Origin: Epichloe hybrida
Lineage: Eukaryota; Ascomycota; Sordariomycetes; Hypocreales; Clavicipitaceae
Assembly (NCBI GenBank): GCA_019022495.1
Contig: JAFEKR010000045.1
Coordinates: 1-64,000 of the forward strand
Length of the DNA: 64,000 bases
Direction of reading: 5' to 3'
Position numbers and translations under genes: made by a program. Position 1 is the stretch's first letter, and each line of letters opens with the position of its first letter. Under the pieces are notes generated by a model, which worked only from the letters and a program-made list of their open reading frames with translations, did not search any database and was not told the DNA's origin. Positions 1-64,000 of this stretch are shown in pieces.

Positions 1-1673
1 CTCTTCCTTATATTAGGAAGGAGGAATTATAGCTCTTTAAGCTATGCTAATAGGGGCACTACTAGCCCTAGATAGCATAGGTTACCTCTATTAGTAACTC
101 TCCTACTTAGGGGTATTATTAGTAGTATTACTAAGGTAATACTACTAACTTACCTCTAGTAAAGGTATAGGCAGGGGAGTCACCTATAGATACTTGCGAA
201 TAGTATCCTTAGGCGGTCTTAACTCTAGGTTAATTAACCTTCCTAGGGGAGATTAGTTAGGCCTTCCTAAAGGGGATTAACTTAGTCTTCCTAGGGGAGT
301 CTAGCTTATTAATCCTTTTAATAGTAATTATACTAATAAACAGGGTAATAGGGTAAGTTACCTAGTTCTTATATTACTATTATCTAGTAAATTACAGAAA
401 AACTCTTTATTCTATAGGTTCTTTTAGAAGCCTATATACTTCTTCCTAGCCTCTTTAATTTCTTTAAGAGTCTAAAATCTAAATTCTTCTTAGTTTACTA
501 CTTCTTTAAGGTTATTTACTATCTTAGTGCCTCTTCTAATAGTTATATACACTCTATTATAAAGAAAATAGTCTTAAAGTCTATTCTATAAAAGGTCTCT
601 TCCTTCTGTAAACTTATCCCTTAACTATTTATAGAAGTTATTACTAAATTCAGAGAATAATATTCTTCTAAATAACCCTTACTCCTTATATTATTTAGTC
701 TTTATAAGGATATAAAGACTTATTTCCTTAGGTATTATTATCTTTTTATATTTAGAACTTCCTATTTATTAGAGTAGTTCTTCTATAATATATTATTAAA
801 GCCTTATAGAGATATAGGGGTATAGGTTAGTGTAAACAGGGGTTTTTCCTTTATTAAGGTATTTATTATTATCTCCTGTTTTAACGCCTTCTATAGCATT
901 ATTATAGCTATTAGTCTTGCTAGGAACTCTGAATTAACTAGAGGTCCTAGATAGTCTAGGTGTATCTAATATTATAATTAATTAAGGGAGGCAGATCTTA
1001 TAATATAAGAAGAAAAGGGGTATAACTGTGATTATATAACGTGTTTTGGATGTAAAGGATTACAAGGTAAGGTGGTTAACTTTAAATATATAATAGAATG
1101 TATAATAAAGAAAGATAAGGGGATAGCTTAGCTACTAGTATTAAACCTTTCTTTGTTATTTCGGAGTCTATATAAATATAGATATTAATACTAAAGTAAG
1201 AAGAGAGCTATATTATACCTTTCTATTAGTATAACTTATTATCAAATATGGCCCTCCTATTTTATAGGGTAAGTTATTATTAGATAAGCTACCTTTTCTA
1301 ATTAACCTTGCTAATCTACGGTGTTCAAAGACTACGTGGTTATCTGTGAAAGTAACCACTAATTAGTGTTAGATTCATAGGGTATTAAATTTAATGTAAT
1401 ACAGTCATAAGCCCAAAGAATAGTATTATCATTAATTATCTATTCTAGGCTACGTTATCTATTATTATAATTAATTAAGTTATAGGAAAAGAGAGGTAAA
1501 AAGCTAGAAGTTATAATATATAAAGAGAAAAGGGGTTACGCGTTTATATCCTTACATTTCCTAGCTAATTAACGTGCTAGGTTGTAGGTCACGTGTGAGG
1601 TCCGTGCGTAGCCTAAGCTTCTGCTAGGTAATTGCGGCTGCGACGCGCGATTGATATCACCTTTGTTCTAACA
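1..1673. other. AT-rich, RIP-like repeat-derived block
   Basis: Very AT-rich sequence full of TA and CTAG words with stops in all six frames; I recognise no gene. Around 238-310 a roughly 23-bp motif beginning TCCTAGGGGAG occurs three times in degenerate form. A segment near 955-1015 resembles one near 1443-1525 (both contain TATTATAATTAATTAAG and AGAAAAGGGGT), so it may hold a decayed repeat pair. The last 100 bases are GC-richer and end at the minisatellite. It looks like an old mutated transposon, but the family cannot be told. Confidence 0.6.
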
Positions 1674-2030
1674 AACTGATTTGACTGATTTAACGATTTA
1701 ACGATTTAACGATTTAACGATTTGACGATTTGACTGACTTTCTAACTAATGATTTGATTGACGATTTAATTAACGATTTAACTAACGATTTGACTAACTT
1801 TCTAACTAATGATTTAATTAATAATTTAATTAACGATTTGACTAACGATTTGACTAATGATTTAACTAACAATTTAATTAACAATCTAATTAACGATTTG
1901 ACTAACGATTTAACTAATAATCTAATTAATGATTTGACTAACGATTTGACTGACTTTTTAACTAATAATTTGATTGATAATTTGATTAACAATTTGACTA
2001 ATGATTTAACTAACGATTTGACTGACTTTC
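1674..2030. repeat. 12-bp-period minisatellite, left part
   Basis: Tandem units close to GATTTGACTAAC, varying mainly by transitions. A longer variant containing CTTTCTAACTAATGATTT recurs at irregular intervals and gives a higher-order pattern. The array stops exactly at the Gypsy LTR at 2031 and resumes at 9847, so both parts were one array of about 1.45 kb before the insertion. The 12-bp period is a multiple of three and the unit has no stop, so both strands stay open (NDLT and VKSL repeats); this open frame is a by-product of the period. Confidence 0.9.
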
Positions 2031-2297
2031 TGTCACGACTGTGTTCGGGGAGATATAAACGGAGTGAAGGCTAAGGTTCTTAGTCATAGCTAGAGAGCTA
2101 CTACTTAGGGGTAGGTATATAAAGGTCTTAAACTCTAACCTTCTACATCTCTTATAGGCAGTCCTTATCTAAATACCCTACTACACGCACGTAGCTATCT
2201 AGTAGTTACTTAGTTATTTATGTAGGCTAAGGCTTACCTAAGGGCTTTATTATATAACTATCCTATCCGCGACTCCCTAGCCTCCGTGCTTCTAATA
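2031..2297 (-). repeat. Gypsy LTR (3' LTR of minus-strand element)
   Basis: 267 bp, aligning to 9580-9846 without gaps. It starts with TG and ends TCTAATA, where the partner ends CCTAACA, so the terminal CA has mutated to TA. It is the less mutated copy at its left end. Confidence 0.93.
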
Positions 2298-4399
2298 TAC
2301 TACCCCCTTAATATATAATTATCCTTAATTATAAAGAGCTACTTAGCTAGTGTGTGTTTACTACATATAACCTATAGTAATATTTATATTACTAGCTATA
2401 CTATTAGTGCGTAGTATTGCGTTTGCTTTAAATAATAAGGTAGACATTATTAAGACCTAGGTAATCTTCCTTATAATATCCGGATTATGGATAGCTATAC
2501 ACTTACTGCTTTATTACCTCTAATATACATGCCTTTATCTAATAAGTTATTAGCGCTAAGTAGGCAGACTACTTATGTTAAGTTTTGTAATTAAGTTAAA
2601 TAGTTAGGGTAACGCGCGCTATTTAAAACAAATAACTTCTTATCTAATATTAGGGATATTGTGTTAATCTCGCTAGGAGTTTGTAGCTAGCATACGTATT
2701 TGCTAGTAGTAACTATAACTATAAATATTATAATTCCTAGATTAGCTATACATAGCGTGTAAATTACTTAGGGGTCTAGGGCTAATATAAAAAAGGCTTG
2801 CTTCCCCTTACTTCTATATACTTTTCTTCCCTTTATATTCTCTCTTAGTATTATAAGTTACCCTTACCTATAAGCTAGTAGCTTTATAGCTTCTCTTATA
2901 GTAATTACTAATATCCTATAGTGTTACTTTATTATTTATATCTATCCTTATCTAAAATATCTAAATTCTCTTAAACACTAAAATATTAGTAGCTTACCTT
3001 TTACTTATAAGTTTCTTATAGCGTGTTACTACTAACTTACTAGTAGTTAATAATATCTTTAACATAAGCAACTACTTTACTACTACTACCTCCTTTTATT
3101 TTAAAGACTCTTATAATATTCCCTTTAAAGTCTCCTAGTAAGAAATATTTAGCTTCTAAAATTTCTATATAAGTATAATATCTAGGTCCCCCTAGCGCTT
3201 ACCTTACTAACTTATAGCTAGTAGTGCTAGTAAAATAAAAATTCCCTATATTTACTATATGTAATAAGTTATAATATAGGCTATTATACCTAAAGATAGT
3301 AATAGTGTAAAGCTATAATATATTATTAAGGGTAAATCTATCCTAACCTAATATACTAATTCTCTAAGTATAACTTTACTACTATCTTACTATGTGTTAC
3401 TCCTAACTTGTGTAAATAACTTAATAAAATACGCCTATTATACGCGTAATAATAAGGACTATACTAGGGTTTATTCTCCTTTTCCTACTACTAATATATA
3501 TACTAATATATTACTAGTGTATTACTTGGTTTACCTAGTTATACTATACGCTCTTTAAGCATATTAACACTTATAGTAATCCTAATAATAATCTATACTT
3601 TCTTAATAATATATATATCTCTTATTTCTATAACTTAGTTACTACTAATATACTACTAGTGTCTAATACGTGTAAAATATAAACTTTATAATACGCTCCT
3701 AACTACTAAAAATACTAATAAGCGTAGGTAGGTAAGGTAAGCGTAGCTTATAGTAGAAGTTACATGTAAGGCTAATACTAATAAATAAGTTACTATATCA
3801 CTACTTAATAATACTATTAGTCTAGAAGTCTAGATTAATATTTCTAATAGTTTGCGCTTTATTACGTAGAATCTTTTATCTATATATACTTCCTACGCTC
3901 TAGCTTATAGCTTTACTAACTTACTAGTAGCTTACTACTAATATGTCTACGCTTCCTGCTTGTATTAGGCCGCTAGACCTCCTTAGTAAGCTTTATATAT
4001 ATATATATAGAGAGGGGGATTTTTCTAATAATAAGGATAAATCCTCCGCCCCTGTTATTACTAGTAAAATTACTAAGGGCCTAGTAGGTGACGTGTTAAT
4101 AAAGTGATTAGTGCAAAGTAGCTACAAGTTAGGTTATCTAAGAAATTATCTAGAATTTTTTTTATATGTTACTACTACTATCTAAAAACTATTAAATACA
4201 CCTTTATATCCATAAACTAGCTGCTTAGTTACCACTTATAATCCTTAATAATATCTATTATAACAAAATCTCTTTTCTTTACCTAAGAATTTTCTAAAGC
4301 ATTATAGCCCTTCTATTTAACTAGGTATTTCTAATGTCTCCTGTTATAATAATATAATATAATTCTTTTAACTTTAAACTCCTGCTTATTATCCGTAAC

Positions 4400-7300
4400 G
4401 TTATCTTATAGCAAGGATATATCTTCTACACTAGATAGGTCCCCCACAAATGGTTTAAGATTAGTAATATTAAAAACATTATACAGACACGTTCTAGGTA
4501 ATAGCTTTAATTAGTATATAAGTCCGTAAGTACTAATTACCTTTTTAATTTTATAAGGGCCTAAGTACTTTATACTTAGCTTCCTACTAGGTTACTATAA
4601 GTTAATATTCTTTATAAATAATAAAACATAGTTACCTACGCTAAACTTTATTAGGGTCTGCTTCTTATTATAGTGTTTTATATATTAGGCCTATAAGTTA
4701 CTTAGAAGCTACTTAATTACTACATGTCTATCTTTTAGCGTAATAGCATAAGTTTTTACCTAGTTATTTACTATAGGAATATTTGTAACCACTTACTATA
4801 GTCCCCTAGGGTTATAGCCTTATAGCGCCTTAGCTAGGGTGTAGCTATAAGTTAAATAAGCGCTTATATTATACATAAACTATACTATTAAAAGGTTATT
4901 AGCCTAATTAGTTTAGTTAAAGTAAGCAAAGGCTCTTAAATAGTGCTCTAAAACTTAGTTTAAATGTTTTATCTAACTATCTATCTGTAGGTAAAACGTA
5001 ATGCTTAGTTACTACTTAGTTATAATAAGATAGTAAAAGGTTATCTAAAACCTACTAGTAAAGGTTAAACTATAGTCTATAATAATACCCTCTAGAGTGC
5101 TATAATCCCTAAAAACATATTCTAAGAATATAGTAGCTAACCTATTGCTAGTTATACGCATTAAAACAGGGATATAAATACTATATTTTATAAAATAGTT
5201 TATAATAACTAAGATTATATCGTAAGTCTAGTTTACGTCTTTCACAGGTAGCAGCCCTATAATAAAGTCTATTAATAATTCTTAAAAAGGCTAATCAGGT
5301 ACTAGTAGTATAGCTAGCTTACTATAAGGTTTATAGTGCCTTAGCTTTAAAGTCTAGCAGCTTATATAAGTTCGCATATATAACTTAGTGTCTTTCTTTA
5401 TTATTAGCTAGTAATACTAACTTATAATCTAATAGAGGGTCCTGCTAACTCCCTAGTAGCCTGCTACTAGGTTATTATAGGTAAGTAATATAACTTCCTT
5501 TCTTATACTAACTAGAACAAAAACTTTATTCTTAAATATTAATAGCTTAGAGGGCCTAATAGACTATATTTATAACGCTTCTAGGTCACTACTCTTAAGC
5601 AGCTTCCTCTAACCTATAGCAAAGTTATTACCTTACTATACTTAAAATAACATAACTTAAATTAAAGTCTTTAATTTTACGTACATAGGATAAGCGTTAC
5701 ATATAAACTTAGAAGAGGTTTGCTAGACTACCTATATTCTTACTATAACACTACTATAAGTAGCTAGCTTATAGTGTACTTTTAGACTTATAGACAAATT
5801 ATAGCTAAGCAGTGTTTTAAGGGGATACTTACGCTACTTGCTAACTACTAACCTAGCTAGACTCCTAACCTATAGGCTTACTAGACTTATAGAAATATTA
5901 GAAAACATAGACAAGGCGTAACCTTACTACTTATAATAAGCGGACCTAGTTAGTATACTACTTATAGGCTTTATAGGACTATTAGGTTTCTTAATAATAT
6001 AATAAAGTTATATCTTCTTAAAACCCTAGAGGCTTAAATAGCCCTTATAGCGCTCTTATAATAAACTATTAACTACGCTAAGTAATATAACCTTAGGGCC
6101 TATAACTACACTATTATATATATAGCGCCCTTACTACTTAGTATCTAAAAACTTAGCTAAGAAGTTAGGTAGCTATAAGAATACAGCCTCCGCCCTATAC
6201 TCCTTACTAATATAATTTACTCTTCTTAACAAAGTATTAGTAAGGTTTAGCTTACTTATATAATATTTAATCCTAAAATTAAATAAATAGAGCTTATCTA
6301 ATACTATTACTTACTTACTAGATAGCTTTAGCTTTATAGCTAGGTACTTATAATTTAGATAGTTTATAATAATCATAATCTAATAAGTTAAATATATAAG
6401 GTAATATCTCTAGGCTTAAAACGCCTCTTAGATTACTAATAACTTAGCGTCTAGGGTTAAGTAGTAAAGTTTAATATTAGTTAACTTCCTTAAAAAATAC
6501 GCTACTAGGTGCTAGCTACCTAGCACTAATATTATAAGTATAGCTCTAATTATATAACTAGATATGTTTGTCTTTACTCTTAGCAGATAAAGTAAGTTAA
6601 AGTGCACTAAGATTAGTACCTCCTAGAACTTCTTTTAGAGTTCTCTAAACGCTATAAGTTTACTAGGCTTTAGCTTAAACTCTACTAGTTAAATACCCTT
6701 TAGATAGTTTATTAGTGGGACTACTACCTTACTATACTATTTTATAAAGCATTAGTAAAACCCTATAAACCTAAGGAATAATTAAATATTAAACACACTA
6801 CTAGGTATTAGCTAGGTTATAATAGCTTTAACCTATAATGGTTTTATCTTAATGCCCTTCTTAAATATAATAAAACCTAGGAACTTTGCCTTTATAACTA
6901 AAAATTAGCACTTTTTAAGGTTAACGTAGAGGTTAGCGTCCTAAAGTTATCCTAGTACTCTTTTAATATGCTCTGTGTGTCTTATAGGGTCACTACTATA
7001 TATTAGGGTGTTATTAAGGTAAATAATGCAGAATTTATCTATAAGCCCCTTAAGAGCATTATTAATATATTCCTAAAAAGTAGCTAGCGCATTCACTAAC
7101 CTAAATAGCATCACAAGATATTTAAAGTGCCTATAGTAGTAACGGAATGCTATCTTCTACTTATTACCCTTATGGATACGTAGCTAGTAGTACGCCTCTT
7201 AAAGATCTAGTAACGTGAAAATCTTTACATCTGCTAATTAATTAAGGATTTCGGAGATTAGTAGTAAAGAGGCCTTATTTTTAATAGTAATCCTATTAAG

Positions 7301-8500
7301 GCCCCTGTAATTCACATAAAGCCTTAATTTCCCTGATTTTTTTAGAACAAATAAAATTAGGGCTCCTGCTAGGCTTATTAATTTTCTAATTTACCCTTTC
7401 TCCTATGCACTTGCTAGGTACTCCCTAAGCACTTCTAGCTCTTTTTTAGCTAGGTTATATATAAGTCCCTAGGGTAGTTATTTTCCCTCTTCTAATTTAA
7501 TCATATAAGTGTAACTACCTAATTCTAGGAGCTTACTAGCTAGCTTCTTTAAAAATATATCTATAAATTTCGCGTACTCTTCTAGAATTTACTATAGGGG
7601 TATGTTACTATCTGTCTCTTATATAAGCGTTACTAATTCTTTATGAAACACTACCTAAAGTACTATTACACTTCTTAGTTTTTTCTTCTTTAATACATAA
7701 GTATGTTTTACTACTATTACTATAACTACGCTATGACTTAGGTTATTGCTTATTATATTACCTATTAGTGAATTTTTATTAGTATCTTCTTCTATTGCCT
7801 TTAGGTTAACTACCTTAATCTTTAGTAATACTAGTAATAGTATAATAGAAGACTGCTTTACTACCTAATAAAGTTGTTGCTTACCTGCGGCGAAAGTAAT
7901 GTAATCCTAGGTTATTAGAAACCTCTAGAAACCTTGCTTTTAGTCTATTACTATAGGTTTATATTCTAGGGTTTAGTCTATCCCTAGGAGCATTCCCTCT
8001 CCTATATTAGTAATATAATAGCTAACTTAGTAAACCTTTATATAGCCTATGCTATCTTTTACCTTAACTAGTTTACATAGGATTCCTTAGTGTAGGATCT
8101 TATCCTTACTTACGCTTTCTAGTATTATCTCTATTTTTTCTATGTTCTTCTAATCCTATTTTAATAATAATTTAGGGTGGATTATTAAATATTTCATGCT
8201 TATATTAAATAGCGCTAGCACTACTAACTAGCGGTTATCTTACTATAAGGATACCTGTATTCTTAATCTCTTATTTATAGGTTTTTTTATAGTAAGACTA
8301 TTATCCTAGGCCTAAGCTAAACTAATTAGAATCCTATTTAAGTCTAAGGTTTTATTACTACTATCCTTATGCTTCTTAGTAGTATACTTATTACTTTTAT
8401 AAATTAAGTAGTTTACTATATTATATTTATTTAAACTATATTTAGGGTTACTATATTTATAGCACTTAAATAGTCTCTGGCTTATGCTAGGTTACTATAA
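4400..8500 (-). pseudogene. Gypsy gag-pol relic
   Basis: Minus-strand translation gives broken but recognisable blocks. At about 8423-8464 the nucleocapsid zinc knuckle reads CYKYSNPKYSLNKY: the C-x2-C-x4-H-x4-C spacing is kept, but two Cys and the His have become Tyr, as expected from TGY to TAY and CAY to TAY transitions. At 7010-7021 the reverse transcriptase active site reads YLNN instead of YLDD, within the block FCIIYLNNTLIYSS, followed by HIKRVL. Stops interrupt every frame. The gag end lies right and the pol end left, which agrees with leftward transcription. The boundaries given are approximate. Confidence 0.85.
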
Positions 8501-9579
8501 GATTTGCTATGAGTTATTTATAGGGGAGCTAGAGTGTTATCTCTTATTACTCCTGCCCTCCTTATTATGGTTTTTATTATAATTACTTAATATAAATATT
8601 ATTATAACTTTAGCCTTTTTTCCTTAATCTTATAGGTAACTCTAAGATATTAGGAACTCTTAGCTAACTATATACTTCCTTATAGTATTATTTAAGCTAT
8701 TTAGAAAAATTACTATTCTTAAGTATATAGGGATTTAGTTAGGTAATTTTACTTTTACCTTTATCTAAAGTCTTAGGAAAGATTAAAAAGACTAATTACT
8801 CTTTTACCTAAGATTTAGTAGTGTCCTAGTAGCTTCTAAGCACTATATATCTTTATCTATTACTCTAGTATTTAGCTAGGACACGAATTTATTCTAGGTA
8901 TAAGCTAAGTAGTTAACTAACCTATTTACTATTATATAATATATTTACTATTGCTTTATATTATTAGCTAAGTAGCTACTAGTATATACTACCTTTATTT
9001 TATTATCCTAAAAGGTTCTTAACTCTAGCTTAAATAGTATATTTAAATTTACTAGGTATACCTATAGATTCTTATAAGTGTTACCTTGATATATAGGTAC
9101 CTTATACTATATCTTAATAAAGCTTTATAGGTATATATTTACTATAAACTTAGTGTTAGGTAAGAAATCTAGGAATAGAGGAATTCTCTATATGTTTATC
9201 TAAGGGGTAATTATAAGTCCTTTACCTAAACTAGCTAATTATAGGTTTACTTCTATTTCCTTAAGCTATGCTTCTATATCTAAGATTTCCTTTCTTATAT
9301 AAGTATTTTATAGCTTAGCTTATATAACCTTATATTACCTTTATAGCTTGTCTAGATTATTATTATTACTAGATTTAGCGTTGCTATATTAGTTAGGTAG
9401 TATTTACTATACCCTCTTATATTCTATAGTTAGGGTGTTTTAGTTACTACCTAGGTGCTATAGAGTTAGGGCTTCCTTACTAGGTAGTATAGGTATATTT
9501 TAGGTAAATATTCTATAGCTCCTTTGTATTTAAATCTAGCTAATAGTTTATTTTCCCTAAAGGGTTTAAGAGTTTAACT

Positions 9580-9846
9580 TATTATAACTATATTTAAGAA
9601 AATATAAATAAAGTAAAGGCTAAGGTTCTTAGTTATAGCTAGAGAGCTACTACTTAGGGGTAGGTATATAAAGGTCTTAAACTCTAACCTTCTATATCTC
9701 TTATAGGTAGTCCTTATCTAAATACCTTACTATACACACGTGGCTATCTAGTAGCTACTTAGTTATCTGCGTAGGCTAAGGCTTACCTAAGGGCTCTATT
9801 ATATAACTATCCTATCCGCGACTCCCTAGCCTCCGTGCTCCTAACA
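9580..9846 (-). repeat. Gypsy LTR (5' LTR of minus-strand element)
   Basis: 267 bp, partner of 2031-2297 at a constant offset of 7,549. The first 40 bases are much more heavily transition-mutated than the rest, so mutation was uneven along the repeat. The CTTTC duplication follows directly at 9847. Confidence 0.93.
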
Positions 9847-10940
9847 CTTTCTAACTAATGATTTGATTAACAATTTGATTAACAATTTGATTGATAATTT
9901 GACTAACGATTTGACTAATGATTTAACTGACTTTCTAACTAATGATTTGATTAATAATTTAACTAACGATTTAACTAATGATTTAACTAACGATTTGATT
10001 GACAATTTGATTGACAATTTAACTAACGATTTAACTAACGATTTAACTAACTTTCTAACTAATGATTTGATTGATGATTTGATTAACAATTTGACTAACG
10101 ATTTGACTAACAATTTAACTAACGATTTGATTAACAATCTAATTAACAATTTGACTAACGATTTGACTAACTTTCTAACTAATGATTTAATTAATGATTT
10201 GATTGACGATTTGATTAATGATTTGACTAACGATTTGACTAACGATTTGATTGACAATTTAATTAACGATTTAACTAACGATTTAACTAACGATTTAACT
10301 AACGATTTAACTGACTTTCTAACTAATGATTTAATTGACAATTTGATTGACAATTTGACTAACGATTTGACTAACAATTCGACTAACGATTTGATTAACA
10401 ATCTAATTAATGATTTAACTAACGATTTAACTAACGATTTGACTAACTTTCTGACTAATAATTTGATTAACAATTTGATTAACAATTTGACTAACGATTT
10501 AACTAACGATTTGATTAACGATTTGATTAACAATTTAACTAACTTTCTAACTAATGATTTGATTGATAATTTGATTAATAATTTAACTAACAATTTGACT
10601 AACTTTCTAACTAATGATTTGATTAACGATTTGATTGACACGATTTAATTAATGATCTAATTGATGATTTGACTGACTTTCTAACCGATTTGACCGATTT
10701 GACCGATTTGACCGATTTAACTGATTTGACCGATTTGACGATTTGACGATTTGACTGACTTTCTGACTAATGATTTGATTGATGATTTAATTGATGATTT
10801 AACTGACGATTTGACTGATGATTTGATTAACAATTTGATTGACAATTCGATTGACGATCTGATTGACGATCTGATTGACGATCTGATTGACGATCTGATT
10901 GACGATCTGATTGACGATCTGATTGACGATCTGACTGAAC
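9847..10940. repeat. 12-bp-period minisatellite, right part
   Basis: Continuation of the array interrupted by the Gypsy element. It begins with the CTTTC duplication, runs through dozens of GATTTGACTAAC-like units with recurring CTTTCTAACTAATGATTT variants, changes to GATTTGACC-type 9-bp units near 10680-10750, and ends with nearly perfect copies of GATTGACGATCT (about 10853-10935) followed by a C9 run. The homogeneous end and degenerate middle suggest recent expansion at the right edge. Both strands are open for about 260 codons; this is not taken as coding. Confidence 0.9.
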
Positions 10941-11063
10941 CCCCCCCCCTAGCTTAAGCGGTCAAGAGAGGCAGAAAATTTTTTCTTAACTAGTCACTAA
11001 AGAGTATTTCGCGTCTAACTAATCAGAAGAGACGTCTCCACAGGACGACCTTATTTTAATAAA

Positions 11064-11142
11064 GGGAAAGCGGGAAGCTTCGCTCCACCCTCTTGCCTTC
11101 GCCTTGCTATGACGCAAATCTCAGGCAAAGCTCCGCTTTCCC
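11064..11142. repeat. Short inverted repeat at MFS breakpoint
   Basis: A 79-bp segment with perfect 10-bp inverted ends (GGGAAAGCGG) and partly matching inner arms. It lies exactly where the transporter stops matching its family, between the AT-rich block and the gene. It could be a tiny non-autonomous element or a hairpin left by a rearrangement; I see no convincing target duplication. Confidence 0.5.
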
Positions 11143-12604
11143 TGATCAAACCCCGGCAAGGCATCCGCAACCCCAGCAGCAAGTCTGTTCAGAAACACGT
11201 TCTGTGAGACAGCAACGAAAATTGCGCCGCCCAACATCTGCATCATGTTGATGAAAGCGACGCCGAAAGGCACATCCCTCTCAGCCAACACATGCTGCGC
11301 GCATACAATCGGTTGCTGAAGACCGAAACCTATGCCAAAGCCGAGTAGTGCTTGATAGCCAATCCATTTCGGCTGAGGCGTGTCCACGTCGAAAGTTGAG
11401 ATGAGTCCCGCTCCAACGGTCGCAAGAATAGTGCAAAGCAGCATTGAAGGATTGTAGTACCCAGTGATGTTCGTGATCATGCCGGAGAGAATCGACATGA
11501 CCAAGAAGCCCAAGATCAGAGGCATGACCATGATACCTGATGAAAGCGCCGATGCATTTTTGATGGCCTGGAAGTAAATTGGCAAGTAGGTGACGGCAAT
11601 GAACATGGCTCCAGAACTACAAAGCGCGAATATGGAAGCGAACCAGATGTTTCTGTTCTGCACAATCGCCGTAGGTATTGCGCGTGATTTGGGCAACAAC
11701 ACTTGAAGAGCCAGGAAAAGGGCTGTCAAAACGGCAAAAACCACGAGCAGAGCAATGACGCGACCGTCACTCCATGCATAGACGGCACCTCCCCATTGAA
11801 GTCCCAGCACGAGACAGACAAGCGCTGCGACAAGGATGAGTATCTCCGGGATCTTGGCGAAGATCAATTTGTCCTTGAAAGTCCAGTTGGCGTACTCAGA
11901 GTCAACGGGCGTGGTAACACAGAATGTCAGGATAACTGCGGTGATGACGCCAAGCGGAACGTTGACAATGAAACACCATCGCCAAGTCGCGCCATCTGCG
12001 AAAGCACCGCCGATGAACGGCCCGCACAAACTTGCGATGCCAAACATCCCAGTGGCCATGCCGAGGAGGGCTGGCCGGCGTTCCATTGGTGCCGCGTGAA
12101 CCAGGACAAGAGTGCTTCCAGGGAAGATGCCAGCGGCACCGAGACCTGCGATAGCTCTGCCCACGATGAGTGTGGTTGAGTTGGGCGCCGCAGCGCAAAT
12201 GACGGAGCCTAGCTCAAAGATGGCAAGGGCTATGAGGAGCACAATTTTGACAGACAAAGTGGTGTAGAGCTTGCCATACGCTATTTGGAATGAGGATGTT
12301 GTGAGAAGATAGGCAGTGGTATACCAGCCGACGTCCTCGATTGCTTTGAACTCATTTGTGATGATGGGGACCGCCGTGGTTATGATGGTTTGATCCTGCG
12401 AATGCGTTTAGTTACTTTATTTCAAGGAGAAGCCAAAGACTTGCAGAGCTTACCAGACCGCAAAGGAATAGCGACAAGCAAAGCGAAACGACGATGATGA
12501 CGAGCTTGAAACCAGAGGCATATCCTTTCTTTCGCTCGGCATTACTGTTGTCACGGTCAGCTGCGGAAGCCAACGTAGCTGTCTGACCTTTCTTCTCAAC
12601 TTCG
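11121..12604 (-). pseudogene. MFS drug:H+ antiporter, DHA2 type, C-terminally truncated
   Basis: Multi-pass major facilitator of the 14-helix DHA2 class, which exports toxic compounds at the plasma membrane. Exon A (to 12454) encodes AERKKGYASGFKLVII and helix 1; a 58-nt intron (12396-12453) with GT and AG ends is removed to give LFLCGLDQTIITTAVP. Exon B contains GRAIAGLGAAGIFPGS and the antiporter motif C region GIASLCGPFIGG. Family members continue about 60-80 residues beyond the last matching residues (LPGFDQ); here the frame enters the 79-bp inverted repeat and stops at 11121. No in-frame ATG was found upstream of the first exon: an in-frame TAA lies near 12640, and AATAG at 12605-12609 could be a splice acceptor, so the start is unresolved. 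Probably non-functional; a truncated protein cannot be excluded. Confidence 0.8.
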
Positions 12605-12945
12605 CTATTGGACCTTTTGTGGGATGAGGGGTGTATTGTTGCGAATTATTGCGAAGACAACATCGGAGTAGGACTAAAGATCAAGAGAAGGGAAAAGTGA
12701 GGCAAAGGAGATTCGCAGAAGGCTCCGTCGGGCCTTGCATTTTGCATCAGGCGGGCTCGGACAACTTCTCGGACACTAAACAGCAACGCAGACGGCAGAA
12801 TAATAAATGAGCTCCTACCACGATGAAAAGTCTGAAAGCAAAGGTCCAAGTAATCTCAATCATCGCCACCAACCTGATTGCACGCACCACGCCACAGCCC
12901 CGTTTCTGCAAAAATTCGGTCCTCATGACCACCAGCACGAGCCAC

Positions 12946-13200
12946 GATGGCTCTGCCTGGTACTTCGGGTATGGAGCCAACATGGCTGCATCTGTCTTCA
13001 TTGAGAGGTGCAAAATTCGACCACCGCGAACAGAAGCCACTTACATCCCGTCTCACGCACTTTGCTTCAATGTACTGGGCATTCCATATGTACGTCGACC
13101 CTGGAAACGGTGGGATAAGGCCCCTTGATCAGGAAACCGCCGACCCGACAGCCTGCGTGCATGCCATGGCTTCACCACTACACCGTAATACCCGATAGTC
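12946..13200 (+). pseudogene. Gamma-glutamylcyclotransferase-like relic
   Basis: Translation gives WYFGYGANMAASVF, then HALCFNVLGIPYV; the pattern Y-F-x-Y-G-x-N-M followed by L-x-F-N-x-x-G-x-P-Y is typical of the GGCT/AIG2-like fold, whose members cleave gamma-glutamyl amides to 5-oxoproline. After IPYV the frame shifts: DPGNGGIRPL continues in another frame and PTACVHAM may be the equivalent of the family's VHGVAY block. No start or end is preserved, and the rest of the domain is not visible. I infer a decayed gene fragment. The 340 bases between it and the MFS gene hold nothing I can identify. Confidence 0.5.
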
Positions 13201-13319
13201 CTGACTTTGTGGTTGACTGTAGAGTTCGAATGATTGCCAGGAGGTCCCAAGATGGAGAGAAGCTTGTTACTTTGGGAGGCCCTCACGGCGGCACATTGGG
13301 TCTCATTGAGAGAGTATTC

Positions 13320-13334
13320 GGGGGGGGGGGGGGG
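13320..13334 (+). repeat. G15 homopolymer
   Basis: Fifteen consecutive G. Such tracts are unstable and may be miscounted in sequencing. A C15 tract occurs at 46525-46539. Confidence 0.95.
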
Positions 13335-13501
13335 CAACGCAGCGTTCGTCTCTGTTCGCTCGACGGGCGGACAACTCGAATAATTTGGTCGTCAAAAGCA
13401 CAGCAATTATTCTCAATAATCGCGAGGTTTCTCACCGCCTGGAAAATAGTCTGCGTCGTCACGAACAATCCGCATTCTTGGAGTTTCCAGGGGCAATCTT
13501 G

Positions 13502-13918
13502 TTAAAAGGGTGGCAGTGGATGCAAGCAGGCAACCTTCAGCACGCTGCTGTTGCTTGCAACTACGAGTCCATCTACCGAACGAGTTTTCTCCAAATCAGA
13601 ACTCCTGGGCGGACTTGCTGTACTGAATCGTGTGTGGGTATTGACTTTTGGCGCCGTGCCAGGGGCATCGATTCTGAACGACACTTGCACCCGCTGTTGG
13701 CCGGAAGTTGACTCTCCAGTCGTCGTGTCTGAAGTCATTCTGAACATTTGTTTCAGCACGACCGAGTCTGGCTGAGTCTCGCCTACACGATCCAGAGCAA
13801 TGGCGACGATGTTGCGGACAAAAAATCGCACCTCCAACGGTCGTTCAACCAGTAGTCGATCACAATCCCGCCCAAGACATCCAAGCAGGAGATCCAGGGT
13901 CACATCTACCAAAGCCAC
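13502..13918 (-). CDS. Open frame downstream of RdRP relic, unknown
   Basis: 138 open codons on the minus strand without an ATG at the frame start; the first in-frame ATG lies near the middle (MTSDTTTGES). The segment LDLLLGCLGRDCDRLLVERP looks like protein but matches no family I know. It lies just beyond the C-terminal end of the polymerase relic and might be part of that decayed gene. Weak call. Confidence 0.2.
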   Translation of the reverse strand: MALVDVTLDLLLGCLGRDCDRLLVERPLEVRFFVRNIVAIALDRVGETQPDSVVLKQMFRMTSDTTTGESTSGQQRVQVSFRIDAPGTAPKVNTHTRFSTASPPRSSDLEKTRSVDGLVVASNSSVLKVACLHPLPPF

Positions 13919-14100
13919 TGTCTCTTCAAGGTCTGTAAAATATTCGAGTGAAAGGCTACTTCAATTGCTTAATATGATCTGAAATGGCGCTACCACAAGT
14001 TGGCCATGTTGACTGTCTGCAAGGATCATGCTTCTGAGCAATAATGGTCCACTAGTCTGCAGAATTACTTCAACTTTGCCTGGCAAATTTGACCAAGAGG

Positions 14101-16800
14101 CTAGCCGAGGAAATGGAGCAGAGCAGTAGGACGCCTTGGGAGAAGTTCCACTAGTCCCTGAAGCGTGTCTTCTGAAGCCGTAGCGTCTGCTTCTGGTGAG
14201 ATGCTGTCGACCATTTCATTGTGGCATCGGATCATGACATTTCCCTGCGAATTGTCGACAAGCCGGTCAAAAAGATGTCGGAGATCCGACGGTGCTGTTC
14301 TCCGCTTGAGCAAGGCATTGTTTCCGTGATGTACAACCTCTGCGACTAGACGAGCTTGCAAGGACCAGTCCACCCCTCTGAGCGAAGGAACATTATATTC
14401 CTCTGCTTCGAGATCGAAAAATGGTAATTCCTCATCAGTATTAATCATGTTCTCCCATGAGTCAATGTGGCGCATAGATCTGGTATCTCGATTGCTGATA
14501 ACGTAGATTTCCTACAGCCATGAGTTAGCAAGTGTTAACGCTGCTCAGCAGACACGTTGCATACCGCAGCGAATATACCATCTCTGTTTGCCCTTCCTAT
14601 ATTCTGCTGTAGCTCGCGGCTGAATTTGTCAAGCGCAATGCTTGCCCTGAAGTCATGGTTCATCCCTGCTTCGATAGAAGCCATCTTCGCCGCACGTCAA
14701 TCTCGTCCTCCGCTTAGGTGCCTGTAGGAGGCCTCATCTGATGGAATGCGGTTGATAAAGATCCCATGTATTGCTACGCTTTTCGTGGAAGAGTTGAAAT
14801 ACATTGTCATCGCAATACAGCCGATACCCTTTCTTAGTAGGTAGACAGAAACGACTACGTGTCTCCGTCCCTTAGGGATGCGGGAAAGCGAATACACGCA
14901 CTCTATTCCCAACAAGAAAGTCATCCGATTGAACAATCTTCTGTGGTACGTACATGGCCACCGTAAATCTCTCATTGGGATGGAACAGAATGCGTGCCTT
15001 GTGGGAAACCTCGATATTACGACAAGCCGCATCCATGAATGTTGCAAGACGATTTTCGGATGACTTGTAAACTCGCTTCCAGTGCATCCCTTGATGACTG
15101 AGCTTAAAATAGTCTAAATCATCCCGCTCAGCCAGCTCAGAAAAGCATAGAGCATTCAACACTAGCCTTGGATAGCGGAAAGCTGTAGGCACTTGAGCCA
15201 AGACCCACGACTTCTCTTCCTTCAGGGCCCAAGTCGTTCATGTTGAAAACATGTAGAATGTTGGAGATGGGGACATTCATCTTTATACACCAAGATACAC
15301 TGAGCTTGACCAGCTCGGCTTCGGACATGATGAAATCTTCCCTGGACAGGAACTCCTCCATGTCGTCCAGCGAAAAACCATTATCAAGCTGATCAGAGCA
15401 AAGTTCATTCATGCTAGACACGAGACCTTCTGTCAGCTCGTGAAGCTTATCAAGAACGAACAACGGGGCGTCAACTGAAGCTGCAGGGGACCTGTCGAAC
15501 TTCGCAAGCTCGCTGTCCTTCATCTTGTTTTCATCGACACATTGCGAGAAGAGTCGATTGAATTCTTGGCATTCTGGGCTCATCACACCTCTCAAACGTG
15601 CCCAACGAAGATAGGTGTTCTTGACACGACTTAAAGATGCATTGATGTATCTTGCGAAGTGCAGAATGCGATCGTCGTCCGTAATGGCAGAACACTGTAG
15701 CTTCTCACGAACGCCTGGATAATATGCGGCCTGTGCCACTGTAGTCGGAGTGATCTCAGGGTCCCAAATAACTTTGACTAGCTCGCATCATCATCCTCCC
15801 GAGTCGAAGAAATTACGGAGTCATTCTTATAGATATCACCATCAAGATCGCCTCCGGACATCAGGTTTGCGGCGAGGCGGTGGCTAACTAAAGGAAGCAC
15901 AATACAGTCCACGAGATGAGCCAACCGTGGATGTGCGGCAGAATCGAATTTCTGCAAATGTCCAGGATGAAGACATGCATGAATTCCTAGTGGCTAGGAC
16001 CTTTGTCCCTTTGAGAGCACAAGGTTGTCCGTCGTGATCCACGGTCACTTTGACAGCACATTGGCCTTTCTTGAGATCACCCCAGGCATCGCAGACGCCC
16101 AATAGCAGCCGAGATTAAGGAATTAGTAGTCCTCTTTTGTTGAGCATCTTGTCAAATTCAAGGCGAATGAAGTTTTGGATCGTCGGTCTGACAGCATCGA
16201 TGGACTCTAAAAGTACCTTCTCAGCCACTTCTGGCTTGTTGAGAAAGCTCAGGAATCTGGATGCTGCCTGTGCGACCCAGGAGGCGCTAATTATGAAGTC
16301 GAAGTGCTCTTGCTGCTTCCTGGGGAGGATTTGTCGATCGATACCCAACGCATCGAGAAGAACTATGATTTCGTCGTTGAGATAGCCGAAAGCGTATGGC
16401 TGCCAGGAAATTCATTAGTGCAAGTTCTGATAGCGAATCATCCAACATATACCTTGAGGTATTTCACAGCAGCGAAAGATGAATCTTCGCCACCGCTGAA
16501 CTTCTTCATGGACTTCCGCATCCGCAGCCACGGCCCAGTCTTCGCCATAGTAGGATCCATGGTGACAACTCCCTTTTAACCTCGATATCTGAGTTGGAAT
16601 ACCGATGGGGTGTATTTCCTGTCGCGAAACACGATGCGCGCGCGTCGAGCCAACTCTTGAGCAAACTTCCTGGCGATGAGGCCACAGCCATCAGTGAAGA
16701 TGTAATCGATTTCTGATGCAACTGGAGTGAAGGCGTGCTCTAGAGAACCCCTGTCTCGGCAAGTGGAGCCGAGGTACACGAAAGCCGTCATTGGCAGATC
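14101..16800 (-). pseudogene. RNA-dependent RNA polymerase (RNAi type), frameshifted
   Basis: Remnant of a cellular RdRP of the fungal QDE-1/SAD-1/RRP class, which makes double-stranded RNA for silencing. In order on the minus strand: DGCGLIARKFAQEL and PSVFQLRYRG (about 16580-16790), GIDRQILPRKQQEHFDFI (16290-16345), VTVDHDGQPCALKGTKVL (16000-16060), the catalytic block SGGDLDGDIY with all three Asp (about 15830-15860), VIWDPEITPTTVAQAAYY (15710-15770), LAQVPTAFRYPRLVLNAL (15150-15205), and after a 56-nt intron YVISNRDTRSMRHIDSW and EELPFFDLEAEEY. These lie in different frames. One break is clear: a 4-nt insertion after TRNSC near 15975 shifts the frame just before GHLQKF; another lies at 15775, where the frame hits TAG before the next block resumes. 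Decay is by indels, not RIP. The N-terminal third is not recognisable. Confidence 0.85.
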
Positions 16801-17179
16801 TCGACACGTTGTTTCATCCGGTCACGATTGTGACGGTCGCTAGTGTCACCACTAGATGGTAAGAAGCTTTCACTTAATTAGTACGAGATATCCACCAGGA
16901 TAACGCTCTCTACGTGTATTACTCTTCACACGACTTGGTGCAAAGCGTCTATACCGCCGCCGGTTGCTTTGCAAACCACGGAAAGCCACACCCAGGGCAC
17001 CCAGTTCTATTTTCCAAGCTTGGCTCTCAAGTATTTTCGTCATGGACATGGGTAAATTCCCCTCATCTCGCGACTTGTGTAGCACTACGTTCCAAGATTT
17101 CATGCTCGCGGGATTTGAGGCGCACTGCTGACGGACGGGCTCGAATGCCCGACAAGACTTGCAGATACCTGCCATGACA
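16801..17179. other. Unassigned stretch above RdRP relic
   Basis: About 380 bases where the polymerase N-terminus would be expected. A minus frame contains WKIELGALGVAFRGLQ, which resembles folded protein but is not diagnostic. Possibly the start of the polymerase relic or the 5' part of the neighbouring thioesterase-like fragment. Confidence 0.3.
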
Positions 17180-17556
17180 GAGCCATTCCTGTTCTTGCAA
17201 GGGGTCTTGCACGAACTGATTGAAAAGTTGGGCGGAGAGTCGAATAAACTTCAGTCAGGGCGGGGCGATGCGACTTTGAACGCTGCTGTGTCGAAGTGGA
17301 GGACCAAGTTTGGGAGGGACACACCAATGTACATACTTTGGCCATGGCCAAGATGACACGTATGTTGACATTAAGATGGCGCGGCGAGCTGTGCATCTGC
17401 TCAAGAGCATGGATTGGCCTTTATGTAACGTCAAAGGAGTACGAGGGTGCTGAGCGAGAAGCGCGCTGCTGGCTCAAAGGGCCAGAGGAGCTGGACGACG
17501 TCGTGAATTTCCTCGAAATGCACGTATTAGGTAAATTCAGTCTCGACATGGATTAA
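17180..17556 (+). pseudogene. Acyl-protein thioesterase-like C-terminal fragment
   Basis: Three plus-strand frames, read in succession, resemble the end of an alpha/beta hydrolase of the phospholipase/carboxylesterase (acyl-protein thioesterase) family: a helix VLHELIEKLGG, then FGRDTPMYI followed by HGQDDTYVDIKMARRAV (the family's catalytic Asp loop and helix), then KEYEGAERE and LKGPEELDDVVNFLEMH. Frames change near 17340 and 17430. The nucleophile elbow GxSxG is not seen, so only the last third remains. It overlaps the far end of the polymerase relic on the other strand. Confidence 0.45.
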
Positions 17557-17821
17557 GATACAAGTCGCTGAACGTCCTCATGCTAACCTCAGCGTATACC
17601 GTCATGATGCGCTGACGCCCAAATGTGTCCCAAATATGTTACCAAGGTCGTACATGATCAAAACTTTAGGTTATATGTACCAAAAAAAAAAAGTGATAAG
17701 AATAGCACTAGCAAGGAAAAAAAACCCCCCTCATGGTCACCGCGCCAAGGCGACATCACAAGGAGAGTCCCTCCAACGTCTCTGCAAAGCTCATACATCA
17801 CACACGCTGGAGTTCTCTCTC

Positions 17822-19278
17822 TTAAAGAAAAAAAGCAAACCCCAGAACAATACCAGCAGCACTAATAGCCAAAGCAGCAATCTTTGTATCACTAGAAGCA
17901 CCATTATTTTGATCCTTTTTGCCGTCTTTGCCATTGTTCCCACCATTGTTGCCTATGGATGGTGTCGGCTTGCTTGAATGCCCAGCTGTGGCGCTTGCTT
18001 GGGAGGTAAAGGAACCCGTCAAGGTTTCGCCAATAGGCGCTGGTAGCTTGACGTTTCCGTCAATTCGCCACCATCCGTCCGCAGTCGACGCGGGACAGGG
18101 CCGAGTGGACACCTTCTTCGCATCGTAGTCTTTCTTCATGACGCCGGTCGGGTGGATGCTAGCCCACTTAGCCTTGAGGTTGTTAAAATCAGGGCTGATA
18201 GGGGTTGGGGTGCCTTTGCGGGTAAAACCATCGAAGACGTTGTCGGCCTGCTGAGTGGCGTCAACCTTGGGGCCGTATGAGATAAGTCCGTAGTTGTTTT
18301 GCTCTTGGATCCATTCGTATATTATACTGCCGCTCCAGTCACTGATCATTTCCTTGCCAAAGATGGCGTCCTGATCGTCCCAAACGCGAGGGCCGGGGAC
18401 ATTGCAACCTGTTTCACTAAAAAAGATTGGCACCGGGAAGTCCCTGGCGAACTCTTGAAGCCTGTTGTAACTTGGTTTCTCGAAATTACTGGGATCACAC
18501 CAAGAATACGAGTTGAGTGCGAAAAAGTCGACAATCTCGGACGAATTTCCTCCACAAGTGAGGTAATCCTGCAGCATGGGGCGCAGTTGCACAATATCGG
18601 CAGCAGAGTAACCGATGGGAATACTGCGATAGCCCTTTCGATCACGGTAAGCTTTCAGGTCTCGAGCAGCTGCTTTGAGGAAAGGTGCAGCTGGAGAGTC
18701 CTCTTTCTTGGCAATGTTTTCATTTCCGACGAAAAAGCCCAAAACGTTGTTGTAGCTGTGGAAGGCATCCATGACCTTGGAATATCTGACATACTGTGTA
18801 GAATTCCAGGAAAGTCCAGTCTGAGAATGGTAAGATGGCGAAGTCAGAGATAGTGACATGGGGCGAGCGAGACTGGGCACTTACAGCCTCAATGTACGTG
18901 TCGAAGGTGTCCAAGTCGACCAGCAAGTAAATGCCCGCGTCATCCATGGCCTTCATACACCCGTCGTGCTTTCCATCCGCATCCACATGGTACACGCGAA
19001 TGGTGTTCACTCCCAGTTCCTTCATCAGGGGAAAGTCCCGCTGGCATTGGTCGGTATCGATGAGAGGATCCTGGGGAACGAGTTGGTAGGCAACACCTGA
19101 TTGGTGTCAGCAACGGGAGAAAGAAGCTATGGCATCTTTGGCCAGATCAATTACCTTTTAGGAAAAACTGCGTGCCATTTTTGTTGAAAAACTTGTTGCC
19201 GTAGGCTTCTATAGGATCAAGAGCCGCGACCGACCTGCCTAAGCCGAACAAGGCCGTTGCCAAAGTGGGCCAATGCAT
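17822..19278 (-). CDS. GH72 beta-1,3-glucanosyltransferase, GPI-anchored
   Basis: Gas/Gel family enzyme that cuts and re-joins beta-1,3-glucan chains at the outer face of the plasma membrane during wall growth. Three exons, 19278-19155, 19096-18885 and 18820-17822, with introns of 58 and 64 nt, give 444 residues. The start MHWPTLATALFGLG is a signal peptide. The catalytic acid/base lies in GFFVGNENI and the nucleophile in FFSETGCN. Conserved blocks ELGVNTIRVYHVD and ALNSYSWC are present. There is no cysteine-rich CBM43 module; a Ser/Thr/Asn/Gly-rich linker leads to a hydrophobic tail (IAALAISAAGIVLGFAFFL) typical of a GPI signal. It appears intact although decayed genes lie on both sides. A second family member lies at 51512-53072. 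Confidence 0.93.
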
Positions 19279-19985
19279 GTCAATACGCGTTCCTTGTGCA
19301 AATTTTTCTGACGGGCGACAAAAACAAGGCCTTGTCTTCTCTCTTGTCGTGTTTTTCCGACCGAGCCAGCCAGCGAAAGTTTAGCAAGCAAGTCTGTGGA
19401 ATGGCAAAGAATCTTCAGCAGCGATCGTAAGCGACAATCAGCGATCAAGGAGTCAGTGTCGTGAAATCCTGTGGGCGTCCAAAAAGCACAAAAACGCAAA
19501 TCCTAGTGACACAAGCACAACACAGTGCTGCGTCAGACTTGAAAGGAGATGAAGGTAGTTCAAACAAAGGTCAAAGGGGCGGAATGAGACGTCAAGTAGC
19601 AAGTGGGAAGGGGAAGCGGAAGGATTGACGGATTGGCGAAGCCAAGCTGGGCAACAACGGCCCACGCAAGTTGGCCATGACTGTTTTGACCAGAGAGAAG
19701 GAACAGGTGAACAGCAATCGCGCGATCCATCGTCGCTACCCGGCTCAGTCTGCCAATTCGGAAAAAACGTCACTCAGACGGCAACAAGTCCCAGGAAGTT
19801 GCAAGTGGGCGGAAAGCGGACCTTGCAGAAGCGAGAAGCCAGCTGGATTACGGATTTCCGACACCCGCCAAGGCAAAGACAAAAACAGGTTTTCCTCCTT
19901 ACTAATCCGTATGTATTATCTCTCTTATCTCTACAAGTTAGGTGCGCGGAACCACCCGCGGAACCAAAACTGTAGCTACGGAGTA
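19279..19985. other. Intergenic, GH72 upstream region
   Basis: About 700 bases with no credible gene. It should contain the promoter of the minus-strand glucanosyltransferase. No motif stands out. Confidence 0.5.
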
Positions 19986-20223
19986 CAGTCTAACCCCTGA
20001 ATGATTTTACACTCGCTACAAGCCCCAAGCGGGGCAGTCACTATCAGCTGTGAGTGGCTATTATGAGTGGAGCTGCTAGGGACATTATTGGGGTAGAAGG
20101 GTACTAAGTTAAACTAGTAAAGGAAATATAATCTTAAGTATCTTTTACCTTACCTCGTAGCTTTTCATTGGCCTGTTACCCCTAGTCATGTACCTCGTGT
20201 AAAGTCATTCAGGGGTTAGACTG
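19986..20223. mobile_element. TA-flanked MITE (Tc1/mariner-pogo type)
   Basis: 238-bp element with 27-bp terminal inverted repeats beginning CAGTCTAACCCCTGAATGA; the two arms differ at one position. It is flanked by TA on both sides (19984-19985 and 20224-20225), the target duplication of Tc1/mariner/Fot1-like transposases. There is no coding capacity. The near-perfect arms suggest a fairly young insertion, and it shows little RIP, as expected for a short element. Confidence 0.88.
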
Positions 20224-20225
20224 TA

Positions 20226-20704
20226 CGTTTATGCAACAGGCAGCCCTGCTAGCGTTCCATCCAGAAAATCTGGCTTCAACTCGCGCCACCACCGACGGTA
20301 TTGCTTTCTTTCTCCAACAGGATGCAGGTACGGTTCCAACACGCAGCGTTTGTGCCAGCCGCCGCATGATACTGGACCATCCCGGGACCTTGGTGTTTTT
20401 CTTTCGAATTTCCCGGTAAGAAACAGGAGAAAATTTTGCCCGCGGTAGTAACCCCTCCTGCTCGTCACTTCCGGTGTTCGGATTCTCCCAGTTGTGTTCT
20501 CAGTGGTGTATCAATAGTTAAAGGAACGTTCCGGATAACCATACGAAGCATACGAAGCAAGCGCAAGCGCACCACTACAGAACTGAAAAGGCGCCATTGG
20601 GATTCCAACCTCGAGAAGACGTAGTCTCATCAATTTGTACGGGGACTACAACGAGCATTGCGTTATGCAGTATCTTTGCTATCGCCGTGTGTCCATCGAT
20701 TCAT
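20226..20704. other. Intergenic, nothing recognised
   Basis: About 480 bases between the MITE and the urease 3' end. Short open frames only; none resembles a protein. Confidence 0.5.
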
Positions 20705-23511
20705 TCAAAACACAAATTGTGCCTGCGACAGAGGTAGCGCATCCGCCGGGGGGCATCTCATTATCTCTCCATTTGCCGTGACCGTGTAACTTTCTGGATC
20801 GACGTCTATTCGTGGAATTGCATTATTCCAACGCATGCTAGCTTTTGAAATGCTGCGACAGTTACGAACTGCCTCGATCCGACTGCGCAGCCCATAGCTG
20901 GCTATTTTACCAGACGAGATGCTCTCATTGCTCACGATCAGTATTTTAGATAACGGTGCAAGCAATCTGTGTACAGGGCGGCCAAAAGTAGGTTGGACAG
21001 TGGGAATAGAGCCGCTCGGGCTACCCTGAAGATAAGAAGACGAATATTAGTTACTTATGGCCAAGTCATGCTGCTCAGTATCCTTCATCTCCACTTACGG
21101 TCTGCTCCCACGCCACCATACCGCCCTTCAATATGCACGAGGGTTTTGTCCCAAACCACGCTGGCTCCCAGATAACAAGATCTGCCAATTTGCCAACCTC
21201 CACGCTACCGAGTATGTGCCCGATGCCTTGGGCAATAGCTGGGTTGATGGTATACTTGCTGACGTATTGCTTAACTCGAGAATTGTCGGAACTTTCTTGC
21301 CAATCTCTCGCTAAGGGGCCTCTCTGGAGCTTCATCTTGTGTGCTGTGTTCCAGCAGCATGATATGACTTCTCCACAGCGCCCCATAGCTTGGGAGCCGG
21401 AGTTTATTATGCTAATAACGCCGTCGTCGTGTAGAACATCCTCTGCAGCGATGGTTTGCGTCCGGATCTGAGACTTAGCCAACCTGAAGTCTCTGTCCCT
21501 GGAGTCTCCGTCGACGATTCCGGATAGATCGTTACTAACCATAACCGTATCGAGTAGCTCGTCCGATCTGTCCTGTGTGAATAGACGGGTCACATTTGAA
21601 GATGCTGGCAGGATATTATTGCGTCCCGCAAGTGATATTACGTCAGGCACATGTCCGCCCCCAGCACCTTCAGTATGATACATATAGACTGTTCTGTCCT
21701 TAAAGGCAGAGATCGAGCTTTCAACATGCCCAGACTCGTTGAGTGTGTCGGTGCTGATACTGCATTGAACATCAAATTTGTCACATGCGGTTAAGCAAGC
21801 ATCAATTGTGGCGGGAGTTGCTCCTCGGGATTCCTAGACACACATGCCACAAGCACCTGCAGTGATTTGCTCGCGGAGATTTTCAGCAGCGGAGTCGGAA
21901 CCTGTGCCGGTCAATCCAATGTTAAGAGGCAGCGTATCGTAGATCTGAAGAAGGGCGCCTATGCTACCTGTTCCTGAAGTATAATTGATTCCGGCGCTGC
22001 TCAATATATTAAGATGTGTACACACATGACAAATTGGCACTAGTGCTCACTTACCTTGACCCTATATGACCCGAAAGCAATGTGGTTACACCAGAAGCCA
22101 GTGATTCCTGTGCCTTTTGTAGGCTTATTTGACCTGAGTCAGTATCAACACCGCCAGCCGTTATAATCTTACCCTCTCCCGGCACAATAGCTGTGGAGCT
22201 ACCTATAACCATGTTCGCGGAAATCCCATCCATGATGTCTGGGTTACCAGCCTTGCCAATTCCCACGATGTCGCTTCCCTTAACTCCAATGTCTGCTTTA
22301 TATATACCTGTGTAGTCTAAAATAAGGGCATTTGCAATCACCAAATCTAAACATTACTCACCGGGTCTCCCAGAAGCCTGACCCATGCCGTCACGCAAGG
22401 TTCTTCCATATCCAGCTTTGATTTCATCGCCGTACAAAGCGAAGTCCTTTTCGACTGTAATCCAGAGATCTGTGTGGCCCAAGCGCACCCGATCTCCAGT
22501 TGTTGGGCCATACATGGCCGCGTATTCAGAGCGAGACAGGCTGAATGAATCGATGTATCTTGTGTCAGCATAGGGAACATGGGCAAAGCCTTTGATCTGC
22601 AAATTCTTCACTATTTCTTCAACACGACATTGTTCAACAAAGCCAGAGGCCAGACCGTTGCCCCCGCTTATCATCATGCTGCCACCAATTTTCACCAAGG
22701 TAACCATCCTCGCATCCCAAGGCTCATTGCGGAGGGTCGTCCCAGAAGGTATGTCGAGGCGATAGCCATATGCTTTGCTACGATCGAATTCTAGCAGGGG
22801 ATTCGCCTCCACAAAATGGTAATGTGATCCAATTTGAATAGGGCGATCTGATTTGTTAATGACTTGAATCCGGACTCTTCTCCTGTGTATATTCAGAGTG
22901 ACTCGACCTTCCTGGACCACCACAGCACCAGGCTGCCTTTCTGGCTCATACTCCGAGTCAGGTGGGGTTGGGAATAAATCTCTGTTTGGAACTGGCAAAA
23001 AGCTTCCATAGAGAGCTATTTCCAAGTCGCCTTCATCTGTGGAGATGGGGTCGCGAACGGTAACAAGGTGTGTGCCCGATTTGAATGTGCCTTCGATCTG
23101 AACTTTTTTTAAAGTGCTGCCGACAGAAGGAAGTACGTGGCGGCGACCGAGCATGTTGGCGCCCAGCTCGCCTAGCTCCAAAACGGAACTTTTTCCATCA
23201 CGTATGAGCTCAAGAAGGTTGCTAGCAATCAGTGACTAGCGAGAGCGCGCGTCAGCATAAATTCCAAGGCAGAGGTTTGCTGTCAATCCCCCCCCGGGGG
23301 CGGGGGCTGATATACCGCAGCTTCAATGTGATTAAGCTGTATGCCACGGGCAAGCCTTTTCTGTGCGAGGCTGCCTAATTGAGAGACATAGAGGTTATCG
23401 AACTATGCCGCAATTAGCAAAGGGGTTTGGATTGCCTCGAAACCTGATGTTCTCGGACGGGGACCAAAGAATGGACGATGATAATCACACCTCTTTGGGT
23501 ACAAGATACAT
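20705..23511 (-). pseudogene. Urease homologue, catalytic residues lost, two stops
   Basis: Full-length relative of single-chain fungal urease (gamma, beta and alpha parts fused). Five exons can be placed: 23511-23491, 23402-23316, 23235-22055, 21996-21099 and 21025-20705, all with GT-AG introns. They sum to 2,508 nt (836 codons), the normal length for the family, starting MYLVPKE and ending LPLSQAQFVF. Two in-frame stops: TAA at 22354-22356 (E codon before [11 protein letters not shown]) and TAG at 21834-21836 (the His of the KIHED block). Catalytic sites are replaced: HIH becomes DSG ([11 protein letters not shown]), the carbamylated Lys becomes Cys (GACGMC), HTDTLNE becomes STDTLNE, MVCHH becomes MVSND, SSDSQAMGR becomes NSGSQAMGR. 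Only the HTEGAGGGH His remains. No frameshift was found. It cannot hydrolyse urea; whether it was a pseudoenzyme before the stops arose is open. Confidence 0.9.
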
Positions 23512-24025
23512 AGTGCTACTAGGGGCCAACGGCTTCAAGCGTAAAACGAGCGGTATAGAATTGGCCAAAAGAGGGAGCGGGAGTTTGGAGGTAGCTTTCA
23601 CTAAAGCAATTACTGTCTCCAGATGTCCTATGATAAGGCTCTTCCGTTAATAAAAGAGAAATCTGAGAGATTGTGGGAGTATGTCCGTAGATGGGAAGGA
23701 AGCACGGGACGAGGGGGGGAAATACAGTACCTGCTATGTGTTAGATGTGCTTGTGCTTCATGAAACATATCATCAAACACTTAGATCGACGGTTTTTGAG
23801 TAGTGTGGAGGTCCACAGGATCCAATATTTAACACAATAGTGTGCATATGTACACCGTTGATTTGCTGTCCACTCCCGCCTTGCCTTTCTATTTAATGCC
23901 ACATTGTACTCCGTACATGCCTAGGTGCCGTGCCACCTAGGCCTTAGGGGTTCACGATTGGTTAGATTATCTCAGAGGCCACGGTTGACCGGGCCTAATC
24001 CAAGCTAGGGTTGCGTACCGCGGGG
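23512..24025. other. Intergenic, urease upstream region
   Basis: About 510 bases with the presumed promoter of the urease homologue on the minus strand. Short open frames only. The sequence turns into palindromic, repeat-like DNA after about 23910 (CCTAGGTGCCGTGCCACCTAGG). Confidence 0.5.
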
Positions 24026-24094
24026 CCTTCGGCTTGTGGACCTTCGGCTTGTGGACCTTCGGCTTGTGGACCTTCGGCTTGTGGGCCTTCGGCT
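24026..24094. repeat. 15-bp tandem repeat
   Basis: About 4.6 copies of CCTTCGGCTTGTGGA. On the minus strand it would read as HKPKV repeats within a 63-codon frame, but there is no sign of a gene around it. Confidence 0.9.
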
Positions 24095-24235
24095 CGGGGC
24101 GAGCCTCTAGCAGGGAAGGGATAATTGTCAGGCGCGCAGGCCTTGTGATCAATTCCAAGGTGTGGTGTTGATAGCGACAGCTAGCATTGGTGCATCTCGA
24201 ACTTTGTTGGAGCCAAGATTTATACTATAATTAGC

Positions 24236-24614
24236 TATAATCCAAGTCGGCGCAGTCGTTTAAGATTCGTCGTTTTTGGACCCACTGCCGCATTAGAGCT
24301 ATGTATGTAGCGCATTCCTACGGACTATATTCGGTCAGTATCTCTATATTATACATCCTAGGTCATTACCGAGTACTAATCCGCACACCTCCAAGTACCC
24401 TTGCTTATAATGTAAAAGAATCAAGGCCTTAGCAGGGCCTATTCGAATAGCTAAGAGAGGGAAGCCCTAGAGAAAAGGCGATTTTTGCCCACTCTTTTAT
24501 ATGCTATAAATAGTATAAAGTAAAGTCCCTACCTCATCATATCCATAGCCAACCTGTGCCTACGGGTTCTTGAGTGCGCTAGCTTTTAATAGAAGACTGC
24601 GCCGACTTGGATCA
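24236..24614 (+). repeat. Copia-type LTR with primer binding site
   Basis: A 379-bp segment whose ends are inverted copies for about 20 bases (ATCCAAGTCGGCGCAGTC at left, its complement at right, ending GATCA). The left end reads TAATCC where TGATCC is expected, a single G-to-A change. Eleven bases after the right end lies TGGTATCAGAG (24626-24636), the initiator-tRNA-type primer binding site common in Ty1/Copia elements. No internal coding region or second LTR follows, so it is a truncated element in the promoter region of the ABC transporter gene. Confidence 0.6.
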
Positions 24615-25480
24615 TGTCCCTGACGTGGTATCAGAGAGTCAGCCTTGAAACAAGATGACATTCCAAGCTGTGCATTATTACCAGCGGATCCGGTCTTATT
24701 GCTCCGACAATCAGTATCGCATTTGCAAAGGGGATGCAGCTAGGCGTATATGAGAGGGGCGTGATAGAAGGTCTGACACAGACGTTTGAATTTTAATGTG
24801 GTCGAGTATTGGCAACAACTATAGAATAGACACAAGACGCCTGAACGAACGCACTGTTAGTTGCGTGAAACTGGTAACAACATTATATCATCATTACTAT
24901 GTCGCACCTGGAAAGCTACTCCAGCCTCTGTGGAGATGGTACATTTGGTCCTGCGGTCCCGCGAATAGCAGAATGTCGTGGCGGCTTCGACTTCACAGGT
25001 ATGAATAGCCGCCATACATAGCGCCGAGTCTGCAAACTCATTTATTCGAGGGTAGTCACATTCGAAGAAAGCTTCCTGTCAATAGGTCCAGCATGCCTGC
25101 TTGTTGCCATGGTTCCATGGAGACTGCTTCGCATCTGGGGAAGAACATGCAAGACAAACCATTCTTGGTTGCATGAGATAAAGTTGGTAGGCTGCCGTAT
25201 CATTTGTCCGATTCATTTCAATTATATGGCAGCTAAAACGTCTACACAGATCGGGTTCACGATTCTAGGCGCTCTGCAAATTGCTCTCTTGGCTCTATTT
25301 TCAACCACCCAAGTTGGCCATCGTGCCGTGCTCATCTCCTCCGCAACACTTCAGCTGTGTACTAATCTTCTGCTCGCGGCCCTCTCTCACTGGGAGCACC
25401 GTAATTCTATTCGACCGTCCTTTCTGATATCAGCCTTCTTGTTTATAACTGCGATTTTAGATGCGGCTAGAGCTAGAACC

Positions 25481-25735
25481 TGTGGAGTGATTTGGTGGCA
25501 AAGAGCGATGAAAAGAGAAGATGATGTGGAATTGCTATCTAGGAATTCAACGAGGTAAAAGGAAGCTATTATAGCTTCAAATCTGTAAGCAATGAATTAA
25601 GGTCTTTAAGTGAAGCCTGCAATGAATTGCGATAGCAAACGCAATCACAAACGCGATGCGGGAAGATGCATCATCAAACGAAGAATCTGATGATGTAATG
25701 CCTAAGGCTGCGATGTGAGGCTGTGATTCTTAACA
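25481..25735 (-). repeat. Copia LTR (3' LTR of minus-strand element)
   Basis: 255 bp, matching 31154-31408 at a constant offset of 5,673. Preceded by GAACC. Confidence 0.93.
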
Positions 25736-26099
25736 CCGCCCCTAGCAACACATCTAGCTAATAATAAAAGGAAGAAAGGAAAAAAGAAAATAAGGCTATC
25801 TATAAGTTCTCTAAAGAATCTCCTTTTATGAAGTCCTTTACCTTTATTATCCGAAGAAGGCAGATGAAATTATTGTGTTTAACGCGTTCCAGACCCTTCG
25901 TGAATCCATTAGCAATCATTTCTTCCGTGCTAATCTGTTAAAGACGAAATTCCCCTTCGCAGGCTTTCTATATAATCTATTTGTACCATAAATTAATATA
26001 ATAAGTACGTCCTTTATACTTCTTATTAAGCACTTTAGCTTTAGCATTCTAGCTATCTGTGAAAAGAAGTAATAGTCGCAATTACTTAATCCTAAAGTC

Positions 26100-29050
26100 A
26101 TCAAGCAGCTTAGCAATCCATACTATCAAGAGACTAGTCGGCGTGAGGTTAATAAATTCTGCCTCTATTAAGCTAAGAGCTATCAGAGTTTATTTCTTTA
26201 ATTGCCATAGAATCGATCCTCTAGCTAGTATCACAATATGACTAGCAGTTAATCTTCTAGTATCTAGATTATTAGTAAGCAAAGCGTCGCTATAGCCCTT
26301 CACCTAAAGCATAGATTTAATATCTATAGTAGTTAATCCTCCAAGAACAATTCCTAAATCATCTGCTCCTATAAGGTATTACTAAAGATAATTCTGAAGG
26401 TCCACATGCACCTGCTTTAGCGTAGAATTCACACCACAAAGTCGATTAACTATAAACGTAATATTAGGTTACGTGAATATAGAAAGCTAGTTAAAGCTTC
26501 CTATTCGCTTCGCCTAATCCAAAAGGTTATAGACTGTGTCAAGTTCCTTCTAGTCAGCTAGTATTACGGTCTTTGGAAGCTAAGGAACCTTTGTTACGTT
26601 AAGGTTCTTAATGTTAAATTTCTTTATAATGCTCTATACGTAAATCTTTTGATGTAAAAGCATCGTTTAGTTGGATTAATTGCAAATAAATTTAATGCTA
26701 AGGAACAGTTTAATGTCTCCTAGGTGCTTTAATTTATACTGTTTCTATAGTTCTTTAATAACAGTTATAACGATCGCGAGGGTCTTTCCTACGATAATCA
26801 TGTTATCTATATATAAAAGAAGGATAACATTATTGCGTTAAAAAATACAGAGTTTGCTTAATAATCAACAGAAGCCTTGCTTTTTAAGTTCCTTAGTGAT
26901 ATTATCTAACTACTAAAGAGAAGAGGGAGGTAGACTATAGAGAGCTCTATTAAGCTTGTAAACTCTAGTTATGCCATTGGAGTAGCTATAAGGTTATCTA
27001 ATGTAGATATCTCCTCGCGCTTTAGCGTTAAGAAAGGCATTAACGATGTCATATTATTGCTAATTATAATTAAGGATTATAATAAGTGTATAGAAAACTC
27101 GTAAGGAAACCAAGTACGTAACTACTATGTAGAGGTCTTTGTAATTAAATACCTCTGGATTCTAGTCTTCTCTTATAACCTATCTTGCTTTTATATATAG
27201 TTCCTCATTAATTAGATGCTTAACTATATAAACCTATTAACTATTAAAGATCTTAGTATCTTTAGGAGCAAATACTAGGTCCTAGCCGTTCTTTTTATAG
27301 ATCTTAATAAGTTCTTTCTTCTCTGTAAGTCTCTAGAAGCTATAATAGTTATTCATAGCTTTAGCCTTAAACTAGTTAGACAGAATCTCGATCTTTATAT
27401 TAGCTACACTAGCTACTTTAATTATAAGAAAGGTATATAAGGTGGTTATCTTCTTTACTTCATTATTATATAGGTTATCGTTATAGTAACGAATTACTAG
27501 GTTTAATTAGCAGGAGCCTTAGGGAAGAGCCTTCTTCTTACTAGAAGTTATAATATTAAGATAATCTTGATGTGTATTGGATTGAAGCGATTGTCTTAGG
27601 GTTTCGGATTTGGATTCTAGCTATTAGCGCAGGACGTTATTGTTATCTTTAGCTTCTTTATCCGGAAAGGCTCTAGGTTAACGCCTTAGTAGTATTATAT
27701 CTTTGCCCTTAATTTACTATTATTAGCCTCTTATAAGGTCCTCTTATTGTAAAGGGCTTTTAGAGAGTATTAGGAGATAGCTCTGTGGTTTCTCTAGTAA
27801 AGGAGAATCATTATCCTCCTTAAGAGAGTAGTAATTATTATTTATTTCTGAGGTGTTTAATTGGCTTTTCGCAAAACAAACCTTCTTCTTCTCTGTGTGT
27901 AAATAAGGATTCTCTTGTGCCACAGGCGGGATGTTAATAATGCGTCATCCCTTATTAGCAAAAGAGGGATTAATTAGATTCGCAATGTAAATAACTTTAT
28001 CATCCTTAAATTCAGTATAAGCGGGTATATCTCTTTTATTAAAATAAACATCCCTTACACAAATAATCCTCTAATCTTTAGGGATCTAAACCTTATAAAG
28101 ATAACATTTAGGGCCATCCATGCCTATAAGTTAACCCTTCTTAGCTCTTAGTGCCATCTTCTAGGATTGAACACACCGTTCATTAGGAATTCGTACGTAC
28201 GTAATGTATCCTCATGTTCGCAAATTACGAATTAAGGCTATGTTATTAAGTCTAAGGGTTTTAAATAAGGCTTATTAAGGAGATTAATTGTTCTTATTAC
28301 CATAAGTAGGCAATAGATTAGTGATTTTAGCTGTGTGCTTTATAGCGTATAGCTATAGAAGTTCTAGTAATTCAGCTTTAATTATCAAGGCTCTTGCCGT
28401 CTCTATAAGAGTTTGACTAGCGCGTTTAATAATGCCTTAATAGGCAGGAACGTACGGCGCGCTAGTCCGAAGAATAATTCCTTCCTTCTAATAATAGGCT
28501 TTAAACTTCTCTCTAAGGAATTCCGTTGCGTTATTAGTATAGAAGCATTTAATAGTAAATCCGCTACTTATGTTCTTAATAGTAGTCTTCTAAGCTTGGA
28601 TTACTTTAACTGCACTAGATTTGTTAACCATCGGAATTACCTAGTAAAAGCGTGTGTGGACGTTAATTACATGCAATATATGCTTCTTCCCTCTAAACCC
28701 TTTTGGTTTATGTTTAATAAAGTCCTAGAAAACACGCAAAAGAAAATTTATAGTGTTATTTAACTCCTCTCGATAAATTATTTAAGGGGCCTTTGATAAC
28801 AGGTAAGCTAAGCAATGGAAGTTGATTATAGAGGTAGGATCTACAGAGATTCCTGCTTCTTTGTATGTAAGTAGGATTTGTTCCTTCCCCACGTAACTAA
28901 GTCTCTTATACAAAAGACTAAATTTAACTTGCTTAGTAACTAATTTACTTGTTAATGCCGTAAAGTTATAATAAGGTTCCTCCTCTTGTACAACTAGTAT
29001 AGAAATATTCAACTTCTAGTTATACTTTCTAATAACTAAGCTATTAGATG
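26100..29050 (-). pseudogene. Copia pol relic
   Basis: Broken minus-strand frames show the order expected for Copia, integrase upstream of reverse transcriptase. Near 28780-28930 the integrase zinc region reads LLYKRLSYVGKEQILLTYK, where LWHRRLGHVG and Cys would be expected (His and Cys changed to Tyr). Near 28540 a core block reads INNATEFLREKF instead of TDNGTEF. At 26799-26813 the reverse transcriptase motif reads YIDNM instead of YVDDM, in LLLYIDNMIIVGK. All these changes are explained by G-to-A or C-to-T transitions. Confidence 0.85.
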
Positions 29051-30745
29051 TTAAGATTAATTAGTCTTTAAACCTATCTATGACGACTCCTCCTTGCTTA
29101 AGAAGTCCTAGTGAAATTATGTTAACTTTAGCCTTTAGTGCGTATTAAGCGTTTAGAAGGTCTAGATATCCTTCTCTAACAGGGATTGTTATATTACTAA
29201 TTCCTTTAACTATAAGTTCCTTGCTATTACTAGCTGTTATTGGCTTAGCATTGACGTTAGTGTTTAAATAGGTGAACCATTTAGTTAAATTAAACGTGTG
29301 TATGTTGCATCTAGTGTTAAGGATATAGTCCTCCTTAGTAAGGCGATTTAATAGCGTTTAAAAGGAATAGTCCTAATTAATTGCTATAAGAGCAAGATTG
29401 CCTCTAGCGCTCATAATATCTAGGGAAGCTATAGTCTTGGCTGCTATAGCTATGTTAGCTTTCTTCTTTATTAATTTAGGCATCTTTTCTAAATAAAGCT
29501 TCTAATAATTATCCTTTAAATGGATTGGTCTTCCTAGGGAAATTAAACAACCGTAATCTAGCTTCATAGCCTTAGAGGTTTCGTTCCTCTTCTTCTAGCC
29601 TTTATCTTTAGATTTCGAATTATTATCCTTGTTATTCTTCTGTTGCTATTACTAGGTGCTGAAGTTAACCTTTAACTCCTTCTGAACCTTGTTGGCTTTG
29701 TATGTTAAATAATAGAGCATATCTTCCTTTGTGAGTTCTAATTTAGAGAATCCTTTGATCTTCTAGGTGTTATGGATTTTAGGTATTAAGTCTTTAATTG
29801 CTTTGATTATCTGTAATACCTAAATAATGTTAGGAATCTTCTTAATCTTGCAAATACGATTCTAAAGGTTCTGGTGGCAGTTTAGCTAAGCTCTTGTTGT
29901 AGTAAAATCAGCCCTCTTTGATTAGGAGAATTGCTGCAAAAGCTTAATAATTGCCAAATCAGCCTTAAAGCCGCAATTACTTTTAATTAATTCTATTATT
30001 TGAGTAACCGGCTTAGTGTTAGTCTATCTAGCGTAGGTTAAGTTCTTTTAAACTTATAAAGAAAGGCTTTACTAAATAATAGAAGAGAGGATAGCATAAT
30101 ACTTATTAGTCTATTTAGACTAAGGAATCTTGCTAGTTAGATATGCTATAAGTTACATAATGCGAACTTGTATTTAAATTAAGATTTCCTATTCTTTGAA
30201 GTTCTCTACCCCTTTTAGTGGTGTAATAACTGCGGTCCTTATGTACTAGGCTTTTATAATATTATTAAGTTCTATTAGATCTAGTGGAGTGGCTAGAATT
30301 GCTATACTACTTATGTTAAAGGGTAGGGTTATATATTAGAATTCGCGTACTCCTATTACCGTACGTACTTAATACTAATTATTATTAATTTAGTCTAACG
30401 GGAGTTATAGCAGCAGCTCTCTAATGATTAAATTACTGTGTGGCTGCTAACGCATAGAGACGTGAAGTTAAGAGTAAGGGGTATTTTTAGATACTCTTTT
30501 AAAGTTTTACCTTAGCCTAATTAGAAGGCGTTTGTTATACCTGCTTTACTTGCTTTACCTTATACTACTATACCTATAATACTAATTACACCTAAATAGC
30601 AATAGATCTAGATTGTTAGTTTTAGGTGCCTAAGGCAGTTCTATAAGGAATGTTATGTCCTAGCCTGCTATCCGCTAAGATCTGCCTAGAAAGGTTAAAC
30701 TTTTACGTGTATTAAGAAATTCGTAATAGTTAGTAGTTTATAATG

Positions 30746-30880
30746 TTATAAGAGAGTTATTGTAATTATAAGAGAGTTATTGTAATTATAAGAGAGTTAT
30801 TGTAATTATAAGAGAGTTATTGTAATTATAAGAGAGTTATTGTAATTATAAGAGAGTTATTGTAATTATAAGAGAGTGAT
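30746..30880. repeat. 20-bp tandem repeat in Copia leader
   Basis: Six perfect copies and one partial copy of TTATAAGAGAGTTATTGTAA, about 270 bases inside the 5' LTR of the Copia element (minus orientation). The copies are identical although the rest of the element is heavily mutated, so this array probably expanded after the mutation. Confidence 0.95.
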
Positions 30881-31153
30881 AATATAATAAAGGTTATGTG
30901 TTTAAATCCTAGTTATATAAAAAAGTTTTACTTTTTAGTATATAAGCTGAATTCTAATTAATTTAATTATTAACCTACGTTATTATTATTAGTTATAGGT
31001 AAGGGAAAGGGTCTTTATGCTACCCCATAAGTCAAGCAATTTACTTTAATAAGATATTAGGAAAAGATATGTAATTATATATAAGACTGCGATAGTTAGA
31101 TAAAAAGGAAAAATAAAGAAAAGGGCGCGATCATAAGCGCCAGGCTTATAACC

Positions 31154-31408
31154 TGTGGAGTGATTTGGTGGCAAAGAGCGATGAAAAGAGAAGATGATGT
31201 GGAATTGCTATCTAGGAATTCAATAAGGCAAAAGGAAGCTATTATAGCTTTAAATCTGTAAGTAATGAATTAAGGTCTTCAAGTGAAGCCTGTAATGAAT
31301 TGCGATAGCAAACGCGATCACAAACGCGATGCGGGAAGATGCATTATCAAACGAAGAATCTGACGATGTGATGCCTGAGGCTGCGATGTGAGGCTGTGAT
31401 TCTCAACA
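31154..31408 (-). repeat. Copia LTR (5' LTR of minus-strand element)
   Basis: 255 bp, partner of 25481-25735; followed by GAACC at 31409-31413, where the ABC transporter exon resumes. Confidence 0.93.
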
Positions 31409-34400
31409 GAACCCATGCCCTGATCGAAGGGCAAAATTCTGTGGCAAGCATACTAACAACAACGGTTGTGGTTAAATTACTGCTGCTTTTGATAGAGAGC
31501 AAAGAGAAAACACGAATACTTCTGCCCGAGTATTCGAACATCTCTTCAGAGCTTCGCAGTGGTCTCTTTTCTCGAGCTTTCTTCATCTGGCTGATTCCCG
31601 TGCTGACTGCGGGGTTCAAAGGTGTCATTTCTCATGACGACCTGCCGGTCGTCAGCGAAAAACTATCATCAGAGTCCCTTACCGCAAGAGTTGAGTCAAG
31701 GTGGAAGGACGGTTCGTGAATTTCTCCCGAGCATTGGTGTTTCGTCACAACTGTGCTCAATCTAACGATCGAAAGGCAATTTCAAGGGAACATATGCATT
31801 GATGTTTGACGTTCTTTTCAGTTTCCCCAAAGAAGTCTTTGTTGTTGTCTTGTCATACTCTATCCAGGTTGGTCTACAGATCTGTCAGCCATTTCTGATC
31901 CAGGAACTTGTTATATTTCTAGAATCACCGTCGGCGTCGATGAACATTGGTTATGGGCTTCTTGGGGGCTTCTTTTGTGTTTCAATTGTAAACGCGGTAC
32001 GTAGTTAGTCCGCTCACTGCAAGCAAAGGATCCCTAGCTAACCAAGCCACTTTAGTTGCTTATCCCTTGTAACTATCATCACTCAAGCCGACTTATGATA
32101 ATGGCCCGCGGTGCACTTGTCTCCATGATTTACTCAAAGCTTCTGCAATCCAGAGACAGCGATTCACAAAGAATGACCGCCTTCACCTTGATTACTACCG
32201 ACGTGGAGAAGATTGTCGATGATTATTGGAGGCTTTTGGAGCCAGTACCCTGCCTTGCGCAAATAGGCATCGGCACCTATCTGCTATATCGACAACTAGG
32301 AGCAGTTTGTTGCGTCCCGATCCTGGTTATACTCTGTAAGTAAACACGCAACTGGAGCCCTTTCTTCTCCGTTGTTTGGATGTTCTGCTCATAGTTCATT
32401 GTAGTCACCTTTACATTAGTGGCATTCGCTGGTTCCAAAATTCCGCGCCATCAGAGAGCTTGGTTTCAAGCAACTGAGAGTAGAATTGGCCTGACGGCTC
32501 ACATACTGAGTTCTCTCCCGTCAGTCAAGCTTCTCGGCCTGTCTCGGAGAATGGAGGACAAGATTCACGGAAAGAGAGAAAGCGAACTGCAAATTTCCCA
32601 GAGGTTCAGATTAAGCAATGTTTTTGCAATGGCATCTGGTATGACGCTCTAACCAGTACCTATCAATCAATCTTACCATGACTAACGTTCGCGTCAATCA
32701 TAGCCTTTGCCCCCCAAAGCCTGGCACCCCTCGTCACGTTTGGGGCATACTCAATCATGAAGATGGTATCAGATCAACCCAATTTTTCGGTGGCGACAGC
32801 AGTTACCAGTCTTTCAATCGTCAATCTTATATCAACTCCTGGAATACAGCTCCTCCTCGCTATACCGTTGGGAGCTCAAGCAGTTGGAGGCTTTTCTAGG
32901 ATTCAAACATTCCTTCAAAAGTCTGCAATATCCGCATTGACAACTTCGGAGACGACTAGCTCCATTGAATCTGATGACAATATGATGTTTGAGAAGACTG
33001 CGGATTCTGAGCCGCGGTCCTTTGTACATCATCCACAGCTGTCTCAGGGACAGCATATGGAAGGTAGCGAGCAACATGCTTCCCAGGCTCCATGTTTCCA
33101 AGCCAACTCTATACTTGCAATCACGGGCCCAATTGGTTGTGGAAAGTCCACGGCACTCAAGAGGGTACTATCAGCGAATGGACTAAGGGAATCGTGCCCA
33201 TCTCCATCCGCAGGTGTAGCGTATTGCTCACAAACACCTTGGATTTATGAAGGAACCATTCGTGACAACATCATCGGCCAATCCGAGTTTGATAACAAGT
33301 GGTATGATTCCATTCTTCGAGCATGTGAACTTGAGGTGGACATCAACAGCATTCCAGAGGGTGATGCTACCATGGTCGGCAGCAGAGGTTCCAAATTGAG
33401 TGGCGGACAGAGACAGAGGATTGTGAGTCGTGACGTTTCGAAGTCGTGACAACAACATCCCACAGTGGCACACGCAGTTTTGGCACTAACATATCCTTAT
33501 TAGGCTCTTGCTCGAGCCTTGTACTCCAACAAGCCGCAGGCTATTGTTGACGACGTTACTAGCGCCCTCGATGGCCGAACGCTGACCGCCGTGGCAGACA
33601 AAGTCTTTGGCCAAAACGGTATTCTTCGCTCAAAGGGGACGTCTGTATTACTCTCCACCCATGCAGTTCAGATTCTAAAGTTAGTGGACCTAGTCCTGTT
33701 GATGAACAAAGATGGCCAAGTCATCGATTCAAGCACGTATGAGCAGCTTGCAGAGCGACACGAATCATTTGTGCCGCATCAGGTCCTTGGCTCTTCAAGA
33801 TCATCATCAGGGCCAGAAGAAGAGGTTCAAGATATGGCAATCCAAAACAGCCGTGGAAAGTACCAAGGCCAGTTGCAGACTCGAGTCGACGACCTGCGAA
33901 GACAAAGAGGCGACTGGAGATCGTACGCATTTTATCTCAGCTCCATGGGGTGGCTTAACTTCTCCATCTTCATTCTAGCTGCTGTTTTCTACGTGGTATC
34001 TAATGCATTCTTCGGGGTCTGGCTCACTTGGTGGGCAAAAGATACGAATGGCAACCATGGTCTTGGATACTGGCTAGGCTTGTACGCTACTTGGGCGATA
34101 TTCATCATGCTCGCAATGCTATTTACGCCCATGTAAGTCTTATGGGGATATTACTTTTACACGTTGCTCTTTATACTGTATCTGATCGATTAAAGCTTCT
34201 TGTTCACAAAACTAGCTTCCAAAGCATCTTTGGCTATCCACGCAAAGCTACTTGCGACCGCTATGAGGTAAGGTCTACCAGCTGCTGCACAATATTCACC
34301 ATGACGCACTTGGACGTCCACTGACATCGATATCCATCAGGGCTCCAATATCATCTCATTTCGAAACAGAGAATACAGGCTCTCTGGTGAACAGGCACGT

Positions 34401-36154
34401 CGGAGAGGTATGCTGAGACACTCTACTACACGTACTAATTATTTCGACAGGTTTAGTCAAGACATCCGGCTGTGCGACTGGCAACTGCCATGGAACATTC
34501 TGCTGACTGTTTTCAGTGAGTATGTCCCGTTTCTATGCTATGAATCACCAGTAACAAAAGATGAAATCTGACATGAGCATTGGATAGCTTTTCTTGCATG
34601 TCTCGCAAATCTCGGTATTGCGGTGGCAGCTGTTCCCTACATGGCAGTATGTGCACCAGTACTTGCCGCCGTTCTATATCTGCTACAGCTGTCGTATTTG
34701 CGCACCTCCAGACAATTACGACTTCTAGAGTCAGTCACCACCACCTTCCCTGTCGACCTTGAACGTCGTGAGAAATACTGACATCTACTCCGCTTGGCCG
34801 ACAGGATCGAACTAAAGGCTCCAATGGCGTCACTATTTCTGGATACAATCTATGGGGTTACGACAATACAGGCTTTTGGATGGAGTCAGGCATACATCCA
34901 AAAAGGCTTTTCTCTTCTGGACGCGTCTCAGAGGCCATACTACCTCCTCTTCTGTGTTCAGCGATGGTTGGATCTCGTACTCGCTCTCATAGTCACCGGT
35001 CTTGAGGTATTAGTCATAGGACTGGCCATCGCTCTCAGAACCAAGGTCAACGCCGGGCTGGTAGGCCTGGCTGCTGTTCAAGTCAAGACACTGACGAAAG
35101 GTCTGAACGACCTGGTCATGCAGTGGACCGAAATGGAAACGTCTCTAGGAGCCGTATCACGTACTTACAAGTACACCCACGAAACCCCGCGAGAAGCTCA
35201 CCTAGGTGAAAGAATAGCTACCCTAGCTGGAGACTGGCCTTCAACGGGAAGTATTTCGTTTGAGGGTGTCAGCGCTACTTACAGGTAGGAAAATCTTCTA
35301 CAGGCACCATGTACTGGTTTAACCGAGAAAAGCAAACATAGCCAAGGTAGCTCAAGTCTAGCCTTGAACAACATTACATTCGCCGTAAAACATGGAGAGC
35401 GTATTGGTATTTGCGGCAGAACCGGCAGGTTAGTTGCTCACGTCTACTGTTTCGGCCTCAACCTCGACTGTGACTGACAATAGTATCAATTGACAGCGGC
35501 AAAAGCAGTCTCATGGCAGCCCTGTTATGCTTACTCCCATGCCACCAAGGCCGGATACTCATCGATAACGTCGACATTTCGACTCTAGACCCCGAGGTAG
35601 TTCGATCCAAACTCAATTACGTGACGCAAGAGCCTTTCTTGATCGATGGAACCATCCGGGAGAATCTGAGTCCCTGGGCCGACGAGGTCCCTGACCGCCA
35701 GATGATCCAGGCGCTGGAGCAAGTCGATCTGTGGAGCAAAATCGAAGCTCTCGGTGGACTTGATGCACAACTGGAAGACGATTCACTATCGCATGGCCAG
35801 AGGCAACTTTTCTGCCTTTCGAGAGCTCTTTTGCGAGAGGCCCATGTTCTGATACTGGACGAGCCAACAGGACAGTAAGCATTCACCGCAATCAAGTCTC
35901 TTGCCATTGTCACCTAACATGCAACTAGTGTCGATCCCGCAACAGATGCCACTATACAGCGGGTTATCCGAGAGGCATTTCCCGGCCGAACGATTATTAT
36001 GATCGCCCATCGTTTGGAGAGCTTGGTCACATTGGACAATGTCATAGTCATGGAATCTGGACGCGTCATTGAGACTGGGCCACCTAATCGACTGCTCAGC
36101 GACCCATCTTCATCATTCAGTACATTGTACCATGCGGTAGAAGGGACTATATAG

Positions 36155-36677
36155 ATTTGGGACCATGGAAACTGGGAGAATCAGCCGCAACGTGTCTGTT
36201 CTCACATTGACGAGCAACTTGTATCCATGTCATTATCCCTTGTATGCGGGCCGCAGAAAATATGCAAGAGGGCGCACAGTACGACTCCTCCAACTATGAC
36301 CAAGACACGGCCGAGGACAGCCCAGCCCGCGTCAGTAGTCATGGAAGCAATGATAGAATTGAACAGCGAGCTGCGTTTGTCTCGCCTTAATTCTTCGCAT
36401 GCTTCTATATTCGAGCCTCTGTTGTAATTGGTTGAAACGCATCTTCTCGTAAAACAAAATGCCATGTCGTAATGAAAACCACCATTCCAATGTTCCGGTT
36501 CGACCGACATCAAGCGACCTACCGTATGTTTGATGGACCGGAGGCTCAGTTGGAACACATGACAACCAACACAGGAACTAGGCAACAGACGCACTCGATT
36601 CACAGCATCATCGTGCTTTGCGACAGGTGTTATTGCTTGGCGAGATGGCCACATGTACCAAGGATTGCATTCTAGCG
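36155..36677. other. Intergenic between convergent genes
   Basis: About 520 bases between the 3' ends of the ABC transporter and the TFIIIC-like gene. A 150-codon minus frame (36202-36654) contains one hydrophobic stretch but has no other protein character; not called. Confidence 0.5.
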
Positions 36678-37996
36678 CTAGCCTTCGTCTTCGTCGGAGT
36701 CTTTATCGTCTGTCTGTGCCTGCCGGCTCAAGTCCTCCCATTGCAGTGGTGTAGGTGTTGATAAACTTGTTGGTTCGGCCACGCCGTCCCCAAGACCGAC
36801 TGGGGATCCTACTGACTTTTTGGCCCCCCGTGGCCTCCCCCTTGGTCGTTTTTCGGCCTGCTTGCCGTTATTGGAGTTACTGTCTGCGACTTCGTCACCC
36901 ACAGCGGTTTTCTTTCTCCTGGGTTTAAAGTCTAGTCCCTTCTTGTCGTCCCAGTCTTTGCCCGCGCCATCTGTGGCATACACCGTCACTTGATCTTCGT
37001 CACCCCTCTTCATCTTCAAGGCGATTAGATTTTCGAGGAAGCTTGCCTGTTCAGCCCGCTCGCCAGTTTTGTCCTTCCCGCTTGGGATTCGTATATTCCA
37101 CTCTTCCTTGATTGGCGCTAAAGTGTCTTGTTCAGGTACATGGGGCTTCATCATCTTTTCTGTTGTGAGGATTCGCGATGACGATGCAGCGAGGAGGTCG
37201 ATGTCTCCAGGAAGGGTCCGTAGAGCTGGAAGCGAATCTACCGAATCGTGTTGCGCGAGGATAACCTCCGTGCCAATCACTTCTGCCCATTTCCCCTCGA
37301 AAAGACGTCCTCTGTATGATATGACAGGATTCCGAGAGTGGAGTTCAAGGACTTGAATGTATTCGGTTTCAGTAGTTGTGTTCTCCTCTTCTCCTTGTAC
37401 ATTGTTGTCGTCGTCCCCGCCTTCCGGCTGTTCTCCTTCATTCAACACCGGCGGCGTTGATGAGGTGGCAGTATCATTCGCCGGTTCTTTGCCCTTGCTC
37501 AGCGCTCGCAGGGCCGGGTCAAGCGGCGTGTCATCACCATCATCCTCGTGTTCTGCCAGGTTCATTCCATCTACATCGGCATCGCCGTCGTCGTTGTCAT
37601 CGTCGTCGTCGCTGTGAGTGTTGGTGTTGGTATTGGTGTTCCTGTCGGATTTCTCGGTTTTTCTCTTCGTACTTTTGTTGGCTGTGGACGGATCGTTATC
37701 TTGCCAATTTTTGTAGTATCCGCCGCGACTGTGATGATATGACTTCGTGGGTCGCTCTTTGAACTCGGGATAGGAAAGCTCGAGCGTCAGATAAAAGGTC
37801 TAGACGCATCATAGCAGTAGTTAGTTGGCGCCACGAGTGGGGAGCTCAGGTTTGGGCAGGTGCCAACCTCTGTTTCTGTGGAAGAGTACTCATACTCCCA
37901 TTCTTCTTGGTCATCCTTAGATACCCCAGCCAAGATTTGATCGACAGACAAAGCACCAGGGTCGTTTGACGTGAACACACTCGACGGTTGATTCAT
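36678..37996 (-). CDS. TFIIIC tau55-related (triple-barrel) subunit
   Basis: Subunit of RNA polymerase III factor TFIIIC, which binds A and B boxes of tRNA genes in the nucleus. Two exons (37996-37868, 37799-36678; intron 68 nt) give 416 residues starting MNQPSSVFTSND. The triple-barrel dimerisation domain is split: EEWEYEYSSTETETFYLTL at residues 32-50, then after an acidic, Asn/Thr/Asp-rich insert YIQVLELHSRNPVISYRGRL and WAEVIGTEVILAQ. The C-terminal part is charged and carries an AT-hook-like KRPRGRPRGAKK; it ends in an acidic tail. The ATG lies just after the start of the intergenic space shared with HIS7. The family assignment rests on the two barrel blocks. Confidence 0.85.
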
Positions 37997-38428
37997 TTCG
38001 CAACAGACAGATTTCTAGTTGCGTTGCCGGTGCTAAGCGCGCGTTTCAAGTATGAAGACGATGACTTTAAGTGCAAGTGCCTCTCTACGGCTCTGGTGAC
38101 TGAGTTATCGCATTGTCTGATGATGTTGGAACTTGGCACAGACGACGTCGCCAGGTTATTGACGCTTTATCGATTAGATCAACAATCAATCAGTGTGGGG
38201 CTGAGAAAATGCCCCGCCATCGCATCCGAATTTCGCGCCGCATCGCCGTTTGATGCATCTTTCGTTGGTAGCAGTCGTGAACTCGTGAGTCGCTTCTTTT
38301 TTTTCTGCTTGCGCCTCCTCCACAGTTCCTTGACCATTCGACATATATCTAAACCAGCCCGACCCAACCTGGCCGCTCTATCCCCTCCAGTGGAATTGAT
38401 TGAACCCACAAAGGGCGCACGGCGCACG
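37997..38428. promoter_or_regulatory. Shared divergent promoter, TFIIIC-like / HIS7
   Basis: 432 bases between two divergent starts. A pyrimidine-rich tract (about 38291-38330) precedes HIS7. TGAGTC at 38286-38291 matches six of seven bases of the Gcn4/CPC1 site TGA(C/G)TCA, the amino-acid starvation element expected upstream of histidine genes. The frame that runs through from 38000 lacks family similarity before MPKVHLLDY, so this is taken as untranslated. Confidence 0.45.
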
Positions 38429-40152
38429 ATGCCCAAGGTTCATTTGTTGGACTATGTGGCCGGCAACATTCGTAGCCTGGTGAATGCGATCGAAAAGCTG
38501 GGATATGAAGTCGACTGGGTTCGCTCACCGGAGGACGTTCCTAGAGCTGAGGTCAGTCTTGCCATTGCATCATGGCCCCCGCAGGATGGGAAAGAAGACG
38601 TCAAGAATGCTGAACATGTTTTTAGAGACTTATTCTTCCCGGTGTCGGCCACTTTGGCCATTGCTTGTCCCAACTATCTCAAGCAGGCTATCTGCCTGCC
38701 ATCCAAAAGCACATTGACGAGGGAAAACCCTTCATGGGTGTATGCGTCGGTCTGCAGGCCCTCTTCGAGGGATCAGCTGAAGACGCAGATGTCCCGGGTC
38801 TCGGTGTGATCAAAGGACGCTTGGAACGGTTCGACGACTCAACCAAATCCGTTCCTCATATTGGTTGGAACAGCGCAAGCGCAGTGAAGCAGTCGATGTA
38901 CGATCTCCGTCCTGACTCCAAGTACTACTACGTCCACACCTACCGAGTGCCGTATATCGAAGGAGACCTCGAGTCTCAAGGTTGGACCGTCGCCACAGGC
39001 ACCTACGGCGACGAGACATTCGTTGGAGCCGTGGCCAAAGGCAACATATACGCTACACAATTCCACCCTGAAAAGTCCGGCGTAGCAGGTCTACGAACTA
39101 TCCGCGCCTTCTTAAATGGCGAGGGTGCCGCGGCCCTGGGCGCCAACACTGGCACGATGGATCCCACAGCCTCTGCGCCCCGTGATGGTCTTACGCGCCG
39201 TGTCATAGCCTGTCTTGACGTTCGCACCAACGACCAGGGCGATCTTGTCGTCACAAAAGGCGACCAATACGATGTCCGTGAGAAAGATGATTCTCGAAAC
39301 GTCCGAAATCTCGGCAAACCCGTCGACATGGCGAAAAAATACTACCAAGACGGTGCCGACGAAGTGACCTTTCTAAACATCACATCCTTCCGAGACTGCC
39401 CCGTTGCCGACCTTCCCATGCTCGAAATCCTCAGACAAACCTCGCAAAGCGTGTTTGTGCCCCTCACAATAGGAGGTGGTATTCGCGACACCGTTGACAC
39501 AGATGGGACCAAGGTCTCTGCCCTTGAGATTGCAACCATGTACTTCAAGTCCGGCGCTGACAAGGTCTCTATTGGAAGCGACGCCGTCCTTGCCGCAGAG
39601 GAGTACTACTCTTTGGGGCGCAAACTCTTCGGCAACACGGCAATTGAGCAGATTTCCCGCGCGTACGGGAATCAAGCTGTCGTGGTGAGCGTGGACCCTA
39701 AACGTGTATACGTTCCCAAGGTTGATGCAACAAGACACAACATCATCGAGACCAGGTTCCCTGGCCCAAAGGGTGAGCCGTATTGCTGGTATGCCTGCAC
39801 GATCAAGGGTGGTCGCGAGACAAGAGACGTGGACGTGGTTGAGCTGGCGCAGGCCGTTGAAGCCATGGGTACAGGGGAATTGTTACTCAATTGCATTGAC
39901 AAAGATGGATCAAATGGCGGATTTGACTTGGAGCTCATTGCGCAGGTCAAGGCGGCTGTGAAAATACCCGTTATTGCCTCTAGCGGCGCGGGCAACCCTA
40001 GCCACTTTGAGGAGGTGTTTGACAGGACGACTGCGGATGCTGCCCTCGGTGCGGGTATGTTTCATCGAGGAGAGTATACGGTGAGACAGGTCAAGGACTT
40101 TCTTCATGAGAAGGGCCTCTTGGTTAGGCAATTCGAAGGTGACTTGTCATGA
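38429..40152 (+). CDS. HIS7: Imidazole glycerol phosphate synthase (HisH-HisF fusion)
   Basis: Bifunctional histidine-pathway enzyme: the N-terminal glutamine amidotransferase makes ammonia, the C-terminal cyclase forms imidazole glycerol phosphate and releases AICAR to purine synthesis. Two exons (38429-38551 and 38626-40152, intron 74 nt) give 549 residues, normal length. Start [13 protein letters not shown]. The amidotransferase shows [13 protein letters not shown], nucleophile Cys in [15 protein letters not shown], and the His/Glu pair in QFHPEKSG. The cyclase starts [10 protein letters not shown] (catalytic Asp), has LTIGGGIRD, and the second catalytic Asp in [15 protein letters not shown], then [10 protein letters not shown]. 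Intact. The start was chosen by family match rather than the longer upstream open frame. Confidence 0.97.
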
Positions 40153-40633
40153 TGTCCATACGTCCGAGATGGAAGGACAATGTATATAAATAAGCATCTG
40201 AGTGACTTTCTAGGCGCATGATGAATATGGGAATATAAAGTGATTGCATTCAATTAGAACTAAACGAAACATGTAACACTCGTGCGTCCGTCCCAGCCAC
40301 TACTGCGGCTTGCTTCTCCGAGATTTCGTTGAGACAAGTCAAAGTCAATTTGCTAAAACGCGACACCACCACCGAGGGGTGTGATGCAGACCTATAAGAA
40401 CGGCATCAAGGGATAATGAAAGGGATAATGACGAGGCATAAAAGAGGAAACGAAGTACCGAAAATTAATTGCCACCTTTACATAACTCCCGAAACGGTAG
40501 AGGTATTTCATGGAGGGCTGTTGGCAAATGACAATCGTGCGAAACGCCAAACCGACTAATCTGCACATTTATACCTTGACGATAAGAAATTGTGAACAAG
40601 TCGTGTGCATGGAAAATCATGTGATGACGAAGA
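40153..40633. other. Intergenic between convergent genes
   Basis: About 480 bases holding the 3' ends of HIS7 and the antizyme gene. Nothing else recognised. Confidence 0.5.
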
Positions 40634-41641
40634 CTAAATTTCCATGCCCATGAACACCCATCTGCTGCTTGTCACGTCAAGGTCATGGGCCCAATGATCA
40701 AGAGTTGTCATTTCGAAGCCAACCCATTGCAGGCTCTTGGTCAATTCGAGCGCATCGTTAACTGGCATGCGTCGATCAACACAAGTCACGATATGGCAAC
40801 AATCCAGAGGACCATCAGCAAGCTCAATAAGAGCCATGAGACTGATTGTATAGTTAGCATGACTTCTTGTCCTAGGTCGACTGTTCGGTTTGATGTGCGG
40901 CATCTTCAACTCACGCCTTCTTTAAATCTCTTCCCAGGGCGCCTTCAATGTCGAAGAATACGAACAGAGATTTCTCCTGTCCATCGTTTACCACGAATGC
41001 GCGGAAGCTCGCGCCACCAGCGTAGTCCCATACTTCCATCCATGCTTCAACTTCAAATCCACGAGACTCGAGATGAGAGCTCTGCTGGAAAGCATCAGGC
41101 ATACGATCCTCTGGCGGCGGTGTTTGTAAATAAGCACTTGACAGGCAGGAGCCATCCATCGACAGGTTCATCTCACCATGGAAAACTGTCTTCATGGTCT
41201 CACAAAAGAATCTCTCACATTCTTCCCTGATCATGAGTGCTGCCCCCCCTCGTCGCTCCGGGCGACGGCGGCCCGAATTGTCACGCTTCTTGTTCTTAGG
41301 AAGAAGAGCGAGCTGGTTAGTGGACGAGTTCAATGCGGCGAGGGGGGGACTTGTCGGAGGAGAAGGTAGACCTGAGGTAGGGACCTCAGGAATACCACTC
41401 GGCCCCTACAATCAGAAAGACGTTTAGCATTTGAAGCGACGTTCGGGCAAGAATATCGTTCCACTATGTCAAGTGTAAAATGGAGATACGTACCTGCCGC
41501 CCCGGTAGTGCAGTAGTGGATGCCCTTGAGCTGGGCGGCGGAATCGACGATGTAGCAGGAGGCAAGGACGTTCACTCTGGCAGCAGTGTCCTCGCCGTAA
41601 TTACTACTGCACTTGAGACTTTGATTACTTAAAAGCGCCAT
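40634..41641 (-). CDS. Ornithine decarboxylase antizyme, +1 frameshift gene
   Basis: Polyamine-induced inhibitor that binds ornithine decarboxylase and sends it to the proteasome. Three exons: 41641-41494, 41405-40915, 40841-40634 (introns 88 and 73 nt). Exon 1 starts MALLSNQSLK; the zero frame ends after 55 codons at GAEWYS-stop (TCC TGA, 41391-41386). Reading +1 from there continues EVPTSGLPSPP and on through FRAFVVNDGQEKSLFVFFD, ALMALIELADGPLDC, CVDRRMPVNDALELT and WVGFEMTTLDHWA to FMGMEI-stop, the conserved antizyme domain. The coding sum is 847 nt, one more than a multiple of three, as required. Total 281 residues after the shift. The leader upstream of 41641 carries an overlapping open frame on the same strand that may only be untranslated RNA. 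Confidence 0.93.
41386..41391 (-). promoter_or_regulatory. Programmed +1 frameshift site (TCC TGA)
   Basis: The zero-frame stop TGA follows a TCC codon 17 nt into exon 2. Moving one base forward restores the frame of the conserved antizyme domain. UCC-UGA is a known antizyme shift site; polyamines raise the shift efficiency in this family. I could not assess a downstream RNA structure. Confidence 0.88.
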
Positions 41642-42546
41642 TTTTATTGGGTTCCACGGTTGCTATCTTCTTTGTCGGAATCGTGTCGAGGTTGAGAAGT
41701 ATATGAGAAAAGAGGACGATGCCAGCGGCTGTCTGTCGCGGATGTGTGGCTAAAGAGTAGTAGAGATTTCTGTCTTCTGGGCGATGATCGAGCTGAGCGA
41801 CGAGGATACTACGTCGAATTTTGATCTTTGTTTTGTTTCTCGTTCTTTCTCTGTTGGCAAGGATCGGTTTTTCAAGCCGGGCAGCGACTGTGGGCAGCGT
41901 TGCAGGATTATGTGAATCGAAGCTTTGGTGTAAGTCGTGCGACGGGCAAGTTTGCGTGGTGGCGAAAGAGAAAGGGAAGGAACACAAGAGAAGCGAGCGG
42001 CGACCAACAAGGACTACATAATAAAGTCAGCTGAAACAATTCGAGTCCGTGCGCCCTCCGGCCAGTCTGGAGGGCGGCTGAGCGGGGCCTGCAAACCAAA
42101 CCGATCAGTCAAGGCTCCACCGAGAGATACGGACTATATGTAAATGCGGACTAGTCACTCAGTAATCCCCGTATTTCCGGCCTGGTAATCTTCCAACCAA
42201 ACTATAATTCGTTAAAAGATCGTATTATAAGAATCAATCGAAGGGGGCTACATATATCTCGAGACGATCCGGGATGTCCCACCATAACTACCAAGCAAGC
42301 CGTGATACTTGGGCCCATCCTCACCATCCGACGAGCGACCTGTCGTGTGTTCCATACGCGGCGCTACACGTCATGCAGGTCTCATGTGATAGGAGAAATA
42401 TTGGCAACACAGTACTCCCTGCACTCATCTGTACGTTACACTCAGATTCGTGCCCGTCGGCAAGCTCTCTCACATCGGCAAACGCTCTATTCTCACTTTC
42501 ATTATATTATCAATGCCAACTCTTCCCTCTGGACCTCTTGTTACTA
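41642..42546. other. Antizyme promoter and leader region
   Basis: About 900 bases between the antizyme start and the ArfGAP stop. The first 350 bases upstream of the antizyme ATG are free of clear protein similarity and are probably promoter and 5' leader. Confidence 0.5.
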
Positions 42547-43343
42547 TTATGTATGCCTAGCACTCAAACTTGCAAATGCATCTGGACTATGGCGTCCATT
42601 GGTCCACGCCATATCCATACCTAAATTCATACTGTCTCTGCTGAAATTGCCGTTCGGTGCACAGGAATCTCCCTGCGTCAGGATTTTTTGCTTCATGAAT
42701 GGGTTTGTGCCTCCAGGTAGAGGCTGTAATATACTTCGTGGTTGCTGCTTCGCCACATGCATTTCTGTAGATTGTGCGTAGGCGGCTTGATTCTCCGGGA
42801 TGCTCTGAGTAAACGTGGCTAAATTAGGCTCTGCGGCTGCTACTCTGGGAAAACTAGTTCCAGGCTGGTTGTACAGCGCCAGTATCGATGCCTTGTCATG
42901 GCGAGGTCGCGGGTTGCACAGCTGTTCAGTGACGTAAGCTTGCTGACCGAAATGCGACGTATCTGATTGAACTTGCTGCGGCTGCGGCTTCGGCGGCTGC
43001 TGTTGACTCATGTTTGTGAAGAAGGGATTTGCTGATGTTGGCAGAGGCTGTGGGGATGTGCTGATAAGCGGGGACTGCGCAAAGTATGATGGTGCCTGTT
43101 CGGGTATCTGTCCTAGTGTTGGGGACCCTATCCTCATCGTTGGGGATCGTGCATAAGGGTTATTCACAGCGCCCCCCGTTGCTGTATTTACCATCATATT
43201 CTGTGGCATCATCGTCGGGCTAAATGATTGAGATAGGAAGGGGTTGTGATCGGTTTGCATTGGCTGCAATGTGTACGGTAAAGATTGGAAATGCTGGGGA
43301 CTAGCCGGTGTGGATGGAGACATGTACCATTGTTGTTGTTGTC

Positions 43344-43378
<35 letters not shown>

Positions 43379-44743
43379 ATTGGTGGTGATGGTGTTTGTG
43401 CCATCATCCCCGCAAGGTTCTGAGGGGACAGAGTTGGCTGAGACGTACACAGATTGAGACCTTGGAAGGATTGGCTGACAAAGTCGCCCTGTTGCGCAGA
43501 GAGTCCGAAGGGATTATTTGTGCCACTATATGGATTCTTGTGATGTAATGAACCCGTGGATTGGGCGGTCTGAGGTTGGGTGACTGGCATCCTATCGAAT
43601 GGATTGGTTGATACGGTTGAAGAGGTATTGCATCGATCAATATTCGATGTCTGTGGAGCATCAAGACTAAGTCCAAGACCAGTAGAGCTCCATGATGATG
43701 TTAACGGAGTCATGGATTTTACTGAACGTAGGACAGGCTCTCGTGGGGGGAGTGATGGCCCGGGCGATCGGCTTCTGCCTTCACCTAATCGCACCAGTGC
43801 TTCAATCGCCCTGTCCATGTTGCCATTAACCCCCTTCAGCAAAATAGCGTTGCGCTGGCTGTCTTGGAAGCCCATCTCGCGGAGCTTGGCCAGTTTCCTG
43901 TTTGTGTCCTCAGCACTGTCATAGTCGACGGTTGATCCAAGCATTTTGGAGGGCTTGTTGGCTAGTATCGGAGAAATTACTGCACCGCCACCTGAGATGC
44001 TCGCAGTGCGCTGACCCTTTTTTGTTCGGGAAGAAAGCGGGAATATCGAAGATGCTGATCTGAATCCGAACTTCGATGAGTTCTTGGGCGGTAAAGGAGG
44101 GGGGGTTCCCTCATCAGATCCTGGACTGCGAGGCTTTCGAGATTCGGTCGAAACGTTATGGATGTATTTCTGACGGATCAATCGTTCCATGGCAGAATCG
44201 GCCTCGTCGGCATCGATCGGTACAGGAGGTCTTTTGGAATGAGGGTTGTATATTTGGTTTGAGGCCACGTTGCCGACTTTGCGCATATTCTGCTTTCATG
44301 TCAGCTTTTTTCACAAGTGCTCAATTCGTTTTTCGAGCGGCTTCGCCTCTTCTTTTGGCTCACATCGACTTGCTCATTTGACCAACTATCCATGCTGAGT
44401 GACTTGACTTTGGAGATATGGGTGCCTAGCTTGCGGTGTATTGCGGCGCATCGCATGCACAAGAACACCCCCAGCTAAGACTCGGTTAGTGTTAAAATAC
44501 ATGCAGGGAGGGTGCCGGGATGTGAAACAAGAGGGTTCGTAACGTACGCTCCACGATGCCCATGCTGTTGACAAAGAGAAGATTAGATTAATATCCAAGA
44601 ATCATCAAGGACCCGAGTCTTAGCGTACCTGGGTTTCTTGCATGGCAGTCCGCGCACTGATTGTTGCCTGGGGTGTTATGAACAAGGTCTTGAAGAGCCT
44701 TCTCATTGCGCGCCTGCTGGCGCTTGCTCAGAGCACCTGACAT
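42547..44743 (-). CDS. ArfGAP with UBA domain and Gln-rich tail, Gts1-like
   Basis: GTPase-activating protein for Arf, acting in vesicle traffic at Golgi and endosome membranes. Four exons (44743-44629, 44564-44548, 44474-44364, 44289-42547; one exon is only 17 nt) give 661 residues starting [15 protein letters not shown]. The ArfGAP zinc finger has C-x2-C-x16-C-x2-[33 protein letters not shown], followed by [19 protein letters not shown] and MRKVGN. The family arginine finger is in the first R of [13 protein letters not shown] domain follows ([12 protein letters not shown] through [12 protein letters not shown], about residues 200-240). The rest is Pro/Gln/Ser-rich with a polyglutamine run. 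This order matches yeast Gts1 and its fungal relatives. Confidence 0.92.
43331..43378 (-). repeat. CAG/CTG microsatellite encoding polyGln
   Basis: Trinucleotide run within the ArfGAP coding sequence, about 11 Gln codons, then Arg and 4 Gln. Likely length-polymorphic. Confidence 0.93.
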
Positions 44744-46731
44744 CTTCAGCAATGTGATAGACGTCTGTGATGATTGAGTAGGTCGGTTCTGATTAAGTTA
44801 CAAGAGCCATTTGTTGTATTCGCAAAAAAAGTGGCTGTTGAATGAACAAAACAAATATCGGCGATGGTCGATTGGGCGTGCGGATGCAGGTCGGGATTAT
44901 GCCAAGGTCGTGGCCAAAGACCAGGAATTAGAGAAGGAGTAGAAGTGCGGTGAAACAGCGCAATTCTTCCAATGCGAAAATGGTGATGTAACGGGAAGGC
45001 AAAGCAACAAAGAAGCAACTAAAGAGATCGCCGCACAGAAGAAGGTGGTCGGGGTATTGACGAAGAATAACGGAATGTCTGTAGTCGAAAAGGGGAAGAT
45101 TGATGATGAGTCGTTATTAGCTTGTCCATTGACACATGACACCAGACAAGCCCAAAGTTAAAAGGGGTACGTACCGGGTCCTGAACTCGCACCGCCGCTA
45201 ATAGCACAGTGGAGTGAGGGGCCGCAACGAGTGGGGTCTGGAAATGGCCGGCTGGGTCGACATTTGTCACTTGGGATGTTGGACGGGAACTGCCGTCAAA
45301 GCCTCAACATTGGGATATGAATTCAAACGGGAGAAAAAATGTTGGCCAAAACGTGACCCGACGCCTGTCGTCCAAGCGAGCTGGCGACGTGTCTGCCCTC
45401 ATAAGATCCGGATCCCAGCCGGAATAGCAATTGGCGAGGCTCCCTCTGTCTTTCGTCCGGTGCGCGGCTTCATCCTAACCTGGACCGAGGCGTGCTGTTG
45501 AAATTAGCAAAAGTGTCGATTATTCATTCAACAGGCCACTTGCATCACAGACAATGTTTGTCGAGCATGGAGTATTCCAATACATATTGCGTGCATATGG
45601 AATATAATCTCCAATGCAACACTGCAAACTGCAAACTGCAAACTGCAAACTGCAAGCTGCGCCACGAGGTCGGCTGAAGAATGATTGGCATCCCCTGTGT
45701 AATAATATCAGGGCATTACATGTGCTGTCTAAGTCTGTAATGGCGGGCCATCGACATACATGTAGATGGCGACGACGACATTGTCTTGACAGTGCTCCGC
45801 ATGATGACGAAACAAAGGCTCACGTGAACTAGGTCGGATCGGTGCACATCGTTGGCCCGTACCTCCACTTGGACTCTCCCGACCAAGTTGCCGTCGACAC
45901 AATATCTCGCGCGGGATGCGCGGGGACCGTGTTTAGAATATCCAAACCTCATGTAGATTTGACAAACGTACATATACTTACGAGACCGACTCGCCTCCAC
46001 CGGTCTTCCGAGTATTAGCAATGAACCCTCAAGTCAGACATCAAGCCCCAAGCAGCAAAATTGAAGATGTACACATTCTGAATGTCAGAAGTTGTCCATT
46101 GGTGCTGAGCCGCGGTCAGACATCGCTTGGCTCCACACCACCGCACTGACTGTTCTATCTGCGTTCATACCCCCACTCAGCAGCCGAGCACGCGCCAAAG
46201 TCAACTGTTAATAGACCATGTAGCTAGGGCTTAATATAAACGCATCTACTAAGTCATCTAACCCTATAAGAGAGTAAATAAATTAGCTTAAATACCTAAG
46301 TAACTTGACTATAGGTCAGGTACTTATATAGTACTAAGTATACTACAAAGTTATAGAAATCGTAGAAAATAACTAGCTAGGGGTGGACTCTGTCTTAGCT
46401 AGTTAAGCAGTGAGACTATCGTGCGGCAGGGATGATTATGCTAGCGCGCAGACTTTTTTGCCTCGGCGCGGCCAGTTTGATTTCCTCCGTTCTCAGCCGT
46501 CTGCCTGCCCACGTTACTCCAAAGCCCCCCCCCCCCCCCAGAGCGATCATGGGGTGCCGACTCTGAAGTGACGCCGCTCAGTTTTCCACCTCTGCAAAGA
46601 CGGATCATGTCAGATTGCTATAAAAAGTCCCCAGTACGGAGCACCAGGTTCCATTCTTCGCAACACCGCTCGGTACCTGCCTAGGTTACGAGTTGACCGA
46701 AACTTGATCGTGTTGTGCAACAACAGACACA
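44744..46731. other. Divergent intergenic region, ArfGAP / Osh3-like
   Basis: Nearly 2 kb with no convincing gene; short open frames only. It contains a run of about five GCAAACTG-like units (45623-45660), the AT-rich patch listed separately, and a C15 tract at 46525-46539. Promoters of both flanking genes must lie here. Confidence 0.5.
46205..46400. repeat. AT-rich RIP-like relic patch
   Basis: About 195 bases whose composition (many TA, CTAG and AGCTAG words) matches the large RIP blocks and differs sharply from both flanks. Probably a small fragment of a mutated transposon. Confidence 0.55.
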
Positions 46732-49700
46732 ATGGCTGGCATAGAGAAGCTGGAGGTCCACAGCAAGGTAAGAGCCATTGTCGTCACGATATCCTTAGCC
46801 CCGGTCTTGAGAACAGTCTCGTACCTCGCTTTCAGACACTTATTCAGCTCAAATAGTCTTACATCATCCGCTGGGTCAGAGTCGACGAAGATAATACCCT
46901 CTCCTGGAGTGTGCAACCAAATAAAAAGTCCATGTAAGTAAGTGGCTTTGGAACCTTGGCGGACGATTGCGCGCCATTTTGCTGACCGTGTTGTGCATTG
47001 CAGCAACTTCGGCATCGTGAAACATCCCGGCAGTGGTGCAACGACGATCCTCTCAACAAATGGCGACGAACTCGACGGTAGTGCTCACGTCGCTCGTGTT
47101 GCTGACGGAAAAAGCAGCAGATTTCCGAAAAAAGAAACCGCGCAGGATCTCTTAACCGGCAAAGGATTCATACCAATATCGTGGCACGGCAAATGCGAAG
47201 CAGACAAGGTGTCCAGGGGTACTCATGATGTTCATAAAGGCGACGGCGGCATGTATGGCCTGGTTTTCGACAACACCTTCTCGAAGCAGACGTCCAAGAC
47301 TGCCACGTTCGTGGTGCTCACGTACCCGACTGGTGCTCCTCCACAAACCACCACAAACCTACCCAATCTGCAATTACCGACCGCGCAGGCCAGCCAATCC
47401 AGCCTGGGGAAACATGGTAGTCCGAGTCATGAGCATGGTCCGTCTGTTTCTGTCGACAGCTTACCCAGCCACGGGCGTGCGAGGGCAACATCTTCAGGTG
47501 GAAAAAGTGATACCACTGGGTCTCTGAACTACCACGTTGGTACGCTCTCGAAAAGACGCCGTAAAAAGGGACAAGGCTATGCTCGTCGTTTCTTCTCGCT
47601 TGACTACTGTACATGTACTCTGTCATACTACTACAACCGAAACTCGTCCGCGCTTCGTGGCGCGATTCCTCTCAGACTTGCGGCGATTGCAGCGGATGAG
47701 AGACGACGAGAGATCAGCATTGATTCGGGCGTCGAGGTGTGGCACTTGAGGGCACCCAACGACAAGGAATTCCAAGAGTGGGCACGATCTCTTGAGCGGG
47801 CTAGTCGCATTGCTCGAGGTCACGAAACATTGAGCAAACCTTCCAAACCTGTACTGAAACTAGATAGTCGGGCTCCCCAACGTACACACGATTCCAGTCA
47901 TACCGAAGACGTTGAGTGGCAGCAAGTTGAGACACTCGTCAGTCGTGTTGTTGGAACTCGGGATGCTTTGCGCCGATTGACCAAGGAAGTGGCTCAGTTG
48001 CCAAAACCGACATCCAATGCACAACTTTCATCCCTCGGATCTGCAAATACGGGAGATGATGGGAAAGAAAGCTACTTCCCGCCTGTAACAGAGAGGAAGT
48101 CGTTCTGGAAGCGCAAGTCCAGCGCATCAGTCCTCACGCCGTCTGCTCTCCAACAGGCTACCCACTCCGCCATGGCTGTTCCATCGCCCGGGAGCGTTAC
48201 GACAACTGCAGCGAGTGTGGTCGGCCACTCATCCAGACGACGATCCCGCGGGGTGACACAGGAGGAAATTTCACTTCAAGATCACTGCGAATCACTATTA
48301 TCTGATCTAGATTCTGTTGTTTCCGAGTTCACCTCCTTGATATCCAAGAGCAAGAGGAGACGACTCCCACACCCACCTTCTGCTGGAGCTAATTCGCGCA
48401 TGAGTGTGGAGACGACGTCTACCGATGAGTTTTTTGATGCTGAGGACGCTAAGACCGGCGTCGTCAAGATTGGTGGCAGCGAGGACGAGTCTGCCGAGAC
48501 TGACGCCGAAGAAGATTCCATACACGACAACTCCTCCATATCTTCCATTGAGGACGACGATGGGGTTGGGATTGACGGCGCAGGTGATATTTATCCCATC
48601 CGACCCAAGAATCTGGCCCCTCTTCCTATTGATCAGACAGTGAAGCGAAGAACTGGTATTCCGCCCGCAACGGTCCAGCCACCTAGTCTTATTGCCTTTG
48701 TCCGCAAAAACGTCGGAAAAGATCTTAGCACAATCAGCATGCCTGTTTCTGCCAACGAACCAATATCATTGCTACAGAAAGTCGCCGAGCCTCTCGAATA
48801 CGCACAGCTTCTGGACAAAGCCGCCAGACAAAAGAGTCCAACCGAGCGCCTGTTATTTGTCAGTGCATTCGCCGTGTCCCAGTTTAGTGGCGGCCGAGCC
48901 AAAGAGCGAGCTATTCGCAAACCCTTTAATCCGCTCCTTGGCGAGACGTTTGAGTTGGTAAGGACAAGCAAGGACATACCAGGAAACTTCCGCCTTCTTG
49001 TTGAGAAGGTGCAGCATCGTCCGGTCAGATTGGCCATGCAGGCGGACTCGGTGGCTTGGTCATTGTCTCAATCCCCTGCCCCAGGGCAGAAGTTCTGGGG
49101 CAAGAGTGCCGAGATCACTACAGACGGCCGTGTCCGAGTGGTTCTGCGGTTAGCAGATGGCAGCGATGAATTATATTCTTGGAACATTGCGACCATGTTT
49201 CTACGAAACGTTGTAATGGGGGAAAAGTACGTCGAGCCCGTCGGCTCGATGCACGTGATGAACGACAGTACCGGTCATAAAGCATGCGTCGAATTCAAGA
49301 GCAAGGGCATGTTTGGCGGTCGTTCAGAGGACGTCTATGTCACTACATTCGGTCCGGACGGAAGTGATACGGGCAGCGGCCTGACTGGCACTTGGACCGG
49401 TGGCCTGAGGACTGTCGGGCCTGGCAAGGCAGCCAGCGAGGAAATATGGCAGGTTGGCCAACTCGTCGACAATGCGGCTCAAACGTACGGAATGACCATC
49501 TTTGCGGCTACACTGAATGAAATCACGGAGATTGAAAATGGCAAAATGGCACCAACAGATTGTCGGCTGCGGCCTGACCAACGATATGCTGAGCAAGGGG
49601 ATCTGGATGCGGCTGAGAAGTGGAAACATAATCTTGAAGAGGCACAGCGTGCTCGGCGCCGAGAACTAGAGGACCGCGGGGATGTACACAAGTCGCGCTG

Positions 49701-49836
49701 GTTTGTCAGAGCTGAAGATAGCCCAGATGGTGAGGAGGTTTGGAAAATCAAGACCGGCAAAGAAGGGTATTGGGAAGAGAGGTCTCGTGGGAACTGGACT
49801 GGCGTCCCCGAGCTGTTCAACGTGCCTGACCTGTAG
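46732..49836 (+). CDS. Oxysterol-binding protein, Osh3-like (GOLD-PH-FFAT-ORD)
   Basis: Lipid-transfer protein of ER-plasma membrane contact sites. Exons 46732-46767, 46857-46933 and 47004-49836 give 981 residues starting MAGIEKLEVHSK. The N-terminal GOLD-like domain includes YIIRWVRVDEDNTLSWS and DNTFSKQTSKTATFVVLTYP. A PH domain follows (LSKRRRKKGQGYARRFFSL to EFQEWARSLERA, about residues 195-290). An FFAT motif, DEFFDAEDA, lies near residue 511 and should bind the ER protein VAP/Scs2. The lipid-binding ORD starts about residue 600: NPLLGETFEL, then EKVQHRPVRLAMQADS, the Osh3-type version of the signature that is EQVSHHPP in most relatives, and KFWGKSAEI. The C-terminus ends ELFNVPDL. Intact. 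Confidence 0.93.
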
Positions 49837-51511
49837 AGCAGATTTCTTCAGTAGGTTACATTTTACTCTCTTGGACAAGAGGCTTAGCAGTTGTGGTTTT
49901 GGTCACAGGCTTTGATCGGAGACGACTGCGGAAGGGGCGCTTACATGTACACTCAGATGTGTGGCGGTGGAACAGTGAGTGGCAAGGGGCGCATGAAGGC
50001 TTGATTTTTGCGGGGTTCACGTTGTACTGTAGCCTGTAGGCTGCCCGTCACGCCGTCACGGCGGCCACGTATTTTCAACATTTGCACTTGTTCCAACTTT
50101 CTATGCGAAAATGGGATGCCGTTATATTATATGGACAAAGTCATTAGTTAACGACTAAGGAGGTTTTACGTATAGCTCATCACAGCTGTTAGAGAGGAAC
50201 GAATAACTGGGGCATGTACATAGATTTGTAAAACAATTCAGGGGGGGCATTGTATCTCGAGGGCCCTGACGATCGCGCTATTTTACATGGTGGATTGCGG
50301 TTGCACGTGCCAGTAGTCAAACGGCTCGCTTTCTGTTTTTTTTTTGTTGCAGGGAACAGCGCGAGTGCACGGAGCTGCGCTTGGGCGAGTGCTAGCACGC
50401 TAAAATCACAAATGGACACTTATTAAGGTTTCAGGGGTGCCCGCTAATAGCACGTCGCGCCGAGGGAGTCGTGAACGATCGCAATGTGCCAGCATGGCCC
50501 TGTCGAATATCGCCCCGAGGCGAGCAGTACACTGATTTCAGGGCAGGTATCACACACACACAGTAAAGGTAAAACAGTGTCGAGCTCGTATCATGGTGTC
50601 ATGGTGTACGGGGTACATACCGAGTACTCTGTACTCCGTAGAGGTGGTGGGAGAGCAATATCCCTTCTGGTTCGTATCACGCTGGATTTTCCGTCGCGAA
50701 ATACAATGTACTCTATCCGAGCGAATGTTATGGGGATAAATAAGCTTGGCGTCTTTACATGTATGCATAGCATGCTCACGCCATTTTTAACACTTGCCAA
50801 CAACAAGTGTTGGATGTGGCGGGCTTTTTGCCGAGTACACGTATGTACATGTCGGTTCACGGTCTAGGTCGACACGAGAATCGCGGTACTCCGTGCAGTC
50901 TCCACTCCCGCTGTTTCGTCCAGTCGCAGGCGCCAATCCGGTCGAATGGATCTTATGTACGCGTCCGAAAAATACACCCCAAACAAGACTGCATTGTTGC
51001 GGACCGTAGCATCTCTACTCTATTTCGTCTTAATTAAGAGGTACATACTGTATGTATTTATTGTCGTCTCACTTCCCTGTGGAGATCAATGATACACACA
51101 CGCCCCCCTACCAAGTACCGCCCTCCACTCTCTGTGTTGTTGTTCCACGGACCACCGTCCAGTGTCTTGGCGACGACACACGCCATGGATGCCCCGGTAG
51201 TGCAATTCCTTCCTGCCTTGCCTCCTGCCGTAGCAACCTTCTTCCTCCTCCTTCCTCAATCCTCGCTCTGGGTTATCGTTTTGCCTCTTGTTCAATTCGA
51301 GTGCTCATTCCAACTCCTTCGTTGTTGGACTTCCTCTCCTTCTTATTTGTAATTCTAAACTTGGCTCTTTGTTCATCGTGTCTTGCTTCATTCTAGTCGC
51401 ACGACTCGACCCCTCCACTCTCTTGGGGATTTTAACGACCATTCTATACAAATAAACCCGCCATCACTGGACCCATACTCATTTGGTTTTATTGCCTGGT
51501 ATTGTTTCATC
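49837..51511. other. Intergenic between Osh3-like and GH72 genes
   Basis: About 1.7 kb: Osh3-like 3' end, a dispersed repeat copy, several TACGTAC/TGTACAT-rich palindromic words (50600-50870), and a pyrimidine-rich stretch (51110-51420) typical of a strong fungal promoter before the GH72 start. Confidence 0.5.
50186..50254. repeat. Dispersed repeat, copy 1
   Basis: Starts CTGTTAGAGAGGAACGAA, contains GATTTGTAAAA and a G-run, and ends near GTA. The same sequence in the same orientation occurs at 62638-62701 with a few changes and a small gap. It extends weakly upstream (TACGTA and CAGCTG words). Family unknown. Confidence 0.75.
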
Positions 51512-53072
51512 ATGAAGGCCATTGCAATTGCCTCGGCCCTTGCCGCCATTGGCACCGTTACGGCCTCTCCTACGCCTACCGAACAGGAGCCACCATCCAA
51601 GCGTGCCAAGTTCCCTACTGTTTCCGTCTCTGGCAACGGTAAGATCATACCTCCCGACATCACTTGGCACAAATGTCCAGCGCCTGGGACGTACCTGGAA
51701 ATTTAACTACGCGCCTTCTATCAACGGATGGGCTGACTGACATGATATCCAGCCTTTTACACTGGCAAAGACAGATTCTACCTTCGTGGCATCGACTATC
51801 AGCCCGGTGGCTCTTCTGCTAATGAAGATCCGCTCGCCGATACTGATGTCTGCCTCCGCGATATCGAGAAGTTCAAGGATCTTGGTGTCAATACCATTCG
51901 TGTTTACGCAGTCGACAACAAAAAAAACCACGACAAGTGCATGCAAGCTCTCCAAGATGCCAACATTTACTTGGTCCTTGATGTCAACAATCCCAAGTAC
52001 TCACTGAATAGAGCCAAGCCTGGACCTTCTTACAACGCGAAATATCTCCAGAGCGTCTTCTCCACCGTCGAGATGTTTGCCAAATACCCCAACACCCTCG
52101 CTTTCTTTTCAGGCAACGAGGTCATCAACGACGAAAAGGACACTGATAAATCAGCTCCTTATGTCAAAGCTGTCACGCGTGACATGAAGAACTACATCAG
52201 GTCTCGCGGCCTCCGTCAAATTCCCGTCGGCTATTCAGCCGCCGACGTCTCCAGAAACCGCATGCAGACGGCCATGTACATGAATTGTGGCTCTGACGAT
52301 ATGCGGTCCGATTTCTTTGCTTTCAATGACTACTCGTGGTGCAATACAAATTTGAAGCAAGCGGGCTGGGACCAGAAAGTCAAGAATTTTACTGATTACG
52401 GTCTTGCCATCTTGTAAGCTAATGCGTTCAAGTATCTGGTTCCATCCCCTTCTCGCTTACTAACATATTGTTTCTTTTTTTAGCCTGTCGGAGTACGGAT
52501 GTATTGAAAACCGACCTCGGAAGTTCGAGGAAATGGAAGCTTTGATGAGTAAAGAAATGACGAGTGTTTACTCCGGTGGTCTGATGTATGAGTACTCATA
52601 CGAGGATAACAAGTATGGCATTGTCAAGCTCGATAGCCTCAAGGCCAAGACTGTATCTGAGATGGACGAGTATGCTGCTTTCAAGTCCGCCCTGAAAGCC
52701 AACCCAATGCCTGCTGGCAACGGTGGCGCTGCTTCTACGACTCACGGCGTGAGCTGCCCTACTATGGACGCCAATTGGCAGGTGGACCCCAGACTGGTCC
52801 CGGAAATGCCCTCGCAGGCTCAGAAGTACATGAAAGAAGGAGCAGGCGCAGGTCCCGGTTTCGAGCTTGACGGAGACGGCTCGCAGAATGCAGGCGACAG
52901 CGGCACCGCTACGGCCAGCGTCACGGGAGGTAAGGCCTCCCCTACGTCGAGCAATGGCAAGAAAGAATCCGACAGTGCGGCTGTCGCAACTTTCGGCCCT
53001 GTTGACAAGGCTCCTTTCATCCTGACCGGGTTGACCTTTGCCTTCACCTTGTTTGGAGCTTTACTCTTGTAG
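51512..53072 (+). CDS. GH72 beta-1,3-glucanosyltransferase, second paralogue
   Basis: Second Gas/Gel family wall enzyme. Exons 51512-51638, 51753-52413 and 52484-53072 (introns 114 and 70 nt) give 458 residues. Signal peptide MKAIAIASALAAIGTVTAS. Blocks FYTGKDRFYLRGIDYQPGG, KDLGVNTIRVYAVD, acid/base Glu in LAFFSGNEVIN, NDYSWC, nucleophile Glu in FLSEYGC (codon split region at the second intron), and GGLMYEYSYEDNKYG. The C-terminal part has the variable VSCPTMDANWQV segment, a Gly/Ser-rich linker and a hydrophobic tail (FILTGLTFAFTLFGALLL) for GPI anchoring. It belongs to a different subgroup from the 17.8-kb paralogue, judging by the low similarity outside the catalytic blocks. Confidence 0.94.
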
Positions 53073-54094
53073 GTTCTGGTTTGCAAGGGTACAATCAAGT
53101 GCCGGGTCGGCTGTCGTTTCTATATTCTTCTCGTGTGGACAAGGACAGGACGTCTCAATCAGTTGGTGCAGGCACTGTGACAAACGTCGGACCCTTTGAG
53201 GCATGTTCTTTTGATGGGCTACTTGAATGCGAAATCGGGTTCTGGGCGGTTCATGTATCATCTGCTGTCAAGAAGTAGACTAGGGAATTCTCAGGTGAAA
53301 TGTAATGATTTCTATGCAACCACTGCTTGTAATCTAAAGCAGGCCCTTGGAGGCAAGCTTGCCAAACGTTGATGTGGTGTCTGGTCTACTCGACGCCAAG
53401 GAATTCATTCAATTCAATTAACGTGTCTCGCGTCCTTGCTATCCATCGTGCCAATGCACACATTCTTCATCTTTCTGCGGCGGGACGTTACATTGATAAT
53501 AAAGTACTCGAAGATATGGAACAGCAGACTACATATACGAGCCGTGGGTCAATCCAACTCGGCCGTTTGGTATTACAAGTGAGAATAGATAATTGGTTGG
53601 CTGTATAGGTGCCTGAGTATCGCGATCTCCAATAGGCCAATGACGTACACGGTTATTGCACGTGTGAGTGAAAATGAAGCAAGCGGAGCAAGTGGGATCA
53701 ACGATATATAGCCTGGGCCAGACTGCGCAGCATACATATGTTTACGGCTCCGGCCATTGACACTCATCAGTGATGGACCTCATTCCTTGAAACAACTTCT
53801 GCCTGTACCTCGTTGGTCGATGAAGAAAATTAGGAGCCAAAAAGTCATTTTGTCGTGAAAAGAAGCGGGGGCCCGGGGTTCGAGCGAAACCACTGTTGTA
53901 AAAGCGGGGCGTTGGCACGAGGACCTCGGCTTCGTGGAAGGGATTGGATCGTTGTATTATGTGGACGACGCCCCCATCGTCAAAACGAACTTCCCGACAA
54001 CTTCCCAATTCCTCCGTGTCACATGGGAAAGCGCCAGACAAGTTCCCTTTTAACTCCGGGCAGAAATCACGAAGAGAAAACATTGTCGCTCGCC
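53073..54094. other. Intergenic, nothing recognised
   Basis: About 1 kb between the second GH72 gene and the isomerase-like gene; presumably terminator and promoter. Short open frames only. Confidence 0.5.
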
Positions 54095-55089
54095 ATGGCG
54101 TCAGTGGTCCCGGCGTACGCGAGCTACGAGTTCATGCGCGTGACGTCGCCGTCGGAATTTGTCGCACACCTCGAGCTGAATCGACCTGGGAAGCTCAATG
54201 CCTTTTCGCGCGCAGTGTGGCTGGAGTTTGGCCGAGTTTTCCGCCAGCTGAGCGACGATTCTGACGTGAGAGTCGTTGTGTTGAGTGGTGCCGGAGACAG
54301 GGCCTTTACCGCGGGACTTGACTTGACGGCGGCCAGTTCTGAGGGCCCGATGAGTGGCGCGGCGTCGGATGCGGATCCTGCGAGGAGGGCGAAGGCCTGG
54401 AGAGCACATATTGAGGAGTTCCAGGTGTGCATCTCTGAGATGGAGAAGTGTGAGAAGCGTACGTGCTACGGTCCTAGATTTCACGGAGTCCAGGGATGCG
54501 AAGCTTGCTACAGAGAATTCGTGTGTCCTTCTTGGCTATATCCCAACTTGTTCTGCACCTTGACAGCTAATTTTGCCCCCGAATTTTCTTTGTAGCCGTG
54601 ATCTGTGTCCTGCACGCGGTTTCCCTCGGACTGGCCATCGACGTGTCCTGCTGCGCAGACATCCGCCTCGCCGCGAAAAACACCCGGTTCGCCGTCAAGG
54701 AAGTTGATATTGGTCTGGCCGCTGACATTGGCACGCTGGCACGTCTTCCCAAGATTGTTGGCTCAACTTCTTGGGTCAAGGATGTGTGCCTGTCTGCACG
54801 GGATTTCTCTGCGCAGGAGGCGCTGCAGGTCGGCTTTGAGAGCCAGGTCCATGACGACAAGGAGAAGACGGTCGGAGCAGCGCTCGAGATGGCTGCTCGG
54901 TTAGCGGCGAAGAGCCCTGTTGCTGTGCAGGGAACAAAGGAGCTTTTGAACTATGGAAGGGAGAACACGACAGCGGCTTCCTTGCGGTACACGGCCGTGT
55001 GGAATTCGGTGGCTTTGCAGGCGGGGGACACGTCGGCCGCCATGATGAATATTTTTTCCAAGAAGAAGCCCACGTTTGAGAAGCTGTGA
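54095..55089 (+). CDS. Enoyl-CoA hydratase/isomerase, dienoyl-CoA isomerase-like
   Basis: Crotonase-fold enzyme, most like delta(3,5)-delta(2,4)-dienoyl-CoA isomerase of unsaturated fatty-acid beta-oxidation. Two exons (54095-54458, 54596-55089; intron 137 nt) give 285 residues, starting MASVVPAYASYEFM. LNRPGKLNAFSRAVW and GDRAFTAGLDL form the first oxyanion region. VLHAVSLGLAIDVSCCADIR is the second, with Ala where Gly is usual. KEVDIGLAADIGTLARLPK carries the acidic residues typical of the dienoyl isomerase subgroup. The C-terminus FEKL resembles but does not fit the peroxisomal SKL rule, so location is uncertain. The upstream in-frame codons before 54095 show no family similarity, so this ATG was chosen. 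Confidence 0.88.
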
Positions 55090-55299
55090 GGCAAGGTCAA
55101 CTTTTGTCATATAGGCCGCGTTTAATATCGCGTCTGTGCGAACACATTCTTCGAATCCGCTGGGAAAGTAGCTCGCTACCTGACACTTCCAACGTAGAGT
55201 TTTGTCCGTGCGAATAAATCGTGATTTCATGCATCGGACCCTGATTCGTCGACGGGCGGAAGATTCTCCTTGAGGCGCTACATTGTGTGGCACGAAGAG

Positions 55300-55653
55300 T
55301 CAGCATATTGAGCATCCTTCCATCCATAGAGACGACAACGTCGGCGGTCGCTTCAACGCTCTAGCTCTGCAGTAGGAGAAAATGGCTGGTTTACGCACGT
55401 CTTCGAGTTTCTGCTTCAGCAATGGCACCATGTTCTCCTTTACCACGACTCTCTCCTCGTCCAAGTCCTCAATGATGAAGTCATGGTTGTCGCTGTCAAT
55501 GTTCACGATGATGGACTTGATTGACGGGTCGCATTCGATAAGCACGCCTGGGACGCAAACAATTCTGGTCAGCTGCCTGTTTTGCGCTGGGTTCCGCGGA
55601 TGACGGGCTCAGAGCGGAAAATGACTTGACTCACCTCGGATCGCGCGTGGCAT
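55300..55653 (-). CDS. TFB5: TFIIH subunit Tfb5 (TTDA/GTF2H5)
   Basis: Smallest TFIIH core subunit, needed for nucleotide excision repair and for stability of the complex. Exon 1 (55653-55635) encodes MPRAIR; an 87-nt intron (55548-55634) splits a Gly codon; exon 2 from 55547 encodes [33 protein letters not shown] and [11 protein letters not shown], the conserved family body. Tfb5 is about 70 residues; here the frame continues past LKQKLED to a stop at 55300, about 30 residues longer. GTGCGT follows LED directly and could be a splice donor, so the true C-terminus is uncertain. Confidence 0.88.
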
Positions 55654-56430
55654 CTTGACTCTGTGAAATATGCTCGCGGAAGAGAAAGCTGCGAAGTTGT
55701 TGCTGTGAGCAAAGCGCCTGGCCGCAGGGATTCACGAAAACGAAGATATTTGTGGGTCGCAATCGGATTTGGTCATCCCACCCTTGTATGTGCCTGCACC
55801 AAGAAGTTATCTTCGAGCGTGGGTGGAATAATGCCGCGGTTTACGGAGGACAATGGATCTATTGACGAAAATGCCTCAAGGCCAGTCTATCTGATCTGAC
55901 TTGATGTTGTCTACTGTGCTGAGCTTTGCCAACGAGGATGACAGGTGAGCAACAAAGAGAGTGACACCAGAAATGACGCTGGTTGACATGATGCTGGCTT
56001 CCTCTCATAGAAAGTGGCCAGAAACCATGCAGTGACACTGATAATCGCAGCGTCGCTATCTTGGATTCTTGATATTGCATATTTCATCTCGGTTTTAGCA
56101 GCTCTTGCTGCACATGCTCTCAACTTCTGCGGCTTCATGCGACTTGGCTTGTGGCGAATTTACTTGAAGTATGTATTACACATCACGGATATATGAAAAT
56201 GTAGTAAAGAGTTTCATAGTACATAGTTGGTCATTGATTGCGAGTCACTAGTGGAACAATAGTATCAAGGTTATCGCTGAGAAGAGAGAAAAGACTCGAA
56301 AAGATTCTCGGCATGCCTTCCAAGGCAAAGTGCATGAAATGCTTCTTAAGACGACCAAACCTGCTTTCCACATAACCACGGATGATTGCAGGTCCTGTTT
56401 GACACATGTTTCCCGGAAAGCATCAAGTAA
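55654..56430. other. Intergenic, nothing recognised
   Basis: About 780 bases with only short unconvincing open frames on both strands. It contains the Tfb5 promoter and the 3' end of the secreted-protein gene. Confidence 0.5.
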
Positions 56431-56931
56431 TTACAACGATCTCTGAATATACCAGGTCCCATCAAGTCGTGGAAGTCGAACACAAGTCTTTTTTGTTCCA
56501 AGGCTATAGTCAATCTCGATGGTTCTTCGCACAGGTGTCGTGTCGAGGGTGTCCCGGTAATTGGATAGAACAATCGAACCCGGAATAACGCCGGCGTTTG
56601 ATATCTCGACACCAATGTGGTGGTCGCCCATGACATGTTCGGCCATGATGGTCACTTCCAAGTCGTCGCCGAGATCGTACGTGTCTGTTCGAGACTCGTC
56701 AATCGTTGTCTGAAAGCTCTGACGACCCTGGCGGTTGACTGCGAACAGGGGGGAGTGGATGAGACAGCTTCCGGCTCGGCGGTGGCGGATCAGGTCAACC
56801 ACGGGGTTGACGGGGGCGAGCCCGTGCTCTGGAAGCGTATTAGGGGCATCACCGGCCTCATGAGGCGGAATTGCTGCGCCGTGGACGGCAGTGGCGAGAA
56901 GAATTTCGAAGAATGCCCGTTGAAAACGCAT
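56431..56931 (-). CDS. Small secreted protein, unknown
   Basis: Single-exon frame of 166 residues starting MRFQRAFFEILLATAVHGAA, a clear signal peptide with likely cleavage after HGA. The mature part begins AIPPHEAGDAP, has a dibasic RHRRAG site near residue 50, only two or three Cys, and a beta-rich second half (DLGDDLEVTIMAEHVMGD, TIEIDYSLGTKK). The upstream frame continues to 57000 with another Met, but a signal peptide fits best at 56931. No family recognised. Its position at the edge of repeat-rich DNA fits a candidate effector, but this is inference only. Confidence 0.6.
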   Translation of the reverse strand: MRFQRAFFEILLATAVHGAAIPPHEAGDAPNTLPEHGLAPVNPVVDLIRHRRAGSCLIHSPLFAVNRQGRQSFQTTIDESRTDTYDLGDDLEVTIMAEHVMGDHHIGVEISNAGVIPGSIVLSNYRDTLDTTPVRRTIEIDYSLGTKKTCVRLPRLDGTWYIQRSL

Positions 56932-57054
56932 TTTCAATGTTGTAATGAATGTCGTGACCAGATAACCAAATAGGCGGATGGCATGATGGAAATGAAACAA
57001 GATGCAAATATCTAGAAGACTGGTGCTTAATTTATACTGCCAAGACGCATGATT

Positions 57055-57118
57055 ATTATTCTTGGTTATCTTGTTATACAGAGGATATTATTCTTGGCTA
57101 TCTTGTTATAGAGAGGAT
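57055..57118. repeat. 32-bp direct repeat, two copies
   Basis: Two adjacent copies of a unit beginning ATTATTCTTGG and ending AGAGGAT, differing at two positions. AT-rich, next to the promoter of the secreted-protein gene. Confidence 0.85.
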
Positions 57119-57419
57119 ATCATCCTCTTATAGAAGCTCTTGCTTACTAGGAATTACAAAAGAATCACAGCAAAAGCGCACGAGTTTGGGGTGTCGATTT
57201 GGGAACCGTGATTAAAACATCAGGCCAGCCGCCGAGCTACGACAGCTTATAGCTACAGCTGTGCCTAGACCCAAAAATCGTACATTCTCGTAACTATAGC
57301 CACCCTAGTGTGGGATAAGAGGCGTATATACGGAGTAGGTAGGTATACATAGTGTAAATCCTTCCGTCCCCCCTCCCTTCCTTCGTTCTAACTGACTAAT
57401 AAATTACATGATTAACCGG

Positions 57420-57562
57420 CCGACCATTTGACTGAATGACTGGCCGACGCATGATTTGACTGATTGACTGACCGACGGATAATTTGATTGACTGACCGAC
57501 GGACGATGTGACTGATTGACTGACCGACGGACGATGTGACTGATTGACTGACCGACGGACCC
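57420..57562. repeat. 28-bp-period minisatellite
   Basis: Units like GACGATGTGACTGATTGACT plus GACCGACG, nearly perfect for the last three and degenerate at the left. The words GATTTGACTGA and GACTGACC also occur in the 12-bp array at 1674-10940, so the two arrays may be related. Confidence 0.85.
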
Positions 57563-57661
57563 AAAGCTACTCTTCATGCTCTATGTCAATCGACGCCGAC
57601 TCGGTCTTTCACAATCATACATAGACAAGCGCCACTGTAGTGTGAACAGTATGTCGGGTGT

Positions 57662-57948
57662 TTAACTTGGTCTCCTTCCACTACCCGTGTCGAACGTCCG
57701 AGCCGGGCAGAGCATCATCAGCCTCCCCCGCAAAATATCCTGGGGCACTCTGTTGAGCGTGGGGTACAGATGCAAGATGCCGACGGAGTAGATGGAAAAG
57801 ACCTGTTGTGAGTACTCACGGGAATCTCCCTCTGCTGCCTCCACAAGCCGTCTTGTAGCCTTGATATCGTATCCATTGGGGTCTGATCCACGAGCCGGTG
57901 CAAACTTTGCACGAGTGCAAAATGCACATCAGCGGACGCGCTAGCCAT
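57662..57948 (-). pseudogene. Small conserved-looking gene with one-base frameshift
   Basis: The frame starting MASASADVHFALVQSLHRL runs to WRQQREIPV and then loses sense; a second frame takes over with REYSQQVFSIYSVGILHLYP and ends TFDTGSGRRPS at 57662. The two join smoothly at about 57815 if one base is missing there. A 17-nt GT-AG segment at this point is too short to be an intron. About 95 residues in all, helical, no family I can name. Either a recent pseudogene or a sequence error; it is transcribed away from the orphan gene at 58155. Confidence 0.45.
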
Positions 57949-58154
57949 TTTTGTCAGCCAATTGGGTGGCCAATAGCAATGTCCCCAACTTTTTTAGCTC
58001 CGAAGGCAAAGAGTCATCGAAACTTTAAATTTCCACCTGTATAATACACAGCCTGTTCCGAGTAAGGTCGTCGCTCACGACCCCATTGCACTTCAACACC
58101 CCTTCTCAACTTTCTGGCAAAATTTTTACATCTCTCAGCAACCGAAACTTCATT

Positions 58155-59369
58155 ATGGTCGCCCCCTCCGATTATAAACGTCTAACTGCGGAGTATGCGG
58201 AGCGGATCAGTCGCGATATTGAACGTCTAACTGCAGAGTATGCGGAGCGGATCAGGCGCGAAAAAGAGGAGAGAGCGGCGAGACTGGCGAAAATTCCGCT
58301 TGAAGATTGCCACGAAAAGTACAGGGAGCTCCCTCCCCCGAAGCGTGACGTACCCGACGATGAGCTTCCATTCAAGGACATCAAAGAAATCGCCTACTCA
58401 GAGGGCCGGTATTGTGGAATTTTCGAAATACCTTCTAATGTGGCGTATGCACCACCCCCGTTCCACTGGGTTCCTGGCTCGCTAGGCCAACAAGGCCAAC
58501 AACTTGTCCCGTGGATAATCGAAGCCCCTTTGAACTCCGTCGAAATCCTCGAAGCTATCCTTAAACCAGCGCACCCGTTCGAGATTCACACAGCTCGGCA
58601 TGTTCAGCGCCGTTGCAGTCCAGACGCCAGGAAAGGGACCAGAAACCGGCGGCTGTACGATGAATATATTCGGCTGCAGGGCCAATTGGAGCTGGATCGC
58701 CAAATTTCGTACATACTCGTTCCACGAACCGCTGTTTACAACATTCATAGAGTAACATTCGGAGTTTTTGTTCCCGTTGTCCTCAATTACATTTCGATAC
58801 CCTTTGGGAAAGGCTGGGGATACCCGTGGGCTCTAGTACTTTACAACAAGCCGGTGCCTGGGACCATCCACACGTACCAGAATCGCCTAAAAGAACGTTT
58901 AGATGAACTTGAGCTATCCGAGGATGCGAGGAAATTTCGACGTAGTCTGCTGCGGCACGGAACAATACCATTGCCCGAATGCTTGATAGATTGGTTTGCC
59001 GGGCGACCGGGTAAATCTGCGGCGCTGCCGTATTTCGCCTCCGCGGATGAGTTGGAAACGAATCGCAAAGCTGCTGTTGACGAAGGGCAACGAACTCATC
59101 ATGGCGATTCTTGTTTTTTGGCTCCATGTTGCCTACCAACTCTGGATGACGAGGCCGCACGCAAACAAAGAGAAGACCATCTAGAAGTGGTTGTTCGCCG
59201 TATTAATGGAAAAGGCAAGCAAAAAGGACAGAATGGATGCAACAAGGGCTCAGTGAGTCGTACTGGGAGTCAGAAGAGAAGAACCCGCGAATCGAAGTCT
59301 AGGGTCACTCGTAAGAAAGCAGCTCGTGGGCGCGAGAATTCCAGTGACGGCACAGTTGTACAAAAGTAG
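58155..59369 (+). CDS. Orphan protein with basic C-terminus
   Basis: Single open frame of 404 residues from the ATG at 58155 (MVAPSDYKRL; A at -3 and G at +4). The N-terminus has a direct duplication, RLTAEYAERISRDIE then RLTAEYAERIRREKE, reflected in 30 bases of repeated DNA, and is predicted helical or coiled-coil. The middle (GIFEIPSNVAYAPPPFHWVPG, RTAVYNIHRVTFGVFVPVV) looks globular. The last 60 residues are rich in Lys/Arg (KGKQKGQNGCNKG, KRRTRESKSRVTRKKAARG), suggesting nuclear or nucleic-acid contact. No known domain recognised. Confidence 0.6.
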   Translation: MVAPSDYKRLTAEYAERISRDIERLTAEYAERIRREKEERAARLAKIPLEDCHEKYRELPPPKRDVPDDELPFKDIKEIAYSEGRYCGIFEIPSNVAYAPPPFHWVPGSLGQQGQQLVPWIIEAPLNSVEILEAILKPAHPFEIHTARHVQRRCSPDARKGTRNRRLYDEYIRLQGQLELDRQISYILVPRTAVYNIHRVTFGVFVPVVLNYISIPFGKGWGYPWALVLYNKPVPGTIHTYQNRLKERLDELELSEDARKFRRSLLRHGTIPLPECLIDWFAGRPGKSAALPYFASADELETNRKAAVDEGQRTHHGDSCFLAPCCLPTLDDEAARKQREDHLEVVVRRINGKGKQKGQNGCNKGSVSRTGSQKRRTRESKSRVTRKKAARGRENSSDGTVVQK

Positions 59370-60413
59370 GGACGGAAAGAGGATAGGAAACCCTGGGTAC
59401 AGCAGGAATAGTTGTTCATCATCTCAATCGATGGTGAAAATTAATCTGGAATTCATTCCGAGTTATGTCCCGTTTCCATTAGTGTCAACTTCTTCCGTCG
59501 CCGACTGTCAGATACTGGTTAGGTACAACTGCATTGATGTTGTTGCTGCTGTTGATAAAGGGCCTGGCGAAGGTCCTGACTAATGAAGGTCTCGGTTCCA
59601 AGGTCTTCGCGGACGATTTTGCTGCTGAAGAAGATCCCTGACGAAGGCTCTGATTGAGCAAGGTCCTGATATTGACGATGTTGAGATGCTGATGATGTCG
59701 CTACTGACGAATGCTCCGGCCAATGCTCTGACGGATGCTCTGACGAGGGTCCTGTTGATGCTGACGGGGTGCCTCAGGCCACAACCCTTCCGCGGTCAAT
59801 TCTGGCACGTAACTAATCAAATCCACCGAGAGGGCTGACATGGACGTGGGTAGTCGATGTCGTCTTCAATCCTCAGTTTGTCGTCGTTAATTAAAGGCTG
59901 ATTCACAGCTATACCTGACCTCTCAAAAAGGAACCTGAGAAAATATTTTGATCGCACTTTTTTGGTTGTAAATAACCGGGTAGTGCTCGCGGAGCGATTC
60001 CGGAGCATGTTCTGTCATCTCTGAATCAGAGTCCCATCTTTCTAGAAACGGGAGGGCTGCTTCTCTCGGCTGCAATGCCATGTTCTTCATCTCGGTTGTT
60101 CTGCGTAGTGGCGTAAGAATCTGGCGTAAACGTCGCCAGGCGTATCAGGAACGAAGAATATCGACAGAGACGGCAACGTCAAGCTCGACATTTATGGGAT
60201 CTACTGCAACCTATTGCGCAGTTCTAGCCTCTTACGGGCAAGGACTCCGGCAATTCTCCTTGTGGACCCGAGTTTCCTCTTCGCTCTCATCTCATTCTCT
60301 TTTTGCGAGCTTCGATTTTATCTTTGCTCTGGGAACATCCCATCAATGAAAATGCTGGGCCAGGCAAAATCCAAGTGTCCGAAATCCGGTAACCACACCA
60401 TTTTGTGTACATA
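59370..60413. other. Intergenic with degenerate short repeats
   Basis: About 1 kb. Between 59560 and 59780 the words GACGAAGGTCCTGA, GATGCTCTGACG and GATGTTG recur irregularly, like a decayed tandem array. The rest shows no gene. Confidence 0.5.
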
Positions 60414-61280
60414 CTATAAGGCGACGACCATCTCGGGATCAAAGTCGTGGGCGTTCCTAAACTTTCTATTCTTCGGCTGTTGTGTCGCGTCGCCCGGTAG
60501 TACGTATCCCCGCTGATTAGCCACCAACCTCATGCCGTTCCGCACAAAATCTGTAGAGTAATGTGTGTGGCCGAATACCCAGACCTTGATGCCATCCCAG
60601 CCTCGTTGGTCCAGAAGGTCGGTCGCGAAGGCGGATGTCCAAGGGTTATTGGAATCTCCAGGTCGAGAAGTGCCTTTCACGCAGGGCGCATGGTGTGTCG
60701 CTACTAGAAGCTGTCTTTCGGGACTCTGCGGCGACTTGGTCACTTGAGCAATTTGCTGGCGGAGCCACGAAGCCTCCACGGTGTGAACTTCGTTGTGTTC
60801 CCGGGCGGTCCACCCGGCTATCCTCTTAAAATCATTGATCTTCGATTCAATGAGATTGGAAGCCTCCTCTGGTATTGCGGACCACAGTGTGCAACCGATA
60901 ATTGTCAGTGCAGAGCTCGGGTCGTCCCATCGAGTTTTGTTTAGGAGAATGAGTGTACCAACAAGCGATGGTTCATTTGCCAAACGCCGCGCTTCGTCAA
61001 GCCCTGAAAGATAATTCAGACCATAAAACTCGTGATTTCCCAATACCAAAAAAATCTTTTCATATCGGGACACCTGTCCTTCGAGAAACTTTAGGTATCC
61101 ATCGTAGTCAATGAGCCGTCCGATATCTCCAGCCAAGAGCAAATATGGGGCGGAGACAGGGAATGTGTAGGACAAATACTGTTGACCGACCTCGAGATGC
61201 AGATCTGAAAGGATCTGAACTCGGGGGCTCTGAAAGCGGCGCTGACGTCTGAAAATAATTCTCAAAAATGTTTCCATCAT
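60414..61280 (-). CDS. Calcineurin-like metallophosphoesterase
   Basis: Single-exon protein of 288 residues starting MMETFLRIIFRRQRR. All five metal and active-site motifs of the family are present in order: SDLHLE (about residue 25), GDI, GNHEF (about residue 81), the HH of VATHHAPC (about residue 197), and GHTH (about residue 243). It hydrolyses phosphoester bonds with two metal ions; substrate unknown. The subgroup resembles stand-alone Ser/Thr phosphatase-like proteins common in fungal accessory regions. Intact, between decayed genes. Confidence 0.9.
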   Translation of the reverse strand: MMETFLRIIFRRQRRFQSPRVQILSDLHLEVGQQYLSYTFPVSAPYLLLAGDIGRLIDYDGYLKFLEGQVSRYEKIFLVLGNHEFYGLNYLSGLDEARRLANEPSLVGTLILLNKTRWDDPSSALTIIGCTLWSAIPEEASNLIESKINDFKRIAGWTAREHNEVHTVEASWLRQQIAQVTKSPQSPERQLLVATHHAPCVKGTSRPGDSNNPWTSAFATDLLDQRGWDGIKVWVFGHTHYSTDFVRNGMRLVANQRGYVLPGDATQQPKNRKFRNAHDFDPEMVVAL

Positions 61281-61470
61281 AGGCTAGGATATGGAGGAAG
61301 AGACTGAGAATGGGCCGCACGAAATGTCATGAGCGCTGAAGGTTGATGTGGCAGGTGATTGGCGCGAGGGGTTTCCATGGGTGGGGTAGGCCAAGTTGCA
61401 ATAAAAGGGGCGCCGCCGCCTTGTACATAAGCATTTGCCTTCAGAAGCATCTGCATCGCAACCTTTCACA

Positions 61471-62225
61471 ATGGACTTGACGCCGATAAAAGTTGCCTCG
61501 GTAATTTTGAAACATCACGGCGTTTCAACGTGCATTGCCGGTGAATTGGCACTGGATTACTACAACGTGCCCCGAGTCTGTCATGTTAGTCCTCTCGTTT
61601 GTTTGGCACATTCTACGCATAACTAACCATGACCAGGATCTGGAGATTATGTGTACTGAAATCAAGCTCTCTGGCGGCGGCTAGGCTCCTATGCTCCACT
61701 GGGCTGTTCAATTCTTGCGAGTTGGACACTGACTTCAATAATTACACAGAGTATAAGCGTGATATTCCGCGGGTACAGACCACGTACTGGTGCCCGCCGC
61801 AGACCATTGTCATATTTAATGCTGCTTTTTTCGGCATTGATGCTATCGAGGACGTACTTGTTCCACCCATTGATGGACAGACTATTCATATCAGCAAAGA
61901 AATACAGCTGAATCGCGACGATATTGCAAATCTGCATTTGCCTCGACTAGCAGCTCTTCTCAAGGGTCTAGCAAGGAGGTATTTAGATGCGAGGGACGAT
62001 GTAGCCATGATAGCAGTCGAGCAGCTCGTTGATGGCATGAACATCGATCAAGTATGGGTTGAAAGACAGCTTAAGGATTCCGATGCTGCTATTCTGGATC
62101 TAGTAATGAGCCAGGTTAGGAGCAAGAGGTCAAGGATAGATTACTACACTGAGAACAAAATCACTTGCTTTATCTCCGATGAGGAGGAGGCTAAAAAGGT
62201 ACGACTAATTCCAGGATTCGAATAA
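61471..62225 (+). pseudogene. Nucleotidyltransferase-fold-like gene, frameshifted
   Basis: Exon 1 from the ATG at 61471 encodes IAGELALDYYNVPRVCH, resembling the glycine-helix start of minimal nucleotidyltransferases, and ends at a GTTAGT donor near 61585. After a short intron the sequence DLEI continues, but one extra A shifts the frame (stop within 50 bases). In the other frame CVLKSSSLAAARLLCSTGLF, NNYTEYKRDIPRVQTTYW and ISKEIQLNRDDIANLHLP continue to a stop at 62225. Only this single base separates it from an intact gene of about 235 residues. Fold assignment is weak. Confidence 0.5.
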
Positions 62226-62856
62226 GCGGCATTTCTAGATGGCTGTCGGCGAGGCCTGCGAAGTTCGTGTCCAGAAGATCGATGGATACCAAGATTGTGT
62301 GAACCAGATTGACAGCCGACGGTCAGACACAACGGGACCACCTTGTTGGCTCGCTCTTGACTTGCAACCCGCGGATGTACAGGCAACGTTACCCGTCCTC
62401 GGCCGAATCCACGGCACACCCTTTTGCTGAGACCGCAGATCGCAGATGGATCCGTGAACCTTGACACAAGGCTCATCTTGCTCGCCAATGCCCACAGAAA
62501 GGCCTGCCTTGTGCTCGAGCATATCGAAATTTTGCGTGTAGCAACTCAGCAGCTTGCCATCGTTCTGTAGCGTGAAAATGAAACGGTGGGTCCTTGTCGG
62601 TTTGTACGTACATGTACAGCTGATCGCAGCTGTCAGACTGTTAGAGAGGAACGAAAAAGTGGGACATGTAGATTTGTAAAATACTTCATGGGGGAAGTGT
62701 AGGAGAAAACCCTCGACACTTTTTACTCTCTCCATCCCCATCCACCACCTTGTTCCGTACCTCGCATGCTCAGCGCCTCACATCCTCCAGCCTGTTCCAA
62801 ACAAGGCAGGGCCAGAACCGACCCATCGAAGAAATGTTACATTGATAACCACCAAC
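62226..62856. other. Intergenic with dispersed repeat
   Basis: About 630 bases before the micro-exon gene. A 168-codon minus frame lies here but resembles no protein. The dispersed repeat copy is listed separately; a pyrimidine-rich stretch (about 62710-62800) may be the micro-exon gene promoter. Confidence 0.5.
62638..62701. repeat. Dispersed repeat, copy 2
   Basis: Second copy of the element at 50186-50254, same orientation, sharing CTGTTAGAGAGGAACGAA and GATTTGTAAAA, with a small internal gap. Confidence 0.75.
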
Positions 62857-63571
62857 ATGTCAAAGTTGTAAGTTTGACTCGGAAATAATTCTTTTTCTGT
62901 CGCTTGTACTGTGATTGACAATATCTAGAACTTCCTGAACGCAGCGAAGGTCAGTAGTCACTGACATCGGGTTTCGACTTCACCAGCGAGGCCAACCAGG
63001 AGCTAACGCTGTGTTCTTGTAATTTCTAGGCTAAACTCGCCCAAATTTCTGTAAGTAATTCTAGTTTAGCCGTGGCGTGACTTTTGCTAATATTCCTCCA
63101 GGCTCTGCAAAAGGAGCATGAAGTAAGCACCGGTGAAATTAACCCTTATACTACTAATAATGCATAGCAATGGCTAATAAACTTAGAATCTCTGTCGACA
63201 GGCGGTCGTGAGTGTTCAATGCCGAGGCTTATTTGACAGCAAGCTAATCAGATTTCAATTTAGGACTGCGAGAAGAAGGCCCTTGTATGTACTTTTCCTT
63301 GTGCATGGCCAGCTGCTAACAAGTCTGACACAGGAGGCCGAGAAGAACGAGACTGTGAGTGCGGACGTATTCGTCTTACAACACAATTTGATAAGCTAAA
63401 CTTACGCCATTTCTACAGGGCGCAAAGGACGTCACGGAGGTGAGATGACCGAAAATATTTATTGAACGCTTACTGACGGAAAGTTTAGGAGACATACCGC
63501 AAACTTGTAAGTGAATTACACACCCAAGATCGACAGAATGTAAGCTAATCATGAGATAGTTGGAGGAGTAA
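62857..63571 (+). CDS. Micro-exon gene, heptad-sized exons
   Basis: A run of tiny exons separated by GT-AG introns of about 50-80 nt. Exons: 62929-62949, 63030-63050, 63102-63122, 63202-63207, 63264-63284, 63334-63354, 63419-63439, 63489-63506, 63560-63571, i.e. 21, 21, 21, 6, 21, 21, 21, 18 and 12 nt, every one starting and ending in phase 0. They encode NFLNAAK, AKLAQIS, ALQKEHE, AV, DCEKKAL, EAEKNET, GAKDVTE, ETYRKL and LEE-stop, a charged helical peptide of about 53 residues. Donors are GTAAGT, GTCAGT, GTGAGT or GTATGT types; acceptors TAG or CAG. A first exon ATGTCAAAGTT with donor GTAAGT (62857-62867) has a good start context and would give MSKL, but joins one base out of frame, so the 5' end is unresolved. 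No family recognised. Confidence 0.7.
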
Positions 63572-63760
63572 GGAGAGCGGTTGCTCTTATTTTCTTTGGT
63601 ACATGTATTTGTAAGTGTCCCGTTTCGCCATCTCGACGTGTTCAGCAAAGGCGAAAGACTGTTTTGTCACCCCTACCATCGGCGTCACCGGAGCCACGAG
63701 ACTATCACTAAAACTCTGATTCATTAGAACATGCACAGAAAGAGTCGAAATGAGAATTAG

Positions 63761-64000
63761 TGTTTTGAAGATGGCATTAAGAATTGTGACAAGACGGCCA
63801 AAGGCGCAGCTTGGTCCGACCCAGGTGGACGGGAGCTCTTAGAGCCGCACGATGTGAGAGTTCAGGAACCTGTCGCAAGGCATATAGGGGATAATACCCG
63901 TTACGAAGTCAATGAAGCTCGCTACAATGTTTCCCTTGCACCAGCTAGATCAGTGCAAGCAGCAGCGATAGTAGCGGCTTTATACGCGCGAGATTATTGG
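63761..64000 (+). CDS. Partial open frame running off the window
   Basis: Eighty open codons from just after AATTAG (possible splice acceptor) to the last base, reading CFEDGIKNCDKTAKGAAW, then ELLEPHDVRVQEPVARHIG and NEARYNVSLAPARSVQAA. Composition is protein-like. No ATG near the start of the frame. It may be an internal exon of a gene continuing to the right. Between 63572 and 63760 nothing is recognised. Confidence 0.35.

Follow-up and report, generated by a model that had tools for sequence, protein, structure and literature searches.

A predicted small gene occupies about 700 bases of the Epichloe hybrida genome, with nine short introns and with exons equivalent to two helical turns. 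It is probably a real protein-coding micro-exon gene of this Clavicipitaceae fungus, present in two homeologous regions, spliced by intron definition and encoding a small helical product. The gene was identified in the window, the whole 64,000-base stretch of DNA analysed here, which comprises bases 1-64000 of contig C97 (350,579 bases) in a genome assembly of 79.9 Mb and 156 contigs. A DNA search of the genome revealed one further copy, on contig C69. The exons of the window copy, placed by script, form a chain in which an 11-nt exon 1 (E1) is followed by seven exons of exactly 21 nt and then by exons of 18 and 12 nt, as follows.

62857..62867, plus strand: E1 of the window copy, ATGTCAAAGTT, 11 nt; in C69, 30 nt from the same ATG (MSKFWRNKRD)
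62766..62867, plus strand: alternative first exon of the window copy, joining E2 in frame, 34 codons
62929..62949, plus strand: E2, 21 nt, NFLNAAK; in C69, NLLAVAK
63030..63050, plus strand: E3, 21 nt, AKLAQIS; in C69, AKIAEIS
63102..63122, plus strand: E4, 21 nt, ALQKEHE; residues identical in C69
63187..63207, plus strand: E5, 21 nt, NLCRQAV; in C69, HLCRQAA; supersedes a 6-nt exon of the initial annotation
63264..63284, plus strand: E6, 21 nt, DCEKKAL; missing in C69
63334..63354, plus strand: E7, 21 nt, EAEKNET; missing in C69; weak in-register likeness to E6
63419..63439, plus strand: E8, 21 nt, GAKDVTE; in C69, GAKDATE
63489..63506, plus strand: E9, 18 nt, ETYRKL; in C69, EIYRKL
63560..63571, plus strand: E10, 12 nt, LEE and stop; TAA in the window, TGA in C69
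62868-62928, 62950-63029, 63051-63101, 63123-63186, 63208-63263, 63285-63333, 63355-63418, 63440-63488 and 63507-63559, plus strand: nine introns, GT...YAG, each with a YTRAY word

The introns of the window copy measure, in order, 61, 80, 51, 64, 56, 49, 64, 49 and 53 nt. In eight of the nine, a YTRAY branch word is positioned 9-23 nt upstream of the intron end, while the sole such word in the intron at 63355-63418 is TTGAT, 27 nt from the end. The GC content of the seven 21-nt exons is 54%, compared with 40% in the introns. A micro-exon layout, defined as one in which most of the coding sequence resides in small exons of 3n length and a single phase, is evident in the window copy from E2 onward, where all exons are phase 0, and in all eight exons of the C69 copy, E1 included. 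The initial annotation had listed nine exons in this region, and its coordinates and eight of these exons were right. The remaining one, the 6-nt GCGGTC, gives way to the 21-nt E5, the acceptor of which (cttag/AATCTCTGTCGACAGGCGGTC) is upstream of that assigned to GCGGTC. E5 can be read as an in-frame exon in both copies, whereas the C69 version of GCGGTC is 5 nt long and breaks the frame. It is possible that the 6-nt form represents use of an alternative acceptor in the window copy alone. With E5 included, seven exons correspond exactly to one heptad, rather than the six counted earlier.

The C69 copy aligns over the gene, with E1 (30 nt), E2-E5, E8, E9 and E10 all in frame, and its product comprises 54 residues. 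The splice sites are the same as those of the window copy, all seven introns are GT...AG, and each of the eight exons, from E1 to the stop, is 3n in length. The stop falls at a common position in the two copies but is encoded by different codons, TAA (window) and TGA (C69). The C69 copy is without E6 and E7 and two introns, the reading frame being kept. Whole exons can go without a change of frame, as C69 shows, which bears out the frame neutrality proposed earlier. The view that the locus is a chain of symmetric heptad-sized exons also holds, as the chain is common to two copies and displays coding constraint. In the window, the donors of E5 and E7 that flank the stretch missing from C69 both read GTGAGTG, and E6-E7 were most likely lost from C69, apparently by deletion between these short direct repeats. 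An insertion in C97 is a possible alternative in this comparison of two copies. Neither the DNA search nor a search with a pattern derived from E4 found a third copy in the genome; the E4 pattern gave nine genome matches, of which the seven beyond the two copies had three mismatches, while the reversed control gave 11 matches.

Within the window copy, E6 and E7 (63264-63354) have a common 16-base repeat in register with the exon starts, and the pair is assigned to repeat family D2. Of the 21 exon pairs, the closest has 13 of 21 bases alike (P 0.0165), and this weak likeness of E6 and E7 provides a hint that one micro-exon may have been copied from its neighbour. Pairwise comparison of the introns revealed likeness not beyond that of shuffles (best pair, P 0.13) and, with E6 and E7 weakly alike, an origin of the array through unit duplication is conjectural.

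The two copies show that the substitutions in the gene favour synonymous sites. Excluding the stop, E2-E5 and E8-E10 contain 23 differences in 132 bases, at 5, 5 and 13 first, second and third codon positions, respectively; with the stop codon included, 24 of 135 bases differ and dN/dS is 0.14 (45 codons). Nine amino-acid changes are seen, whereas random placement of the same 23 changes leads to a mean expectation of 14.9 (P 0.00145), and 58.5% of 20,000 such placements created a stop. In this test, which rests on two copies and 44 codons, E6 and E7 having no counterpart, amino-acid changes are fewer than expected and stops are avoided, indicating that selection has acted on the coding frame over much of the period after the copies diverged.

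Divergence in the seven introns common to both copies, at 42 of 412 aligned bases, is similar to that at the synonymous sites of three nearby genes (46.5/354, 76.2/692 and 22/203 sites, a range of 0.11-0.13). The exons as a whole exceed the introns in divergence (23/132, P 0.03), as do the third codon positions (13/44 seen; P 0.0025, computed with a count of 12). At synonymous sites of the micro-exons 13 of 30 differ (0.43), far above 0.12 (Poisson 0.0001), and nonsynonymous divergence is also raised, at 10 of 102 sites compared with 0.013-0.026 in the three neighbour genes. Divergence is, however, uneven along the locus: in the 5' flank (62700-62856) 27 of 153 aligned bases differ, about the exon level, and in the 3' flank (63572-63752) only 8 of 181. 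Conservation of length over sequence would predict quicker change in exons that keep their length, although it would not account for the synonymous change. A broader interpretation, which we regard as rather unlikely, is that this is a lineage-specific fungal gene in which the 21-nt phase-0 exons act as a length code, one heptad each. The length of the helix would be set by splicing within a generation and by whole-exon loss during evolution, with frame and register kept, so that exon length and not sequence is conserved.

The 5' end of the gene differs between the copies. E1 of the window is 19 nt shorter than its C69 counterpart, with the length difference immediately 5' of the GTAAGT donor. 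Translation of the window copy from the shared ATG gives MSKLTS and then a stop within E2, and the E1/E2 boundary is phase 0 only in C69; the assignment of every exon to phase 0 in the initial annotation is thus valid from E2 on but not for E1 of the window. Upstream in-frame ATGs are located at 62688 and 62766, and in-frame stops at 62568 and 62700. Back to 62500, only the ATG at 62766 reaches E2 in frame without meeting a stop. Direct reading of C69 revealed that this frame is not kept there, as the matching frame closes before exon 1. Either the window copy is newly broken in exon 1 or its start is upstream at 62766. The chances appear evenly balanced that the window copy is a recent pseudogene in which the 19-nt loss shifts the frame, leaving only the C69 homeolog to make protein. 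Such decay is consistent with the 11-nt E1, compared with 30 nt in C69, and with the termination of MSKLTS within E2, and a hybrid with two copies could be expected to tolerate the loss of one. Conversely, E2-E10 and all nine introns appear intact in the window copy, selection on the frame is visible across the divergence of the pair, and the ATG at 62766 joins E2 in frame. A pseudogene in the window is compatible with a real micro-exon gene as such.

The product encoded from E2 on in the window consists of 58 amino acids, including 10 K/R, 12 D/E and one glycine but no proline, consistent with the charged helix predicted in the initial annotation. A continuous coiled coil is less well supported by the two products, as the 3.5-residue periodicity, tested against shuffles, gave a P of 0.009 for the window product but 0.073 for that of C69. 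In the best heptad register, hydrophobic residues (Ala and Cys counted) occupy 11 of 17 core positions in the window product and 10 of 16 in C69. The C69 product starts MSKFWRNKRD and by eye is without a hydrophobic signal segment. No Pfam family reached the cut-off for either product, and neither contains a NACHT or an ankyrin domain. The Cin1 repeat (Pfam PF20738) was rejected, as it scored 11.3 bits (E 0.41) against the window product compared with a cut-off of 27 bits, no family was returned for the C69 product and no match over the cut-off was found in the genome. The best solved-structure match, CTPR-rv4, was obtained for the window product only, at an E of 0.071, and was likewise set aside. 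The protein search advocated in the initial annotation yielded no homologue of the product sequences among 5.8 billion sequences (one candidate, none scored). The favoured view is of an intracellular product that is small and helical, perhaps a coiled coil, and would act as an adaptor varying in length by whole heptads.

In the proposed mechanism the small introns are probably recognised one by one, through intron definition, and the seven 21-nt phase-0 exons and the short end exons would be joined into one mRNA. Exons of 21 nt would need no definition across the exon because introns of 49-80 nt are small enough to serve as the recognition units. Introns of this length are ordinary in fungi, in which intron definition is established and is reportedly the subject of a fission-yeast paper. 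The operation of intron definition here, as the initial annotation had argued, would follow from the 49-80-nt introns and be unsurprising. The mRNA is predicted to encode a small, charged and proline-free protein that is mostly helical and has no evident signal peptide (54 amino acids in C69, 58 from E2 on in the window), to which each 21-nt exon would contribute one heptad, equivalent to two helical turns. Loss or skipping of an exon would then shorten the helix in whole heptads while the frame and the helix face are kept. Skipping may be used by the gene, and the C69 copy most likely lost E6 and E7 as whole heptad units. The helix could act as a short coiled coil or adaptor that binds a partner.

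The likelihood that splice-like words were arranged in this manner by chance was addressed with a script that identifies runs of 21-nt exons that contain no stop and are flanked by YAG and GTNWG, requiring a YTNAY branch word and an intron length of 45-100 nt. The script returned a run of seven on the plus strand of the window, no run of at least two on the minus strand and a run of five in the C69 copy. On both strands of a set of 30 other loci the longest run was one, apart from L004, which contains the C69 copy. This set contains 254,756 bases counting both strands; L001-L003, L006-L009, L026 and L027 overlap the two copies and were excluded. Among the 29 comparison loci, several were fetched because they matched repeats or the E4 pattern, and the set was hence not drawn at random. 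Of 60 Markov-1 simulations of 64 kb, 59 had a longest run of one and the other a longest run of two, and 3,000 local simulations of 900 nt produced a longest run of two once and otherwise of zero or one. A one-exon pattern found three matches in the window, two of them in the micro-exon gene, where 100 shuffles averaged 0.24 matches, although the filters for both this pattern and the run script were set after the locus was known and the figures are descriptive.

The absence of an annotated homologue, and the fact that the gene is known here from DNA sequence alone, would fit a chance arrangement of splice-like words with no gene. Such an accident is scarcely credible, however, given the run of seven compared with the simulations and other loci, the coding-constraint test and the same layout in the second copy. 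An alternative is a non-coding host gene in which the short exons are by-products and the introns carry small RNAs. snoRNA host genes contain many short introns and tiny exons, a layout that the locus resembles, and the introns are less diverged between the copies than the exons. We consider this reading highly improbable, as the third-position bias, the 3n exons and the stop kept through TAA and TGA are features of coding sequence, and no Rfam family was above its gathering score in the locus. Furthermore, intron divergence (42/412) is at the synonymous level of the neighbours, so that no extra constraint on the introns is seen. It is also improbable that the gene encodes a secreted host-directed protein diversifying through micro-exon splicing, in the manner of schistosome MEGs or aphid bicycle genes. 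This proposal draws on the similar layout of many small one-phase exons, on exon divergence exceeding that of introns and on amino-acid divergence above that of three neighbours. It conflicts with the MSKFWRNKRD start of the C69 product, which by eye displays no hydrophobic signal segment, with a dN/dS of 0.14, which is not raised, and with the presence of two copies rather than a large family.

The micro-exon gene resembles several known systems in layout. The available portions of the schistosome MEG literature describe genes in which most of the coding region consists of very small symmetrical exons, permitting alternative splicing into similar proteins (PMC4350168; exon size, PMC10526429). 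They also report a signal peptide, introns of up to 5 kb, families seemingly restricted to flatworms and raised dN/dS (PMC4350168, PMC10526429). Small symmetric coding exons are thus common to the schistosome and Epichloe genes but the latter has introns of 49-80 nt, no evident signal peptide (by eye) and a dN/dS of 0.14. Aphid bicycle genes, in the accessible sections of PMC9168663, contain numerous internal exons of unusually small size, almost all of them sharing a single phase, phase 2, with ~17 exons on average, ~121 homologues in one aphid and CYC motifs. The small exons of a single phase are a shared feature, although here the phase is 0 rather than 2, and direct reading of the two products revealed no CYC motif. 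Among ascomycetes, the NANK (NACHT-ankyrin) genes of Tuber melanosporum are described, in excerpts from citing articles, as having tens of codon-sized (3-bp), alternatively spliced micro-exons (Iotti et al. 2012, via PMC3689799, PMC4986451, PMC10197012). Both are ascomycete genes with micro-exons but NANK exons of 3 bp occur in receptor genes, whereas nearly the whole of the small Epichloe gene consists of 21-nt exons and no NACHT or ankyrin domain is present. The Xlr2 transcription-factor gene of Trichoderma virens, according to the portion of PMC11121469 available, contains a regulated 20-nt micro-exon that was studied experimentally and had been missed by annotation. This fungal micro-exon is similar in size to those described here, but it is a single exon whereas the Epichloe gene contains a chain. 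While the layout is like that of the MEG, bicycle and NANK systems, the further features examined for membership of the MEG, bicycle, NANK and Cin1 groups were not found in the gene. The statement that no named fungal family has this layout survived the homologue and literature searches, with Trichoderma Xlr2 and Tuber NANK being other fungal micro-exons in print. No literature on this layout in Epichloe was found in a search that left subscription journals mostly outside, 'epichlo' and 'microexon' together returning 0 papers.

If the proposed gene is real, it constitutes a compact fungal micro-exon gene with uniform exons, in a layout common to two homeologs. It would offer a simple system in which to test intron definition on very small exons, as well as a test case for exon length tied to a protein repeat. 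It also illustrates how micro-exon genes may escape annotation, as the search of 5.8 billion sequences found no protein relative, although named homologues from Epichloe exist for both of the neighbouring genes tested. Micro-exon genes are, though, easily missed by annotation, which weakens the absence of homologues as counter-evidence.

Of these neighbours, the ORF at 58086-59369 matches, across 85% of its length, an Epichloe bromicola hypothetical protein with 86% identity. For the oxysterol-binding protein gene at 46942-49836, identity is 97% with E. bromicola and 99% with an unnamed protein. C97 and C69 are collinear for the most part, apart from a single inverted block next to the micro-exon gene, and the C69 counterparts of the genes at 46942-49836 and 38665-40152 show 96% and 95% identity, respectively. 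The block in question, window 60414-62603, is inverted and split into three minus-strand pieces in C69, indicating that the homeologs are rearranged right beside the gene. Non-hybrid Epichloe genomes are about half the 79.9 Mb of the present assembly. A genome of this size with paired copies fits an interspecific, allodiploid-like Epichloe hybrid, in which the two gene copies are probably homeologs. Epichloe hybrids are in print, as documented in the available text of PMC3945203 and PMC4383479.

Further copies of the genes at 46942-49836 and 38665-40152 are present on C85, one complete and one in two pieces. Identity to the C85 copy is 100% in the 38665-40152 gene, compared with 91-96% in the 46942-49836 gene, which suggests subgenome exchange or an assembly join. 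A dispersed repeat of ~60-100 bp lies just upstream of the micro-exon gene, at about 62604-62712 in the window, with a similar sequence at 50186-50246; dozens of genomic copies are among the matches listed, and it looks like a short degenerate mobile element. On the C69 side, downstream of the gene (L004, about 4408-4636), ~230 bases that are not in the window copy match many-copy genomic repeats. The ends of this insert, TGTTGG...CTAACA, give it by eye the appearance of a solo LTR. The one Rfam match in the whole window is remote from the locus. It is to 5_ureB_sRNA (window 22107-22400, 56.3 bits), is located inside what looks like a fungal urease gene and is probably conserved urease coding sequence, not a small RNA. 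Finally, window 9841-10648 contains overlapping ORFs of 266 and 261 amino acids on opposite strands, with short leucine-rich repeats, in a low-complexity tandem array.
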